Below are positions 1 to 64,000 of a stretch of 64,000 bases of DNA, piece by piece. The number at the start of each line of letters is the position of its first letter. The stretch's first letter is position 1. The notes under the pieces were generated by a model. It worked only from the letters and a program-made list of their open reading frames with translations. It was not told where the DNA came from and did no database searches. Source of the DNA: Balneolaceae bacterium (GTDB lineage Bacteria > Bacteroidota > Rhodothermia > Balneolales > Balneolaceae). A program made the translations under genes and the position numbers. The DNA is taken from NCBI GenBank assembly GCA_034521495.1, contig JAXHMK010000022.1, positions 1-64,000 of the forward strand, written 5' to 3'.

Positions 1-217
1 TAAAAAACAAAAGCCCCGAAGTGGGCGAAATCCTGCCTAAAAAGAATTATTTATTTCATATCGAAGTAAACCCGATTGCCATTTTATTTTTTGGATTGAT
101 GAAATCAAATTAAAAGCGTTTTCAGTCCGAAAAGTTGATGTCAACACTTATAAATGACTGTTGATTTCTGTAATTTCATTTAGGGATTATAACTGAATGA
201 ATAGAGAGTAATTAACA

Positions 218-1606
218 ATGTCGAAGGTTAAATGGGTGGGCATGCTTTTAGGTCTCCTGGGTTTTTGTCTGCCTCTGTTAGTAACGTTTCCGGGTCTATC
301 GCTTGCCGGTCATTTTGCGATGAGTATCTTTTTACTGGCCGCCATTTTCTGGATGTTTGAAACTATTCCCATCTACTCAACCTCCATTCTTGTAATTTTG
401 AGTCAGGTTGTTTTTTTGAGTTCACAGGGATTTATCGACTATTCCGGCACCATATATTCACCTCTGGATTACACGGAATTTTTGTCCACACTTGCGGATC
501 CGATCATTATTCTATTCTTAGGCGGGTTTGTACTGGCTGATGCATCCGTGAAGTACGATTTTGATAAAAGTATGACACGATACCTGCTTCGGCCGTTTGG
601 TTCTCAAACCAAATTTATAATGCTTGGCCTCATGATTGTAACCGGGTTCCTGTCCGCATTTATGAGCAACACCGCTACCACCGCTATGATGATTACCGTT
701 ATTCTGCCGATTATTGCAAAAATGGAACCGGGCGACCCGGCACGAATCGGGATTGCGCTGAGCATTCCTTTTGCAGCAAATATCGGGGGCATGGCAACAC
801 CCATCGGCACGCCGCCAAACGCCGTGGTCATCGCAGCCCTGAATAACCAGGGAATGAATGTAGAATTCAGCAGTTGGATGATCTATGCGGCCCCGCTTGC
901 CATTGTCATGCTTTTTATCACGTGGCAAATATTAATCCGGTTGTATCCGCCGGCGATGGATGCAATATCCCTCAACCTGGAAGGAAAATTGAAAACCTCG
1001 CGGGATGCACTGATTCTTTACGGAACCTTTGCGGTAACGGTTCTTCTGTGGGTAACCGAAAGCTTCCACGGAATAAAGAGCGCAATTGTTGCCCTGATAC
1101 CCGTTACGGTTTTAACGCTCACATCAACATTCCGGAAAGAGGATATTCGAAAACTTCCCTGGGAGGTTTTATGGCTGATTGCTGGTGGAATTTCGTTGGG
1201 AATTTCCATGAAAGAAACCGGCCTTGCTGAATGGATGGTTAGCGCAATATCCTGGGATCAGTTCGGGTACCTGGCTCTTCTCGCAGTGTTCGCCTTAGTG
1301 GCTTTGGCGATGTCGAACTTTCTGTCAAATACAGTTACTGCGTCTCTGTTGATTCCGCTTGCCATTACACTGGTCACTTCCGGTATATTGCAGGGAACGG
1401 CCGGAATGATGATGATTGGTTTAGTGATTGCACTTGGCTCAAGCTTTGCCATGATTCTGCCGATCTCAACGCCGCCGAACGCCATTGCCGTAAGCACAGG
1501 TATGCTAAAAACAAAAAATATGATAACGGCCGGGTTGATTGTAGGACTGATTGGACTTGGTTTTATACTGCTCTTGTCTATGATTTATTGGCCTTATCTG
1601 ATGTAA
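218..1606 (+). CDS. DASS/SLC13-family sodium:anion symporter
   Basis: Integral inner-membrane transporter of the divalent anion:Na+ symporter family, which takes up dicarboxylates, sulfate or related anions. The 462-residue protein has about 11-12 hydrophobic segments and two inverted-repeat halves. Each half carries an SNT-type motif (SNTATTAM near residue 150, SNTVTASLL near 373) and a following proline-asparagine loop (GTPPNAVV near 199, STPPNAIAV near 419). These are the substrate and sodium sites of the family. The substrate cannot be read from sequence. The start is ATG at 218; only a weak purine stretch precedes it. The stop lies 1 base before the next ATG, so it is probably co-transcribed with the response regulator and histidine kinase that follow, which may sense the transported compound or the energy state (inference). 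Confidence 0.9.
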   Translation: MSKVKWVGMLLGLLGFCLPLLVTFPGLSLAGHFAMSIFLLAAIFWMFETIPIYSTSILVILSQVVFLSSQGFIDYSGTIYSPLDYTEFLSTLADPIIILFLGGFVLADASVKYDFDKSMTRYLLRPFGSQTKFIMLGLMIVTGFLSAFMSNTATTAMMITVILPIIAKMEPGDPARIGIALSIPFAANIGGMATPIGTPPNAVVIAALNNQGMNVEFSSWMIYAAPLAIVMLFITWQILIRLYPPAMDAISLNLEGKLKTSRDALILYGTFAVTVLLWVTESFHGIKSAIVALIPVTVLTLTSTFRKEDIRKLPWEVLWLIAGGISLGISMKETGLAEWMVSAISWDQFGYLALLAVFALVALAMSNFLSNTVTASLLIPLAITLVTSGILQGTAGMMMIGLVIALGSSFAMILPISTPPNAIAVSTGMLKTKNMITAGLIVGLIGLGFILLLSMIYWPYLM

Positions 1607-1607
1607 A

Positions 1608-2120
1608 ATGGAGAAAACTATGGAAGAAAAAATCTACATATTGGTTGTTGAAGATGAGCCCGAAGTACTGGATGCCATCGTACGGGATATATCGGATTTT
1701 GAATCGCACTTTGTGATAGAGATGGCCGATACGGCGGAAGAAGCCCGGGAGATTATTCAATCCATTTTAAAAGAGGGAGATCAGATCGGGTTGATATTGT
1801 GCGATCACGTTTTGCCGGGAGATAATGGTGTTGAACTGCTTGTGGAGATGCAGCATGCACCAGAAACCGAATCAACCCAAAAAGTGCTCATTACAGGTCA
1901 GGCCGGACTGGATGAAACCGTTCGTGCAGTGAACGAGGCTGATCTGAAACATTACATCGCCAAACCGTGGGAGAAAGAGAAACTGGTTGAAATTGTTAGA
2001 AATCAGTTAACTGATTATGTGCTTGAACATGTGTCTAACCCCATGCAGTATATGGCAGTATTAGATGGCGAAAAAATTGCCGAACAGATCAGAAAGGGAA
2101 AAAGTGTAACGGACAAATAG
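1608..2120 (+). CDS. single-domain response regulator (receiver domain)
   Basis: CheY-like receiver of 170 residues. The acidic pocket EDE is at residues 15-17, the phosphoacceptor is Asp66 (CDHVLPGDNG), the switch Thr is T96 (LITGQAG) and the conserved Lys is K119 (KPW). After the receiver there is only a tail of about 45 residues with no DNA-binding or enzymatic domain. Output is therefore likely by protein contact or phosphotransfer. ATG 1608 and ATG 1620 are both possible starts; the first is 1 base after the transporter stop. The histidine kinase gene begins 8 bases downstream and is the obvious partner. Confidence 0.88.
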   Translation: MEKTMEEKIYILVVEDEPEVLDAIVRDISDFESHFVIEMADTAEEAREIIQSILKEGDQIGLILCDHVLPGDNGVELLVEMQHAPETESTQKVLITGQAGLDETVRAVNEADLKHYIAKPWEKEKLVEIVRNQLTDYVLEHVSNPMQYMAVLDGEKIAEQIRKGKSVTDK

Positions 2121-2128
2121 ATCTTCTC

Positions 2129-3586
2129 ATGAGTTTTAAATTAAGTAAACGATGGATCGAGGATAAAAAGCTCGTCACAAATCTCATACAAAGAGTATTT
2201 GATGAAACCGGAGAGTCGGAAAAATTTGTTCATAAAATCGACAAGGGGGTCACTCTTTTCGAAGAAGGGGATGTTCTGAATGATATTTACATCCTGCTGG
2301 ATGGTGTTGTTGAGTTGTACAAGAAAAAGCCACATACAGGGGTAAACTTCCCTGTCATTCGCCTGGAATATGGGTCACTGATCGGTATTATTGCGTTTAC
2401 TACGGGAAAGCCATCCCTTACTACAGCCATAACATCGGAACCTTCAACGGTCCTCAAAATTCCCGAACCAGAGATACGGTTATTGCTGAAACGTGATGAG
2501 CGGATGAAGGAGTACATTGACGAAATCATCCTGGCAAATCTGTCTGAGCGTTTTAAAAGCAATATCAGTCTGCAGATAAAGCTGGATTCTGTCAATAATA
2601 AATTGCGGGAAGAGAGGAACGAACTCAAAAAAGCATACCAGGAGTTAAAAGAAGCTCAGGACCGGCTGATCTACCAGGAAAAAATGGCTACACTGGGGCA
2701 GTTGGTGGCGGGGTTTGCGCACGAGGTGAATAATCCCACGGCATCTCTTCTGCGGTCAACAGAAACACTGGAAGATCGAATTTCTGAGTTGATTAACCGC
2801 GGTGATCAGGATCCCGAAAATCAGGAATTTGTCCGTAAAATTTACGAGGCCGGTAAAAAATCCGGTTATCCTGATACAGCTACCCTTCGTGAACGATCGA
2901 GGGAATTGAGAGCATATTTTCCTGAAGTGAAGGCTTCACAACTTCGTTTGTTAGCTCAGCTTCCCGCAGATCTTGTCCCTGATTTTCAATCTGAAAAAAT
3001 AACCAATACAGACGATCTGGAATTTTATCTTCACTATTTCGAACTGGGAAAGATGTTCCAGAATATAGAATCGGCGGGAAATCGTATTTCGGGTTTGGTA
3101 AAAAGCCTGAAGAGTTACAGCCGAACGGATACTGATCAACAGTGGGAGCTGATCGACATTCGGGAGGGTATCCACGATACGCTGCAACTAACGAGTAATC
3201 GAATCAAATACTATGATATTCAGATCCACCTGGATGAAGTTCCAAAAATTCGGGCAAATCCAGCGGCACTGAACCAGGTTTGGACAAACATTATTCTGAA
3301 TGCTGCTGATTCTATGGGAAAAAATGGTTCACTGGTTATTGAATGCAATTCTGATCATGAACAGATTCAGGTTACTATCCGGGATTCAGGTCCCGGTATT
3401 CCCGAAGAGATTATCGACAAAATTTTTGATTCCAATTTCTCGACAAAAAAATCGGATCTGAAATTTGGTCTCGGACTGGGGCTTTCCATTTCTAAAGATA
3501 TCATCCAACAACATGGGGGTACCATTTCTGCTGAAAATGCGCCTGAAGGGGGAGCTGTTTTTACGGTTATTCTGCCTGTGGAATAA
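2129..3586 (+). CDS. sensor histidine kinase with N-terminal cyclic-nucleotide-binding-like domain
   Basis: Soluble two-component kinase of 485 residues with no membrane segment. Order: a cNMP/CRP-type beta-roll (about 25-135, GDVLNDIYILLDGVVELY), a coiled coil (about 150-182), a HisKA helix with phosphoacceptor His198 (GFAHEVNNPTA), an unusual insertion of about 100 residues (215-315) before the second HisKA helix, then the GHKL ATPase with N-box (NIILNAADSMG, 387-397), G1 (DSGPGIP, 419-425), F-box (FDSNFSTK) and G2 (GLGLGLS, 447-453). The beta-roll may sense a nucleotide or other small ligand. It pairs with the receiver gene just upstream. Confidence 0.9.
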   Translation: MSFKLSKRWIEDKKLVTNLIQRVFDETGESEKFVHKIDKGVTLFEEGDVLNDIYILLDGVVELYKKKPHTGVNFPVIRLEYGSLIGIIAFTTGKPSLTTAITSEPSTVLKIPEPEIRLLLKRDERMKEYIDEIILANLSERFKSNISLQIKLDSVNNKLREERNELKKAYQELKEAQDRLIYQEKMATLGQLVAGFAHEVNNPTASLLRSTETLEDRISELINRGDQDPENQEFVRKIYEAGKKSGYPDTATLRERSRELRAYFPEVKASQLRLLAQLPADLVPDFQSEKITNTDDLEFYLHYFELGKMFQNIESAGNRISGLVKSLKSYSRTDTDQQWELIDIREGIHDTLQLTSNRIKYYDIQIHLDEVPKIRANPAALNQVWTNIILNAADSMGKNGSLVIECNSDHEQIQVTIRDSGPGIPEEIIDKIFDSNFSTKKSDLKFGLGLGLSISKDIIQQHGGTISAENAPEGGAVFTVILPVE

Positions 3587-3745
3587 GTCATCAGATGAAG
3601 GTTTCAAGTAGAAATTGTGCAATTATCAACTATACTCACTCAATGACCACGCTCTTTATCGCAAAGAAATAGGACACACAAAACTTTTAAATGATCATTT
3701 TTTCTGCGATAATAGATCTCACTCAGCTAAAAAAAATGGACAAAT

Positions 3746-4645
3746 ATGAAATCAAATAACCTATTTTTCTTTTCAATCTCAGTTCTTGTTGTTTTACTGT
3801 TGGGCTCTTGTGCTCAAACCGAATCAAACGAATCACTTTTTGAGGACGGTCCGGAGTTGATAACCACGGGGTATCAGTTTACGGAGGGACCGTACTGGCA
3901 CCCGGACGGATACCTGATCTTTAGTGACATACCGGCGAACACCGTTTATAAGTGGACTCCCGGCAGTCCCGATACTGAGGTATATATCGATTCCTCCGGG
4001 AATTCAAACGGGATTACCGCCATGCCGGACGGGACGTTAATTTTAGCGCAACATGCAGGTAAAGTATCAATGGTAAACGAGAATATGGAACTGGTACCCC
4101 TTGCTGAAGAGTATAATGGAATGCGGCTCAACAGTCCGAATGATGCAGTGGTCCGTTCTGATGGATTGATCTACTTTACCGACCCCACTTTTGGTGTGTC
4201 TGACGAAGATCAAGAGCTGGATATCACAGGTGTTTATCGTATTAATTCGGATACCACCCTAACACTGCTTTATGAAGAGATTGCCCTTCCGAATGGTATT
4301 GCATTCTCACCGGATGAATCCTACCTCTATGTCGCTGATTCAGAAAACGGACAAATAACCCGGTTTGATCTGCTTGAGAATGGAGATGTCGAAAATCCAA
4401 CTGAATTTGCAAATATCGGGGCTATGACCGATATGGGCGGTGCTGACGGAATGACGGTTGATGCAGATGGCCGTCTCTATACAACCGGCCCAAACGGATT
4501 GATTGTGTTCGATTCGCAAGGAAACCAGCTTGAACAGATCGAATTTGATCAACAGGTTACAAATGTGACGTTTGGCGGTGCGGATGGCAATGAACTGTTT
4601 ATTACTTCTATGGATGACGTATATAGAGTTCGTGTGAATAAATAA
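3746..4645 (+). CDS. SMP-30/gluconolactonase-like secreted lipoprotein
   Basis: Predicted calcium-dependent lactonase or hydrolase of the SMP-30/LRE-like six-bladed propeller family, placed in the envelope by a lipoprotein signal (lipobox LLGSC, Cys22). Seen: FTEGPYWHPDG with the family metal-ligand Glu, NSPNDAVV with an Asn ligand, LPNGIAFSPDESYLYVADS, and DGMTVDADGRLY with the Asp of the final ligand site. The 299-residue length is usual. The substrate is unknown. It is monocistronic by spacing, and a hairpin of the GTCAGACCGCT repeat family follows. Confidence 0.85.
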   Translation: MKSNNLFFFSISVLVVLLLGSCAQTESNESLFEDGPELITTGYQFTEGPYWHPDGYLIFSDIPANTVYKWTPGSPDTEVYIDSSGNSNGITAMPDGTLILAQHAGKVSMVNENMELVPLAEEYNGMRLNSPNDAVVRSDGLIYFTDPTFGVSDEDQELDITGVYRINSDTTLTLLYEEIALPNGIAFSPDESYLYVADSENGQITRFDLLENGDVENPTEFANIGAMTDMGGADGMTVDADGRLYTTGPNGLIVFDSQGNQLEQIEFDQQVTNVTFGGADGNELFITSMDDVYRVRVNK

Positions 4646-4655
4646 ACTTTATTTA

Positions 4656-4720
4656 CCCGTCTGACCGCTTGGAGCAGTGTACCTGTTTAGCGGTTAAAAC
4701 TTACGGAGCGGTCTGACGGG
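4656..4720. repeat. palindromic intergenic repeat, probable terminator
   Basis: The arms CCCGTCTGACCGCT (4656-4669) and AGCGGTCTGACGGG (4707-4720) form a stem with one mismatch, downstream of the SMP-30 gene. The same arm sequence recurs as a tight hairpin at 46424-46458. The loop contains GTACCTGTTTAGCGGTT, which resembles pieces at about 17.2 and 21.24 kb. Confidence 0.6.
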
Positions 4721-4826
4721 TTTGAAAAGAGGGTTCGTGCGATGTTTTTTAGAATGGAAATTCCTTTCAAAAAGTTATGATATTTTAGAAATGTGATAAT
4801 GTTTGTTCATCCTTTATCTTTCGTAA

Positions 4827-5771
4827 ATGCTCAACACAAATCTTCTGATAGATAAATTTCCCTCAATCATATTGGTAATTCTTTTGGTGGGTTTATCCGC
4901 TTGCAAGAAGAAAGACCTGGGGCCGGCCGAGGTTTCGGATAATTACGTTCAGGAGGTTAAAGCTTGGAAGCAGGATCGGGTGGAGAGTCTCAAATCTCCC
5001 ACCGGATGGCTTCGGCTTGATGGGATGTTTTGGCTCGATGAGGGAGAAAACAGCTTTGGCAGCGGAGAGAATCAGGATATTCAATTCCCGGAAAGTACCA
5101 TTCCCGAAATGGCAGGCACCCTTACCTATGAAAATGGCCGGGTTTTGATGAATGCAGCTAAAGATGTACCCATTATGCATGAAGGTGAACCGGTCTCTGA
5201 AATGGTTTTGTATGATGGAGAAAATCAAAACACACCCCATGTTGAGTATGGAAGCCTGGAGTGGTTTGTAATTGTAAGAGAAGATTTGGTGGGTATTCGG
5301 CTTTTCAATAAAGACAATGAAAAGGCAGACCAGTTTACAGGATTTGATTCCTATCCCATTGATGAGAAATGGAACCGGCGTGCTCGATTCATTCCCAATC
5401 CCGAGGGTTCTGCAATGTCCATCGTAAATGTTTTGGGGCAGCAGCTTGACGTTGCATCGCCGGGCGTATTAGAGTTCAGTATTGACGGAAAAATTTATAC
5501 TCTTGATGCGATTGACAGTGACGACGACATGTTTTTGATTGTGGGGGATCAAACGAATAAAACCGAAACGTACCAGGCCGGCCGATATATTTACGTTGAT
5601 TTTCCGGAAGAGGGATCTCAATATACCAACATCGATTTTAATAAAATCTACAATCCACCTTGTGCATTTAATGTATTTACTACCTGCCAGCTCCCGCCGC
5701 CTCAAAATCAGCTGGACGTAGCCATTAAAGCCGGTGAAAAACGAGCCGAAAACTGGCAGGGCCTTCATTAA
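4827..5771 (+). CDS. DUF1684-family lipoprotein
   Basis: Exported lipoprotein (lipobox LSAC, Cys26) of 314 residues. The first half has the family opening WKQDRVESLKSPTGWLRLDG (46-65) and GMFWLDEGENSFG. The C-terminal segment NPPCAFNVFTTCQLPPPQN, followed by a KAGEK stretch, is the typical end of DUF1684 proteins. The biochemical role of the family is not established; members are widespread in Bacteroidota and usually about 250-320 residues. Start ATG 4827 gives a slightly long n-region (MLNTNLLIDKFPS) before the hydrophobic core. No operon partner is evident. Confidence 0.85.
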   Translation: MLNTNLLIDKFPSIILVILLVGLSACKKKDLGPAEVSDNYVQEVKAWKQDRVESLKSPTGWLRLDGMFWLDEGENSFGSGENQDIQFPESTIPEMAGTLTYENGRVLMNAAKDVPIMHEGEPVSEMVLYDGENQNTPHVEYGSLEWFVIVREDLVGIRLFNKDNEKADQFTGFDSYPIDEKWNRRARFIPNPEGSAMSIVNVLGQQLDVASPGVLEFSIDGKIYTLDAIDSDDDMFLIVGDQTNKTETYQAGRYIYVDFPEEGSQYTNIDFNKIYNPPCAFNVFTTCQLPPPQNQLDVAIKAGEKRAENWQGLH

Positions 5772-5957
5772 TAGTTACAATCTGCCAGAAGTCAGCATCA
5801 CTACTGGTGAACAGTGACCGGTGGGGGAAAGTTAATTGCTTGATATTTGTTGTTATAAAATCAAGATTATCACTTCAATCTGTGATATGCAGAAATAGAA
5901 ACCCATCAAATTGCGATACTTATATATGTAAACTATATTGGAAAAAAAGGTATTAAC

Positions 5958-6182
5958 ATGTGGAAAAAATTAAAATCTTACATTCGATTTTGGAAGAAGA
6001 AACCCGAATATCACATGGAAGGGGCTGCTTATGGAGGATTAAGAATTGATATAGACAAGTACTATCAAGACGAATCAAATAGAAAAAAATTGGAAGAGAT
6101 TAATAATTCTGCCTTCGGGAATATGTTTGATGAGAAAGGGAATAAAAAACAGGAGTTGCAAGAATCCTCATCTACTGTCTAA
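5958..6182 (+). CDS. small hypothetical protein, 74 aa
   Basis: Not recognised. A very basic N-terminus (WKKLKSYIRFWKKK) is followed by a charged, hydrophilic body and an acidic/serine tail, with no membrane segment. It ends 5 bases before the next gene and so is probably co-transcribed with that membrane protein. Both genes are more A+T rich than their neighbours, which may mean recent acquisition. Existence is supported by the clean ORF and the coupled spacing only. Confidence 0.55.
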   Translation: MWKKLKSYIRFWKKKPEYHMEGAAYGGLRIDIDKYYQDESNRKKLEEINNSAFGNMFDEKGNKKQELQESSSTV

Positions 6183-6187
6183 AATAA

Positions 6188-6898
6188 ATGCTAACCTTAG
6201 ATATATTTCTCATACCTGTACTTGGAGGATTTATATTTGTCAAGTATTCCTACTTAACACGGTTTAGGGCTATTAGGGATAACGGTTATGTGATACTTTT
6301 CAAGTCAGCAATTTTTGGATATTTCTTTTTTGGGATTGGATTCGTTTTCTGGAGAGCAGCTATTCTTGATAATAATACCAACCCAAGAATTTATGAATGG
6401 CTAAATGATTTGCATGCATTTTTTCTCAATCCTGAAATTGTTCCGGCTCTTATTTCTTTATTAATTGCAGGATTCGTTTTGGTTGCTCTAAATTGGGCTA
6501 TAGATGAAGATGAAATGAAAAAGGTAGTAATAAGACGGGACGATGATGCATTAGAGATGACAATTCTTAAAGTATTCGAAGAGGAGAAAAATCTTCTTGT
6601 TACTCTTAATAATGGCAAAGTGTATATTGGAAAAGTAACAGATACCTATTTTAGAATTAATGATGAGATTCGTTCAGTACTGATAAATCCTCTTTCAAGT
6701 GGCTTTCGTGATCCATCAGATCATAAAATAAAACTCAATACATATTACGGGACTATATATAAACAAATTTTAGAAAACCCCGATAATTTTGATACTAAAA
6801 TATCTGATTTTTCAGTAGCTATTCGATATGATAATATTGTAACAGTAAGTCCATTTGATCCGAATGTATATGCAATGTTTAGGGAGTCAGGGAATTAA
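6188..6898 (+). CDS. hypothetical membrane protein with three predicted TM segments
   Basis: Not recognised; 236 residues. Hydrophobic segments lie at about 3-18, 33-57 and 82-103. They are followed by a soluble, probably cytoplasmic C-terminal domain of about 130 residues rich in beta-type sequence (NNGKVYIGKVTDTYFRIN, KISDFSVAIRYDNIVTVSPF). The pattern 'V.LNNGKVYIGKV' resembles small SH3/Sm-like barrels found in membrane-anchored proteins, but this is a guess. It follows the 74-residue gene by 5 bases. Base composition is A+T rich. Confidence 0.65.
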   Translation: MLTLDIFLIPVLGGFIFVKYSYLTRFRAIRDNGYVILFKSAIFGYFFFGIGFVFWRAAILDNNTNPRIYEWLNDLHAFFLNPEIVPALISLLIAGFVLVALNWAIDEDEMKKVVIRRDDDALEMTILKVFEEEKNLLVTLNNGKVYIGKVTDTYFRINDEIRSVLINPLSSGFRDPSDHKIKLNTYYGTIYKQILENPDNFDTKISDFSVAIRYDNIVTVSPFDPNVYAMFRESGN

Positions 6899-7133
6899 GA
6901 AGGTGTGGTTTATGTAATTATTTTTTAATTAACTTTTTCTATGCTATCTCAAATATACCATCAAAGTCGGTAAGAAGAGACCCGTGGAGGAGATGGAGAG
7001 AGTTTACTTTCATTGAGTTTCCGTGTTGTACAAAAGTGCCGTCAATTCCTTACATTTCGGGATTGAGACTGAGACATAAACCGTGGAGTCTCAATCATCT
7101 ATTGACAACTTGAAATTGAATTGAATCCCCACT

Positions 7134-8513
7134 TTGGATATGAATAAGCTGCAAGATTATATAGACGCTAATAAAGAGAAGTTTAGAGAAGAACTTTTTG
7201 ATCTGCTTCGAATCCCCAGTATAAGTACCTCCTCAAAAAACAAAGATGACGTTAAGAAAGCTGCACAGTTTCTTGTCAACCAGCTTAAAGAGATCGGGCT
7301 GGATGATGTAACCATACACGAAACGAAGGGCCATCCAATAATTACCGCTGAAAGGTGTCCCCATGAGGATCAGCCCACTGTTTTGGTGTACGGACATTAC
7401 GATGTACAACCATCTGATCCGGATGAAATGTGGAATTCACCCCCGTTTGAGCCAACTGTAAAAGAGGGTCGTGTTTATGCACGAGGTGCCAGTGATGACA
7501 AGGGACAATCCTTTACTCATATCAAAGCAGTTGAAGCCTACATGAAAACAGGGACAGAATTGCCGGTCAATGTTAAATTCATTTTGGAAGGTGAGGAAGA
7601 GATTGGCTCGCCACACTTAATTCCATTTATAAAGGATCATAAAGGCCTGCTCTCTTGCGATATGGTTTTGATTTCGGATACGGCCATGTTTGGAGAGGAT
7701 CAACCCTCAATTACCTATGGATTGAGAGGTCTTGCCTATTTAGAGATCGAAGTGACCGGTCCATACAGAGACCTGCATTCGGGAGTGTATGGCGGGGCTG
7801 TTCAAAATCCGGCTAACCTGTTGTGTGAAATGATTGCAAAGCTGAAAAACAGCGATGGGAAAATTAGTATACCGGGTTTTTATGATGATGTTGAACCATT
7901 GACCGATGAAGAGCGCGAGGTTATCCATGAACTTCCGTTTGATGAAGAAGAATTTAAAAAAAGTCTCAGCCTCAATGAGGTGGATGGCGAAGAGGGGTAC
8001 AGTTCACACGAAAGAGCTACAGTTCGCCCCTCATTGGATGTAAACGGCTTGTGGAGTGGTTACCAGGGTGAAGGCGCAAAGACCGTTTTACCTTCAAATG
8101 CCGGTGCTAAAGTGAGCATGCGTTTGGTACCAAACCAGGATCCCAAGAAGGTAGCAAAGCAATTTACTGAATACATACACTCTCTCACCCCCAATACGGT
8201 AGAAGTGGAGGTGATGGAGCATCACGGCGGGCATCCCATTGTAATTGACCTGGACTTTTACGGGTTGAAGGCCGCTGCAAAAGCGTTTGAAGATGTATAT
8301 CAAAAAGAGGTGCTTTTCTCAAGAGAAGGCGGTTCAATTCCAATCGTGGCTGACTTTAAAAAGGTATTGGGAGTCAATTCTATATTGATGGGTTTTGGCC
8401 TCACAAAAGATGCCCTGCATTCACCAAATGAAAGTTTTTCTCTGAAAGATTTCCATCGCGGTATTAAAACCTCGGCGAGATTTTTTGAGATTCTGCCGGA
8501 TTTTGTGGAGTGA
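7134..8513 (+). CDS. M20-family dipeptidase (CNDP/DapE-like metallopeptidase)
   Basis: Cytosolic zinc peptidase of 459 residues. M20 signatures are clear: metal ligand His88 and Asp90 (VYGHYDVQPSD), bridging Asp121 (RGASDDKG), catalytic Glu154 and ligand Glu155 (EGEEEIGSPH), Asp182 (SDTAMF), and a C-terminal His in DALHSPNE. The dimerisation/lid insert ('SGVYGGAVQNPAN') places it with the carnosinase-like dipeptidases. ATG 7140 is an alternative start two codons in. It has no operon partners. Confidence 0.92.
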   Translation: MDMNKLQDYIDANKEKFREELFDLLRIPSISTSSKNKDDVKKAAQFLVNQLKEIGLDDVTIHETKGHPIITAERCPHEDQPTVLVYGHYDVQPSDPDEMWNSPPFEPTVKEGRVYARGASDDKGQSFTHIKAVEAYMKTGTELPVNVKFILEGEEEIGSPHLIPFIKDHKGLLSCDMVLISDTAMFGEDQPSITYGLRGLAYLEIEVTGPYRDLHSGVYGGAVQNPANLLCEMIAKLKNSDGKISIPGFYDDVEPLTDEEREVIHELPFDEEEFKKSLSLNEVDGEEGYSSHERATVRPSLDVNGLWSGYQGEGAKTVLPSNAGAKVSMRLVPNQDPKKVAKQFTEYIHSLTPNTVEVEVMEHHGGHPIVIDLDFYGLKAAAKAFEDVYQKEVLFSREGGSIPIVADFKKVLGVNSILMGFGLTKDALHSPNESFSLKDFHRGIKTSARFFEILPDFVE

Positions 8514-9428
8514 AGAATTTCCCTCTCTTGAATGGAGTCCGCCTTTAGGTGGAAGGGATGTTCTCGTGATCAAAGTAACATGTTTTGAGTTCATACATGA
8601 CCCAATGAAATGTTTGCCCATCCTTTTTTCAAAGGAAAATGGACACAAGTGACGCTTCGCTTAACACTTGCGCCAGTCAGGGGAAGAATTTCCCCATTCC
8701 AAGGGAGAGATTCCACCTTCGTCGCGCAAGTTATCTCGAAGAGATCCCTCACGGGGCAAACTTGCGCAAGGTTTAGATTTCAGAAGTTACCCCGAAATTT
8801 TTACTTAATAATCCATAAACCAAATAGTATCAACAAATTGTAGAATTTTACAAGTGGAAACTGGAAAAAAGAGAACGAATGTGCTTTGATACAACATAAA
8901 CAGCCCTACAGCATTTCTTTCCTGATACTTTTGTACCAGCAAAAGTATCCAAAACCTCCCGGCTGTGAAGAATCTGTGGCGGCTGATTGTTCAGCGCGGC
9001 ACCCTTCGAATGGTCCATTTCGTTTGTAAGTAGAATCAAGTGTATCACCGGTAACGAAGGCTGCCACAGCGCTTTACAATCCAGCCTGTTCCCACAGATT
9101 CTTCAAGGCCGAATGTATTGGAGACCTATGATCGATCCTCAGGTGTTTCGGGAATAGCGGGAAAGCCGTTGGAAACGGTAAAAAAAGAAGTGAATACAAA
9201 TACACAGTCTAAAACTATAGACCGTGAACATCTCTATTCCCGATGCGTTTTTCGTCACCTGGTCTTCGAAGCTTTAGCGTAGTAGTCCTTTTTTCGCATT
9301 AAAAAAGAGACTACCACAAAACGTGATATATTTCGGATGAACAATGACGAGCAGAGCACTTGGGATTAGGTTCTATAGGATGGAGTAAAAATGGGGTAAG
9401 TCCTCTTAGATTTGCCTTGACAATAAAA
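8514..9428. other. 915-bp gene-free region made of decayed palindromic repeats
   Basis: No convincing gene. It holds several hairpins: GGACACAAGTG/CACTTGCGCC (8641-8674, related to the REP at 12967), GCGCAAGTT/AACTTGCGC (8724-8767), GATACTTTTG/CAAAAGTATC (8924-8949, 6-base loop) and TGAAGAATCTGTGG/CCACAGATTCTTCA (8966-9105). The 20-mer AAAAATGGGGTAAGTCCTCT at 9387-9406 recurs at 32045 and, inverted and slightly changed, at 56837. Confidence 0.7.
8924..8949. repeat. perfect hairpin GATACTTTTG-6-CAAAAGTATC
   Basis: A perfect 10-bp inverted repeat with loop TACCAG. A comparable hairpin with GTTCTTTTGT/ACAAAAGAAC arms occurs at 31971-32017. Both lie upstream of the shared 20-mer AAAAATGGGGTAAGTCCTCT. 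Confidence 0.6.
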
Positions 9429-9460
9429 AAAGCCTGTTCCGTCAATTCAGAACAGGCTTT
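9429..9460 (-). terminator. rho-independent terminator of the E2-PQQ-panC-panD operon
   Basis: An 11-bp perfect stem, AAAGCCTGTTC (9429-9439) and GAACAGGCTTT (9450-9460), with a 10-base loop. Read on the minus strand it is followed by a run of Ts. It lies about 25 bases after the panD stop. Confidence 0.9.
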
Positions 9461-9483
9461 CTTATTCGATCTAAACAAAAAAG

Positions 9484-9900
9484 TTAATTAGATGACTCAA
9501 CCAAACCGCTTTCAAGATCGAATGATTTTCCATGTACGTTTTGTTCGAGAATTTTTTGAGGTTCATTCTTCTCATCTACAATAACCACAGTCGGTTTGTG
9601 ATTTTTTGCTTCCTCAGGCTCCATCTGTGCAAATGAAATTACAATAATTCGGTCATTTACTTGTGTCAGGCGTGCGGCTGCACCGTTCATGCAGCAAATT
9701 CGGCTGCCTCTCTCGCCGGGAATCGTGTACGTTTCCAACCTGGAACCATTCGTGATATTAACCACTGAGACCTTTTCGTATGGAAGAATGTTTGCCATAT
9801 CCAACAGATCTTCATCAATCGTGATGCTGCCCTCGTACATGAGGTTGGCCTCAGTGACCTTCATCTGGTGTAATTTGGATTTAAACATCGAAAGTTTCAT
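9484..9900 (-). CDS. panD: aspartate 1-decarboxylase proenzyme
   Basis: Makes beta-alanine from L-aspartate for pantothenate/CoA synthesis. It is a pyruvoyl enzyme activated by self-cleavage between Gly and Ser in YEGSITID (residues 23-30; Gly25-Ser26). [22 protein letters not shown] matches the family, and so does a later segment ending in the VISFAQM strand. The 138 residues compare with 126 in E. coli; the extra C-terminal part ([16 protein letters not shown]) is hydrophilic. It follows panC by 11 bases, giving both branches of pantothenate synthesis in one transcript. Confidence 0.95.
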
Positions 9901-9911
9901 ATCAAAAAATC

Positions 9912-10760
9912 TTAAAATTCAAGCAGAATGTTATCTATCAGCCGGGTATCTCCTATCCATACGGCACCGGCTATGATGTATTGTTCATTTTTTGTTAACG
10001 TTTCTGCCGGAGTCAACGTTTTTTTATCAAAGACATTAAGATAATCAATTTCTAAACCTTTTGCTTCCAGTTCACTCTTCTGGTGTTCCAGTAAAAGCTT
10101 TGGAGTGCTCACTCCTTCAGCAATCTGCTTTTCGATATATTGAAGACTTCGGTATAAACTCGGAGCTTTTTGTCGTTCCTCTTTGCTCAGGTAGGCATTT
10201 CTGCTGCTTAATGCCAGGCCGTCATTAGCCCGAATAATCGGGCCCATTACCAGTTTAACCCCGTGATTAAATTCCGTAACCATCTGCTGAAGAATAATAA
10301 ACTGTTGAATATCCTTCTGCCCGAATACAGCAAAATCCGGCTCAATGATATTGAACAACTTATTGACAACCAACAGTATTCCTTCAAAAAAACCGGGTCG
10401 AGATCCGCCGTCGATATACTTGTTCAATTCATCTATCTCAATTCTGAGGTACTGTGTATCGCCGTACATAACCTGATCCGTAGGTGTAAATACCGCTGAG
10501 ACCCCCAGTTCCTGGCACTTTTTTAAATCAGTATCCAGTTCGCGCGGGTATTCCTCAAAATCTTCATCCGGTCCGAACTGTTCGGGATTCACATAGATAG
10601 ATACAATCACTTCATCTGCTTTTTCCTGGGCCAGCTTCATCAGGGAAAGGTGACCCTCGTGAAGGGAACCCATAGTGGGCACAAATCCAATTGTTTTTCC
10701 ATCTGTCTTTCTTTCTTTGATGAATGATCTTATTGAATCAATTTCTGAGAATACGTCCAT
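9912..10760 (-). CDS. panC: pantoate--beta-alanine ligase
   Basis: ATP-dependent joining of pantoate and beta-alanine to pantothenate, in the cytosol. Length 282 is standard. The nucleotidyltransferase HIGH-type motif is in [17 protein letters not shown] (about residues 29-45), with FGQKDIQQF near 146-154 and the second ATP motif in [11 protein letters not shown] near 182. It sits between the PQQ dehydrogenase and panD in a compact minus-strand operon. Confidence 0.96.
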
Positions 10761-10797
10761 AAACTTTTCTTATTTCTGCGGAAATCTATTATAAAAC

Positions 10798-13059
10798 CTA
10801 TGAATTTGGAAGGGTAAAAGCGATGTAGTAATCTCCTGATTTGGTTCCCAGTTTTCCTCCTCCGCAGGCAATCACCACGTACTGTTTGCCATCTACAGAA
10901 TAGACACTGGGTGTGGCATAACCCGCAACCGGTAGTTTGTATTCCCATAAAAGTTCGCCGGTTTCTTTATCAAACGCACGAATTTTTTCATCAAGCGTAG
11001 CTGCAATAAATAGCACGCCGCCTGCTGTTACAACCGGGCCTCCATAATTTTCAGTTCCCGTGGTTGGTATTCCCTCCTCAGCCAATTTCGGATATTCACC
11101 AAAGGGAATTTTCCACATATATTCACCCGTATTCAAATTGATGGCATTCAGAGTACCCCAGGGAGGGCTGCTGGCCGGATATCCCTCAGGTGTTCGAAAT
11201 TTATTGTAACCGGTCATTACGTATGGAGATGATTCTGATTCGCTTGTTAACTCCTGTTTGTCTGAGCTGCTCAAATCCACATCAAAATGAGTTTCGTTGA
11301 GTAGAAAGTTGACAACCGATTGTTTTCTTTCCTCCGAGAGGTGATTAAATCCGGGCATCATCCGCCGGCCGGTGTTAATCAGTTCAAGTATTTCTTCCGG
11401 GCTGTAGAGATCTTCGACACCGATCAGGGTTGGATTATTTCCCGTTCCTTCCCGGTCAGGCCCGTGGCATGCAATGCAGTAACTCATATAGGTACTCTCG
11501 CCAAAAGCGATGGAACTTTCGGCTGAACCGGGCGCTTGGGCTTCTGCCGGAACCATCGTGAGGGTCCACGGAACTTCATTACTGTTTACATATAGAATAC
11601 CGGTTTCAGGGTCGAACGCACTTCCGCCCCATTCAGCCCCGCCGTCATACCCGGGAACCATCAGGGTTCCTTCAAGTGAGGGCGGCTCATACATGTGGGC
11701 TCTTTTAAGAGTTTGTAGTTGATTTTTCAGATCCTCTTGGATTTCTTCAGAGACGTAAGGATTTATGGCCGAATCTGGCAGATGCTGCCGGGTAATTGGT
11801 TCAGGAATGGTTGGCCTTGGCTGAGTGGGCCAGACTTCTTCGCCTTCCAGGTTCGTTTCTGCGGGAACAGGAACTTCTTCGATGGGAAAAAGCGGCTCTC
11901 CGGTTTCACGATCAAAAAGGAAGATATATCCTGTTTTTGTGGTTTGAGATACGGCATCAATCTCTTCGCCATTATGAGTGACGGTAACCAGGTTGGGCGC
12001 AGATGGCAGATCACGATCCCATAAATCGTGATGTACGGTTTGATAATGCCAAATTCGTTCACCTGTAGCTGCATCCAGCGCCAGTAGTGAGTTGGCAAAC
12101 AGGTTCGAGCCCTTTCGGTTTCCTCCGTAGAAATCCGGGGAAGCAGAGCCGGTGGGAATGTAAACAATTCCTCGTTCCTCATCTAAAGCCATACCCGCCC
12201 AGCTATTAGCGCCACCTATTTTTTTCCAAGCATCGGGATCTTCCCAGGTATCGTAACCAAACTCCCCGGGATGCGGAATCGTGTGAAATGTCCACTCCAG
12301 TTCGCCAGTTCGAATGTTAAAGGCGCGAATATCACCGGGAGCTGCATCGTCTCCTTCTGATACGCGTGAGCCTATGATGATCAGATCCTCATAAACAATT
12401 CCCGGTGAGGTGGTTACCACGTAAAGATCTTCAGCCCGTCCCTGGAATCCGGCTTTCAGGCTGGCTTTTCCATTCTCACCAAATGATTTTACCCGTTCGC
12501 CATTGGCAGCATTCAGTGCATAAAGATCGGGACCGGCTGTAAAAAGAATGCGTTTATCGTTGCCACTCTCCCAAAAAGAAACACCACGGTTCACATTCAG
12601 CCAGGTTTGAATTTCAAGCGTATCTGGAAAGGGATTGAAGCGCCACTGTTGTTCCCCGGTTGAAGCATCCAGTGCAACAACATTCAATCGGGGAGTGGTG
12701 GAGTAGAGAGTTCCGTCGATAATGAGCGGATTGGCCTGGATTTGAGAATTTGCAACCGTATCTGCATCACCGCTGCGATAGGCCCAGGCAACTTCAAGCT
12801 GACTCACATTTTCGCGGTTAATCTGATCGAGCCGGGAATACTGACTGCTGTATTTATCACCCAGAGAAACTTTCCAGTCTTCTGAAGCACCGATTTCGTC
12901 GAATTCTGAGCTGCACGAAATTAACAAAAATGAGAAGACAAGCAGAACCAGAAAACTTAGTTGAGATGGCGCAAGCGTCCTCGCTTGTGCCACAGCGTCA
13001 TCACCGGCACAAGCGGGACGCTTGCGCCATTCCTTGTTATGTTTCGTAATTAAGGCCAT
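10798..13059 (-). CDS. PQQ-dependent dehydrogenase with internal cytochrome c domain, lipoprotein
   Basis: Quinoprotein alcohol/sugar dehydrogenase of the eight-bladed propeller family, 753 residues. Propeller W-motifs (ALDASTGEQQWRF, AFDKETGELLWEY) bracket an inserted cytochrome c with haem motif CIACH (528-532) and probable axial Met in RRMMPGFNHL. HHDLWDRDLPSAP is the usual active-site region. The lipobox LLISC (Cys49) anchors it in the envelope. Oddity: residues about 11-31, just before the signal-peptide core, are encoded by a 63-bp REP palindrome (12967-13029) that keeps the frame. ATG 13059 is the only upstream ATG giving the signal peptide. It lies 12 bases after the E2 gene. The substrate is not predictable. 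Confidence 0.9.
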   Translation of the reverse strand: MALITKHNKEWRKRPACAGDDAVAQARTLAPSQLSFLVLLVFSFLLISCSSEFDEIGASEDWKVSLGDKYSSQYSRLDQINRENVSQLEVAWAYRSGDADTVANSQIQANPLIIDGTLYSTTPRLNVVALDASTGEQQWRFNPFPDTLEIQTWLNVNRGVSFWESGNDKRILFTAGPDLYALNAANGERVKSFGENGKASLKAGFQGRAEDLYVVTTSPGIVYEDLIIIGSRVSEGDDAAPGDIRAFNIRTGELEWTFHTIPHPGEFGYDTWEDPDAWKKIGGANSWAGMALDEERGIVYIPTGSASPDFYGGNRKGSNLFANSLLALDAATGERIWHYQTVHHDLWDRDLPSAPNLVTVTHNGEEIDAVSQTTKTGYIFLFDRETGEPLFPIEEVPVPAETNLEGEEVWPTQPRPTIPEPITRQHLPDSAINPYVSEEIQEDLKNQLQTLKRAHMYEPPSLEGTLMVPGYDGGAEWGGSAFDPETGILYVNSNEVPWTLTMVPAEAQAPGSAESSIAFGESTYMSYCIACHGPDREGTGNNPTLIGVEDLYSPEEILELINTGRRMMPGFNHLSEERKQSVVNFLLNETHFDVDLSSSDKQELTSESESSPYVMTGYNKFRTPEGYPASSPPWGTLNAINLNTGEYMWKIPFGEYPKLAEEGIPTTGTENYGGPVVTAGGVLFIAATLDEKIRAFDKETGELLWEYKLPVAGYATPSVYSVDGKQYVVIACGGGKLGTKSGDYYIAFTLPNS
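12967..13029. repeat. double REP palindrome (BIME-like) inside the PQQ dehydrogenase gene
   Basis: Two inverted copies of a REP unit. The left unit is GGCGCAAGCG-TCCT-CGCTTGTGCC, the right is its inverse with one base fewer, and a 14-base spacer lies between. The whole element is 63 bp (21 codons) and has no stop in the coding frame. The left arm matches 25/25 with a single unit at 45566-45590. Similar, more decayed arms lie at 8641-8674. Confidence 0.88.
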
Positions 13060-13071
13060 TAAGAGTAGTAT

Positions 13072-14874
13072 TTAAATAGCCCGGTCGGTATCGAAGTTTT
13101 CGAGCAGATCTTTTACCCGGCTCATAAATGCACCGCCGTGGGCTCCGTCAATAATTCGGTGGTCGTAACTCATGGAGAGATACATCTTGTGGCGGATGGC
13201 AATTACATCTCCCTGGTCGGTTTCGAGAACCACGGGTCGTTTCTCAATCACACCGGTTCCTAAAATAGCAACTTGTGGCTGATTGATAATGGGGGTTCCC
13301 ATCAGGTTGCCAACACTTCCATAATTTGTGAGTGTAATGGTTCCGCCTACGAGATCATCAGGATTCAGATCTCTGTTTCGTGCTTTATTGGCAAGATCGT
13401 GAACGGACTTTGCAATACCGGCCAGGTTTTTGTTTTGAGCCTGTTTTATCACAGGAACAATCAAACCGCCTTTGCCGCCTTCGCCCAGTGCAACCGCAAT
13501 CCCAAAGTTGATATCTTTTTTGAGATGTATTTCATCGCCGTCAACCGAACTGTTAATCAGTGGGAACTCACCGATTGCCTGGATAAAAGCTTCAATAAAG
13601 ATCGGAGTGTAGGTGAGTTTTACACCGGTTTGATCGTAAAACTTCTTTTTGTTGGCTTCGCGCCATTTCACAATCTTGCTAACATCAACATCGCTAAAAG
13701 TGGTAACATGGGCCGAGGTTTGCTTGGAACGCACCATGTGATCGGCTATCACTTTGCGCATGCGGTCCATTTTTATAATTTCAACATTCTCTTGTGGTCG
13801 ATGCACATCCAATTCTCCGGCCGAAATTTTTCCTTTCTCCCCGGCTTTTTCGGCTGCTTTAGCAATTTTTTCTTTTCCTTTTGCGGCAGAGGGTGATTCA
13901 ATCTTACCGGCTTTTTTATCCTCCACGTAAGCGAGGATATCCTCTTTTGAGACCCGCCCGTCTTTACCACTTCCTTCGATAGATTCAAGCTCTTCCTGGC
14001 TAATGCCTTCCTCACTCGCTATAGATCGTACAAGTGGCGAGTAGAACCTGCCGTCGGATCCTTTTCGCTGTGGTTTCGAAGCAGTGTCTTCAGTCGCTTC
14101 TCCCGACTTTTTAGCCGTACCATTACTGGCGGATGCTTTTTTAGATCTTTTCGCATCTTCGCTTTCATCTTTCTTCGCTGATGATTTTGAAGCACCCGAT
14201 GGTTTGCCGGTGGTAATGATTGCAATCGTTTGCCCGACTTCAACGGTATCGCCCTCTTCAACTAAAATTTCTGCAAGATATCCTTCTGAGGGAGATGGAA
14301 CTTCGGTATCCACTTTGTCGGTGGCAATCTCCAGGAGAGTTTCATCCACTTCTACTTTATCGCCCACTGCTTTGGCCCATTCAATAACAGTACCTTCCAT
14401 CACAGATTCTCCCATCTGCGGCATCTCTACTTCAATACGTTCTCCTTCATCTTCGCCGTTGGAAGAATCTTCTGTATCCTCGGGCTCTTCTGATGACTTC
14501 TTCTCTTCTGTTTCGTTTGATTCTTCTGCGGTTTCTTCTTTCTCCTCTGCTGCTTCATCACTTTCTTCAGTCTCATCACTATCCGCAGTCTCATCATCTG
14601 AGGCAGAATCATCACTGCTATCAAAAGGCTCTCCCTCTGTATCAATGACGGCAATGGCCTGGCCCACCTCTACGGTCTCATCTTCTTCAACTAAAATTTC
14701 TACCAATACACCGGCTTCAGGCGAAGGGACTTCGGTATCCACTTTGTCGGTGGCAATTTCCAGGAGAGTTTCATCTACCTCAACTGCATCTCCCACCTTT
14801 TTTTTCCATTCAATAACGGTTCCCTCCATTACAGACTCGCCCATTTGGGGCATCTCAACTTCAACCTTTGCCAT
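13072..14874 (-). CDS. 2-oxo acid dehydrogenase E2 (dihydrolipoyl acyltransferase) with two lipoyl domains
   Basis: Core acyltransferase of a 2-oxo acid dehydrogenase complex, 600 residues. Two nearly identical lipoyl domains (about 1-78 and 146-222) have lipoylated lysines in ATDKVDTE at K44 and K187. They are joined by very acidic Ser/Glu linkers (about 82-145). An E3/E1-binding domain follows (about 278-318, GRVSKEDILAYVE), then the CoA-dependent acyltransferase with catalytic His in SYDHRIIDG near residue 572. Whether the substrate is pyruvate, 2-oxoglutarate or branched-chain acids cannot be settled; the PQMGESVMEG and AIRHKMYLS signatures are common in branched-chain/succinyl types. E1 and E3 genes are not in the window. 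First gene of the minus-strand operon ending in panD. Confidence 0.9.
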   Translation of the reverse strand: MAKVEVEMPQMGESVMEGTVIEWKKKVGDAVEVDETLLEIATDKVDTEVPSPEAGVLVEILVEEDETVEVGQAIAVIDTEGEPFDSSDDSASDDETADSDETEESDEAAEEKEETAEESNETEEKKSSEEPEDTEDSSNGEDEGERIEVEMPQMGESVMEGTVIEWAKAVGDKVEVDETLLEIATDKVDTEVPSPSEGYLAEILVEEGDTVEVGQTIAIITTGKPSGASKSSAKKDESEDAKRSKKASASNGTAKKSGEATEDTASKPQRKGSDGRFYSPLVRSIASEEGISQEELESIEGSGKDGRVSKEDILAYVEDKKAGKIESPSAAKGKEKIAKAAEKAGEKGKISAGELDVHRPQENVEIIKMDRMRKVIADHMVRSKQTSAHVTTFSDVDVSKIVKWREANKKKFYDQTGVKLTYTPIFIEAFIQAIGEFPLINSSVDGDEIHLKKDINFGIAVALGEGGKGGLIVPVIKQAQNKNLAGIAKSVHDLANKARNRDLNPDDLVGGTITLTNYGSVGNLMGTPIINQPQVAILGTGVIEKRPVVLETDQGDVIAIRHKMYLSMSYDHRIIDGAHGGAFMSRVKDLLENFDTDRAI

Positions 14875-15101
14875 GTTCAGACCACTTTATTTTTTAATGT
14901 TACGAGCAATTTTTGTCGCAAAAATAGTACCTGTTAAGATCAGAATAATCGATATCAGATCAAAATGGAGGTGCTGCACAAAACGTCATTTAACATTCTG
15001 GAATGTTTTTACTTTGTGCTATTTGCAATTACCGGTTTTTGGTTTGAGTTTTGATTTCAAAACCATATTATCTGAAAAACTTTTCAACAAATATAATTCC
15101 A

Positions 15102-15461
15102 ATGCGTGCCTTTATAGCAATTCTGTTTTTCTCCTGGTTATTGACGCTCTTTCTGCCGTGGTGGGGAATTATTATTCCGGGTTTAATATTTGGTGCCTGG
15201 TTATTACAGGGTGGACTTCAAGCTTTTTTGACAGGATTTTTAGCGTGCGGACTCGCCTGGTTCTTGCAGGCGCTCTACATTGATCTTGCCAACGAATCGA
15301 TTCTGTCAACCCGAATTGCCGAGATGATGGGAGTTGGCTCTCACTGGATTATATTGCTTGCCACATTTTCTGTTGCAGCACTCACAGGCGGCATTGCAAC
15401 ATTGTCCGGCTATCTTGTAAAAGCAGTATTAAAGCCTGAAAAAGAGATCACCACAACTTAG
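15102..15461 (+). CDS. hypothetical four-helix membrane protein, 119 aa
   Basis: Not recognised by family. ATG 15102 is chosen because it opens directly into a hydrophobic helix (MRAFIAILFFSWLLTLFLPWWG); an in-frame GTG/ATG extension to 15051 would add 17 polar residues. Four hydrophobic stretches (about 3-16, 20-35, 38-52, 81-105) and a short basic tail. It is transcribed divergently from the E2 gene. The pattern resembles small uncharacterised integral membrane proteins of Bacteroidota. Confidence 0.7.
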   Translation: MRAFIAILFFSWLLTLFLPWWGIIIPGLIFGAWLLQGGLQAFLTGFLACGLAWFLQALYIDLANESILSTRIAEMMGVGSHWIILLATFSVAALTGGIATLSGYLVKAVLKPEKEITTT

Positions 15462-15851
15462 CCCGGATTATGCACCAAGAAAATTTGGTTGTGCACAAGG
15501 CGAAGAGGAAATGGTGACGGAAGGGTACCTGAGTACCCTGAGTAAAGCATTTCAACTTCAACGCAGTGCACGGGCAAATTTCGTAGCCATTTGCCACAAC
15601 ACTCAAAATTGAGCTACCATCATTTCCCGATACATATAATAATATCAGTGTCTTAACTTATATTTTATACATTTTCGTGAATAATTCGGGTTAGTGTCTT
15701 GTCAACGCTGGAATGACAGATCATCATAGACTTCCGAAGTCTCCCGAACCGTTGCTAAAGTTAACTCCTCGTTACAATAAAGGAAGGATTAATCTTGTTC
15801 TGAAAGACTTCGGAAGTCTCATCTACATGACACGTTATTGTTGACACAACA
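15462..15851. other. 390-bp gene-free region with inverted repeats
   Basis: No gene seen. It contains the hairpin GGGTAC-CTGA-GTACCC (15523-15538). It also holds an inverted pair of a 15-mer, AGACTTCCGAAGTCT at 15728-15742 and AGACTTCGGAAGTCT at 15805-15819. Each 15-mer is itself palindromic around its central base, so the stretch 15728-15819 can fold as one long stem or two short ones. The fragment GTGCACGGGCAAATTTCG near 15572 has a relative at about 33.95 kb. Confidence 0.6.
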
Positions 15852-16769
15852 TTAGCTTCTATCTGCAGGGATCAGGAGAACAGGAATTTTACTGAAACGC
15901 GTAACCTGGCTGCTGACTCCTCCAAGGAAAAAATCATGGACATATCCTTTACCCTGGCTTCCCATTACCGCTAAGGTAACTCCCCTCTCTTCAATAGCTT
16001 GAATAATCTCTTTGCCGGGCGTTCCGAATGTGATAATGATATCTGCATCTTCACGCGTATGGTCAGATAATGAGTTTCGCATCTCTTCCAGGTTCTCCTC
16101 ATTCATCTTCATCAGTTCATCATGGCTGACAGGATCTTTTAGTGCAATTGCATGATGGCCCTGCACATGAATCAGCGAAACCTTTCCAACCTTTCCATCG
16201 GATTCCAGATGCCGAACAACCTCAAATGCACGGTCGGCCGTATCAGAAAAGTCGGTTGCGTGCAGAACGTGATTGAGTATATTTTTAAATGAATGATTTA
16301 CAACCAAATGCCGAACGCTTTTTTCCTCATCCGTATACTCCATACCCATATTAATAAGTAAAACGGGAAGGTGTGAGCGTTGTAAAACCTCAGTAGCGGT
16401 ACTTCCCAATAACATCTCCTGGACCATGCTTTGTCCGCGGTTTCCTATCAAAATGAAATCGGCATCTTTTTCATCGGCTGTTTTCATGATCTCAGTTGGC
16501 GGGTAGGCATAAGAACCGGCCTTGATCTCAACATCAACGGTAAGGTCGTGCTTTTCTACAGTTTTTTTGTATTTCTCCAGCTTCTCTTCGTAGGGAGTCA
16601 GGTCCGGTTCTACTTCCCCTTCATCATCGGTGTATGCTACCGATACAACTGTAATCAGGGTTACCTTTTTCAACCCCATCTCTTTAAGGTGCGGTAATTG
16701 ATCTAATATAATGTCACTGGCTTGCGAGTGATCTAACGCAACAACGGCGTGAGTAAATAAAGTTTTCAT
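15852..16769 (-). CDS. tandem universal stress protein (UspA family)
   Basis: Two UspA domains in one 305-residue chain. Each carries the ATP-binding signature G-2x-G-9x-G-(S/T): GNRGQSMVQEMLLGST (about 108-123) in the first, and GSQGKGYVHDFFLGGVSS (about 270-287) in the second. Both domains end in the PVLLI strand. A nucleotide-binding stress-resistance role is known for the family; the exact function is unknown. It is monocistronic, with the 108-bp repeat copy lying just upstream of the start. Confidence 0.92.
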   Translation of the reverse strand: MKTLFTHAVVALDHSQASDIILDQLPHLKEMGLKKVTLITVVSVAYTDDEGEVEPDLTPYEEKLEKYKKTVEKHDLTVDVEIKAGSYAYPPTEIMKTADEKDADFILIGNRGQSMVQEMLLGSTATEVLQRSHLPVLLINMGMEYTDEEKSVRHLVVNHSFKNILNHVLHATDFSDTADRAFEVVRHLESDGKVGKVSLIHVQGHHAIALKDPVSHDELMKMNEENLEEMRNSLSDHTREDADIIITFGTPGKEIIQAIEERGVTLAVMGSQGKGYVHDFFLGGVSSQVTRFSKIPVLLIPADRS

Positions 16770-16800
16770 TGAATATTCCCTGTTTGTTAGCTCTTTTTAT

Positions 16801-16908
16801 GGAGGCTTTGAAATACCCATCTGTCGGTTGTTTTTACCGGCTGATGGGTGTCTCCAACCCGTCAGCCCGCACATACAGCGTGCAGACGGGCAGTAATGCA
16901 AAGCCCTC
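16801..16908 (+). repeat. 108-bp MITE-like repeat, copy 1
   Basis: Bounded by short inverted ends, GGAGGCTTTG at 16801 and GCAAAGCCCTC at 16898-16908. Inside are two hairpins (CATCTGTCGG/CCGGCTGATG; GCCCG/CGGGC). An inverted, almost identical copy lies at 24947-25054 with about two mismatches over 108 bp. No ORF is credible. Confidence 0.85.
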
Positions 16909-17089
16909 TTTATGTAAAATAAGAAAGAAAAATGTGATTCTTCTATTTTTGCTTCATCAACCGTGATTTATAACAGTTGTTTTAACGACACTAAAATCAT
17001 GCATGGTTTCGAATTCTATTTTCTCGTCCGAATCCGCTCTTCTTTATATAGCCTTGGGAAACATTCATTTATTGTAAGTGTTTAGCGTC

Positions 17090-17230
17090 CTGGCAGAGTG
17101 CGATAGCTCCTGCCAGAGTCGCGTGGATCGGTTTTTGAGGGGAATACCTTATCCCATCCCGAGGCCTCGGGAACAGGAACCGAAAAGCACGGTGCTCTGT
17201 CAGGTTGTTTGACTCAAACCGCTAAACAGA
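17090..17230. repeat. degenerate structured repeat (TGGCAGAGTGCGATAG family)
   Basis: Begins TTTAGCGTCCTGGCAGAGTG and ends near AACCGCTAAACAG. A related opening, GTCCTTTCAGAGTGCGATAG, occurs at about 25151. The 21068-21260 stretch shares the layout: TGACAG arms followed by AACCGCTATACAGGTAC. It also holds the palindrome CCCGAGGCCTCGGG at about 17158. Function unknown. Confidence 0.5.
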
Positions 17231-17287
17231 TACCATTTATTTATGAATGTTTTGGAGATTTCTGTTCAATGGAAGTATTACGAAAAA

Positions 17288-17316
17288 AATCCGCACTGTG
17301 TTAGTCAATGCGGATT
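17288..17316 (-). terminator. rho-independent terminator for the 17.4-17.7 kb gene
   Basis: The arms AATCCGCA (17288-17295) and TGCGGATT (17309-17316) form an 8-bp perfect stem. On the minus strand it is followed by seven Ts. It lies about 30 bases after the stop of the minus-strand gene. Confidence 0.85.
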
Positions 17317-17348
17317 AAATTAATTTAGACTATAGGATTAAAAATCAT

Positions 17349-17729
17349 TTAAAAAGAAGATCTGCTTACAGATCTGGATCGTCTCTGAGGATTACCCTGC
17401 TGCTGTTCAGATGGATCTACAACCTGGAGTTGATTTTTGAGATTTGTGGAAAGCTCTTCAACGTCATCTTCAGTCAGCACTTCCGAAATATCCTCCACTC
17501 CCGATTTAATAAGAAGGTTGAATACCATTCTGTTAAACAGCATCTGCTGGGCTGCCGACGTTAACTGCATAAACTGCTGCTGGGGAATTTGTGCACCGGA
17601 GAGTTTAATCTTGTTGATAACGGGCTCAAGCAGTTTCTCAATTTTAGAGTCGAGCTGCTTTTCCAGCTCTTTGGCCTGTTTATTCTCTTTACTGGTTACC
17701 TCTTTACCGGATGGGTCAACTAATTTCAT
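17349..17729 (-). CDS. hypothetical helical protein, 126 aa
   Basis: Not recognised. The start is placed at ATG 17729 (MKLVDPSGKEVTS); an in-frame upstream ATG at 17798 would add 23 residues not typical of a start region. The sequence is helix-rich and charged (KQAKELEKQLDSKIEKLLEPVINK), Gln-rich in the middle (GAQIPQQQFMQLTSAAQQM), with a basic Ser/Arg tail (QRRSRSVSRSSF). The opening 'VDPSGKEV' looks like a small surface domain. A clean terminator follows, which supports a real gene. Confidence 0.6.
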   Translation of the reverse strand: MKLVDPSGKEVTSKENKQAKELEKQLDSKIEKLLEPVINKIKLSGAQIPQQQFMQLTSAAQQMLFNRMVFNLLIKSGVEDISEVLTEDDVEELSTNLKNQLQVVDPSEQQQGNPQRRSRSVSRSSF

Positions 17730-17798
17730 AATTCTGTAAGTATAAGTTTCATTTTGATTTAATTCGGTTACTGCACTAAAAATAAGGCTTCTTGGCAA

Positions 17799-18202
17799 GC
17801 ATTGAAAAAATTGGATTTAGTTGATAATTTTTTAATCTAAAGTGGTTTGATTCCCCTACCTTGGAGTCGGAAAAGACAAAAGTCCCCTTCGACACACTGA
17901 GTCTGTAAGCTCCGCTTTTGGTAAAAAGTCAGCAAAGTTTGATTCCTGTTAGTGGTATGATGGATTAATAGAAGCGGAGCTTTGGGTTGGCGTGAACAGA
18001 TCTATTATTTGTAACCACAGTAATGGGTTACCGGCAAGTTTATTTCCCCATCTTAACCGAAAGAATTTCATCTTTTATTTAAAAATTCTAACGTTAGAAT
18101 GCTTTAATTTAGAAGAATAATTGTCACAGAAGTCTCATATTCACTGATTGTTTAATCACTTACAATCAACAGTTATTCCTGCTTAAAAAAAGAGATTTAA
18201 AT
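17799..18202. other. 404-bp A+T-rich gene-free region with repeat remnants
   Basis: Contains TAATCTAAAGTGGTT (17833-17847), shared exactly with 29353-29367. In both places the similarity continues through '...GTCGGAAAA...AAAGTCCCC'. It also has the inverted pair AAGCTCCGCTT (17907-17917) and AAGCGGAGCTT (17972-17982). The last 100 bases should hold the promoter of the gene at 18203, but no motif is clear. Confidence 0.5.
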
Positions 18203-20720
18203 ATGAATCACAGGCTATTCTCTTCTTTCACTAAGAAATTGTTAAAAGGACTTTTACTACCTCTTACTCTTTTTATAATAGGCTCATCTTTTTCTACAGC
18301 TTTTGCTCAAATAGATGCACTAACAAATAGCTTAGATATTGTAGAAGTAGTCTATGAAAAAGACGGCGTGTTCTATACGCAAACAACAGCAGGTACTGTT
18401 CCATCTGACCTAGACGATCCAGTAGTAATGATGCAATAAACATTTATAGAATTACCTATGACACAGCCGGAAATTAGGCAGTACATGATTTAATTGATGT
18501 ATATCCAAAATCTGATGATGTTGGCTTTTTAAGCTTTGCAACTGAAATTACTGATAGTACGGCTAACCTGCTTCTGACATTAGCAGTGGTTGAACCGAAT
18601 CCAGAATGGTGTTACAAATTACGACGATCTGCACAAGTGGCACCCGATGATGTTGTTACAATAACGGAGAAGACCCTTACGAACTGGCCATGCAGAGAAT
18701 AACAGCATTTCCGGATGTTCGCTCCTATTGGACTGTTAGATGGAACCAGCACCTTGGTGGAACACTTCCAGAGTATCAGGATTTTATGTCCTTCCTCTTT
18801 TACATTCGCGGAACATTTGGTACTTCAGATGAGGCTCAAACATTTACAGAACCTGATGCTGTATTTCTGGTTACCGAGAGAAATGGGAATTCTCCCTTAC
18901 TATTTACTCCACTCGATCAAAGCGGAAGTCCGATTTTAGATGCAAATAAAGTCGAAGTAGATACAAATACAGATCGGTAAACCTAACGATGTTGATTACC
19001 CGTGGAACACAGGTTTTACAAATTCAAATGACCCCAACAGCACTCAGCTACAACATCTCTTATTGTTTAATAATGAACTGTTTTTCAATGATAATCCTGG
19101 TTCAGCACAAAATATTTATGGATTTGACGTAGATTTGGAATATTCCTTACGCTGACGGTTCCGTTTTAGCGTTTAGAAATCCACAAACCCGTATTACCGT
19201 AGGTGAGTGTTGGAGGACTCTATCCTCAACCCCGATTACCGGTGCAACATATTCCGAACTTTTAGATAATATTTGGACGCAGGGAGTTCCCGGCTCGAAA
19301 TCTGAACCGCCGGAAACTCCAGCTTCTGATTCGAATGTTCTTCTTTGGGATCGAACGTACAATGGTGAAGATGAAGGAGTCGGCTGGATGGACAACAGAC
19401 TGCGAGGACAAGTAGCCCATTAGATTTAAATGATACAATTCGCGACAGGAACCGGTTTTCTACTTAGCGTATTTGCGGATGATGATTTTGATGGTACTGC
19501 CGATGATTTTCCAAAAGTACTTGAAGTGGAGGGGAAAGAAAATAATTCAACACGTTGACTCCAACCCATGAATAGTAACTCTGAATGGGTGGACGCTTTT
19601 GGGAAATCCTTATGGAGCACCATTGAATTGGAACAAAATTATTAACAATACTAACACTAATAACATAAACACCGTAGCTTATGTTTATGACAGAAACTCC
19701 GGTAACGGCCCTACAAATGGAAATAGTGGAAGTTGGCTATCCCACAATGGAACTACAGGTGATATTGAAAATGGTTTGATCGCTCCATTTCAAGGATTTT
19801 TTGTTCAAAATGATCGAATAGTGAAACATCATGTTACGCCATTTGTAGAAATGCAATTAGACGACCGTACTTCTTTAGAATTTGCATCTGGAAGTACCAA
19901 TGAGTGGAAATTTTATGGCAAATCTGCTGATGAACAACTTCAAAGCATTCGCCTTGAAGTTGAAGGAGAAGGACTCCTTAATTCAGCTTGGATTTCTTTT
20001 CCAAGTGATGGTTCAAATCATCGTATCAAAGGTGATGCATACGAATTAACCCCTTTTTCAGAGCACTATGCTATGCTATCAACAAGAAAAGGAGATGAAC
20101 TTTTTGATATTGGACAGTTTCCCTATAATGAAGAAACCACCATTCCGCTAAACCTTGAAACCACGCTTCCGGGTACATATAAACTCAAAATTACGGAATC
20201 TAACCTGATTGGCAGCGATCTTGTTTTCACGGACACCCAGGAGAATGTCACGCTTCCGCTGAATGAAGATTTTGAATATGAGTTTGAGGTCCGACAGGCA
20301 GCCAAGGCCAATCCAGACCCGCTGCGCTGCGGAGCAACAGGACAGGAACTGGCGGCCAAATTCAAGCCCAAAAAGGCAAAAGTTACATCAACAGTAGATC
20401 GCTTTATTATTCAACATGCAAGTGCGGTTGATAATCCCGGTGGCGGTGAAACTCCTTCTAAGGTCAAGCTCAACCAAAATTATCCCAACCCGTTTAATCC
20501 AACCACACAGATCAGTTATCAACTGCCGCAACAAAGTAATGTACTCCTGGAAGTGTACGATCTGACCGGCAAACTGATTACTACACTGGTGAATGAAACG
20601 GTATCATCAGGTACTCACAATGTGACCTTTGATGCGGCAAATCTCTCCAGTGGTGTTTACATGTACAGGCTTCAAACGGCGAATCGGGTTCTCTCAAGAA
20701 AATTGACTGTAATCAAATAA
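18203..20720 (+). pseudogene. frameshifted T9SS-sorted secreted protein
   Basis: A signal peptide (MNHRLFSSFTKKLLKGLLLP...FAQ) opens the gene, and a complete T9SS type A sorting domain ends it (NYPNPFNPTTQISYQLP ... SGVYMYRLQ). Between them the reading frame is broken. I see a shift near 18425, an in-frame TAG at 18475-18477, and shifts near 18655, 18975, 19137, 19403, 19440 and 19575. The encoded segments read on sensibly across each break (for example NDAINIYRITYDTAGN then AVHDLIDVYPKSDDVGF). From 19599 onward 373 codons are intact. Either a decayed surface/adhesin-like cargo gene or a cluster of sequencing errors. No enzymatic domain was recognised. Confidence 0.85.
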
Positions 20721-20796
20721 CTAATAAACACAGGCTACAGACAACTTTATAATTCATTGGTTATAACAAGAAACTTAACTGTTTAAAATACAAATC

Positions 20797-20997
20797 ATGA
20801 AAAGTGCTTTTTATTGGATCTTTTTTATCTCGCTAATAGCGATCGTTCTTATCATATCTGTAGATATAGTGTTTTCTCAACCTCCGCCGCCCCCACCAAG
20901 TAAACCTCTTCAAAATCCCATTGACGGAGGTTTAGGATTATTGGCAGCCGCTGGTGGTGCCTATGCCATTAAAAAATTGAGAGATAAGAAAGAGTAG
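20797..20997 (+). CDS. short secreted protein with PID-CTERM-like tripartite tail
   Basis: A 66-residue protein with an N-terminal signal segment (about 7-27), a proline run (QPPPPPPSKP), the motif NPIDGG, a short hydrophobic/Ala-Gly stretch (LGLLAAAGGAYAI) and a basic end (KKLRDKKE). Motif plus hydrophobic helix plus basic residues is the layout of C-terminal sorting signals handled by exosortase-like systems. The PID variant is known as an uncharacterised 'PID-CTERM' tail in Bacteroidota (from memory). Almost nothing lies between leader and tail. A strong terminator follows. Confidence 0.7.
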   Translation: MKSAFYWIFFISLIAIVLIISVDIVFSQPPPPPPSKPLQNPIDGGLGLLAAAGGAYAIKKLRDKKE

Positions 20998-21020
20998 CTT
21001 CTTAATAGTAAAATTTTTGA

Positions 21021-21057
21021 AAGCGCAACTGTTAGGTTTAGGTTGCGCTTTTTTTTT
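21021..21057 (+). terminator. rho-independent terminator after the PID-CTERM-like gene
   Basis: The stem AAGCGCAAC (21021-21029) / GTTGCGCTT (21042-21050) is perfect over 9 bp, with a 12-base loop, and is followed by a T tract to 21057. Confidence 0.9.
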
Positions 21058-21067
21058 ATGTAAATAA

Positions 21068-21260
21068 CCTGACAGCACCGAGCGGATCTGTCTGCGTTGG
21101 GTCTTAGCGTTGGTCCGAAGAAATCCGTTGGTAAACGTTGAACCGACGCTGACAGGAGCTTCGCACGCTGTCAGGTCGCTTTTTTTAGATCTGCGATGGA
21201 TCTACCAGTCTGGTATCAAAAAACTTCGGCGTTTCAACCGCTATACAGGTACTCACGTGG
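21068..21260. repeat. structured repeat with CCTGACAGC/GCTGTCAGG arms
   Basis: The arms CCTGACAGC (21068-21076) and GCTGTCAGG (21167-21175) can pair across a 90-base loop. The following AACCGCTATACAGGTAC links it to the family at 17.1-17.2 kb and the loop at 4.68 kb. No gene. Confidence 0.45.
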
Positions 21261-21628
21261 AAGTGATTCCATCAGGGGTGTGTTTAAGGGCGTAAATTAA
21301 GGAGGGAAGCAATGAATTCAGTTCTGTCGGTCAGCCTTGCGGGATACTCTTCAAAAATCCTCCACCGGTAAGCGGATTACTTAATTCTTTTTCATAGAAG
21401 GCTTTGCAAAACTCTGACCGTCATCCTGAACTTTCCCATCCCGGGGGATTCAGGATCTCCAGATACTGGCTATAAAGACGAATGGAGAATCTGAATCGAG
21501 TTCAGATGTGTGCCTTGAAGTAAAGGTTTAATTGCCATAGTTGGCAAGTGTTCTTTTACATGCTGTTGCAAAGATGGTAGTTGGCCTACCGGAGGCGCTG
21601 TCAGCCAGCGCCTTCAAACCACCTTCTG

Positions 21629-22168
21629 GTGCTCGTAAGCGGGTGCTGAGCGAGAAGGAAAAGGTGAGCTATGACTCATCAGGTAAGACTCGAACGAGCC
21701 GAACGCAAGTGAACGACTATTGAAGCATCGATACTCGTCAGACTCTGTCCGAACCGGGGAGGTATCTGAATCGCCGGGACAAAGTGCAGCGGGTGTAAGC
21801 TGATACTGGCTGCACGGCAGGCGGTGTTAAGGTCGCGGGACATCGGGTCAGGCTTTGCAACGGAACAAGGGAACCGACCTGCCGGGAGTGCAAGTGGGTG
21901 CAAGCAGAAACCCTGCGAGACCCAAGCTTGGTAGGCAGGCGGGGCGGATCAGCCCGTAGTAATGACGAGGTCCTGTGAAAGCAGGAAGGAGTGAAGGGGC
22001 TGAGTCGTTGGGCTTTATAGCTTCCGACAACCAGTGAAAGCTGGGAAGATTGGCAGAAATAAGGCAAAATCGCCACAGTGCGATTCAATGACAAGAGCCG
22101 TATGATGGGAGACTATCACGTACGGTTCTGCGAGGGCCTTGGGGTGAAATTCCCCTTGGCTACTCGAC
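21629..22168 (+). mobile_element. ORF-less group II intron (5' end approximate)
   Basis: Typical bacterial group II intron domain I blocks are present in order: GAACGCAAGTGAACGACTA (about 21698-21718), GTAAGCTGATACTGGCTGCA (21796-21815), CCCTGCGAGACCCAAG (21911-21926). Next comes the CGGATCAGCCCGTAGTAATG block near 21946, seen in introns just before the maturase gene. Domain V and VI follow at 22095-22168. No reverse transcriptase/maturase ORF exists; only about 130 bases lie between that block and domain V. The 5' end is tentatively GTGCTCG at 21629, a partial match to the GUGYG consensus. The preceding TTCTG could pair with CAGAA at 21905-21909 (possible IBS1-EBS1). The start could be up to about 90 bases earlier. 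Confidence 0.8.
22095..22168 (+). ncRNA. group II intron catalytic domain V and domain VI
   Basis: Domain V is exactly 34 nt (22095-22128). GAGCCGTA pairs with TACGGTTC and contains the AGC triad. A 2-nt CG bulge and a distal stem TGATGG/CTATCA capped by a GAGA (GNRA) tetraloop complete it. Domain VI follows with CGAG...CTCG closing pairs, a GGGG/CCCC stem and a bulged A at 22162. The 3' end is ...CTCGAC at 22168, so the branch A is the seventh base from the end, as in lariat-forming introns. All key elements look intact. Confidence 0.9.
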
Positions 22169-22250
22169 TGACCAATAACCACGGTTTTGCAAAGCCCTCT
22201 CATATTGAGTATTGTTTTTGATATCCTTTTTTGGATATCTACTATAGCTT

Positions 22251-22850
22251 ATGAAAAAGATCTTACTAATCATCGTTCTTACGATTCCAGTTTTTGGAAT
22301 GAGCCAGGCTGCTTATTCCCAGGATGCCTTCAGTGAATTGAAATTTACCCTTACCGGCAACGGTATTTTAGGCGGAAATACCATTCAAAAAAGTTGGTCG
22401 CCCACGGGTGGTTTTGGGGTAGAGTTCAGCACACCCTACTATTTTGGTAATTTTGAGTTTGGTGCGCGTTATACCCGTTATAATGAACTTGAATTTGAAG
22501 GTTCAGGATTTCACTCCACCTACATTTTTGCGGGATGGCATTATACTCACTACGTTTCGGGTGAGGAAGACCTGTCCATTGTACCGGGCATTCGATTCGG
22601 CAGCCGGTATATGATTTTCGATGAGCAAAAAACCTATCGCGATGAATATCGATTCAGCCGGTATGAGAGTGAATTTTCCTATGAAGTGCTGTTCAGAATT
22701 CAGTACAGAATCAATAAACGTTTAGAGTTCTATACCTCTGCTGCAATTAATCAAACCCGTTTTAACATTCCGTATGCCGAATGGATAGGCACGGCCGGTT
22801 TTACATTTATTTTTAACACTTCTGATGGAATGCAGAACTTTCTCAAATGA
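22251..22850 (+). CDS. predicted outer-membrane beta-barrel protein, 199 aa
   Basis: Signal peptide MKKILLIIVLTIPVFGMSQAAYSQ, then alternating aromatic beta-strand sequence (FGVEFSTPYYFGNFEFGARY, YRISRYESEFSYEVLFRIQY-like strands) ending in a strand with terminal aromatic character (WIGTAGFTFIFN). The size fits an 8-10 strand barrel of the OmpA/OmpW type, but no family was recognised. Its TGA stop overlaps the ATG of the next gene (ATGA), so translation is probably coupled and the two may form one envelope unit. Confidence 0.7.
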   Translation: MKKILLIIVLTIPVFGMSQAAYSQDAFSELKFTLTGNGILGGNTIQKSWSPTGGFGVEFSTPYYFGNFEFGARYTRYNELEFEGSGFHSTYIFAGWHYTHYVSGEEDLSIVPGIRFGSRYMIFDEQKTYRDEYRFSRYESEFSYEVLFRIQYRINKRLEFYTSAAINQTRFNIPYAEWIGTAGFTFIFNTSDGMQNFLK

Positions 22851-24832
22851 TCATAAAAGTTCTCTTTGTAGCGCTGTTCCTGTTTACCGATTCATCGGTT
22901 GATGCACTCTCACCCGGACCGGTTATTCAAACCGGGGTCAGAGATTCAATTGAAACTGAGATGATTGTACGAACCGAAGATCTTTTCTGGGATTCGGACT
23001 GGACTTTTTTCTCGCTGGATCGCATCTCTTTCAGAGTAAATACGGGTGATTTTGGCTACTACGGTCCTCAACCCGACTACCTTCTGGACGGAATTCCGGT
23101 TGATCCTGCTTTTTTTGGAATGAATTTTCCGCAGATGTTGCCGGTCCCTCTCAATCAGATAGCTGAAATAAATACGCTGAACGGAGCCGGAGTATCCGGA
23201 GGTGTACCCTATCACTCGGGATTATTGAAATTAGAATCGAATCCTGTAAAAGATGGTCTGTCGATCTATTCATCAACCCAGTTGGGACACAACTCACAAG
23301 AACCCGGTCCGTGGATATTTGATCAAGAAAGTGTAACTCCCAATATCGATCGGTTTGGACACTGGATGGATGCGGGGTTTTCCCTGAAATTCGGCCCGTG
23401 GTATTCAAAAGGCCATCTGCAACGGCTCTCTTTCCTCCACTCAAATCCTTTTGTTCAGACACGAATTCGTAACTTAATTGGATTTCCCGATGAGTCGGAG
23501 TGGCCGGATGGCCGTTCCACAACACACCTTGCTTTTCTGGAAACCGGAATTAAAACGGATCGGTTAAATTTTCGGGTGCAGGGAATACAATCGGAGAGCA
23601 AAGAGTTTCTCTTTTTTCAGCCTTTGGGCAGAGAAATTCCCACAGATTTGAATATGGATCAACTGACGGCTTCGGGTGAAATCTCAGTAAGCAGCAGATT
23701 TGGGATTCGTGCGATGGCACAATATAGGGAGAAAGGCACTGGTTATCGCCGGAACCGATTGCAAGAATCGTTCGACTGGCAACAAACCCGCCAAACAGGA
23801 CGGGCGTCTGTATACCTGGAGACAAATACATTTGAAATGGACCTGGGTTCAGAATATGTAATAGTAGAAACAGAGGCGAGTGGTTTAGAAGATGATGAGC
23901 AGAAATATATGGATCTGTTTTTAGATCAAACCACAAAAATAACTCCCTGGATGACGTTTGGATCCTACACAGCGCTAACCTTTCACGAAGATGAGAGGCC
24001 CATGCAGCTTCGTGGATTCTTGGATTTTAAATTTACGGAAGGATGGAGTTCGGGTTTTGAGGCATCATACAGTGAGCTTCTACCTGAAACCGCCAATCCC
24101 GTAGATGAATGGATTAGCGACGGTTACAACCTGTTGGATCGATTGGATATTTACAATTTAGTACCGATTGAGATATCAAACACAGAGTTAATAAAACTCT
24201 CTCATCGGCATCAATTCCAATTTTTAGAAAAGTATAAAACTACAGTTGAGGCTGTCTATTTCGATCATCAGCAACTAAATATTCCATTCCAGGATGCTTA
24301 CTATTACCTGTTTTTAAGTACACTTCCGGGCGGATACTTTCTGTTTCCCGGCAATAGTGGTCAGCGGTTAATGGTATCATTGAAAACAGAAGCCGATTGG
24401 TCAGATAAGTTATATCAATCCATTGGAATTTACAGAACTGAAACGCTTGAGGGTACACCCGCTTACAGAAGATACTGGAAAACTGTTCCGGAATATATCA
24501 TCAGGCATACGTCGGTTTTTCAACCCTATCCTGATCTGGAGATGCGCCTTAACCTGGAATATCAAACCGAAGCTGTTTGGGATGAATTCAGAAGACTGGA
24601 TGGTGAGCTGAACCGTTCCTTCAATGTTCAATTTCCATTCGAACTCTACCGATTCAGCAACACACTTTCGCCCGGGGTTAACATGGATCTCACTTTTGCC
24701 AAATGGTTTTGGGAGCAAAGGTTGAGAGTTGTCTTTATGTTAAACAATCTTTTCAACCGGGATCTGCAGAGGCATCCTATTGGTTCAGTAGATGGATTTG
24801 GATATATGGTGAGGTTTGAATTGCGTTTTTAA
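22847..24832 (+). CDS. TonB-dependent-receptor-like outer membrane protein
   Basis: 661 residues with an N-terminal leader and a plug-like segment (PDYLLDGIPVDPAFFG, about 77-92; NQIAEINTLNGAGV about 104-117). A long barrel region of alternating strands ends in VRFELRF with C-terminal Phe, the usual barrel-assembly signal. Both the plug and the total length are shorter than in classical TonB receptors, and no carboxypeptidase-like domain or clear TonB box is seen. It is translationally coupled to the 199-residue barrel gene. The substrate is unknown. A hairpin repeat follows the stop. Confidence 0.72.
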   Translation: MIIKVLFVALFLFTDSSVDALSPGPVIQTGVRDSIETEMIVRTEDLFWDSDWTFFSLDRISFRVNTGDFGYYGPQPDYLLDGIPVDPAFFGMNFPQMLPVPLNQIAEINTLNGAGVSGGVPYHSGLLKLESNPVKDGLSIYSSTQLGHNSQEPGPWIFDQESVTPNIDRFGHWMDAGFSLKFGPWYSKGHLQRLSFLHSNPFVQTRIRNLIGFPDESEWPDGRSTTHLAFLETGIKTDRLNFRVQGIQSESKEFLFFQPLGREIPTDLNMDQLTASGEISVSSRFGIRAMAQYREKGTGYRRNRLQESFDWQQTRQTGRASVYLETNTFEMDLGSEYVIVETEASGLEDDEQKYMDLFLDQTTKITPWMTFGSYTALTFHEDERPMQLRGFLDFKFTEGWSSGFEASYSELLPETANPVDEWISDGYNLLDRLDIYNLVPIEISNTELIKLSHRHQFQFLEKYKTTVEAVYFDHQQLNIPFQDAYYYLFLSTLPGGYFLFPGNSGQRLMVSLKTEADWSDKLYQSIGIYRTETLEGTPAYRRYWKTVPEYIIRHTSVFQPYPDLEMRLNLEYQTEAVWDEFRRLDGELNRSFNVQFPFELYRFSNTLSPGVNMDLTFAKWFWEQRLRVVFMLNNLFNRDLQRHPIGSVDGFGYMVRFELRF

Positions 24833-24837
24833 AGACC

Positions 24838-24872
24838 CCATCAGACGGTTGTTTTTTCCGTCCGATGGGTAC
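24838..24872. repeat. hairpin fragment of the 108-bp repeat, probable terminator
   Basis: CCCATCAGACGG-TTGTTTTTT-CCGTCCGATGGG, an imperfect stem with the same layout as the first hairpin of the 108-bp repeat (ACCCATCTGTCGG...CCGGCTGATGGGT). It lies directly after the receptor stop and may end its transcript. Confidence 0.6.
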
Positions 24873-24946
24873 CTTGGCAACCCCTGAATTTAAATCCGGT
24901 TCTTCCTACATCCATATCCTTATCCTTTTTAAAATATTTTGGAGAG

Positions 24947-25054
24947 GGCTTTGCATTACTGCCCGTCTGCACGCTGTATGTGCGGGCTGACGGGTTGGGG
25001 ACACCCATCAGCCGGTAAAAACAACCGACAGATGGATATTTCAAAGCCTCCTTG
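24947..25054 (-). repeat. 108-bp MITE-like repeat, copy 2 (inverted)
   Basis: The reverse complement matches copy 1 at 16801-16908 almost perfectly over its length, including both GGCTTTG-type ends. Copies 1 and 2 are therefore 8 kb apart in opposite orientation. They bracket the T9SS pseudogene, the PID-CTERM-like gene, the group II intron and the outer-membrane pair. Confidence 0.85.
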
Positions 25055-25339
25055 GATAGATATATTTTTTACCAATATCGCACAGATAGTTTTAACTTTT
25101 AGCGATTAGTAAATTATCAGAACACGTTTACCGGTTAAACTATAATAAAAGTGTCCTTTCAGAGTGCGATAGATCGTGCCGTGCAGGGATCCACATGGGA
25201 AAGAGTCACTTGGCATTATGTCGAACTCTGCGAGGACCTATCGGACTCTCGCAGGTTCTTTATAAAGATACTTTTTAACTGGTAAGCGCATGATCAGAAA
25301 TAACATAAAAAATTTCAGCAGTTAGTTTGATTGAATACC
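25055..25339. other. 285-bp gene-free region upstream of tyrA
   Basis: Carries a decayed member of the CAGAGTGCGATAG family (about 25151-25260), with weak GAACTCTGCGAGG / CTCTCGCAGG arms. No terminator or clear promoter was seen. Confidence 0.4.
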
Positions 25340-26470
25340 ATGGTTGATAAAAAGGAATTGAAGGAAGAGCGATTGAAGATTGATCAGATCGACAATCAAA
25401 TATTGGATCTGCTCCAACAGCGCAAAGAAGTGGTGCAGGATGTACTGAAACGAAAAGTTGAAAAGCAGCTCCCGGTATTTGTGGCTCATCGTGAGCATGA
25501 AAAAACGGATGTTTTTCGGGAGAAGGCAAAATCGCGAGGCTTAGACCCCGATTGGGCGGAAGATTTTCTGCGGATGATTATGGCAGCCTCTCGTGCAGCT
25601 CAGTCGGCCGATACGTTTCCCAGGTCAACATCAGAGCCGAAACATATTCTTTACATTGGAGGAGAGGGGGGCATGGGTTCGCTCTACAGGAAATTTACAG
25701 AAAGCAGTGGCCATGTTGCCTACAGCATCGACAAGGGAAACTGGTACCAGTTGGAAGAGATACTTCCCAAGCTCGACATGGTAATTGTAACTGTGCCTAT
25801 TCATATTACAGAGGATGTAATTCAGCGGGTAGCGCCAATGCTGAACCCGGAAACAATTCTGGCTGATTTTACCAGTAATAAAACCAAACCGTTAAAAGCG
25901 ATGCTGGATGCACACGACGGTCCGGTCATATCGCTTCACCCTATGCACGGTCCTGATGTTCCTAATCTCTCAAAGCAGTTGATGGTTTTCTGTGCCGGTC
26001 GTGATTCTGAGAAGGCAAACTGGTTTAAGGAGCAATGTGAACTCTGGGGAATGAGGATCATAGAAGCGGATCCCGAAAAACACGACCACGTGATGCACCT
26101 GGTTCAGGGCCTCCGCCATTTTGTAGCACTGCTTCACGGATCATTCATGAAAGAATACGATTTGAACCCGGCGGAAATGTTGGAGTATTCAAGTCCTATC
26201 TACAGAGCAGAACTCATGATGACCGGGCGTATTTTTGCCCAGGATGCAGAACTCTATGCCGACATTGTATTCTCAAATAAAGAACGCCGGGATCTTTTAT
26301 TGTCGTTTTTTAATCATCAAAAAAAGTTGATGGAGATGGTAGAAAAAGATGATAAAAAAGGATTCGTTAAAGAGTTTGAATCCGTTACAGATTTCTTTGG
26401 AAGCTTTGCCTCCCAGGCATTAAAAGAGAGTGGTTACCTGATTAACCGGCTGGCCGATCGGTTTTCGTAA
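25340..26470 (+). CDS. tyrA: bifunctional chorismate mutase / prephenate dehydrogenase
   Basis: Two-step route from chorismate to 4-hydroxyphenylpyruvate in tyrosine synthesis, cytosolic, 376 residues (E. coli TyrA 373). The N-terminal AroQ-type helical mutase (about 1-85) has ERLKIDQIDNQILDLLQQR and the later conserved Arg/Lys positions. The NAD-binding dehydrogenase (from about 100) has IGGEGGMGSLYRKF and VIVTVPIHITEDVI, and the catalytic His region SLHPMHGPDV. ATG 25340 is preferred over the in-frame TTG three codons upstream. No aromatic-pathway neighbours, so regulation is not evident. Confidence 0.95.
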   Translation: MVDKKELKEERLKIDQIDNQILDLLQQRKEVVQDVLKRKVEKQLPVFVAHREHEKTDVFREKAKSRGLDPDWAEDFLRMIMAASRAAQSADTFPRSTSEPKHILYIGGEGGMGSLYRKFTESSGHVAYSIDKGNWYQLEEILPKLDMVIVTVPIHITEDVIQRVAPMLNPETILADFTSNKTKPLKAMLDAHDGPVISLHPMHGPDVPNLSKQLMVFCAGRDSEKANWFKEQCELWGMRIIEADPEKHDHVMHLVQGLRHFVALLHGSFMKEYDLNPAEMLEYSSPIYRAELMMTGRIFAQDAELYADIVFSNKERRDLLLSFFNHQKKLMEMVEKDDKKGFVKEFESVTDFFGSFASQALKESGYLINRLADRFS

Positions 26471-26587
26471 AAGCATCTTTTTTGAAATGGGAACCAATAA
26501 GAAGAATTAAGCGCTTAAGATATATTTTTTGGATGAATTATGTATTTTGGATCATTCCTCGCATCATGATTTAATTTAGTTCGACTT

Positions 26588-28804
26588 ATGCAGTTTTCTT
26601 CATTTCGGTTTCCAATTCTTTTGTTCGTACTCACTTTCCTAAGTTATTCTGGCTACAGTCAGCAGATAGAACCAGAACATGTAATGATACTTGGCGAGGA
26701 GTCTTATGCAGATTTCTGTATTCTTCACCCCACCGATGTAAGTACTGACTTTAAATATTTACCCGAGCTGCCTTCACGCAGAAAGGGGTTACCAACTGCA
26801 GAGAAGACAGCATCATTTAATATTGATTATAAAAGTAATTGTGAGGGAGAGGTTTGGCCTGAAGATGCAAAAACGGCATTTGAATATGCCGTTAGCGTAT
26901 GGGAATCTCATATCAACAGTTCTATTCCAATAAAAATAGAAGCCAACTGGCTTGCACTTGGTGAAAATGTGTTAGGCAGTGCCAGTCCAACAACGTTCAT
27001 TGCTGAACTGGGAGAAGAGGGAACACTTTCAAATACCTGGTACCCGATAGCTCAGGCGAGTGCAATTACTGAGACAGATTTGGCATCTCAATTCGATGTA
27101 GAATACGATGTGGTAGTAAATATGAGCTGTGAATTTACAAATTGGTATTTTGGTACGGATGCAAATACTCCGGCTAATTCCTATGATGCAGTTACGGTGT
27201 TATTACATGAAATTGGACACGGTGTTGGATTCATCGGAAGCATGACAGGTAATTCCACTGCTCAAATAGCTGATTGGGGGCTTGGATCACAGGATTACCC
27301 ATTTATATTTGATCAATTTACTTTAGACGGAAGTTTTAGACAGTTGATCAACGAGAATGTTTTTCCCCGCCAGACCGGGGAACTATATGATGCTTTAGTG
27401 GGACAAGATGGAGGGGTTTATTTTAGCGGTACGGATGCCGAATTTGCGAACGAGAATTTACGTGTACCACTATATTCCCCTGAGCCATTTGACGAGGGCT
27501 CAAGTTATTCCCATCTGGACCAACAATACTTCACCAATTCTCCAAATGCTTTGATGAGGCCACAACTTGAACGGGGTTTAGCAGTACATAGTCCGGGTCC
27601 GGTTACTTGTGGAATTTTCCGGGATACAGGGTGGCCGCTGGCTCAGACATGTATCGACCTGTTGCCGGAGGCTGAATTTTTGGACAGACCTGAACTTACC
27701 AGTCCATTTAACGGCTCGAATGGTAACTCAGTAAATCCTACGCTGGCCTGGAGTTTTGTTGAGGGAGCTACAGAGTACAGGTTACAGCTATCTCAAGATT
27801 TTTCATTTACAAATCTTTTAGCTGATGAAACTGTTACAAATAATTTCTATGAGGTAGATCAGACTCTTGATTTTAATACCCTCTATTTTTGGAGAGTCCA
27901 GGCAATTAGTCCGGGTGGAAATAGTAATTTTAGCGGGAAATTCAGATTCAGGACTGCACAGGAACCGCCGGAGGCTATTCTTCTAAGCATACCAGAAGAT
28001 GGGGCTACACAGTTACGTCCGGGTTTTAATTTTACATGGCAGGAACAGAACAGGGCTGAGGAGTACGAATTGGAAATTGCGAAAAACGAAGATTTTAGTC
28101 CACTTACGTTTAACAGAACGGTTACGCGTCCGCGATTTGGCGGTACTCAAAATCTTGAATTTTCAACGACCTATTACTGGCGTGTTCGCGGACTGAATGC
28201 GGCCGGAGCAGGAGACTGGAGTGATACGCGTTCATTCACTACCATTATTGAAAAACCTGAACCTGTTACGCTGAAGTTACCCTCAGAAGATGAAAACCAG
28301 GTACCGGTTCAGGCAATGCTCTCATGGCAGGAAAGTGCTCGTGCTTTTGAATATGTGATTCAAATTTCTGAAGACGAGAGTTTTCCAAGAGAACAATTGA
28401 TCGAACTGACAAGCACCGAAGAAACAGCAACTGTTGAGGATCCGCTGGAATACGCTACCATCTATTACTGGCGTGTAAAAGCAACAAATGTGGGCGGTGA
28501 AACTGAATTCAGCCCACCCCGCCAGTTTACAACGGTGGTTCAGGAAACTGCAATTAAGCCGAACTACCCAAACCCGTTTAATGCCTCAACCACAATACGG
28601 TTTCAACTGTCTCAGTCCAGTGAAGTGACAATTGATCTGTTTGATACAGTGGGCAGACGAGTTGCCATTTTAGTAGATGAAGAACGGCAGCCCGGTGTTT
28701 ATTTTGAACGTTTACAGGCAGCCGGATTTGCTTCGGGTACCTATTTTATTCGAATGGTAGCGGGGGATTTTATGGAAGTCCAAAAGATGGCTATCATCAA
28801 ATAA
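26588..28804 (+). CDS. secreted HExxH metallopeptidase-like protein with fibronectin III repeats and T9SS tail
   Basis: 738 residues. Signal peptide to about residue 25. The peptidase-like domain has LLHEIGHGVGFIGSM (His207, Glu208, His211) and, much later, a conserved GSSYSHLDQ that may give the third zinc ligand. Three fibronectin-III-like repeats follow (about 360-640; each has 'YYWRVxA/G'). The T9SS type A sorting domain starts at NYPNPFNASTTIRFQL. Probably exported through the outer membrane and surface-attached or released. It is a paralogue of the gene at 29872. Its stop is 1 base from the convergent tspO stop. Confidence 0.85.
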   Translation: MQFSSFRFPILLFVLTFLSYSGYSQQIEPEHVMILGEESYADFCILHPTDVSTDFKYLPELPSRRKGLPTAEKTASFNIDYKSNCEGEVWPEDAKTAFEYAVSVWESHINSSIPIKIEANWLALGENVLGSASPTTFIAELGEEGTLSNTWYPIAQASAITETDLASQFDVEYDVVVNMSCEFTNWYFGTDANTPANSYDAVTVLLHEIGHGVGFIGSMTGNSTAQIADWGLGSQDYPFIFDQFTLDGSFRQLINENVFPRQTGELYDALVGQDGGVYFSGTDAEFANENLRVPLYSPEPFDEGSSYSHLDQQYFTNSPNALMRPQLERGLAVHSPGPVTCGIFRDTGWPLAQTCIDLLPEAEFLDRPELTSPFNGSNGNSVNPTLAWSFVEGATEYRLQLSQDFSFTNLLADETVTNNFYEVDQTLDFNTLYFWRVQAISPGGNSNFSGKFRFRTAQEPPEAILLSIPEDGATQLRPGFNFTWQEQNRAEEYELEIAKNEDFSPLTFNRTVTRPRFGGTQNLEFSTTYYWRVRGLNAAGAGDWSDTRSFTTIIEKPEPVTLKLPSEDENQVPVQAMLSWQESARAFEYVIQISEDESFPREQLIELTSTEETATVEDPLEYATIYYWRVKATNVGGETEFSPPRQFTTVVQETAIKPNYPNPFNASTTIRFQLSQSSEVTIDLFDTVGRRVAILVDEERQPGVYFERLQAAGFASGTYFIRMVAGDFMEVQKMAIIK

Positions 28805-28805
28805 G

Positions 28806-29306
28806 TCAGGGATTTATCCACCAGATGGTGCCATTGAGAACAGTTGCAAATCCAACCCATAACAGATAAGGAACCATGAGCCAGGCAGCTAATTTAACTT
28901 TATTTGAGAACAGATAAGTGGTTATTAAAATGGCAGCCAGCAAAAGAAATATTTCTCCAAATGCCCAGCCCGGCACCTTCAGCCCAAAAAAGAGTTGAGA
29001 CCAAAGACCATTCAGTATCAGTTGAATGAGAAACGCTGTCAATGCGGATTTTGCATATTGAAAACCAAATTTTTTCCAAACCAGCCATGCAGCAATACCC
29101 ATTAATGTGTATAGTGTAGTCCAGACCGGTCCAAAAATCCAAGCCGGTGGATTCCAGGATGGTTTGTTTAACGCATTATACCATTCAGGGGAGGCAATAC
29201 CCGGCGAAACCTGTGCTCCCGTCCAGGCTACGAAATAACAGATTCCAACCCAGAATATCAGTCCGCCAATGTTAGACAGTGTTGATCTTTTTATTTTTGA
29301 ATTCAT
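28806..29306 (-). CDS. tspO: TspO/MBR family membrane protein
   Basis: Five-helix tryptophan-rich sensory protein, 166 residues. The family core KPSWNPPAWIFGPVWTTLY (about 48-66) and WSQLFFGLKVPGWAFGEI (about 104-121) are clear, as is the YLLWVGFATVLN segment of helix 5. Members bind porphyrins and affect tetrapyrrole or stress responses; the specific role here is unknown. It sits convergently between the two metallopeptidase-like genes, which suggests it inserted between, or was retained within, a duplicated pair. Confidence 0.93.
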   Translation of the reverse strand: MNSKIKRSTLSNIGGLIFWVGICYFVAWTGAQVSPGIASPEWYNALNKPSWNPPAWIFGPVWTTLYTLMGIAAWLVWKKFGFQYAKSALTAFLIQLILNGLWSQLFFGLKVPGWAFGEIFLLLAAILITTYLFSNKVKLAAWLMVPYLLWVGFATVLNGTIWWINP

Positions 29307-29871
29307 CGGTTGTGGTTTTAGATTTTTGTGGATTGATATAAGAAGTTCAGATTAATCTAAAGTGGTTAAATTTCCCAACCTTCTGGGTCGGAAAAAAATA
29401 AAGTCCCCCTTTGAAGGGGGAAAGCGAGCGGAGCGAGCAGGGGGATGACTTTCTACGTTTTGTATTCAAACCTTGGTTCTGAGGCATTACACCCCTCCCG
29501 GCTAAAGCCGTGCTCCCCTCAAGGGGAGATTGATCATTCCCCATTGCCCTCTTACAACTACGCCAAGGCTTCATTGCACAGGTTGAAGGGGGACACTCAC
29601 AAAAAAGCTCATACTTTTTAAAAAATTATGGATTATAAGTTGAAACCTCGTAAGCTCTGCCCCGAGGTAGTTCATTTATACTTGATAAACTGAAAACAAA
29701 CCGGGTTCGTTTAAAAGCGAAAAAATTCTGAGATTACCACGAAATCTTGTAACATCAAGAATCCTTTTGGTTTTTTAAATTGAAGGATTGCTAATTAATT
29801 GCGAACATTCGGTATCAACTTTTTTAGATCTCAGATATTGATCCCGGACAAACAGTATAGATTGTAAACAG
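29307..29871. other. 565-bp gene-free region with a CCCCT-AGGGG repeat element
   Basis: TAATCTAAAGTGGTT (29353-29367) starts a remnant shared with 17.83 kb. From about 29404 to 29531 lies an element with CCCCCTTTGAAGGGGG, a GAGCGGAGCGAGC block, and a right end ACACCCCTCCCGGCT...CTCCCCTCAAGGGGAGA that reappears at 54366-54405. The final 200 bases are A+T rich and should contain the promoter of the gene at 29872. Confidence 0.6.
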
Positions 29872-31566
29872 ATGCTCAGGAAACTTTTTATTCTAATTCT
29901 ATTTTGTCCGGTTTTTATTATTACCCTGTTGCAGGCTCAGGGTATTCCTGCTGTTGAGTTCGAAATCATTGATTCCCGCGCTGGAAAGCATGTTTGTAAA
30001 CTGCCGTCTACCAATATCAACGCTCACTTTTTTGTTCAGTCAAACGAAGAAGTTTTAGAGAGGATCAGGAATAAAGCACAATCGAACTTTGAGGTCGATT
30101 ACTTTAGTTCTTGCAATGGTGAAGAGTGGCCGCAGCAAGCTATCACCGCGTTTGAATTCGCCCTGTCGATCTGGTCGGAGCATATCTCATCTGATGTTCC
30201 CATTAAAGTAAATGCCAGCTGGATAGAGTTGGAGGAGAATATATTGGGGAGTGCAAGGTCACCACAGGTTGTACAGGTAGGCAGCAATAATTCAGCAATT
30301 ATTGATGATACATGGTACACACTCGCTCAACTGAGTGCCTTAACAGGCCAGGCCATTCGGGAGCAACTGGATGATGTAGAGTACGACATTGAAATGAACG
30401 TACAGTGCGATTTCGAGGATTGGTATTTTGGGACAGATGCTCAAGTGCCTGAAAACAGGTCCGATTTTGTGACGGTTGTTCTTCATGAGATCGGCCACGG
30501 ACTTGGATTCCTGGGCAGTATGGATGGCAATAACGATACAAACAGGGCAGAATGGGGTATAGGGAACAACGAGGTAAATCCCCTTATTTATGACCGCTTT
30601 ACTGTTGATGGAGATTTCAATGAACTGATCAATACCTCTACCTATCCAAATCCTTCAAATAAACTATATAGTGCTCTGACCGGAGAGAGGGGCGGTATCT
30701 TTTTTGATGGTCAGGATGCAAACAGAACATTAAGCGGGCCGGGCCCCGACCGTGCCAAATTATACTCTCCCGATCCCTTTGATGAAGGTTCCAGCTATTC
30801 CCATTTCGATCAGGCAACATTTCGTCAATCTATTAATGCACTGATGTTGCCGTTTATCGACCGAACATTTGCTGTTCATAGTCCCGGCCCTCTGTTTTGT
30901 GGCGTATTGAGTGATATGGGTTGGCCGCTCGGTGAGGGTTGTATCGACTTTATTCAATCCGGTATTCTTGTGACGAATCAAACAAATCTGAACTTTGGTG
31001 TACTGAATTCCGGGGAAACGGAACAGGCCACACTTTTAATTTCAAACAGAGAGGATGCCGAAGATACTCTTACGGGATCTGTTTCGGTAAATAGTGATCA
31101 GTTTTCCATCTCAGGGAACACCAGCTTTTCTATCACACCCGGTGCTTCACAGGAGTTTACTATCAACTACATTCCTAACGAGGATGACAGGCACCAGGGG
31201 AGTCTGTCCATTTCTCACGACGCAAGCAATCTGCCCTCACCGTTTGTAATCTCTTTACAGGGCGAATCCCTGAAGTCAGGCCAGGTGGTGGAGCTGAATC
31301 AAAGCTACCCGAATCCCTTTGTGGTGAACAACTCTTACAATGCAGCTATGCCGATTATAGAGTTTGCCATTTCGGAGAACTCTCACGTTAAGCTCGACTT
31401 ATTTACAATGTCTGGGCAGCATTTACAACCCATTGTGGATGCCAATCTTAACGCAAACAGATATGCCGAATCTATCGATATGAGCGGACTCTCCAGTGGA
31501 ATTTATATCTACCGGATAGTGGTGAACGGAGTGGCAAAATCCGGTAAGTTGATGTATGTGAGATAA
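29872..31566 (+). CDS. secreted HExxH metallopeptidase-like protein with T9SS tail
   Basis: 564-residue paralogue of the 26588 gene. Signal peptide to about residue 23, LHEIGHGLGFLGSMDG with His205, Glu206, His209, and the shared PFDEGSSYSHFDQ and HSPGP blocks. In place of fibronectin repeats it has one Ig-like domain of the abnormal-spindle/'choice-of-anchor' type (about 360-465, NLNFGVLNSGETEQATLLIS). A T9SS sorting domain ends it (YPNPFV...SGIYIYRIVVNG). The same catalytic module joined to a different spacer suggests domain shuffling after duplication. Confidence 0.85.
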   Translation: MLRKLFILILFCPVFIITLLQAQGIPAVEFEIIDSRAGKHVCKLPSTNINAHFFVQSNEEVLERIRNKAQSNFEVDYFSSCNGEEWPQQAITAFEFALSIWSEHISSDVPIKVNASWIELEENILGSARSPQVVQVGSNNSAIIDDTWYTLAQLSALTGQAIREQLDDVEYDIEMNVQCDFEDWYFGTDAQVPENRSDFVTVVLHEIGHGLGFLGSMDGNNDTNRAEWGIGNNEVNPLIYDRFTVDGDFNELINTSTYPNPSNKLYSALTGERGGIFFDGQDANRTLSGPGPDRAKLYSPDPFDEGSSYSHFDQATFRQSINALMLPFIDRTFAVHSPGPLFCGVLSDMGWPLGEGCIDFIQSGILVTNQTNLNFGVLNSGETEQATLLISNREDAEDTLTGSVSVNSDQFSISGNTSFSITPGASQEFTINYIPNEDDRHQGSLSISHDASNLPSPFVISLQGESLKSGQVVELNQSYPNPFVVNNSYNAAMPIIEFAISENSHVKLDLFTMSGQHLQPIVDANLNANRYAESIDMSGLSSGIYIYRIVVNGVAKSGKLMYVR

Positions 31567-31579
31567 GCTAACCCGGAAG

Positions 31580-31625
31580 TTATCCACAAAAAATGTGGAT
31601 ATCCCGGTGGAAAAGTTGTGGAAAA
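31580..31625. other. cluster of three DnaA-box-like sequences
   Basis: TTATCCACA matches the consensus box exactly; the two inverted sites differ at one or two positions. Neither dnaA nor dnaN, nor other origin-associated genes, are nearby, so this is at most a DnaA-binding cluster. It may be chance, since the downstream '...GTGGAAAAGTTGTGG' is simple sequence. Confidence 0.35.
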
Positions 31626-31642
31626 ATAATTACCCACGGGTA

Positions 31643-31672
31643 TTGACAAATGTTGCGGAATTGTGCTAATTA
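31643..31672 (+). promoter_or_regulatory. possible sigma-70-type promoter without a recognised gene
   Basis: TTGACA (31643-31648) and TAATTA (31667-31672) are separated by 18 bases. No good ORF follows, so if active it would drive a small RNA or antisense transcript. Weak evidence. Confidence 0.2.
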
Positions 31673-31970
31673 CAAATGAGCACAGATGCTAAGAACGCTA
31701 CGGCGGGATTGGCGTTGAAGCCGAAAAATTGCCGCGGCTTCGCTTTCATAACTCTTTCAAACCGAAAAGTTATAAAGATGTGTTCCGGTTCTTTTTTTAT
31801 TTATGCTATTCGTTTTCTACTGCTACAGTTAGATGATTGCAATCAAATAATAGTGGATCTCATCCCTCTATATTTAAGATAAGTTACCCCAAAATTTTAA
31901 ATTTAAGTAATTTAAAGTAATAAATAACAGTAGTTTAAGATCTTTAACAAGTGGAAATGGTGATTTTTTC

Positions 31971-32017
31971 GTTCTTTTGTAGAATCTCCGACCACCGGCG
32001 GATCAAGACAAAAGAAC
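31971..32017. repeat. hairpin GTTCTTTTGT...ACAAAAGAAC
   Basis: Perfect 10-bp arms with a 27-base loop. Comparable to the CTTTTG/CAAAAG hairpin at 8924-8949, and likewise followed by the AAAAATGGGGTAAGTCCTCT 20-mer (here 27 bases later). Confidence 0.5.
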
Positions 32018-32090
32018 AAGGCATGTACAACAATTTTACATCATAAAAATGGGGTAAGTCCTCTCTATATTTAACCGTTGGACTTTAGGT

Positions 32091-32696
32091 TTACCGTGCC
32101 AATTTCCTCAAAAAAGTTTTGAACTCTTCTGTATCGTATTTTGCAAATCCTTGCTTTTCCAAAACAATTTTAGATTCAGGTGAGATGACATAAGTAGTTG
32201 GAATTGCAGAACTTTGATAGGTTCCCGGAGCCCTTGTTTGATAGTGATAGATAGGCAAGTCATATCCTCTGGTTTCCATAAACTCTTCTGCTTTTGAAAA
32301 ATCTTCATCCATGGATACCATAATGAACGAGATATTCTCATTATCTTTAAAATCCTGATATAAAGAGTTTATTGAAGGCATTTCTGCAATACACGGCGGA
32401 CACCATGTAGCCCAAACATTCATAAAAATCAGATCTCCCTCAAAATTTCTGAGTGAGCGTACAGTTCCGGTTTGGTCTTTGAAATAAAAATCGAGACTTG
32501 CTAATTCAGCATTAGCCATCTCTTCCGGAATATCCGGTTTGATGAGCCCGGTAGCCAAAAGGCCTCTCTGCAATGTACCGATTACTTGGGTATGTAAACC
32601 GGTCAGATATAGAACAAGAACAATGGAAATCAAAACTCCCCACTCTATGAGGGAGCGTCTCCATTTATTCTGTTTTTGAGGTGAATTTTCAGCCAT
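32091..32696 (-). CDS. TlpA-like membrane-anchored thioredoxin
   Basis: Thiol-disulfide oxidoreductase of 201 residues facing the periplasm. A single N-terminal anchor helix (about 13-35) is followed by an AhpC/TSA-type thioredoxin fold with the active site WATWCPPC (about 95-102), preceded by the FMNV strand. AIPTTYVISPES contains the cis-proline loop. Such proteins reduce apocytochromes or other periplasmic disulfides; the partner is not evident. It starts 21 bases after the Mrp ATPase stop, so they share a transcript. Confidence 0.9.
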   Translation of the reverse strand: MAENSPQKQNKWRRSLIEWGVLISIVLVLYLTGLHTQVIGTLQRGLLATGLIKPDIPEEMANAELASLDFYFKDQTGTVRSLRNFEGDLIFMNVWATWCPPCIAEMPSINSLYQDFKDNENISFIMVSMDEDFSKAEEFMETRGYDLPIYHYQTRAPGTYQSSAIPTTYVISPESKIVLEKQGFAKYDTEEFKTFLRKLAR

Positions 32697-32717
32697 GCTA
32701 CAGGAAATCAGAGATCT

Positions 32718-33851
32718 TTATGGACGAATTTTAATATCAATTTTCTCCGTATCGCCCTGTTCCTGTTTGCGTACAGCAAGTATTTGTTGAACACGGTTGG
32801 CGATCTCTTTCAGACAAATTCCCGACGCCGAGGTCGGATCGTCTGCAACGATGGGAGTTCCGGAATCACTGGTTTTTCGAACATTATCGCGAAGAGGTAC
32901 TTCGCCTAAAAACGGAACCTCCAGTTTTTTTGCAAGATTTCGGGCTCCATGTTTGCCAAAAATGTAGTACTTCTTCTCGGGCATATCTTCCGGCACGAAG
33001 TAGGCCATATTTTCGATGATTCCCAACACCGGCACATTTACTTTGCCAAACATAGCAACCCCTTTACGGGCATCATCCAATGCTACGTTTTGTGGTGTGG
33101 AAACAACAACGGCACCCGTCAGTGGTACGGTTTGTACAATTGTTAACTGTATATCTCCCGTTCCGGGCGGAAGGTCCAGGATCAAATAATCCAGTTCTCC
33201 CCACTCCACTTCCTGCATAAACTGTTTTACCGCACTGGTTACCATAGGGCCGCGCCAGATCATCGCCTGATCGGGGTCTACCAAAAATCCCATGGAAACC
33301 AAATGGACTCCATGTTTTTTAATGGGTACAAGCTTTTTTTGCGTTGTGATGTTGGGTCTTTCAGAAACACCAAACATTGTTGGAATACTTGGACCATAAA
33401 TGTCTGTATCCAGTAATCCCACTTTTGCACCCGTTTGGGCAATACCAACGGCCAGGTTAGCAGCGATTGTTGATTTACCCACACCGCCTTTGCCGGATGC
33501 CACAGCAATTACATTTTTTACACCGGGTAAAATCGGCTGCTCATTCTGTTGCTGCTGTTTTTGCTCATTTTGGTCATCTCCTTCAAGCTCTCGCTGTCTT
33601 GAAATATTAATGCCAACGGTAATATCAACCACGGCTTCCGGGTCAATAAATTTTTTAATGGCCGTTTCGCAGTCACTCGAAAGCTTATTGGCCAGTTGGT
33701 CGTCTTTTTTAGGAAGCTCAAGTGTAAAAGCCACATATTTATCCTGTGTAACAAGATCCTGTATTAAGTCCAGTGTAATCAGGTCTTTATTATAGGTTGG
33801 ATGCAATACCTGGGAGAGAGCACTCTTTACCTCTTCTTTGTGGATAGACAT
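32718..33851 (-). CDS. apbC: Mrp/ApbC-type iron-sulfur cluster carrier ATPase
   Basis: Cytosolic P-loop ATPase of 377 residues thought to load Fe-S clusters onto target proteins. An N-terminal MIP18/DUF59 domain (about 1-85, VKSALSQVLHPTYNKDLITL) is followed by a Gln-rich linker and the NTPase with deviant Walker A GKGGVGKST (about 118-126) and DLPPGTGD (about 228-235). The usual CxxC of Mrp/NBP35 proteins is absent; the corresponding region reads NMAYFVPEDMPEKKYYIFG. Cluster binding by this protein is therefore uncertain. First gene of a two-gene unit with the TlpA-like thioredoxin. Confidence 0.92.
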   Translation of the reverse strand: MSIHKEEVKSALSQVLHPTYNKDLITLDLIQDLVTQDKYVAFTLELPKKDDQLANKLSSDCETAIKKFIDPEAVVDITVGINISRQRELEGDDQNEQKQQQQNEQPILPGVKNVIAVASGKGGVGKSTIAANLAVGIAQTGAKVGLLDTDIYGPSIPTMFGVSERPNITTQKKLVPIKKHGVHLVSMGFLVDPDQAMIWRGPMVTSAVKQFMQEVEWGELDYLILDLPPGTGDIQLTIVQTVPLTGAVVVSTPQNVALDDARKGVAMFGKVNVPVLGIIENMAYFVPEDMPEKKYYIFGKHGARNLAKKLEVPFLGEVPLRDNVRKTSDSGTPIVADDPTSASGICLKEIANRVQQILAVRKQEQGDTEKIDIKIRP

Positions 33852-34261
33852 AAATTTATTTATTGTTTGTAAGAAAAATCAAAGTGTCCTGAGAAAACAT
33901 CAATGTCAGCACACGCGAACACCGAAAAAGCGTAGTGTACAACTTGTGCACGGGAATTTCTGGAACGGGTGAAACGCAGAGATTGACGATTTCTTAGAAA
34001 CACTATTTAAGTCTTAAAGTTTTTACCTTTCAAAGATAAGTAGATTAACATGCAAACTAAACGGTATATTCAACCCGCTCGTTTCAATAAGTTGTTATAA
34101 GATTTTTAGATTGGTTAACTTGAGATAGATCGTTAGAAAATGAGACGTTTTACAAATTGAATGAAATAATGAATCAGGAATTCATTCTGCTTCTTAAAAC
34201 AAAGAAACAGGTTACAAGACAGTAGAAGTTTAAAATAACTTTCATAGGAGTTCTCAGAAAT
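33852..34261. other. 410-bp divergent intergenic region
   Basis: Lies between the minus-strand Mrp gene and plus-strand gcvT, so it should hold both promoters; none is clear. The fragment near 33935-33960 (TTGTGCACGGGAATTTC) resembles one at about 15.57 kb. No glycine-riboswitch structure could be recognised upstream of gcvT. Confidence 0.4.
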
Positions 34262-35374
34262 ATGCAATCCGAAACAATGTTAAAACAAACACCGCTACAC
34301 TCAGAGCATGAGAATCTTGGCGCAAGAATGACAGATTTTGGCGGATTTGAAATGCCTGTTCAATATGCAGGAATAAAAAAGGAGCATAATGCCGTTAGGA
34401 AACATGCAGGCCTTTTTGATGTATCACATATGGGCGAGATATTTATTTCCGGCGCAGATGCACTGTCGCTCATTCAAAAAGTAACCATTAATGATGCATC
34501 TGTGTTGAAGCCGGGCAAAGCACAATATTCTGCCATGTGTTACGAGGATGGCGGAATTGTTGACGACTTGCTGGTATATATGCTGGAGGATGAAAAATAT
34601 ATGTTGGTTGTGAATGCCTCGAATATTGATAAAGATTTTGAATGGATTCAGAGCCAGAATAAAACGGAGGCTGACGTACAGGATCGGTCGGAGGAGTTAG
34701 GATTGATTGCACTTCAAGGCCCGAAATCTGTTGATATTTTGCAAAAACTAACCGGTACCGATGCAGGTTCGATACGATTCTACACATTTGAAGAAGGTAC
34801 AGTTGCCGGTGAAGAGGGGATAATTATTTCATCAACCGGTTATACCGGCGAAAAAGGTTTTGAATTGTATATAGATACCGGGAAAGCTGATATTAAAAAA
34901 GTCTGGAACGAAATTTTAGATGCTGGTGAAGAGTTTGATATAGAACCGGCAGGCCTGGGAGCCAGAGATACCCTGAGGCTGGAGATGGGATATGCTTTAT
35001 ATGGAAATGATATCAGTAAGGATACAACTCCAATAGAGGCAAGAATGAGCTGGTTGACTAAATTTGATAAAGGAGATTTTATCGGTAAAGAACGTTTGTT
35101 AAAGCAGAAAAGGGAGGGAGTTCCCCGAAAACTGATGGGCTTTGAACTACAGGAGGATAGAAAAATACCCCGGGCCGGTTATGAAATTCGAGATAATTTT
35201 GGCTCAAAAATCGGTTCTGTAACAAGTGGAACACTTTCCATCTCTTTAGATAAAGGGATAGGAATGGGGTACATAGAAACAGAAAAAGCTGTAGAAAGCG
35301 AAAAAATATTCATAAAGATCAGGAAAGATCAGGTGCCGGCTCTCGTCGTTAAACCTCCTTTTTTAAATAGATAA
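34262..35374 (+). CDS. gcvT: aminomethyltransferase (glycine cleavage T protein)
   Basis: Tetrahydrofolate-dependent step of the glycine cleavage system, 370 residues. It has TPLHSEHENLGARMTDFGGF, then FDVSHMGEI, KAQYSAMCYEDGGIVDDLLV with the catalytic Asp, and GLGARDTLRLEMGYALYGND, all diagnostic. Start ATG 34262 is supported by AGGAG at 34246-34250; ATG 34277 (MLKQTPLH) would match the usual family start more closely. gcvH and gcvP are not in the window. It leads a run of same-strand genes that continues to 45.5 kb. Confidence 0.95.
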   Translation: MQSETMLKQTPLHSEHENLGARMTDFGGFEMPVQYAGIKKEHNAVRKHAGLFDVSHMGEIFISGADALSLIQKVTINDASVLKPGKAQYSAMCYEDGGIVDDLLVYMLEDEKYMLVVNASNIDKDFEWIQSQNKTEADVQDRSEELGLIALQGPKSVDILQKLTGTDAGSIRFYTFEEGTVAGEEGIIISSTGYTGEKGFELYIDTGKADIKKVWNEILDAGEEFDIEPAGLGARDTLRLEMGYALYGNDISKDTTPIEARMSWLTKFDKGDFIGKERLLKQKREGVPRKLMGFELQEDRKIPRAGYEIRDNFGSKIGSVTSGTLSISLDKGIGMGYIETEKAVESEKIFIKIRKDQVPALVVKPPFLNR

Positions 35375-35390
35375 ATAAGAAATATTGCAG

Positions 35391-36128
35391 ATGGTTGATC
35401 TAAAAAAATTAGATGTATTCTACTCTTTACACTCATTTCAGGAAGATGAGTTGAGAGATAAAACAGTTGTCATTATTGATGTACTCCGGGCATCTTCTAC
35501 TATTGTATCGGCTTTTATGAATGGTGCCAAAGCCATAATTCCTGTGGGAGATATGGGCGAAGCAAGTAAGATTGCACAAAATGTAGATTCCGACAATTAC
35601 CTGCTATGCGGAGAAAAAGATGGTGAGAAAATTGAAGGATATGATCTTGGCAATTCACCCCTCGAGTACACCAGGGAGATTGTGGAAGGCAAGAATCTTA
35701 TTTTTAATACCACAAATGGTACAAAAGCAATTAAAAAATCTCTTGGCTCTTCTAAGACCTTTATAGCCTCTTTTCTGAACGTGGGGGCTATTGTTGAAGA
35801 GTTGAAAACCCAGGAAAACGATGTTGTTTTGGTGTGTGCCGGCTGGAAAGGTAGATTGGCGTTTGAAGATATGCTGCTGGCTGGCAATATTATACATCTG
35901 CTGGGCGATGGCAATTTAACAAACGACTCCAGGGATGGTGCAAAAGTTGCATTTGGTTTATATGATAAATATGGTGATGATATATCAACAGTAATTCACC
36001 AATCAAATCATGCAATGCGGCTTAAGGATATCATTGGCACAAGTGATATTGATTATTGTTGCCAGGTTGATATAACTGATATGCTTCCGCGACTTAAAGA
36101 GGGGATGATTACCCTTACAGATGGCTAA
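35391..36128 (+). CDS. 2-phosphosulfolactate phosphatase family protein (ComB-like)
   Basis: ComB-family Mg-dependent phosphatase, 245 residues. DVLRASSTIVSAF (about 26-38) and FNTTNGTKAI (about 102-111) are the family signatures, followed by LVCAGWKGRLAFEDMLLAG. In methanogens ComB makes sulfolactate for coenzyme M. In a bacterium the product might feed sulfonate or sulfonolipid synthesis, but no such genes are near, so the role is open. ATG 35391 is preferred to TTG 35385. Its last 8 bases overlap the ftsK start, implying coupled translation. Confidence 0.85.
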   Translation: MVDLKKLDVFYSLHSFQEDELRDKTVVIIDVLRASSTIVSAFMNGAKAIIPVGDMGEASKIAQNVDSDNYLLCGEKDGEKIEGYDLGNSPLEYTREIVEGKNLIFNTTNGTKAIKKSLGSSKTFIASFLNVGAIVEELKTQENDVVLVCAGWKGRLAFEDMLLAGNIIHLLGDGNLTNDSRDGAKVAFGLYDKYGDDISTVIHQSNHAMRLKDIIGTSDIDYCCQVDITDMLPRLKEGMITLTDG

Positions 36129-38613
36129 AAAAGGTTCAAATACGTTGTTTAAAGGTTTCGATTATTCCCGGAAAATGGAAATAACCGGAATCCTGATTAT
36201 GGCAATTTCTGTGCTTCTGCTGCTCAGTATTGCATCCTATCACCCGGACGACTACGCCATCGTGCAATCGCTTTCCTATGATAGTTTACTTCAGGTGGAC
36301 CAGGGGGCGGCACTGCGCGTGAATAACTGGCTGGGGGTATTTGGAGCTTACATATCTTACTTTTTTGTAAACACGCTTTTTGGTTATGTAAGCATTTTAA
36401 TCCCGGTCATTATTTTTTCAATTGGCTGGATAGTTCTGAGACAGCAACAAGTAAAAGATATGGCCTGGCCTGTTACCTATGGGTTATGGATGATATTTCT
36501 CATATCAACAACGGTAGGCTGGTTTTATACCCGATATGAGGCATATTCTACAGCATGGAGCGGAAACTCGGGAATCTATTTTTCAAGTGTGCTTCAAAAT
36601 CTGACTGGAATCGGGTCCATCATCATCCTGTTTGTCCTTTTGTTTGTCTCCCTTTTTATCCTGATTGATCGCGATATTCAGAAAAGCATTGATCGGATTC
36701 AGGGTTGGTCGCCCAACTTTTCCTTCAATTTTTTAAATCGCTTAAAATCAAAAAAAGAAAAAAGTCCGCAGACTCAAGTTCAAAGCTCTCCAAAACCTCA
36801 AACGAAAGCAGAACGGCGGCGGAAGGCTGAAGAAGTTCAGAAGAGAAATTCTTCAATTCAGAGAGAAGAAGAGCGGCGGGAGCGGACGATTGATGAGATT
36901 GTTGAACAATCGCAGGAGGCTGACCGCAAACGAGAACTGGAACGCAAGAAAGAGAGTGCAGATCTTGAAGGCAAACCACCCAGAGCCGTTCTTGAACGAG
37001 CCACAGATTCAGAAGTTGATCCAAAATCTGAAGACGACGATGTAGAGATCTCGGTGATTGTTGGGGAGGGGGATGAAGAAGCGAATGAAAAAGAGCTGGA
37101 TCGAAAAAATAAGCAGAAGGCTAAGGAAGTTCCCGTTATCAAATATAAATTTCCGCAGGTTGATCTGTTGGATTCTCCCCCGAATGAGGGAAATGATGTG
37201 GATCTCGAGGAGATCAAAATCAACAAAAAAATTATTCTCGAGAAACTGAAGCGGCACAAAATTGAGATTCTGAGTATCAATGCTATTGTGGGGCCAACAG
37301 TTACACTGTATGAAATTGAGCCGGCCCCTGATGTAAAAATCAGCAAGATTCAGAGTTATGCGAACGATCTGAAGATGGCAACAGCCGCCCACGGTTTGCG
37401 GATTATGGCGCCCATACCTGGACGTTCGGCAGTTGGTATTGAAGTACCGAATAAAACTCGCGAGACGGTTTTTATAAAAACCGTTCTGAACACCAAGAAA
37501 TTTGTAGAGACCAATTATGCACTTCCAATTGCTTTGGGTAAAACAATTGAGAATGAAGTATTTATGGTCGACCTCAATAAAATGCCTCACTTATTGATAG
37601 CCGGTGCCACGGGATCGGGTAAAACGGTGGGAATTAATACTATTATCACCTGTCTGCTTTATAAATGTCACCCGGATGATCTGAAATTTGTTCTGATAGA
37701 TCCGAAGAAAATCGAGCTTTCGCTGTATAGAAATATTCAAAATCATTTTTTGGCTTTTCTGCCGGGCACAGAGGAACCTATTATCACAGATACAGATACA
37801 GCTCTCGAAACTCTGCAAAGTATTACCAAAGAGATGGACGAGCGCTATGATCTAATGAAAATGGCGATGGTTCGCGACATAAAAGCGTACAATGAAAAAT
37901 TTGATAACGGCGAACTTGAAGAGGATCTCGGGCACCGCCACCTGCCGTATATTGTGGTTGTGATTGATGAACTGGCCGATTTGATGATGACCGCCGGCAA
38001 GCAGATTGAAGAGCCTATTGCCCGAATTGCACAGCTTGCCAGGGCTGTTGGAATACATCTTGTAGTTGCAACACAGCGACCGTCAGTGAATGTAATTACG
38101 GGAACGATTAAAGCAAATTTCCCGGCGCGAATGGCATACCAGGTAGCTTCAAAAGTGGATTCGCGTACAATTCTCGACACAGGGGGTGCCGATCAGCTTG
38201 TGGGTAGCGGTGATATGCTGTTCTCAAACGGAGCGGGGATGACCCGAATTCAGAATGCGTATGTTTCAACGACAGAGGTTGAGAAAATCACCTCTTATAT
38301 CGGAAATCAGAAAGGGTATAAAAAACCATTTCACCTGCCGGTTATCGAGGAAGAGGAACCCGGAATTCCCGATCCTCTGGATGAGATTGATGAGCTTTTC
38401 AAGGAGGCTGCCAAACTTGTGGTTCTGCATCAGCAGGGCTCCGTATCGCTTCTGCAGCGTAAATTAAAGATCGGTTACAACAGAGCCGGCAGAATTATTG
38501 ATCAGTTATACAATGCCGAGGTAGTCGGGCCGTTTCAGGGAAGTACTGCACGCGACGTAAAAATTTCTGAAGAAGAGGAACTGGATGAGATATTTGATGA
38601 ACTTGGCATTTAA
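36121..38613 (+). CDS. ftsK: DNA translocase FtsK/SpoIIIE
   Basis: Septal DNA pump that moves chromosome termini into daughter cells, 830 residues. Four N-terminal membrane helices (about 20-185), a charged linker (about 205-345), then the alpha/beta motor with Walker A GATGSGKTVG (about 494-503) and Walker B VVVIDELADLMM (about 617-628). A winged-helix gamma domain ends it (about 765-830, SVSLLQRKLKIGYNRAGRII), which reads KOPS-type sites. It overlaps comB-like by 8 bases and the lolA-like gene by up to 29. Confidence 0.97.
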   Translation: MAKKGSNTLFKGFDYSRKMEITGILIMAISVLLLLSIASYHPDDYAIVQSLSYDSLLQVDQGAALRVNNWLGVFGAYISYFFVNTLFGYVSILIPVIIFSIGWIVLRQQQVKDMAWPVTYGLWMIFLISTTVGWFYTRYEAYSTAWSGNSGIYFSSVLQNLTGIGSIIILFVLLFVSLFILIDRDIQKSIDRIQGWSPNFSFNFLNRLKSKKEKSPQTQVQSSPKPQTKAERRRKAEEVQKRNSSIQREEERRERTIDEIVEQSQEADRKRELERKKESADLEGKPPRAVLERATDSEVDPKSEDDDVEISVIVGEGDEEANEKELDRKNKQKAKEVPVIKYKFPQVDLLDSPPNEGNDVDLEEIKINKKIILEKLKRHKIEILSINAIVGPTVTLYEIEPAPDVKISKIQSYANDLKMATAAHGLRIMAPIPGRSAVGIEVPNKTRETVFIKTVLNTKKFVETNYALPIALGKTIENEVFMVDLNKMPHLLIAGATGSGKTVGINTIITCLLYKCHPDDLKFVLIDPKKIELSLYRNIQNHFLAFLPGTEEPIITDTDTALETLQSITKEMDERYDLMKMAMVRDIKAYNEKFDNGELEEDLGHRHLPYIVVVIDELADLMMTAGKQIEEPIARIAQLARAVGIHLVVATQRPSVNVITGTIKANFPARMAYQVASKVDSRTILDTGGADQLVGSGDMLFSNGAGMTRIQNAYVSTTEVEKITSYIGNQKGYKKPFHLPVIEEEEPGIPDPLDEIDELFKEAAKLVVLHQQGSVSLLQRKLKIGYNRAGRIIDQLYNAEVVGPFQGSTARDVKISEEEELDEIFDELGI

Positions 38614-39220
38614 ACCGACAATTCTCCTGCTGATTTTTGTCCTGGCTCCAGCTATTGGATTTGCACAGGGTACACCTCAGTTCGATCAGTTGAAGCAAAA
38701 ATTTGAGAATGAACTTGTATTCAAATCCAACTTTGTACACGAATACAACGATACATTTACGGGAGATCAGCAAGTAACAGAAGGTGCCATCTGGGTAGGC
38801 AAGGAGCAGTATAAAATGCGCAGTGGTGAAAGCATTATGCTGGTGGACGGCGAAATTTCAAAAGTGTACGACAGTACAAAGAACAGGGTAATTACCAGTG
38901 ATTATATTGAGGAGGAAGACGATTTTGCTCCCTCAAGAATGCTTCAGGGTGTGGATGATTCGTACTCGGTTGAAGAGCATAAAAAAGAGAATGAAACTGT
39001 TATAGAATTAACATCAGATGATCCCTTCTCTATTTTTATGCGCGTGTCTATCTTTTTGAATCCATCCGGAATACCAACCCGAATTGTTGCGATCGATCAG
39101 GTGGAAAATGAGCTGATTACTACATTCAACCAGGGAGAATTTATCCCAAAAACTCCTGAGATATTTCAATTTCAGTATCCCGAGGATGCAGAGGAGATCG
39201 ATTTACGCCACGATTCCTGA
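38585..39220 (+). CDS. LolA-like outer membrane lipoprotein carrier
   Basis: Periplasmic carrier of the LolA fold, 211 residues, signal peptide ending near GFAQ. FDQLKQKFENELVFKSNFVHEY, EGAIWVGKEQYKM and ISKVYDSTKNRVI match the beta-sheet half-barrel layout of bacterial LolA proteins. It lacks the Gram-negative proteobacterial extra strand. ATG 38585 overlaps ftsK by 29 bases; ATG 38597 is an alternative start. Next to ftsK, as in many other bacteria, which supports the call. The following gene starts on the last base of its stop. Confidence 0.85.
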   Translation: MRYLMNLAFKPTILLLIFVLAPAIGFAQGTPQFDQLKQKFENELVFKSNFVHEYNDTFTGDQQVTEGAIWVGKEQYKMRSGESIMLVDGEISKVYDSTKNRVITSDYIEEEDDFAPSRMLQGVDDSYSVEEHKKENETVIELTSDDPFSIFMRVSIFLNPSGIPTRIVAIDQVENELITTFNQGEFIPKTPEIFQFQYPEDAEEIDLRHDS

Positions 39221-40218
39221 TGAAATCTAAGCTGCTTAAAATTACCGGTTCCATACTGATAGGCGGACTCTTTCTGTGGCTGGCTTTTCGAAATGTTGAG
39301 TTTGCCGAATTATGGGATAAAATTTCCGGTGTAACCTTCTACTGGCTCCCCTTTTTTGTGATAACGTTGATTTTGAGCCATTACCTGAGGGCAGAACGCT
39401 GGCGGTTACTCCTTGTGGATCACGGGCATAAAATAAACCGGTCAACCCTGTTTGCAGGTGTGATGCTTGGGTATGTTGTGAATACGTTTGTACCGCGATT
39501 AGGTGAAATTTCGAGGCCGGTGTATGTGGCCAGGAAAGAGGGCATAAGCAGCGGAAACCTGATTGGTACAATTGTAGCGGAACGTTTTTTTGATCTTTTG
39601 ACGATGTTTTTTTTAATCCTGGTGATATCATTTCTGCTTGTCAGCGATTTTGAAATCCTTCAAACCGTGTTTGGTGTAGAAAACTGGTCGTGGGAACAAT
39701 ATATCTGGATTCCCATTGTATTTATTGTCATTGGAATTGGCATGGTTCTGTTTTACAAATTTATGATTTTCCTGGATCAGCAAAAGATCATAGAAAACCC
39801 GGTACTTGAAAAGATTATAGCAGCAGCAAAATCTTTTGGTGAAGGGATGATATCGCTCCGGCGAATCCAGCATTGGCCTGCATTTTTATTATACACAGCA
39901 GGTATTTGGATCGGTTATATTTTAATGACCTATTTGCCGTTTTATATGATGAGCATGCAAGAAGCCTATGGACTTACATTCAGCGATGGTATTGTAATTA
40001 CTGTTGTTTCAACGATTGGAGTGAGTGTACCTACGCCAGGTGCAGTGGGATCGTACCACCTGTTTATTCAGCAAAGTTTACACCTTTTGTATGAAATACC
40101 TTTAGTTGAAGCACTTACATATGCTACAGTTACTCATGCAGCAACAATTTTATCGGTCTTGTTAATCGGGCCACTCTCTTTGTGGTGGGATAAGTATTAC
40201 ACACTTAAAAATGCTTGA
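39220..40218 (+). CDS. UPF0104/YbhN-type flippase-like membrane protein
   Basis: Integral membrane protein of the lysylphosphatidylglycerol synthase transmembrane (AglD/MprF N-terminal) family, 332 residues with about 8 helices. Seen: GGLFLWLAFRNVEF, YLRAERWRLLL, PRLGEISRPVYVARKEGIS, AERFFDLLTM and VSVPTPGAVGSYHLF, all conserved in the family. Members are thought to move lipids or lipid-linked groups across the membrane. No LPG synthetase domain is attached. It shares one base with the LolA-like gene, suggesting an envelope-lipid operon. Confidence 0.88.
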   Translation: MKSKLLKITGSILIGGLFLWLAFRNVEFAELWDKISGVTFYWLPFFVITLILSHYLRAERWRLLLVDHGHKINRSTLFAGVMLGYVVNTFVPRLGEISRPVYVARKEGISSGNLIGTIVAERFFDLLTMFFLILVISFLLVSDFEILQTVFGVENWSWEQYIWIPIVFIVIGIGMVLFYKFMIFLDQQKIIENPVLEKIIAAAKSFGEGMISLRRIQHWPAFLLYTAGIWIGYILMTYLPFYMMSMQEAYGLTFSDGIVITVVSTIGVSVPTPGAVGSYHLFIQQSLHLLYEIPLVEALTYATVTHAATILSVLLIGPLSLWWDKYYTLKNA

Positions 40219-40391
40219 TACGGATACTTGTTTAAATTACCTGACGAGGATAAACTGTTATACACTTATAAACGTCTGAAGTGGATACTTGTTAAATTTT
40301 CCCCGAACAAATCGTATCTTTAAAAGTTATATATTCAATGAGCTCGTATTTGCAGCAATATTGTATTAAAGCCTATAGAATCATCTCAACT

Positions 40392-42119
40392 ATGCAGAAA
40401 GGCATTATCATTGGAATCGTTTTATTAAGCTCTCTGTTAAGCTGTAGTCAGGTTTTTGCTCAGCAAACCCAGAATGATCAAGATCAGTCATTGCTGCCGG
40501 AGATCAACCCGCAGGATATTGAAATTCGAAGCCAGTTTCAGGCGCAGTTTCCGGGCTTGCGGCGTCAACCTATTTTGGGATTTAATCCCCGTCCCCGGGT
40601 TTTCCAGGTTGATCCCAATCGCATGCCGTTTATTGAAGATGAGGAGACTGTTGTTGCTAACTTGCCAATAGACCAGCTAAGCCGGCCGGATCCTCCGGAG
40701 TATGATATGCTCGATTATGCGTCGCCTAAAAATGCATTTATTCGAGCCGGTGTGGGTAACTATATCACCCCGGAAGTGGATGCATTTGCAACCGCAAAAC
40801 TCAGTGAGAGTAACTGGATTTCAACGGACCTCCATTTTACATCATCCGACGGACACGATGAATCGGTGAACACTTCGTACAGGTTTGCAGATGCCACACT
40901 AAAGTCTTTCAATCGCCTTTCTGAACGGACCAACCTGATTTTGAGAGCCGGGGCGATCTCTGATTTTAATCACCAGTTACAATTAGATTCGAACATTGAA
41001 GATCTGCTGAATACGAACACAAAAATCACACGACTTGGCTTTAATGGCTCGGCTGATGTTGATGTTGCATCTACATCTCTGACAGGAACGAATATCTCAG
41101 CAAGTGGTTTTTTTGATGAGTATTCTACCACATCCGGCTTGAGTGCCTTTGAGGAAACAGCTATGGAGGCGGGAGGTGCTATTGAGGCTGCATATTCACG
41201 GCTTGGAAATCATCTCTATGAAATTCATTCTTTAAATCTTGATGCCGAAGTTGGTTCAACAAGTCCTCTTTTTTCAGATAGCTATACATGGTCTGTAAGT
41301 ACTCTTTCTGCAAACTACGAACGTCTTTTTAACTATAAGACGGATGTTCAGGTAAGCATTGGGGCAAGTGCAGTAACCGATGATCTGAATGATTTCACTG
41401 TTTATTTTGCCCCAAAAGCACAAATTAAGCATACCTTGTTTCGGGGACTGGAGATTAATGCAGAACTGTCTGCTGCTCCCTCGTATAAAACCTATTCAGA
41501 ACTCCGAAGCGAAAATCGGTTTTTTAATGTAAATTCTACGATAGAGCATCAATATGAAATGCAGGCGCTTGGAGAACTGGAAATGGAGCCATTTTATGGA
41601 ACCAAGATTGTAAGTGGAGCTTCTTTTCAGGATATAAGAAATTATCTTTATTATAGCCGTGAAACCCAACCGATGGGGATAGCAGACATTGATGCCGGTT
41701 ATTATTCTGCAGAATTCCGGGATGCCACGATTTTCAAAGTTTACGGAGCATTTACCCAGGATTTGAAGCCTGATGTGCTTTGGTTCAGTGCCGATGGTTA
41801 TTGGCAAATTCCAACACTTTCGAATGATGATCGAATTCCTTATACAGAAACAGTTGGAATAAATGCGGCATTGTCTTTTCGTCCTAAAGATAGTCTCCTG
41901 CTGGAGGGATGGGGAGAATTTGCAGGCGGCAGGCAAGATCATAATGGTGCAAACTTAGATTCTTACTTGTTGATTGGCGGACGTTTTGAGTTATCTTTAA
42001 CCGATCAATTCGGTGTATACGGCAAACTTGTTAATTTACTAAATGAAAACTATCAACTCTGGCAAGGATACGAGGAACGCGGATTCCAGGGCTATGTTGG
42101 TTTGACCTTTCTATTTTAA
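40392..42119 (+). CDS. outer-membrane beta-barrel protein (TonB-receptor-like), 575 aa
   Basis: Start set at ATG 40392, which gives a clean signal peptide (MQKGIIIGIVLLSSLLSC...FAQQ); the in-frame ATG at 40338 adds 18 unlikely residues. A proline/glutamine-rich periplasmic segment (to about residue 110) leads into many amphipathic beta strands and a final LTFLF with C-terminal Phe. No plug domain was recognised, so it is not a standard TonB receptor. SQVFAQ makes it a non-lipidated or ambiguous signal. Its place between the flippase-like gene and the HU/ExbB cluster suggests a role in the same envelope machinery. Confidence 0.7.
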   Translation: MQKGIIIGIVLLSSLLSCSQVFAQQTQNDQDQSLLPEINPQDIEIRSQFQAQFPGLRRQPILGFNPRPRVFQVDPNRMPFIEDEETVVANLPIDQLSRPDPPEYDMLDYASPKNAFIRAGVGNYITPEVDAFATAKLSESNWISTDLHFTSSDGHDESVNTSYRFADATLKSFNRLSERTNLILRAGAISDFNHQLQLDSNIEDLLNTNTKITRLGFNGSADVDVASTSLTGTNISASGFFDEYSTTSGLSAFEETAMEAGGAIEAAYSRLGNHLYEIHSLNLDAEVGSTSPLFSDSYTWSVSTLSANYERLFNYKTDVQVSIGASAVTDDLNDFTVYFAPKAQIKHTLFRGLEINAELSAAPSYKTYSELRSENRFFNVNSTIEHQYEMQALGELEMEPFYGTKIVSGASFQDIRNYLYYSRETQPMGIADIDAGYYSAEFRDATIFKVYGAFTQDLKPDVLWFSADGYWQIPTLSNDDRIPYTETVGINAALSFRPKDSLLLEGWGEFAGGRQDHNGANLDSYLLIGGRFELSLTDQFGVYGKLVNLLNENYQLWQGYEERGFQGYVGLTFLF

Positions 42120-42125
42120 ACATTT

Positions 42126-42335
42126 ATGAACAGAGAATTCTTAATAGCGTTTAAAGATGTAATGAGAGAGCAGTTTGTCAACAAAAACCGTGTTGAACTG
42201 GAGGGGTTAGGGCAATTTGAAGTTGTTCATAAAGAACAACATCAGAAAACATACGATAATGGAAAAGTTGTGATGATGCCGCCGGAAGATGTTCTTGAAT
42301 TTAAATCAAATATCAGGATCTCTTATGACAATTGA
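42126..42335 (+). CDS. HU-like DNA-binding protein, 69 aa
   Basis: A short HU/IHF-fold protein: an N-terminal helix pair (REFLIAFKDVMREQF), a central VELEGLGQFEVV strand like the HU 'GFGxF' signature, and an arm-like stretch ending FKSNIRISYDN. At 69 residues it is shorter than classical HU (about 90), so the DNA-wrapping beta arm is reduced. It overlaps the following HU-SPOR gene by 11 bases, so the two may heterodimerise. Confidence 0.75.
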   Translation: MNREFLIAFKDVMREQFVNKNRVELEGLGQFEVVHKEQHQKTYDNGKVVMMPPEDVLEFKSNIRISYDN

Positions 42336-43572
42336 TAAGAAGCAACTTGTTGAACTGTTGGTTGAAAAAACCAGCATGAATGAAGAAGAAATTAAAACTC
42401 AGTTAGATCAGCTAATTGAGCGGATTTTAGATGCTGCAAAACGGGGTAAGGCGTTAGAGATTAAAGAGTTTGGTCTGTTTTATTTTGATGAAGAGGGAGA
42501 GTTGCGGTTTGATCCGGCTGATGAATTAAGTACCGAAATTAGTTTTAAGTACGCCGGTATGAAACCTGTTGAACTGAAGCCTGAACGGGACACCTCTATT
42601 CCTGTTGAAAAAGATACTGAAGAGAAGGTTGATGAAGAGGTGGATAAGACGGAAGGAGAAGATGAAGATGATCCGTTTACCACTCCTTTTGAGGAGCCTG
42701 AGACTGATGATATTGGAGAACCGGAAGAGGTGACTAAAAAAGCTGAAAAGCCTGCAGAAGAGGACGAATCGCCCTTTGATTTTGAGAGTGAAGAAGACGA
42801 CACCAAAGAAAAAGAGGAAGCAGATGTTGATTTTATATCTGACCCGTTTTCAGATGAAGCACTTGAACCACTTGAAGAACCGGTTGAAGAAGAAGAGGAG
42901 ACGAAGAGGACAAAAATTGAAGATATTAAGCCCGCCACAAGGGAACCGGTTAAGAAAAAAGATAATACCGGTGTATTTATTTTAATCGCAATTGTTATTA
43001 TTGCTGTTCTTATTGGTGGCTATTTCTACTATATAGGAACCCAGTCGCAAAGCATGGATGAGACAATTTCTCCTACGACAAACCAGATGGAATCCGGCGT
43101 AAATGAAAGTAATGATACAGGCGCGGAACAATTGAATCCGGAAGAGTCTCAATCAGGTGGAGGTGAAACTGCTCCAAATCAACAGATGGCGTCTGGAAAC
43201 CAGGGAACTTCGGAACAAGCCGGTTCGAATCAGAGTACAGATGATGAGATCCTATCAGGCACAGGTGTTTCAGTTACAGAGACCGACCAGCCCATGTATG
43301 GTTTAAAAGGAACAATTATTGAGGAAGCAAATAACGGCTACTCCATCGTTGTACACTCATTCAGAAACGAAAACAACGCAATGCAGACTGCCGAACAGCT
43401 TCGGGCAGACGGTTACCGGGTCATTGTATCCTCAAGAACTGTATATGAGAACCAGGTTTGGCGCGTTAGCGTAGGCCAGTTTGAAACACTTGGGAATGCG
43501 CAAGAAGCTGCTACACAGCTGCCGGCACCTTATAACACTCAAAATTTCATCCAAAGAATACGTATTAATTAA
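42325..43572 (+). CDS. HU-fold / transmembrane / SPOR protein
   Basis: 415 residues with start at ATG 42325 (MTIDKKQLVELLVEK). Order: HU-like domain (about 1-75, IKEFGLFYFDEEGELRF), a very acidic low-complexity region (about 85-205), one membrane helix (GVFILIAIVIIAVLIGGYFY, about 212-231), a Gln/Ser/Asn-rich linker, and a C-terminal SPOR domain (about 335-415, YSIVVHSFRNENNAMQTAEQ). SPOR domains bind septal peptidoglycan lacking stem peptides. HU(CCDC81-type)-SPOR proteins are known in Bacteroidota. The layout could tie DNA or a partner HU protein inside to the division wall outside, but this is inference. Confidence 0.85.
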   Translation: MTIDKKQLVELLVEKTSMNEEEIKTQLDQLIERILDAAKRGKALEIKEFGLFYFDEEGELRFDPADELSTEISFKYAGMKPVELKPERDTSIPVEKDTEEKVDEEVDKTEGEDEDDPFTTPFEEPETDDIGEPEEVTKKAEKPAEEDESPFDFESEEDDTKEKEEADVDFISDPFSDEALEPLEEPVEEEEETKRTKIEDIKPATREPVKKKDNTGVFILIAIVIIAVLIGGYFYYIGTQSQSMDETISPTTNQMESGVNESNDTGAEQLNPEESQSGGGETAPNQQMASGNQGTSEQAGSNQSTDDEILSGTGVSVTETDQPMYGLKGTIIEEANNGYSIVVHSFRNENNAMQTAEQLRADGYRVIVSSRTVYENQVWRVSVGQFETLGNAQEAATQLPAPYNTQNFIQRIRIN

Positions 43573-43580
43573 GAATCTTC

Positions 43581-44306
43581 ATGAATATCATCTACATTTT
43601 TCTACTCCAGGCTCAGCCAACAGAAGCCGATACACTTGCTGAAATGTTACAGGAGGATGCTACCATGTCCTTCTTTGATATCCTGTCCCAGGGCGGCATC
43701 TTGATGATTCCGCTTTTTCTGTTATCCATAGCTGCCATTTATGTTATTGCAGAGAGATGGAGAACAGTTGAAAATTCTAAGATGGATATCAATCAAACCC
43801 TGAACAGTATTGAAACACTATTAAAATCAGGGAGCCAGGAACGGGCAATCCAGTACTGCGAACAGTTTGATAAGCCACTGGCGAGAATCCTGAAATCCGG
43901 TATTCGCCGGTTAGGACGCCCCATAAGCACTATTGAGGATGCGATACATCATGCAGGAAAAAAAGAGATTTTTCTTCTTGAAAAACGAATGAACTGGCTG
44001 GCAACTATTGCTGGTGTGGCTCCGCTGGTCGGGTTTACGGGAACTGTAACCGGGATGATTCGTGCATTTATGGATATCCAGTCACTCCAGGGAAATGTAA
44101 ATCCAAGCGTGCTGGCAGGTGGAATCTGGGAAGCTCTTATTACCACAGCAACCGGACTGATAGTAGGAATTATTGCTTATGGCTTTTACAACTACCTGCT
44201 TGGTAAAATTAATCGCATGATTTTTGAACTTGAAAATGCATCTGCCGATTTCGTAGATCTTCTCCAGGCACCTTCAAATAATAAACGCCAGGAAAAGGAG
44301 GCTTAA
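43581..44306 (+). CDS. MotA/TolQ/ExbB proton channel family protein
   Basis: Inner-membrane stator of a proton-driven envelope motor, 241 residues. Three helices at about 30-50, 130-150 and 175-200. The family core GVAPLVGFTGTVTGMIRAF (about 145-163) and GGIWEALITTATGLIVGI (about 178-195) are present. ExbB and TolQ types are hard to separate without a tree; no Pal or TolB genes are near. First of three genes with the ExbD-like and TonB-like partners, 2-3 bases apart. Confidence 0.92.
   Translation: MNIIYIFLLQAQPTEADTLAEMLQEDATMSFFDILSQGGILMIPLFLLSIAAIYVIAERWRTVENSKMDINQTLNSIETLLKSGSQERAIQYCEQFDKPLARILKSGIRRLGRPISTIEDAIHHAGKKEIFLLEKRMNWLATIAGVAPLVGFTGTVTGMIRAFMDIQSLQGNVNPSVLAGGIWEALITTATGLIVGIIAYGFYNYLLGKINRMIFELENASADFVDLLQAPSNNKRQEKEA
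44295..44301 (+). promoter_or_regulatory. strong Shine-Dalgarno of the ExbD-like gene
   Basis: AAGGAGG, 6 bases before ATG 44308 and inside the end of the ExbB-like gene. It fixes the start; most other genes here lack so strong a site. Confidence 0.75.
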
Positions 44307-44307
44307 G

Positions 44308-44712
44308 ATGAATTTTCGTGAAGACAGGAACGTCATGGAGCCGCTCTCCATGTTCTCGCAGTCATCCCTGACAGATATTATTCTATTACTCCTGATTTTT
44401 TTCCTGTTGACATCCTCGTTTGTAACAAATTTCGGAATTCGTGTGAATGTGCCTCAAGCTGAATCGAGTGTGAGTTCGCAATCGCAGCAAATTTCCGTTG
44501 CTGTAACACCTGAGGGTAACTTTTTTGTGGATGGAAACCAGGTTGACCGCGTTTCATTATCAAATGCTATCAGGCAGGCATATCAGGAAAAGCCCGGAGC
44601 TTCGTTAGTAGTACGTGCCGATCGTGATGCGAGGGTTGATGATGCCGTTCGCGCAATGAATATCGGGAAAGCACTGAATATGAATATTATAATGGCAACC
44701 GAGAGAAATTAG
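44308..44712 (+). CDS. ExbD/TolR family protein
   Basis: Single-span partner of the ExbB-like channel, 134 residues. The membrane helix is at about 15-37 (SLTDIILLLLIFFLLTSSF), with the conserved proton-pathway Asp in its first turn (D18). A periplasmic domain follows with VNVPQAESS, the ISVAVTPEGNFFVDGNQV strands and LVVRADRDARVDDAVRAMN, as in ExbD/TolR. It lies 1 base after the ExbB-like gene and 5 before the TonB-like gene. Confidence 0.93.
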   Translation: MNFREDRNVMEPLSMFSQSSLTDIILLLLIFFLLTSSFVTNFGIRVNVPQAESSVSSQSQQISVAVTPEGNFFVDGNQVDRVSLSNAIRQAYQEKPGASLVVRADRDARVDDAVRAMNIGKALNMNIIMATERN

Positions 44713-44717
44713 AATTG

Positions 44718-45548
44718 ATGGTTGATTGGATAAAGAACCATATCGATGAAGAAGACCGCTTTGGAATAGCTATTACGGGAGCTATTCATATTGTGCTCCT
44801 TATCATCGCTCTTCTTTATACAATTGAACCCAACATGAACCGTGCGGCTTTTATGGAAGTGACTCTTGGAGAATTCAGGAGCGGTACGCTTGCCCAGCAG
44901 TCAGAGGTTCAAAATGAGCAGGTTGCAACCCGTCCCAATCCCTCTGAAGTTGAACCTGAAGAAGTAGATCCTGAAATTACCCAGCCTGTAGAAACACCTC
45001 AAAACCCTGTTGAAGAAACTACAAAACCGGTAGATCTGCCCGATCAGGAAGAGGACGTACCGGATGATGAAACCGTTCAAACACCAGAAACGGATGTTAT
45101 TAATCCTGAGAATGAGGAGGAGACTGAAGAGGTGATAGAGGAGGTTGTTCCCCCGCAAACCCAGGAAGATGAAGAGATTACGGAAGGAGTGGAAAACAGT
45201 GGAGATGAGCGTGGTACATCCGGTGATCCTAATGTGGACCAGGGTCCGGGGAATACGCCCGATAAATCAGCTCCGTACGATCTGCAGTGGGAAGGAGAAC
45301 TCAACCGAACTCCAATGGTTCAGCCCCTGCCCGACAATCAAACCAATGAAGAAGCGGTTATTACGATTCGCTTTGAAGTACATCCCGACGGTTCACTCGG
45401 GCGAGTTATACCTCTCAAAAAAATGAACCCTGAACTGGAGCGCGAAGTGATGAGAACCCTGCGAAGCTGGCGATTTTCACGACTTCCATCCGGCGCCCCA
45501 CAGGAACCGCAGTGGGGTACCATTACATTTAGATTCGTTCTGGAGTAA
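44718..45548 (+). CDS. TonB/TolA-type energy transducer
   Basis: 276 residues starting at ATG 44718. One membrane helix (about 17-38, ITGAIHIVLLIIALLYT) is followed by a long Pro/Glu/Thr-rich periplasmic spacer (about 60-180) and a C-terminal TonB-like domain (about 205-276: VITIRFEVHPDGSLG, VMRTLRSWRFSRLPSG). The Pro-Glu spacer is TonB-like rather than the helical spacer of TolA. With the two motor genes just upstream it forms a complete ExbB-ExbD-TonB set that could drive the barrel proteins in this window. Confidence 0.88.
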   Translation: MVDWIKNHIDEEDRFGIAITGAIHIVLLIIALLYTIEPNMNRAAFMEVTLGEFRSGTLAQQSEVQNEQVATRPNPSEVEPEEVDPEITQPVETPQNPVEETTKPVDLPDQEEDVPDDETVQTPETDVINPENEEETEEVIEEVVPPQTQEDEEITEGVENSGDERGTSGDPNVDQGPGNTPDKSAPYDLQWEGELNRTPMVQPLPDNQTNEEAVITIRFEVHPDGSLGRVIPLKKMNPELEREVMRTLRSWRFSRLPSGAPQEPQWGTITFRFVLE

Positions 45549-45565
45549 TAGAATTGAAGGATGAT

Positions 45566-45590
45566 GGCGCAAGCGTCCTCGCTTGTGCCC
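45566..45590. repeat. single REP unit
   Basis: TGGCGCAAGCGTCC followed by TCGCTTGTGCC: a hairpin with 10-bp arms (one G-T pair) identical over 25 bases to the left unit of the palindrome in the PQQ dehydrogenase gene (12967-12991). Located 17 bases after the TonB-like stop, the usual place for REP units. Confidence 0.85.
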
Positions 45591-45730
45591 GAAATTACAC
45601 TTGTTTGTTATTCATTTTTTGACTCGTTCCGACGCTCCGCTTCTAATGACTCCCCATAAACAAATTTTGTAAGGAATGACGAAATTTCGGTTCATACAGA
45701 TAAAGAATAAAGCAAAAAAGAACACCTGTT

Positions 45731-45940
45731 ATGACTGATTTTAATGATTTATCTTCATTTCAAGACGATGAGGAACCGGAAATTTGGGATGAATACCAAT
45801 GGGAAGAGTTTATGAAAGAGGCTGATAAACGGACGGAAAAGTACTCTCGTCTTTTAGAAAAATACAGGAATCATCCTGATCGCGACAATATTATTGCAAG
45901 AGAGATGGGGTGGGATCACCTGTTGGATGAAACTGAATGA
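45731..45940 (+). CDS. small acidic hypothetical protein, 69 aa
   Basis: Not recognised. Acidic and Trp/Tyr-containing (EPEIWDEYQWEEFMKEADKR), with a helical middle and the end NIIAREMGWDHLLDETE. No signal or membrane segment, so cytosolic. It ends 6 bases before the next gene, whose start WDEFL resembles its own WEEFM, suggesting a co-acting pair. Function unknown. Confidence 0.65.
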   Translation: MTDFNDLSSFQDDEEPEIWDEYQWEEFMKEADKRTEKYSRLLEKYRNHPDRDNIIAREMGWDHLLDETE

Positions 45941-45946
45941 CGATGA

Positions 45947-46417
45947 ATGAATTGGGATGAATTCCTTGATGTAAATTTTGTTGAAGAGGGAGAGGAATGG
46001 AAACAGGTTACAGGCTATGAGCCCACAGAGTTCGACAGTGTAGAAAATCTGCCAGTGTACCAGTTAGCCTATCAGTTTACAATTGATTCCATTAACCTGA
46101 TTGAAAGTCGGTTTGAGAATAAAAATGATGAATCTATCAATGCCTTTGCACAATCTGTAATCATTCCGGCGGCTAAAATTGCTGGTGGTTTTGGGATGGG
46201 ATTTGAATTGGAATTTATCGGTGGGAACATTGCCAACTGCAAGCGAGGTTTAAATGCTGCCAACAGGGTGCTCACGGCTCTTCAGGAGATGAGGGATAAG
46301 AAGATCCTCGATCAAAAAACTTTCCAGAATTTTTACAGCCGCGGCAAGGAAGTACGCGACGAGTTAGGAATTTACATCGTTGAACTACGCGAGCGGTTTC
46401 GCAGAGGAATTCCATGA
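45947..46417 (+). CDS. hypothetical helical protein, possible four-helix bundle, 156 aa
   Basis: Start ATG 45947 (MNWDEFLDVNFVEEGEEW). The body is helix-rich: VYQLAYQFTIDSINLIESRF, NAFAQSVIIPAAKIAGGFGMG, GLNAANRVLTALQEM, FYSRGKEVRDELGIYIVEL. The layout resembles the 'four helix bundle' proteins related to the 23S rRNA intervening-sequence protein, but several usual positions differ, so this is a weak resemblance. It is paired with the acidic 69-residue gene 6 bases upstream. A shared hairpin separates it from convergent glgP. Confidence 0.65.
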   Translation: MNWDEFLDVNFVEEGEEWKQVTGYEPTEFDSVENLPVYQLAYQFTIDSINLIESRFENKNDESINAFAQSVIIPAAKIAGGFGMGFELEFIGGNIANCKRGLNAANRVLTALQEMRDKKILDQKTFQNFYSRGKEVRDELGIYIVELRERFRRGIP

Positions 46418-46423
46418 TTAAGA

Positions 46424-46458
46424 TAGCCGTCAGACCGCTCCAAGCGGTCAGACGGCTA
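46424..46458. terminator. bidirectional hairpin between convergent genes
   Basis: TAGCCGTCAGACCGCT-CCA-AGCGGTCAGACGGCTA, a 16-bp stem with one internal mismatch, located between the plus-strand helical protein and minus-strand glgP. It belongs to the same palindrome family as 4656-4720. It lacks a long T run. Confidence 0.65.
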
Positions 46459-46476
46459 ATAGAATCTACTGGATAA

Positions 46477-48936
46477 TTACCGATCCACATCAACACGCCA
46501 AATCTCTTCGGCATAATCCCGAATGGTACGGTCAGATGAAAACTTACCAACGCGAGCCGTATTTAAGATCGCTTTTCGATTCCATTCATCCTGATCTTTG
46601 TAAAGCTTATCCACTTCGGCTTGTTTATTGATGTAAGCCTCATAATCAGCCAGTACAAGGAAGTAATCGCCTTTGTTGAGTAAAGAGTCCACAATCGGGT
46701 GGAAGAGCTTTTTATCCTCATTAAAGAATCCGTCACGAATCTGATCAATCGCTTTCTTCAGTTCAGGATGTCCTTCGTAAAATTCCCACGGGTTGTATCC
46801 CTGGTGTCGAAGTTTATCCACATCATCAACCGTGTTTCCGAAAATGAAGATATTTTCATCTCCAACTTCCTCCTTGATCTCCACATTAGCGCCGTCCAAA
46901 GTACCGATGGTCAGAGCACCATTCAGCGCGAACTTCATATTCCCGGTTCCCGAGGCCTCGAATCCCGCTGTTGAGATCTGTTCAGATAAGTTTGCAGCAG
47001 GAATCATTTTCTCAGCCAGTGTGACGCTGTAATTGCCCAGGAAAATAAATTTGAGCTTACCGTTAATCTCCTTGTCATTATTAATTTTTTCACCAACATC
47101 GTTCATCAGTTTAATGAACAATTTAGCCATTGTATAACCTGGTGCGGCTTTTCCGGCTACAAGGATGGTACGCGGAACAATGTCTAAATCCGGATTTTCC
47201 TTGAGACGATTGTACAGCGTTATGGCATAAAGTGTGAGCATCAACTGACGCTTGTACTCGTGAATCCGTTTGATCTGGATATCAAACATAGAGTTAATAT
47301 CTATATCAATATCACGATTCTCTTTGATGTAATCGGCAAGGTGCTGTTTATTTTCTTGTTTGATCTCAACAAATTTTTCCACAAACGTATTGTCCTCAGC
47401 AAACTCTTCAAGTTGCTTTAGCTGATCAAGATCGGTAATCCAGCCTTCCCCAATTTTGTCTGAAATCAGATCTGCAAAACCGCGGTTACACTGCCGGAGC
47501 CATCGCCGGGGTGTAATTCCATTGGTTTTATTGGTGAACCGCTCAGGAAACATCTCATAAAAATCACGGAACAGTGTTTTCTTAAGCAATTTGCTGTGGA
47601 GTGCTGCTACCCCGTTAATTTTTCGTGAACCTACAATTCCCAGGTGGGCCATATGCACAACGGGATCTTCTCCTTCGCCGATAATTGACATACGGCTGAC
47701 TTTGCCTCTGTCATCTCCAGATTTGGCTTGCACTTTTTCAAGGAATCGGCTATTGATTTCATAAATAATCTGGAGATGCCGTGGCAGGAGATTTCTAAGC
47801 AGTGAAACCGGCCATTTTTCCAATGCCTCAGGCAGAAGCGTATGATTGGTGTAAGCCATTGTTTCCGTTGTGATATCCCACGCCAACTCCCATGAGAGAT
47901 CTTCCTCGTCTACCAAAAATCTCATTAATTCAGGAATAGCCAGGTTGGGATGGGTATCATTGCACTGAATGGCAATCTTTTCAGGCAGTTTACGCCAGTC
48001 ATCTTCAGTTTTTTTGAATCGTTTTAAAATATCCTGCATAGACGCAGCTACAAGAAAGAACTCCTGTTTCAGCCGAAGTTCTTGTCCCACAAATATTTTG
48101 TCATTGGGATAGAGAACCCGTGAAATATTTTCATTCAACTGTGTATCCCGTACCGCATCTATATATTGTCCCTGGTTAAAGCTCTTCAGATCAATAGATG
48201 ATGATGAGGTAGCTCTCCAAAGCCTTAGGTTGTTAACCACATCATTTTTGTATCCGGGAATAGGGGTATCGTATGCTACGGCAAGTACATCATGTGTGTT
48301 TTTCCATTCGAATTGCAGTTCGCCTTCTTCATCATGGTAGGCATGTGAATTTCCATAAAACGGAACATCGTACTGAATTTTTGGGCGGACAATATCCCAG
48401 GGATTTCCATAGCGCAACCAGAGATCCGGCTTTTCAACCTGGTATCCATTCTGAATGGATTGATAAAAAATTCCATAATCATACCGAATGCCATACCCTG
48501 TAGCTGGAATTCCAAGTGTAGCCATCGAATCAAGAAAACATGCTGCAAGACGTCCCAGGCCACCATTGCCAAGACCGGCATCCCATTCAGTATTCCGGAT
48601 ATCATCATAATCCAGGCCAACATCTTCCATCGCTTCAGCAGCTACATCCTGCAATCCAAGATTGATGAGCATGTTGTCCAGTAATCGCCCAATTAAATAT
48701 TCCATTGAGAGATAATACACACGCTTTACATTGTCGGTATAATAGCCTTGTTGTGTATCGATCCAGCGTTCATGAAGTCGATCCATCACGGCCAGGACAA
48801 TACTCCGGTAGTTGTCCCACTCAGTTGCCGAGTATTTGTCTTTAGAGAGGGTATATTTAAGATGTTGCTTGATATCTTCCCGGAAGGAATCAATATCCAT
48901 TCCGCTGCGGGGGTCAATTTTGTTCTTTTTATTCAT
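46477..48936 (-). CDS. glgP: glycogen/starch phosphorylase
   Basis: Releases glucose-1-phosphate from alpha-1,4-glucans, 819 residues (E. coli GlgP 815). The PLP lysine is in EASGTGNMKFALNG (near residue 668), with GLGNGGLGRLAACFLDSMAT near 123-142 and KRIHEYKRQLM near 556. No N-terminal or regulatory extension. It is monocistronic, with convergent neighbours downstream. Other glycogen genes are not in the window. Confidence 0.97.
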   Translation of the reverse strand: MNKKNKIDPRSGMDIDSFREDIKQHLKYTLSKDKYSATEWDNYRSIVLAVMDRLHERWIDTQQGYYTDNVKRVYYLSMEYLIGRLLDNMLINLGLQDVAAEAMEDVGLDYDDIRNTEWDAGLGNGGLGRLAACFLDSMATLGIPATGYGIRYDYGIFYQSIQNGYQVEKPDLWLRYGNPWDIVRPKIQYDVPFYGNSHAYHDEEGELQFEWKNTHDVLAVAYDTPIPGYKNDVVNNLRLWRATSSSSIDLKSFNQGQYIDAVRDTQLNENISRVLYPNDKIFVGQELRLKQEFFLVAASMQDILKRFKKTEDDWRKLPEKIAIQCNDTHPNLAIPELMRFLVDEEDLSWELAWDITTETMAYTNHTLLPEALEKWPVSLLRNLLPRHLQIIYEINSRFLEKVQAKSGDDRGKVSRMSIIGEGEDPVVHMAHLGIVGSRKINGVAALHSKLLKKTLFRDFYEMFPERFTNKTNGITPRRWLRQCNRGFADLISDKIGEGWITDLDQLKQLEEFAEDNTFVEKFVEIKQENKQHLADYIKENRDIDIDINSMFDIQIKRIHEYKRQLMLTLYAITLYNRLKENPDLDIVPRTILVAGKAAPGYTMAKLFIKLMNDVGEKINNDKEINGKLKFIFLGNYSVTLAEKMIPAANLSEQISTAGFEASGTGNMKFALNGALTIGTLDGANVEIKEEVGDENIFIFGNTVDDVDKLRHQGYNPWEFYEGHPELKKAIDQIRDGFFNEDKKLFHPIVDSLLNKGDYFLVLADYEAYINKQAEVDKLYKDQDEWNRKAILNTARVGKFSSDRTIRDYAEEIWRVDVDR

Positions 48937-49070
48937 GTAGTTAAATGTTTATGTCGTTTTAAATTTTTTGACTGCTCAGAATCTCCCGGAGAGTTTAGAA
49001 TTAGGAGATTCTGTCCCAAGGACTCCTTTGGTGAATAAAGTTCAGAATGATATTCATTAGATATATTGGC

Positions 49071-49937
49071 TCAAACTTCTTTTAGATAGATTCCATAATC
49101 GGGTGTAAATCCCGGTTTCGTTAAATTTGTTGCGAATCCAAGATCATGAAACGATTCGTAGGCTTGAATTGCAACAAAATCTTGTTCAAAAATCCCAAAA
49201 ACTGAAGAACCACTTCCGCTCATCGCAGAATAGGCTGCGCCAAAATCATAAAGTTGATCCTTAATATTTCCAATCAGGTGATTTCGGACAATGACCGGTG
49301 GTTCAAGGTCATTTTGAAGAAGATACCGCCATTCCTCAAGCTCCTCCTCGGTTAAAATTCTTTTGATGGAAAACTCCGGATTTGGATTCGGTTCGCAATT
49401 CTTATACGCTTCTGCTGTTGAAGATTCAAAATCGGGATAGATTGTTAAAATCCATCCGTCAGGCTGTATATCAAGCGGTTCAATTTCGTTTCCTAATCCT
49501 GTTCCAAGTCCGGTTTTTCCTTTTATAAAAAAGGGTATATCTGCTCCAAGATCCCGGCTCAGATCGATCAGTTCTTCTTCCGAAAGGCCGATTTTTTCCA
49601 GTTTATTCAACATCCGAAGAGTTAATGCAGCATTACTGCTTCCGCCGCCGAGTCCTGCACCTGTCGGGATATTTTTTTTGATATTAAACGAGTAGTGATT
49701 TTTCAGTCCGATATAGCGATTGAAGGCGTTGTACGCTTGTGTAATTAGATTATTTTCGTCGGTAGGTATAGAGTAATTGGTAAGTTTCAGATTGAATGAA
49801 TCACTCTCTTTCACTTCAAACCGGTCGTTCCATTCGATAAAGCAAAACCCGGTTTCAATATTATGATACCCGGTTGGCAGCCGTTCCAACACATGAAGTC
49901 CGAGATTTATTTTTGCGTACGAATTGGCTATCCACAT
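49071..49937 (-). CDS. ispE: 4-(cytidine 5'-diphospho)-2-C-methyl-D-erythritol kinase
   Basis: GHMP kinase of the MEP isoprenoid pathway, 288 residues. The N-terminal AKINLGLHVLERLPTGYHNI is diagnostic. The ATP loop PTGAGLGGGSSNAA lies at about 91-104, the catalytic Asp is in DLGADIPFF, and motif 3 is SAMSGSGSSVFGIF near 239-252. It is followed in the same direction by nothing close; a SemiSWEET gene lies 13 bases upstream on the same strand. Confidence 0.96.
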   Translation of the reverse strand: MWIANSYAKINLGLHVLERLPTGYHNIETGFCFIEWNDRFEVKESDSFNLKLTNYSIPTDENNLITQAYNAFNRYIGLKNHYSFNIKKNIPTGAGLGGGSSNAALTLRMLNKLEKIGLSEEELIDLSRDLGADIPFFIKGKTGLGTGLGNEIEPLDIQPDGWILTIYPDFESSTAEAYKNCEPNPNPEFSIKRILTEEELEEWRYLLQNDLEPPVIVRNHLIGNIKDQLYDFGAAYSAMSGSGSSVFGIFEQDFVAIQAYESFHDLGFATNLTKPGFTPDYGIYLKEV

Positions 49938-49950
49938 AAAACAGGCTCAA

Positions 49951-50208
49951 TTAGTCTTTAAAACTCAATTTAAAATATAAGATACTTGATGCCAGAATCA
50001 TGGAAACAACATTCGTGAGAATGATAGGAATATCCTGAATCATAATTCCGTAGGTAAGCCATAAAAGTATGCCTGTGCAAAATACAGAGTACATTCCTAA
50101 GGACAGATCTTTAGCTGATTTGGTTTTCCAGGTTTTTAAAGCCTGGGGCAGAAATGCAATTGTGGTGCAAAATCCGGCAGTTAAACCGATAATGGTATGA
50201 AAATCCAT
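49951..50208 (-). CDS. SemiSWEET-type sugar transporter
   Basis: Three-helix half-transporter of the MtN3/SWEET/PQ-loop family, 85 residues, working as a dimer. The PQ-loop motif is in FLPQALKTWKTKSAKDLS (about 20-37), then MYSVFCTGILLWLTYGI and IILTNVVSMILASSILYFK. Start at ATG 50208 (MDFHTIIG); the longer in-frame ORF to 50346 reads through repeat DNA and is unlikely. The substrate is probably a mono- or disaccharide by family. It may share a transcript with ispE (13-base gap). Confidence 0.9.
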   Translation of the reverse strand: MDFHTIIGLTAGFCTTIAFLPQALKTWKTKSAKDLSLGMYSVFCTGILLWLTYGIMIQDIPIILTNVVSMILASSILYFKLSFKD

Positions 50209-50254
50209 ACAGAAAATTGTTAGAAGTAAGTTGAAATAAGGATAATATTTTTGA

Positions 50255-50400
50255 AATCTCCCTTCTTGAGAGGGGACAGTTTGTGAAGCGTTTAGCGAAA
50301 CAAACAGGGGTGTGTTCATGCCTATCGCTGAATTCACAAAACACATCCCTCGTCAAATCACTGAACGAGATTTAATCTTTCCCCTCTCAATAGGGGAGAC
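50255..50400. repeat. about 146-bp intergenic element with inverted ends
   Basis: Left end AATCTCCCTTCTTGAGAGGGG (50255-50275) and right end, read inverted, GTCTCCCCTATTGAGAGGGG (50381-50400) match with few differences. The inside carries CAGGGGTGTG and other fragments shared with the elements at 29.4 and 54.3 kb. It directly abuts the CCA-enzyme stop. Confidence 0.7.
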
Positions 50401-51828
50401 TTAATCCTCCATTTTATTTTGAAATTTTTCTTTAATCCGAAGCAGGTATTGGTAGGCTTCATCATGGTCGTTGGGAATTTCTCCATCCAAGATAGCATTT
50501 TTTATGTTCTCTTTTACTTCTCCCACAATCGGTCCGGGTTTTACACCCAGTACGTTCATAATTTCATCACCACTGATAGGATTTTTCCATTTCCTGATTC
50601 GATCTTTCTTTTCAACCTCTTCAATCTTCTTTTCAACCCGATCAAAATTCTGGAGATATTTTTTAACTCTCCACTCATTTTTACTGGTGATGTCGGCACG
50701 GCAAAGAGTCATTAAATCGTCAATTTCATCACCAGCTTCGTAGATTAACCGGCGGATGGCACTGTCGCTGACTTCATCTGATACCAAAGCGATCGGGCGG
50801 AGGTGAAGCCGTACCAGTTTTTTAACGTATTTCATTCGGTCATCAAGGGGAAGGCCAAGACGCCTGAAGATTCGGGGAACCCATTTAGCTCCAACTGCAT
50901 CGTGCCCGTGAAACGTCCATCCCGTTCCTTTCACAAATTTCTTGGTAACAGGTTTAGCAATGTCGTGCATGATAGCCGCCCACCGAAGCCAGAGATCATT
51001 GCTGACCTCAGCAACATTGTCGAGTACTTTCAGAGTATGCCAGAAATTGTCTTTGTGCCGTTGCCCCTTTTTTTCATCAACTCCTTTTAATTCTACCATC
51101 TCCGGGAAAAACTCATCCAGTAAATTCGATTCCAATAATAAAGTAAATCCAATGGATGGTCTTGGAGCCATCACAATTTTATTCAGTTCATCAATAATTC
51201 TCTCTTTTGAAATAATTGATAACCGGTGTGCCATCTTTTTGATGGCGTCCATCGTTTCATTCTCGATAGAAAAGTCCAGTTGTGTTGCAAAACGGACCGC
51301 ACGCATCATTCGCAGCGGATCGTCATCAAATGTTTTTTCCGGGTCGATCGGTGTGCGGATAATCTCATTCTGAAGATCCCGGATTCCCTCAAACGGGTCA
51401 TGTAAAACGCCAAAAGAATCAGGGTTCAGGCACCATGAAAGTGCGTTAATGGTCAAATCGCGCCGAAGCTGATCATCCTCAAGCGTACCGTCTTCAACAA
51501 TCGGTTTGCGTGAATTTCGGCGGTAGCTCTCTTTTCGGGCCCCGACAAATTCAAGATCCAGGTCGTTGTATTTTACCTGGGCCGTTCCAAACTGTTTGAA
51601 TACCGAAATGTTCGATGCATTAAGACTCTCAGCCACTTTTTTGGCAAGTTGAATACCGGAACCAACTGTTACAAAGTCGATATCTTTAGTCTCGGAATTC
51701 CGGTTTTGTAAATAATAATCACGGACGTAGCCACCTACCACAAAAACCCGCTGATCCAATGAGTCTGCAGCTTCGCCAATGGATTTAAAAATTGCTTGGT
51801 GTTTTTCAGGAATATCGATCAAAATCAT
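50401..51828 (-). CDS. CCA-adding enzyme / poly(A) polymerase family with HD domain
   Basis: Class II nucleotidyltransferase of 475 residues (start ATG 51828, MILIDIPEKHQ; the ATG at 51861 adds 11 residues). The head has VFVVGGYVRDYYL (about 30-42) and the metal-binding DID in ETKDIDFVTVG. RRDLTINALSW and DDPLRMMRAVRFA are typical of CCA enzymes, and the HD-type phosphohydrolase motif is in RWAAIMHDIAKPVTK (about 283-297). Likely repairs or completes tRNA 3' CCA ends. A poly(A) polymerase or A-adding specialisation cannot be excluded. Confidence 0.9.
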   Translation of the reverse strand: MILIDIPEKHQAIFKSIGEAADSLDQRVFVVGGYVRDYYLQNRNSETKDIDFVTVGSGIQLAKKVAESLNASNISVFKQFGTAQVKYNDLDLEFVGARKESYRRNSRKPIVEDGTLEDDQLRRDLTINALSWCLNPDSFGVLHDPFEGIRDLQNEIIRTPIDPEKTFDDDPLRMMRAVRFATQLDFSIENETMDAIKKMAHRLSIISKERIIDELNKIVMAPRPSIGFTLLLESNLLDEFFPEMVELKGVDEKKGQRHKDNFWHTLKVLDNVAEVSNDLWLRWAAIMHDIAKPVTKKFVKGTGWTFHGHDAVGAKWVPRIFRRLGLPLDDRMKYVKKLVRLHLRPIALVSDEVSDSAIRRLIYEAGDEIDDLMTLCRADITSKNEWRVKKYLQNFDRVEKKIEEVEKKDRIRKWKNPISGDEIMNVLGVKPGPIVGEVKENIKNAILDGEIPNDHDEAYQYLLRIKEKFQNKMED

Positions 51829-51971
51829 TCGTTTTTTGTTAGCTTGTAAAAATAAAAACATTCAGCAAAGCATTCAGAACTAATTGAGGTTTGAGGTTCA
51901 TTGTTTAAAGTTTCAGTTAACTTTAAACTTTGGATATTGAATATTGAACATAAAAATTGATTTTTAAATCC

Positions 51972-52907
51972 ATGCAAGATCAAAATCGTGTACGTAAAGC
52001 ATTAACTATCAGTTTTTTGATCTCCTTTCTGTCGCTGTGTGCCAAGATGGTTGCCTATTATTTAACAGATTCAACCACAGCAATGTCAGATGCTGCCGAG
52101 TCTGTTGTGCACGTATTTGCAGTCGGTTTTGTTTTGTATGGATTTTTTCTGAGCATGAAACCAGCCGATGATGATCATCTTTACGGACATGAAAAAATCG
52201 AATTTTTATCCGTAGGAGTAGAAGGTGCAGTTATTATTCTTGCTTCATTTTCAATTCTGTACCTGGCTATTAATAATCTCATTTTTGGGTTCGAACTCCA
52301 GAACCTGGATACAGGCATATATTTGGTTGGATTGGCAGCTGTGATCAATCTAATTCTTGGGCTCTATCTCAGAAAAGTTGGCAAAGAGGAAGACAATGTT
52401 ATTGTAAAAAGTAACGGTAAACATGTTTTAACTGATGTTTGGACAAGTGCCGGTGTTATCATCACGTTATTGCTTATTCAATGGATTGGATGGATTTATC
52501 TCGATACGATTGTAAGTATATCTATCGCAATCTTTATTTTTTATGAAGGGTTCAAGCTTATTAAATACTCTGTAAAAGGAATTATGGATACCAGAGATCC
52601 TGACGTACACAATGCACTCCTGGATGTTTTAAAAGACAATCTGCCCGGTACTATTAATAGCTGGCACCACCTCCGCCATCGTACTTCGGGCCAGACAACA
52701 TGGGTTGAGTTACATATTGTTTTTAAAGCGGATGTGAGTTTGAAAAAGGCTCATGATGATGCAACAATACTTGAACGCAGGCTCATTGATGCCATAAATA
52801 GTGATGCTATTGTGACTCTTCACCTTGAACCCGAAGAACCCTATGATGATATTCACGATCTGCTGGAAGGAGCGAATAAGAACAGGGATCTGGATGATTT
52901 TATTTGA
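51972..52907 (+). CDS. cation diffusion facilitator (CDF) metal exporter
   Basis: Proton-coupled divalent metal efflux protein, 311 residues, six helices plus a cytosolic C-terminal domain. Metal-site Asp pairs occur in TAMSDAAESVVH (helix 2) and KHVLTDVWTSAG (helix 5), with DDDHLYGHEKIEF between helices 2 and 3. The C-terminal dimerisation domain spans about 205-290. ATG 51972 is used instead of the in-frame TTG at 51957. The metal (Zn, Fe, Mn) cannot be told from sequence. Confidence 0.93.
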   Translation: MQDQNRVRKALTISFLISFLSLCAKMVAYYLTDSTTAMSDAAESVVHVFAVGFVLYGFFLSMKPADDDHLYGHEKIEFLSVGVEGAVIILASFSILYLAINNLIFGFELQNLDTGIYLVGLAAVINLILGLYLRKVGKEEDNVIVKSNGKHVLTDVWTSAGVIITLLLIQWIGWIYLDTIVSISIAIFIFYEGFKLIKYSVKGIMDTRDPDVHNALLDVLKDNLPGTINSWHHLRHRTSGQTTWVELHIVFKADVSLKKAHDDATILERRLIDAINSDAIVTLHLEPEEPYDDIHDLLEGANKNRDLDDFI

Positions 52908-52998
52908 GAGAGGTAAACACATTCATCGGAGGTATATTTTAGACTTGAACCGAAAAAAAGCTATCAACACTCTTCCGATAACTTTGACTGATGGCTTT

Positions 52999-53109
52999 TT
53001 ATTTTTGTCCATCTAACTGAGCTTTCAGCCATGAAAGATCTTCTTTATCTAACTCTTCCTGAGAAATTGTTGTGTCCTTTTTTAGATCAACCTCACTCAT
53101 CTTCAGCAT
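52999..53109 (-). CDS. possible small protein or 3' gene remnant
   Basis: An open minus-strand frame reads KEQKQMLKMSEVDLKKDTT, then a charged stretch ending DLSWLKAQLDGQK and a stop. The codon pattern looks real (charged, amphipathic helical), but no convincing start with a ribosome site is seen. ATG 53109 or 53100 give 36 or 33 residues. Upstream the frame stays open to about 53200 without an ATG and then meets a stop. Could be a short antitoxin-like protein or the tail of a lost gene. Confidence 0.35.
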   Translation of the reverse strand: MLKMSEVDLKKDTTISQEELDKEDLSWLKAQLDGQK

Positions 53110-53255
53110 TTGCTTTTGTTCCTTTGTTAACGGCACAGTTTCAGGCTGATTTTTGAATGAATATTCCAGGTTTCTATTTCGGTGTGATGTCGGTTCCTAT
53201 AAAATTCAGCTGCCAAGATGGACTTGGCAGCCGAGAAATATTTATACGGGTGTTC

Positions 53256-54254
53256 CTACCTCTGATCGATTATCGAATGATCCCCAATGTGAAACGTTCC
53301 TTTCGCACGCTTGGTTTGAGCATGTTTTCCAATCGTTGATTTCTCAAGATCGGAGTTTTTAATGGTAGCCTGCTCCTGGATGATGGAGCTTTTGATGGTG
53401 CTATTCTGGATGGTTGAACCGGCTTCAATGCTTACATTCGGCCCGATCTCACTTCCGGTAATCGTCACATCATCACCAATAAAAACCGGGGGGTGGATGA
53501 TGGTATCTTCATAAGAACCATATTCATGCTTCTCTTTCTTCAGGATTTCACCGGTCGTTTCCAGCCATGCGGGTAGAGTTCCGCAATCCAGCCATTCATC
53601 AACCGTAGCCTTTTTGAACACTTTACCGCCTTTTAGAAGTCGGTCCAGGGCATCCGTAAGCTGGTATTCATCGCCATGGCCTTTGATCTCGTTATCGAGC
53701 AAATACTGAATCTCCTTCTGCAGATCTTTACCCTCTTTGAAATAGTACACGCCAATGATAGCGAGGTTGGAAATCGGTTCACTCGGTTTTTCAACAAAAT
53801 CGGTAATGGTTTCTCCCTCATGAACGGCTACTCCAAATCGAGACGGGTCTTCCACCTCTTTTAGCCAGATGACGCTGTCGGCTTCTTCAACAGACACCTT
53901 GTCATACGAGTCGAAAATTGTGTCGGCAAATACGATAATCACTTCGCCATCAAGATCTTCCTTTGCGGAATAAACGGCATGAGCGGTTCCCAGAGCTTCT
54001 TCCTGCACACGAAAGGTTGCTTTGGCATTCTGCCGGTCACTCATATTCTTCAGGGTGTCTTTGATCTCCTGCCCAAAGTCGGGTCCAAGAATAAATACAA
54101 TCTCATCGATTGTGCGATCGAGTGTGCGCCCAAAGGTTTCCACAATTCGTTCTACAATCATGGTGCCTGCAACAGGTAATAATGGTTTTGGTGTGGTATG
54201 AGAGTGAGGCCGAACACGGGTTCCTCTGCCGGCCATGGGAATAATCAATTTCAT
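53256..54254 (-). CDS. sugar-1-phosphate nucleotidylyltransferase with left-handed beta-helix tail
   Basis: NTP_transferase of 332 residues. The signature MAGRGTRVRPHSHTTPKPLLP (about 6-26) holds the nucleotide-binding GxGTR and catalytic Lys. VFADTIFDS and WLDCGTLPAWLETTGEIL are family features. The C-terminal hexapeptide repeats (about 255-332: VFIGDDVTITGSEIGPNVSI) are of the left-handed beta-helix type. The true start is ATG 54254; an upstream ATG at 54386 belongs to repeat DNA. It activates a sugar for envelope polysaccharide or nucleotide-sugar use; which sugar is not clear. Confidence 0.9.
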   Translation of the reverse strand: MKLIIPMAGRGTRVRPHSHTTPKPLLPVAGTMIVERIVETFGRTLDRTIDEIVFILGPDFGQEIKDTLKNMSDRQNAKATFRVQEEALGTAHAVYSAKEDLDGEVIIVFADTIFDSYDKVSVEEADSVIWLKEVEDPSRFGVAVHEGETITDFVEKPSEPISNLAIIGVYYFKEGKDLQKEIQYLLDNEIKGHGDEYQLTDALDRLLKGGKVFKKATVDEWLDCGTLPAWLETTGEILKKEKHEYGSYEDTIIHPPVFIGDDVTITGSEIGPNVSIEAGSTIQNSTIKSSIIQEQATIKNSDLEKSTIGKHAQTKRAKGTFHIGDHSIIDQR

Positions 54255-54617
54255 CAGTTTAATTTTTTGAGTTATTAAGTAATGTTTTCGAAACCAATTT
54301 TCCCTCCTTAGATAAGGAGGGGCTGGGAGTGGTTGGATTGTGCTGTCGGATAGCGGGAGGATAGACACCCCTCCCGGCTTCGCCATACTCCCTCAAGGGG
54401 AGAATATCCACTCAGACCCTTTGATACGGGGGACTTATTAATGTTACGGAAAACCGCTCTCCGCGAAAACTTTCCGACTGTTTTTTATATCTTATACATT
54501 CGTTTAGCTGAAAGGTATTTTTAACACCTTTGCTGGTTCAAGTTTGTAAGCTGGACTATCTTAGCACAAGTTACAAACTTGAACCAGTGAAAGCTCAGGC
54601 TTGGCTAATATAAAGGA
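54255..54617. other. 363-bp gene-free region with repeat element
   Basis: Bases about 54300-54410 carry a CCTCCTTAGATAAGGAGG hairpin and a right end ACACCCCTCCCGGCTTCG...CTCCCTCAAGGGGAGA shared with 29.49 kb. The inverted fragments CTGGTTCAAGTTTGTAA (54533-54549) and TTACAAACTTGAACCAG (54569-54585) form a perfect 17-bp stem just upstream of the Mur ligase gene. That stem could act as a terminator/attenuator. Confidence 0.6.
54533..54585. repeat. 17-bp perfect inverted repeat upstream of the Mur ligase gene
   Basis: CTGGTTCAAGTTTGTAA and TTACAAACTTGAACCAG, separated by 19 bases and 32 bases before the TTG start. The stem is long, perfect and lacks a T tract, so a structured 5' leader or a MITE remnant is likelier than a terminator. 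Confidence 0.6.
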
Positions 54618-56351
54618 TTGAGGAATCTAATTCGACCTGCTAATAATCTATTAATCTTCGATTTACTGAATTTGGAATTTTATACGTTACTGGTAAACGG
54701 TTTTGTTTTTTTATTGATCGCCGTTTTTATTCGCCATTCACTCTATCGCCTTCGGTACCACCTGCAGATGTTCCAGCAAGTGGGTTACAAAACTCATGAA
54801 TTTCGTCAGTGGTTTTCTACACACCTTTTTTCGAAAGGAGTTACGATAGAGCATTTGTTGTTCAATGTTGTCATTTTGGTGATGGTCTATCTGTTGGCCG
54901 ACAGAATCACTTTAACAGCGGGGGCCATTGTAATGGGAATATTTGCCCTGTTTTGGTTTGCCGGTACGTCAAAATATCGCGAAGAAAAAGAGAAAAAGCC
55001 GCTGGTTTATACGCCGAGAATGCTCAGGCTCTCCATTCCTATTGTAATCGTTCTGTTTTTTCTTTGGTATCTATTGATGGATCTGGGATACCAGGTATTA
55101 AGGCTCCGCGATTTTGCCGAACCGTTTGTGGAGCTTGAACCCTATTTTATGAGTTTCGGAATGGTATTGGTTGATATACTCATCCCCGCCTTTGTCTGGA
55201 TTTTCGGATGGATATTAAAACCGGTAGAGCTCTACATTCAAAATGGTTTTAAAAAACAGGCCCGAAAGAAAATTGCTTCACTGCCCCATCTCAAGGTAAT
55301 CGCGATTACCGGCAGTTATGGAAAGACCAGCACTAAATTTGTGATCGATGCTTTTTTGAAAGAACGAATGAGTGTCTGTACAACTCCCGGTAGTTACAAC
55401 ACGCCAATGGGAATTTGTAAGGTGATTAACAACCGGCTTGAAGCAAATCACAAAGCTCTGATTCTGGAAATGGGTGCTCGATATGAAGGCAATATCAAAG
55501 AGTTGTGTGATCTTGCACAGCCTGATATATCAGTGATTACCAACGTGGGAATTGCTCATCTTGAAACATTTGGGTCACAAGAGATCATCGCGTATGAAAA
55601 AGCAACATTGGCCAGAGAATTGAAAGAGAATGGAACGTTGATTTTAAACGGAGAGGACCCTCTCGTTCGGGAAATGGCTGATCTTCGGGATGATGTTAAA
55701 ACCGTTTTTGTCGGAAGGGATGGATCGATTCGTGCATCTAATATTCAAACCGGATCTGAAGGTACATCCTTTCTGATGGAGTGGTTTGATGAGAATGGGA
55801 AACAGGTTGATAGCGAGACAATTAAAACCCGGCTTTTGGGACGCCATAATATTCAAAATTTCCTGATTGGTGCTGCCGTAGCTCGCGAATTTGATATTCG
55901 TCTGAAGACCATCGCTCTTGCCGCATCAAGAATGGAGCCGGTGGAACATCGTTTAGAGCTAAAGCACCGCGATGGTTTTGTAATAATTGATGATGCGTTT
56001 AACTCCAATCCCGTTGGTGCAGAAAATGCGGTTAAAGTATTGAGTTCATTTCAGCAGGGACGAAAATTTATCATTACACCCGGAATGATTGAATTGGGTG
56101 ATAAAGAAGAAGAAAAAAACGAAGAGTTTGGCAGACAAATTGGTGAATCCGAAATTGATGTAGCTATTCTTGTAGGTGAAGATCGAACAAAACCGATTTT
56201 GAGAGGAATTCAGGCAACGGATAAAGGAGAAGAGAAAGAGGTGAGGGTTGTCAACTCACTGTTTGAAGCCAATGATCTATTGAAAAGCGAAGGCCAAAAG
56301 GGAGATGTAGTATTGTACGAAAATGACCTTCCGGATACGTATAATTCGTAA
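54618..56351 (+). CDS. membrane-anchored Mur ligase (MurF-like)
   Basis: 577 residues. An N-terminal region with about five membrane segments (within 1-210) precedes a soluble Mur ligase. Ligase features: P-loop ITGSYGKTSTK (about 226-236), TPGSYNTPMGICKVINN, ILEMGARYEGNIKELCD with VITNVGIAHLETFGS, GRHNIQNFLIGAAVA, and IIDDAFNSNPVGAENAVKVL. The ligase part is closest in style to MurF (adds D-Ala-D-Ala to the muropeptide), but membrane anchoring suggests another acceptor or location. Only a TTG start (54618, directly after AAAGGA) is available before the first helix. ATP-dependent peptide-bond chemistry is certain; substrate is not. Confidence 0.8.
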   Translation: MRNLIRPANNLLIFDLLNLEFYTLLVNGFVFLLIAVFIRHSLYRLRYHLQMFQQVGYKTHEFRQWFSTHLFSKGVTIEHLLFNVVILVMVYLLADRITLTAGAIVMGIFALFWFAGTSKYREEKEKKPLVYTPRMLRLSIPIVIVLFFLWYLLMDLGYQVLRLRDFAEPFVELEPYFMSFGMVLVDILIPAFVWIFGWILKPVELYIQNGFKKQARKKIASLPHLKVIAITGSYGKTSTKFVIDAFLKERMSVCTTPGSYNTPMGICKVINNRLEANHKALILEMGARYEGNIKELCDLAQPDISVITNVGIAHLETFGSQEIIAYEKATLARELKENGTLILNGEDPLVREMADLRDDVKTVFVGRDGSIRASNIQTGSEGTSFLMEWFDENGKQVDSETIKTRLLGRHNIQNFLIGAAVAREFDIRLKTIALAASRMEPVEHRLELKHRDGFVIIDDAFNSNPVGAENAVKVLSSFQQGRKFIITPGMIELGDKEEEKNEEFGRQIGESEIDVAILVGEDRTKPILRGIQATDKGEEKEVRVVNSLFEANDLLKSEGQKGDVVLYENDLPDTYNS

Positions 56352-57065
56352 ACGTACAACGGTCAGCCTGACCGTTACTACAAATTTTATTTTAATAATC
56401 AGTGGCCGGAGAAGCTGTCTGGTGTACATGTACAACGGGCTGCCAGCCCGTTATTAATCAACTCAAAACTATTGATGCGTGTGGTACAGGATGTCTGATT
56501 ATCTATTAAACATACACTTGGACATTGCCAATACTAAAGTCTTTCGTGACGGACAAGCTGTCTGGTGTAATTGCATCGCCTGCCGAATCGCAGTGTCTAA
56601 GTCCGTGAAACTCGTCCAAAAAAGGACTGTGCAGATGAGGGAAAGCTGCTCGGCGAATCTCCGATCTCAATTTCACGAATACGGCTGCCAAGAGAGCTTC
56701 ACAGCCGACAACAGAAGCTTCTAAACATTCTGGCAAAAATCGCAAGGCTGTTGTAGTTCATTCGAGTCAGTACTTAGCTATGGAAGTAACGGCAGACTTA
56801 CCGTTCTTTCAGGCCTTAAATCAAGTTTCAGATGATGAGGACTTACCCCCATTTTTTAATTCAAAACGAACTGCAACTTACACTCGTCTCGGTGCTCTGC
56901 TCCGAGATGGTAGTCTGGGCTGCTCTGCTTCCTGTTTAAAGAAAAAATGCATTTCCATTTATATAAAGTGTTAACGATCTGATTTTTAATAACATATATC
57001 TCATATGAAATAATTTTCGGGGTAACTCCACTCAGATGATCGGGCAAGCTGCCCGATGTACATTT
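56352..57065. other. 714-bp gene-free region with a cluster of 19-20-nt hairpins
   Basis: Five related hairpins lie here. AACGGTCA-GCC-TGACCGTT is at 56358-56376, and AACGGGCT-GCC-AGCCCGTT at 56434-56452. Three copies of CGG(A/G)(G/C)AAGCTG(T/C)C(T/C)G(G/A)TGTA follow, at 56407-56426, 56550-56569 and 57041-57060. An inverted variant of the 20-mer AAAAATGGGGTAAGTCCTCT lies at 56837-56857. No gene was found; the open frames inside lack coding character. Confidence 0.65.
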
Positions 57066-58166
57066 TCAAAACCCATCAAATGGAATTTCAAGTTGCTTTC
57101 CAATCACCCCGCTTTTTCTGAGGTTTAGGCTGGATACCGATATACCTAACAATCGCACTTCTCTTGCTCCGGCTTCGGTCTCTTCAAGGAGTCGAATTGC
57201 CACTTCCGCAAGTTCTTTTGCATCAGCCGTATAGTGGTGCAGTGTATAGCTGCGGGTAACCGTTTCAAAATCTTCATAACGGACTTTCAGGGTGATGGTC
57301 TTTCCGGCCGCACCCAGTTTTTCCATCGATTGTGAGATTTTCTCAGCCAAGTCTCGTAAAAATTCACGAATCCATTCCAGGTCGGAGACATCTTCTGAAA
57401 ACGTTCGTTCTTTGCCAACCGATTTGCGTGTTCTGTCTGTTTTTACCCGTCGGTTATCAATCCCACGAACAATACGGTAGTAGTGATGACCTGATTTCCC
57501 AAACTGTTTCACCAGGTCCACTTCATCCCACTTCTTTAAATCGGCCCCGGTTTGAATACCGAGAGATTCCATCTTACGCTGAGTGGCTTTGCCAACACCA
57601 AAAAAATTACCGATTTCAAGCTGCTCGATAAACTCTTCAGCTTTGTCGGGTGTGATAACGCTGAGTCCATCCGGCTTGTCCAGATCGGAGGCAATTTTGG
57701 CGAGAAATTTATTGAAAGCCACTCCTGCAGAGGCGGTTAGTCCGGTCTGTTCTTTTATCTGTTTTCTAATTCGGTGAGCAATCAGTGTACCTGACGGAAT
57801 ATTCTTATGATTTTCTGTTACGTCAAGATACGCTTCATCCAGGGAGAGGGGTTCAACGAGATCGGTATATTCAAAAAAGATCTGCCGGATCTGTTTGGAA
57901 ACTTCTTTGTATACATCAAACCTCGGTTTCACAAAGATAGCGTGGGGACAAAGTTTAACAGCCCTGGCTGCCGGCATCGCAGAATGAACTCCGTACTTTC
58001 GTACTTCGTAACTGGCTGCAGCCACAACCCCTCTGCCTTGAGGCGAACCACCTACAATCAGAGGTTTATTCCTGTATTCCGGGAAATCCCTCTGTTCCAC
58101 GGAGGCATAAAATGCATCCATGTCTACATGGATAATTTTCCGAATGTGATCTTCAAAATTTTTCAT
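57066..58166 (-). CDS. dinB: DNA polymerase IV
   Basis: Error-prone Y-family translesion polymerase, 366 residues (E. coli 351). Catalytic carboxylates are in IIHVDMDAFYASVEQRD (about 11-27, with the YASVE steric-gate region) and PLSLDEAYLDVT (about 101-112). A helix-hairpin-helix follows (FFGVGKATQRKMESLGI). The C-terminal QLEIPF (about 358-363) is a good beta-clamp-binding motif. No LexA-type operator was recognised upstream. It is monocistronic. Confidence 0.96.
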   Translation of the reverse strand: MKNFEDHIRKIIHVDMDAFYASVEQRDFPEYRNKPLIVGGSPQGRGVVAAASYEVRKYGVHSAMPAARAVKLCPHAIFVKPRFDVYKEVSKQIRQIFFEYTDLVEPLSLDEAYLDVTENHKNIPSGTLIAHRIRKQIKEQTGLTASAGVAFNKFLAKIASDLDKPDGLSVITPDKAEEFIEQLEIGNFFGVGKATQRKMESLGIQTGADLKKWDEVDLVKQFGKSGHHYYRIVRGIDNRRVKTDRTRKSVGKERTFSEDVSDLEWIREFLRDLAEKISQSMEKLGAAGKTITLKVRYEDFETVTRSYTLHHYTADAKELAEVAIRLLEETEAGAREVRLLGISVSSLNLRKSGVIGKQLEIPFDGF

Positions 58167-58258
58167 AAAAAAATTATAGTGATGTACAGGAATAAAAAGA
58201 TAAAATTTGTACCTTTACACCTGTAATTAAAAGATAATTCAAAAACTTCGATTGATTC

Positions 58259-58534
58259 ATGGAAGAATTGAATGGCGTTGTACTCTACTGGCTAATTTCT
58301 ATTGGATTGCTTGTAGGATTTATAGTTGATATTGTGATGATCAGAGAAGGAATTGGCATGATTGGTAATGTAATTTGGGGAGCCATCGGGTCTGTGATTA
58401 TCGGAGCTATAGTCATCTCTTTTGGGCTGTATGCCCCTCTTTTATATGCCGCAATCGGGTCTATAGCCTTTCTTTTTCTTTTCAATGTATTCAGTATCCA
58501 TACGTCGGATCATGTGGATGCAAAAGCCGGTTAA
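58259..58534 (+). CDS. small three-helix membrane protein (GlsB/YeaQ-like)
   Basis: 91 residues, mostly hydrophobic. Three helices at about 8-27, 31-55 and 58-78, with Gly-rich faces (GMIGNVIWGAIGSVIIGAIV). The pattern resembles the transglycosylase-associated GlsB/YeaQ/YmgE stress membrane proteins, but the exact signature (GxLA..) is not complete. It is divergent from dinB. The next gene's frame overlaps or begins just after it. Confidence 0.65.
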   Translation: MEELNGVVLYWLISIGLLVGFIVDIVMIREGIGMIGNVIWGAIGSVIIGAIVISFGLYAPLLYAAIGSIAFLFLFNVFSIHTSDHVDAKAG

Positions 58535-58560
58535 AGCCGATCTCAGCAAATCTTCCAAAT

Positions 58561-59070
58561 ATTGATCACGACTCTTTATGGTTGATTTTTGATGAGAAAT
58601 CAACCACACACTGTTATTCAATTATCAAACGGATGGCAGAAACCTATCAATCCGTTTCATTTACACCGCATATAACCCTTTCCGGAACTCCCAACTGGGA
58701 ACGAAACAGGATCGAAAAAGCGATTGAAGAGATCGCTGATGAAACCCAGCCTTTAAAATTGAAAACAACCTCCCTGCGGTGTTCATCAAACCCTTATCAA
58801 AAGATGACTCACGGCATTCAAAAGACACCCCGGCTCAGCAGTCTTCATCAAAAAACAGATGCTGCTTTTAAAGGTGATTATACAAAGAAGGCTTATCCGC
58901 ATATCTCTTACCTTTACAGTCGTTTAGAATGCAGTGCTATATCGCATGAGATCAAGCAGGCAGAAAAAGAGGCCCCTCAGGAAATTTTGGCAAACCGGCT
59001 TGCACTGATTCGTTGCAAAGGAACGCCTGAGGCATGGAAAACGCTAACTATATGGGAGCTAAATGATTAA
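58561..59070 (+). CDS. 2H phosphoesterase (cyclic phosphodiesterase / 2'-5' RNA ligase-like)
   Basis: Both His-x-Thr/Ser motifs of the 2H superfamily are present, HITLSG and HISYLY, with a spacing fitting a protein of about 170 residues (plant/yeast cyclic phosphodiesterase type). The first strand, SLWLIFDE, matches the family start, so the beginning must lie before the first in-frame ATG (58633). No ATG, GTG or TTG suits; ATT at 58561 (IDHDSLWLIF) is the best candidate. The alternative is translation from inside the upstream gene's end. Cyclic-phosphate RNA or nucleotide substrates are likely. Confidence 0.75.
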   Translation: MDHDSLWLIFDEKSTTHCYSIIKRMAETYQSVSFTPHITLSGTPNWERNRIEKAIEEIADETQPLKLKTTSLRCSSNPYQKMTHGIQKTPRLSSLHQKTDAAFKGDYTKKAYPHISYLYSRLECSAISHEIKQAEKEAPQEILANRLALIRCKGTPEAWKTLTIWELND

Positions 59071-59134
59071 ACTTTTAATTTGAAAGTGGATAGCATTATC
59101 CCGACAATAAAATGAAAATCTACCAAAAACCATC

Positions 59135-59141
59135 TAAGGAG
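59135..59141 (+). promoter_or_regulatory. Shine-Dalgarno of glutamate dehydrogenase
   Basis: TAAGGAG with 4 bases to ATG 59146. One of the clearest ribosome sites in the window; it supports the chosen start. Confidence 0.7.
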
Positions 59142-59145
59142 AAAC

Positions 59146-60549
59146 ATGAGTGATTATAAATTTTTTGATCAGGTTAACAAAGCTTTTGATAAAGCAGCAG
59201 CTTACACCCGTTTTGATAAGGGACTACTTGAACAGATGAAGAACTGCAATGATATTCTGCACATCACTTTTCCGCTTGAGAGAGATGACGGTTCGATTGA
59301 GGTGATCCACGGATGGCGGGTAGAACACAGCCATCATAAACTGCCGACCAAAGGCGGAATTCGTTATAGTATGACGGTGAATGAAGATGAAACGATGGCG
59401 CTTGCCTCTCTCATGACATATAAATGTGCCGTGGTTGATGTTCCCTTTGGAGGTGCAAAAGGAGGAATTAAAATTGATAAGTCGCAGTATTCGGAAGAGG
59501 AGCTTGAGCGAATTACCCGTCGATATACATTTCAGCTATTTAAAAAGAATTTTATTGGTCCGGGATCGGATGTACCTGCCCCCGATTATGGTACAAGTGC
59601 CCGTGAGATGGGGTGGGTATTGGATACATTTCGCCAAATCGATTCTGATATCAATGCGGAAGCATGCGTTACTGGTAAGCCAATGGGCCAGGGGGGAATT
59701 GGTGGACGGACAGAGGCTACCGGTCGTGGTGTATTTTTTGGCGTGCAGGAGGCATGCTCCTATGAAGAGGATATGAAAGAGCTTGGACTGGAACCAGGTA
59801 TTGAAGGTAAAACATTTGTGGTTCAGGGACTTGGTAATGTAGGTTATCACGCTGCAAAATATCTTGTAGAAGCCGGAGCTGTAATGGTTGGAGTAGCCGA
59901 AATGGACGGATCCATATACAGCAAAAAAGGGATTGATCTAACCAAATTGATGGAATACAAAAAGGAAACCGGTGGCGTGAGTGGTTTTGAAGGAACCGAA
60001 ACGCTTAAGGACAACAGTGCTGTATTGGAATCCGAATGCGATATTCTTGTACCGGCTGCACTCGAAAATCAGTTAAAAGAGAGTAATGCCCCAAATATAA
60101 AGGCAAAAATTATTGCTGAGGCGGCTAACGGCCCAACAACTTCCGAGGCTCATGAAATTATTAAAGAGAAGGGAGCACTTATCATACCAGATAATTATTT
60201 AAATGCCGGCGGTGTAACTGTTTCCTATTTCGAATGGTTAAAAAATATTCAGCATGTGCGGTTTGGTCGACTTGAAAGACGGTTTGAAGAGGACAGCTAT
60301 CGTAAAATTCTCTCAGTAATTGAGACAATTTCTGAGCGCAAGTTTACCAGTAAAGAGCTTGAAGTTCTTGCTCACGGCGGAAGCGAAAAAGATCTGGTTG
60401 ATTCTGGCTTGAAAGATACAATGGTCAACAGTTATAACCAGATCAACGAAATCAGGAAAAAACATGATGTTGATTTAAGAACGGCTGCTTTTATTAGTGC
60501 GATTAATAAGGTTGGCGAACTTTATGAGCAGATGGGAATTTTCCCCTGA
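59146..60549 (+). CDS. gdhA: glutamate dehydrogenase (Glu/Leu/Phe/Val family)
   Basis: Interconverts glutamate and 2-oxoglutarate plus ammonia, 467 residues. Substrate domain: LPTKGGIRYS (about 66-75), PFGGAKGGIKID with catalytic Lys, GPGSDVPAPDYGTSAREMGW. Nucleotide fold: VVQGLGNVGYHAAKYLVEAG (about 225-244). The pattern is of the NAD(P) enzymes of 410-470 residues. The cofactor preference is not clear. Strong ribosome site upstream and a hairpin terminator downstream make it a single-gene unit. Confidence 0.95.
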   Translation: MSDYKFFDQVNKAFDKAAAYTRFDKGLLEQMKNCNDILHITFPLERDDGSIEVIHGWRVEHSHHKLPTKGGIRYSMTVNEDETMALASLMTYKCAVVDVPFGGAKGGIKIDKSQYSEEELERITRRYTFQLFKKNFIGPGSDVPAPDYGTSAREMGWVLDTFRQIDSDINAEACVTGKPMGQGGIGGRTEATGRGVFFGVQEACSYEEDMKELGLEPGIEGKTFVVQGLGNVGYHAAKYLVEAGAVMVGVAEMDGSIYSKKGIDLTKLMEYKKETGGVSGFEGTETLKDNSAVLESECDILVPAALENQLKESNAPNIKAKIIAEAANGPTTSEAHEIIKEKGALIIPDNYLNAGGVTVSYFEWLKNIQHVRFGRLERRFEEDSYRKILSVIETISERKFTSKELEVLAHGGSEKDLVDSGLKDTMVNSYNQINEIRKKHDVDLRTAAFISAINKVGELYEQMGIFP

Positions 60550-60558
60550 TAAAAAAAG

Positions 60559-60586
60559 AACCCTGTGTCTTTCACAACACAGGGTT
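60559..60586 (+). terminator. hairpin after glutamate dehydrogenase
   Basis: AACCCTGTGT (60559-60568) / ACACAGGGTT (60577-60586), a perfect 10-bp stem with an 8-base loop, 10 bases after the stop. The following T tract is weak (TCATTTACATTTCTTT). Confidence 0.75.
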
Positions 60587-60727
60587 TCATTTACATTTCT
60601 TTAACCAAAACATCTTATGTTGATTACTACGCTGATGCAGGAGTTATGTTGCACTTTAATAGGAAAAAAATAAACACTACAAATTTCTAAGATTTCGGTC
60701 TTATCCCACTTCTAATCTATTCTATCT

Positions 60728-61819
60728 GTGCTGATCCCACTGCTTTGGTTTATCGTTGGTCTTATTGCTTTAATAACAGGTGCTGAACTTCTTGTTAGAT
60801 ATATCTCTAAAATTGCTTTGAAATTGGGGATATCAAAGCTGATCATTGCTCTTACCGTTGTTGCATTTGGCACAAGTGCACCAGAACTGGCTGTAAGCGT
60901 ACAGGCCACTGTAGACGGGCAGACAGACTTAATGCTTGGTAATATCATCGGCAGTAATATAAGTAATACACTGCTTATTCTGGGGTTATCAGCTCTTTTT
61001 ATTCCGCTTAAAGTTCACAAAAGCCTGATCAAATCCGATGTCCCAATTATGATTGGGATTACGATATTACTCTATTTCCTCTCCTATAATGGTGCACTTG
61101 GCCTATGGGAATGCATTCTTCTGGTAACTTTATTGGTGACTTATCTGTTGTTTCTTGCCCGTAAAAAAGGTGACGTTTCAATCGCCGAAATAAAGTCGAA
61201 AAAGGAAGAAACGGGAAGTATGTTTCTGAATGTAGTTCTGACGATTTTGGGATTCGTACTGCTGATTACAGGAGCCAGGTGGCTTATTAGCAGTTCTCTT
61301 ATATTTGCAGAGATGGCTGGAGTTAGTGAGCTTATTATCGGGTTAACAGTAGTGGCCATCGGGACGTCTCTTCCCGAAATTGTAATATCGCTTGTAGCAG
61401 CCTTTCGCGGCGAACGGGATATTGCGGTGGGAAATGTGGTCGGCAGCAATATTCTTAATATACTTGCTGTGCTTGGGTTTGCCGGTATTTTTTCCAGTGA
61501 GATAATTCCAATTCAACAATCCCTGCTTGAGTTTGATTTTATTGTTTTAATTGCAGCTTCAATCGCATGTCTTCCAATTTTCTACACCGGGCATAAAATC
61601 GTCAGATGGGAGGGAGGAATCTTTCTGATGTTCTATTTTGCCTATCTTTTTTACCTGTTCTTGTCGTCAACGGAGCATCAGTTTATAGAGGTGTTTATCA
61701 ATTTTATGCTCTTTTTTGTACTGCCGTTAACCGTTCTTACAATTCTGTACCATACTATAATCGAATGGAACTGGCGGCGAAAGTATGTAAATTTATTCAA
61801 GTCAAAAGATCAGAAATAA
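60728..61819 (+). CDS. calcium/sodium antiporter (CaCA family, YrbG-like)
   Basis: Inner-membrane Na+/Ca2+ exchanger, 363 residues with about 10 helices in two inverted halves. Each half has an alpha-repeat: GTSAPELAVSVQA with LGNIIGSNISNTLLILG (about 49-95), and GTSLPEIVISLVAA with VGNVVGSNILNILAVLG (about 217-260). The Glu in each GTS.PE is an ion ligand. GTG 60728 is the start; there is no ATG before the first helix. A loop of about 20 charged residues (DVSIAEIKSKKEETG) separates the halves. Confidence 0.93.
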   Translation: MLIPLLWFIVGLIALITGAELLVRYISKIALKLGISKLIIALTVVAFGTSAPELAVSVQATVDGQTDLMLGNIIGSNISNTLLILGLSALFIPLKVHKSLIKSDVPIMIGITILLYFLSYNGALGLWECILLVTLLVTYLLFLARKKGDVSIAEIKSKKEETGSMFLNVVLTILGFVLLITGARWLISSSLIFAEMAGVSELIIGLTVVAIGTSLPEIVISLVAAFRGERDIAVGNVVGSNILNILAVLGFAGIFSSEIIPIQQSLLEFDFIVLIAASIACLPIFYTGHKIVRWEGGIFLMFYFAYLFYLFLSSTEHQFIEVFINFMLFFVLPLTVLTILYHTIIEWNWRRKYVNLFKSKDQK

Positions 61820-61909
61820 GTGTTTTTGTATTGTTATTTAAACGAATTTTAGGGTACTATAAGACCGGTTTTAGCAAAAAATTATAGTTTATTGGCTCAA
61901 TCAGTGATG

Positions 61910-64000
61910 TTATTTCTCAATCACTACCCAGCCCTCTTCATCCACCATTTTCTTGGCGTATTTCCATTTCACTTCCTTCACCTGGTTGGTGCTCATGTTC
62001 TGGACTTTCACATAATCGTTTCTGCCGGGCTCCTCCTCAACAGTCACAGGCTGTCGTTTTTCCCCGGGAGCTGAGGCTTGTTGGTTGCTTTTGCCTTCTC
62101 CGTTACCCTGTTCTACCATTCCTTTCAAGCCCATATTGGTCGAGTCGGCATGCTGTGTCTTGGCTTTGTCCATGTTGTACTTGCCGGCTTCTTTGCGAGC
62201 TTGCTTCAGTTTGTCCGGATCGGCCTGCATTTCGGGGATCGCCTTCCAGATGAGAGAAATCGTTTCCCGGTTGATTTCATCAAGCAGTGATTTAAACATC
62301 TCAAACGCTTCACGCTTGTACTCCAGTAAAGGATCTTTTTGACCAAATGAGCGAAGGCCAATCCCCTCTTTTACGGAATCGAGTTCGCGCAAGTGTTCCA
62401 TCCATTTATTGTCAATCGTGGAAAGAATTGCCGTTTTTTCCAGCGAGCGTGCCACTTCTCGTCCTTTATTTTTTTCCGCTTTTTCAACATCTACAATAAT
62501 TCTCATACGGCGAATACCGTCGGTAAAAATTATCTGGATTTTTGAGGGTTTCTTTTCGGCATCTGATTCCTGGATCTGTTGAATAACTTTATAAATGGGG
62601 GCTGCCACCAACTCTTCTTTTTTACGATACGCTTCATAGGCCTTTTCAATAATCAGATCTACCATGCCTTCTTCGCCCTGAATGGCCCATTCATCGAGAT
62701 CTAATTCTACATCAACGGCAAGAAGTCGCAATACTTCATCGCGTAAAGTTTCAAACTCTCCATTGGGGTAGTATGACTGTACGAGCGTTTCCACGAGATC
62801 TTCCAACATGTCGAAAATATCGCTCTGAAGTTGATCCCCTAAGAGGGCGTGCTTCCGTCGCGCATAAATCACATTCCGCTGGTTATTTAATACATCATCA
62901 TATTCGAGCTGTTTTTTTCGAATACTAAAGTTGTTCTGCTCAACTTTTTTCTGAGCTCTTTCCAGTGATTTTGTCACCCAGGGATGCTGAATAACCTCAC
63001 CATCTTCAAAGTTCAGTTTCTCCATGATGTTGGCAATCCTGTCCGTACCGCCAAACAGTGTCATCAGATCATCTTCAAGCGAAACAAAAAACTGACTCTC
63101 GCCGGGATCACCCTGCCGGCCCGATCGCCCGCGAAGCTGAAGATCAATTCGCCGCGATTCGTGACGTTCCGTACCCAAAATGGCAAGACCGCCCTTCTCC
63201 TTCACGCCTTTACCAAGTTTAATGTCTGTACCACGCCCCGCCATGTTTGTAGCTACAGTAACTGCACCAATTTGTCCGGCGTGAGCTACAATTTCACTTT
63301 CCCGGGCGTGCTGTTTGGCGTTTAAAACGTTGTGCGGTATTTTTGCCCGTTTCAGCATTCGGCTAATCGTTTCAGATACATCCACGCTTGTAGTACCTAC
63401 GAGCACCGGCTGTCCCTTTTCATGATATTCCCGAATTCGGTCGATGGTGGCAGCGTATTTTTCGCGACGGGTTCGGAAGATCAGGTCTTCTTTGTCATCT
63501 CGAATAATAGGCCGGTTGGTAGGGATTACAGTTACATCAAGAGAATAAATTTCATTGAATTCGCCCTCTTCCGTAGCGGCTGTACCGGTCATACCGGCGA
63601 GTTTGTGATACATTCTAAAGAAGTTCTGCAATGTAACAGTTGCATAGGTCTGTGTGGCAGACTCTACTTTTACTTCCTCTTTAGCTTCAATAGCCTGGTG
63701 GAGTCCGTCTGAATATCGCCGGCCGGAGAGAACACGACCTGTGTGCTCATCTACAATTTGAACCTTCCCGTCCTGAACAATGTATTCTGATTCCCGCTCA
63801 AAAAGGGTATATGCTTTCAGAAGCTGGTTAATGGTATGAATTCGATCTCCACGTTCGGCAAATAATCGGTGCAGCTCGTTAAATCGTTTTTCGCGTTCCT
63901 GTTTAACATCTGCCTTAGCTTCTTCAATTTTCTTTTCCTTGTAATTATCACTGAACTCATCATTGGAGCGAATCTCTTCAATTTTTTCCTGTTCAAGGGC
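61910..64000 (-). CDS. secA: preprotein translocase ATPase SecA, 3' part (partial)
   Basis: The reading frame continues upstream off the right edge, so about 696 codons of the C-terminal side are visible and the start is missing. Present: the end of the preprotein cross-linking domain, KLAGMTGTAATEEGEFNEIY, NBD2 with ATNMAGRGTDIKLG and RGRSGRQGDPGESQFF, the helical scaffold/wing and the C-linker. The tail ends ...KKMVDEEGWVVIEK and lacks the Cys-rich zinc-binding motif that ends many SecA proteins, though a basic/aromatic tail is kept. Confidence 0.95.
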   Translation of the reverse strand, partial: ALEQEKIEEIRSNDEFSDNYKEKKIEEAKADVKQEREKRFNELHRLFAERGDRIHTINQLLKAYTLFERESEYIVQDGKVQIVDEHTGRVLSGRRYSDGLHQAIEAKEEVKVESATQTYATVTLQNFFRMYHKLAGMTGTAATEEGEFNEIYSLDVTVIPTNRPIIRDDKEDLIFRTRREKYAATIDRIREYHEKGQPVLVGTTSVDVSETISRMLKRAKIPHNVLNAKQHARESEIVAHAGQIGAVTVATNMAGRGTDIKLGKGVKEKGGLAILGTERHESRRIDLQLRGRSGRQGDPGESQFFVSLEDDLMTLFGGTDRIANIMEKLNFEDGEVIQHPWVTKSLERAQKKVEQNNFSIRKKQLEYDDVLNNQRNVIYARRKHALLGDQLQSDIFDMLEDLVETLVQSYYPNGEFETLRDEVLRLLAVDVELDLDEWAIQGEEGMVDLIIEKAYEAYRKKEELVAAPIYKVIQQIQESDAEKKPSKIQIIFTDGIRRMRIIVDVEKAEKNKGREVARSLEKTAILSTIDNKWMEHLRELDSVKEGIGLRSFGQKDPLLEYKREAFEMFKSLLDEINRETISLIWKAIPEMQADPDKLKQARKEAGKYNMDKAKTQHADSTNMGLKGMVEQGNGEGKSNQQASAPGEKRQPVTVEEEPGRNDYVKVQNMSTNQVKEVKWKYAKKMVDEEGWVVIEK

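Follow-up and report, generated by a model that had tools for sequence, protein, structure and literature searches.

Why a mobile palindrome should lie within the reading frame of an enzyme, and whether the residues it encodes are made at all, is the question raised by a PQQ-dependent dehydrogenase gene of a Rhodohalobacter genome (here G000, 4.57 Mb). The window, i.e. the whole stretch of 64,000 nucleotides of G000 that was analysed, carries this gene between odhB and an ORF which, from its sequence, we take to be panC (Table 1).

The repeat, its family and the associated transposases

The preliminary description had placed a stop-free double REP of 21 codons in this frame, which both the sequence and the ORF translation confirm. 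Bases 12967-13029 form codons 11-31 of the 753-aa ORF and encode WRKRPACAGDDAVAQARTLAP; in the leader these 21 residues follow MALITKHNKE and precede a hydrophobic core with the lipobox LISC at its end. The doublet is in frame, stop-free and inside a real gene, as intragenic REPs are. The outline first given for it needs two corrections, as the two units are not identical (their loops are TCCT and TCC) and the 4-nt tags GATG and AATG add 2 nt on each side, giving an element of 67 nt (12965-13031). The net insert would be 63 nt if one of the 4-nt tags belonged to the target.

Table 1. Positions of the features discussed in the text (window coordinates).
Feature	Position	Strand	Remarks
panC (pantothenate synthetase), downstream neighbour	9912..10760	-	named from its sequence
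PQQ-dependent dehydrogenase	10798..13059	-	cytochrome c domain, lipoprotein signal, 753 aa
Hydrophobic core and lipobox (SQLSFLVLLVFSFLLIS-C)	12913..12966	-	ATG, GTG and TTG absent before the last codons
REP doublet (REPIN/BIME-like)	12965..13031	-	outward 4-nt tags AATG, GATG; 67 nt
REP unit 2	12965..12990	+	GATG-GCGCAAGCGTCCTCGCTTGTGC
In-frame GTG at codon 23, within the repeat (alternative start)	12991..12993	-	TTG in G015, GTA in G011
REP unit 1	13007..13031	-	AATG-GCGCAAGCGTCCCGCTTGTGC
ATG start	13057..13059	-	12 nt past the odhB stop; conserved in 3/3 orthologues
odhB (2-oxoglutarate dehydrogenase E2), upstream neighbour	13072..14874	-	
Second REP of the window, singlet	45563..45588	+	GATG-GCGCAAGCGTCCTCGCTTGTGC; intergenic

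As single-stranded DNA the doublet folds into one hairpin of -34.9 kcal/mol, while its shuffled versions average -12.75 (z = -9.9; 0 of 200 equally good). Like a REPIN, it is an inverted doublet forming a single hairpin. Further genomic copies, which the preliminary description had proposed to search for, do exist: the 24-mer form occurs at 27 sites in G000 at up to 2 mismatches, and a looser asymmetric core, GCGCAAGY-N-RCTTGTGC, at 82, with no match for the control pattern (the reversed one in the case of the 24-mer). The element is a short imperfect palindrome in many copies, as are RAYT-associated REPs. With a slightly relaxed core pattern we mapped 88 REP units, a count of units matched by the search patterns, and read the stretches of G000 around the copies. 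Most units bear a 4-nt 5' foot (GATG, GATA, AATG or ACTG), comparable to the tetranucleotide head of such REPs; these tags stand in place of the GTAG or CGTC of the classical REP superfamilies. Inverted partners were found for 22 of the 88 units, in doublets of 62-72 nt (a doublet with both units matching was counted from both ends).

Of all units mapped in G000, just the pair that makes up the window doublet falls within a long, coding-like ORF; the remaining 86 do not, in agreement with the earlier remark that REPs usually sit between genes. Other REPs overlapping ORFs were rejected as intragenic, since the ORF was short, did not look coding, or had an ATG downstream of the repeat (L211); at C9:93446 the 128-aa ORF shows no sign of being a gene. 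The singlet at 45563-45588 lies about 15-20 nt past the stop of an ORF ending at 45548. REP units are dense at G000:C9:664000-686000 (L143, L144), several of them as similar tandem doublets, and transposase genes at C9:672280 and C9:687970 accompany this cluster.

G000 has several Y1_Tnp-family transposase genes. In three cases (C9:95471-96025, C9:354880-355428 and C10:276187-276738) REPs of the gene's own type lie on both sides, as with REP-flanked RAYTs, with the same orientation of the REPs at the first and inverted pairs at the other two. The first passes NF047646 ('REP-associated tyrosine transposase') with 98.3 bits at a cut-off of 80, and so supplies the TnpA-REP (RAYT) transposase that the preliminary description had proposed to look for. 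Its flanking REPs are AATG-tagged, like the window copy, and the 25-mer of REP unit 1 recurs identically beside it (G000:C9:96267). This RAYT is the likely candidate, judged by its sequence and surroundings, for the mobiliser of the window doublet. Each of the other two (L138, L148) is bracketed by a REP type of its own (GCGCAAGCGTCCGCTTGTGC and GCGCAAGTTTGYAACTTGTGC, respectively), which suggests RAYT-specific REP families in G000.

Orthologues and the age of the insertion

Only two close orthologues were found among 59 relatives and 92 family genomes, namely in Rhodohalobacter sulfatireducens WB101 (G015, 86% identity) and in a third Rhodohalobacter species (G011, 81%), whose odhB genes are also the closest (94 and 93%, with no other above 88%). 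In all three species the dehydrogenase gene sits between odhB and panC, an arrangement unique to them among the genomes readable at this place (odhB was matched in 25 genomes of the genus, 23 of them readable past its end). In the remaining 20, odhB is followed by a panC-like ORF, usually via a terminator-like hairpin, and panC directly follows odhB in most other Rhodohalobacter genomes. At the junction occupied by the dehydrogenase gene (9912-14874 of the window), seen in three genomes of the genus only, the usual hairpin after odhB is gone. A second PQQ dehydrogenase, 51% identical, is encoded at G000:C1:8629-10665 (L058); the REP pattern had no match within 1.5 kb on either side of it.

The preliminary description had expected a 21-codon gap in close orthologues. 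Instead, both hold a homologous segment at the same place and of the same 63-nt length, alignable without gaps, with 47/63 identical positions in G015 and 38/63 in G011, while shuffles give about 16-17/63 and none of 20,000 reached 47 or 38. The segment is intact in G000, recognisable in G015 and eroded in G011; in the last of these the length differences within the leader come to 6 and 3 nt, whereas that of the gap ahead of the ATG is 5 nt. These alignments do not support a clean recent insertion, and since both close orthologues hold the segment at the same site, sequence comparison dates the insertion to before the split of the three species; it is not a fresh event. No orthologue with an empty site was found in the 59 relatives, the 92 family genomes and the GTDB contigs, so that the case for insertion into a pre-existing leader is an indirect one.

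The differences between G000 and G015 in the REP segment (8, 6 and 2 by codon position) show no third-position excess, and neither does the signal-peptide core, which is necessarily translated and served as a control for this comparison. At fourfold sites 56% of positions differ between the two genomes, as opposed to 2/24 in the left arm of the doublet, a value to which our own binomial estimate gives a chance of about one in a million if the sites were neutral; it follows that the repeat was either maintained or renewed. Renewal of the intact G000 copy, through re-insertion or overwriting from another REP, is a tentative possibility that would be compatible with an ancestral insertion. It would account for the conserved left arm and for the fit of the G000 copy to the family consensus, and REP types do sometimes differ between G000 and G015 at shared intergenic sites (L189 vs L003, L191 vs L179), hinting at turnover or repeated insertion. 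However, 16 G000 units occupy intergenic space orthologous to that of G015 units, in a search which detects intact REP copies only, and the six shared pairs that were examined have almost the same cores although their flanks no longer align, which offers general maintenance of REPs as an alternative to renewal.

The state of the doublet may also be set beside the RAYT content of the three species. A RAYT protein search of the genus gave four related copies in G000 (43-100%) and one in G011 (61%), and nothing above 33% in G015; the REP counts are 82, 5 and 49, respectively. The doublet is intact in G000, with four RAYTs of the matching clade, and eroded in G015, with none, and in G011, with one and few REPs. 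As a correlation over three genomes, this link between RAYT presence and hairpin integrity is no more than a lead.

Origin of the leader and the start of translation

The best explanation, to which we assign a probability of roughly 60%, is an in-frame insertion of the REP doublet, mobilised by a RAYT, close to the start of the PQQ-dehydrogenase gene, in an ancestor shared by at least three species of Rhodohalobacter. A RAYT would have moved the doublet into the 5' region of the ancestral gene, in frame, and the insertion would have been tolerated because the frame used is stop-free and the encoded WRKR... peptide presumably meets the chief need of a signal-peptide n-region, i.e. basic, soluble residues. 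Translation from the conserved ATG would then produce a leader with 21 REP-encoded residues, which would be cut off with the signal peptide as the lipoprotein matures, so that the finished enzyme would stay the same. At about 31 residues the n-region is long by lipoprotein standards, and this we count against the explanation.

Alternatively, the doublet may first have lain in the gap between odhB and a newly arrived PQQ gene, the start codon having later moved upstream through it. REPs in G000 are normally intergenic, the gene occupies a site where other species hold only an intergenic terminator, and related genes elsewhere have shorter leaders to which the first ten codons have no counterpart. 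Nevertheless, we regard this N-terminal extension as rather unlikely, as deletion of the 63 nt leaves an ordinary in-frame lipoprotein leader, as the preliminary description had noted for this gene, in all three species, for which chance would have to be invoked.

How much of the repeat is translated depends on the start codon. From the repeat to the last codons of the signal-peptide core of G000, ATG, GTG and TTG are all absent; at least 9 of the 21 repeat codons are therefore probably translated (the range being about 9 to 21), and translation most probably begins at the ATG or else at the GTG within the repeat. The ATG lies 12-17 nt after odhB across the three species, and in two of them a TTG comes directly ahead of it. 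All three leaders are open in frame 0 and have stops in frames 1 and 2, with net charges of +3, +5 and +5. Shine-Dalgarno evidence was dropped, the motif being rare in the window (4 of 36 genes). On these sequence features the conserved ATG is the most likely start, and the GTG is kept as a serious rival because most REPs at the N-termini of ORFs may in fact be extragenic, their apparent position being due to misannotated starts (PMC3733652).

Translation would in that case begin within the repeat, at GTG codon 23 in G000, at a TTG or GTG in G015 and at a TTG in G011. Most of the doublet would then be a 5' leader hairpin, with about nine REP codons translated and an n-region of normal length (MAQARTLAPSQLSFL...). 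Such a start would give a signal peptide of ordinary length, resembling related genes of another genus, and alternative starts are available in all three species; these fall at differing codons, though, whereas the ATG is conserved. In addition, none of the three species has a stop or a frame change in the codons ahead of the repeat, and the region around the GTG in G000 is predicted to be strongly paired (mean unpaired probability 0.23, compared with 0.56 around the ATG). We therefore consider an in-repeat start unlikely.

It may even be speculated that, from a time before the three species diverged, the leader has retained the doublet as a functional element that is translated and that perhaps also tunes expression as a hairpin in the mRNA, its DNA form being renewed by a resident RAYT in one of them. 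Such domestication of a mobile hairpin as signal-peptide sequence seems to us improbable. A chance origin of the palindrome is ruled out by its many genomic copies, the zero matches of the control pattern and the z of the fold, and the reading as a chance palindrome or a protein-level feature without relation to REPs has a negligible probability.

Known systems and significance

Intragenic REPs, mostly dimers, have been reported from many species, often near N-termini; such grouped repeats and dimers within ORFs encode 20-30 residues (Di Nocera et al. 2013, PMC3733652). The preliminary description, which named Rickettsia as the best-known source of in-frame palindromes, is thus too narrow on this point. 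Our literature search on in-frame REPs gave nothing on point beyond this paper. Like the GTAG/CGTC-tagged REPs described there, the element studied here is a dimer within an ORF, 21 codons long and near the N-terminus; unlike them, it belongs to a family tagged GATG, AATG, GATA or ACTG, and its orthologous retention in three species is documented.

With REPINs and their RAYTs (Bertels and Rainey 2011, PMC3116915; Nunvar et al. 2010, PMC2817692) it shares two inverted REPs in one hairpin, a population of copies and REP-flanked RAYT genes. However, the putatively mobile doublets described here are shorter (62-72 nt in total), and the window copy is genic rather than extragenic. Rickettsia palindromic elements are likewise in-frame palindromic repeats inside coding genes, but these occupy many genes of one genome (see PMC3733652), whereas here a single long-gene site is found among 88 units and a RAYT is present.

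In-frame REP dimers are already known; what makes this one worth attention is its retention in orthologues and a testable link to RAYT content. The locus provides a datable genic REP, with the same site occupied in three species; the repeat is intact in the genome with many related RAYTs and eroded in those with few or none. Two questions thereby become testable, namely whether the cell in fact produces the residues that a REP encodes and whether copies already in place are renewed by RAYTs. The case further suggests that the n-region of a signal peptide can accommodate a mobile palindrome.
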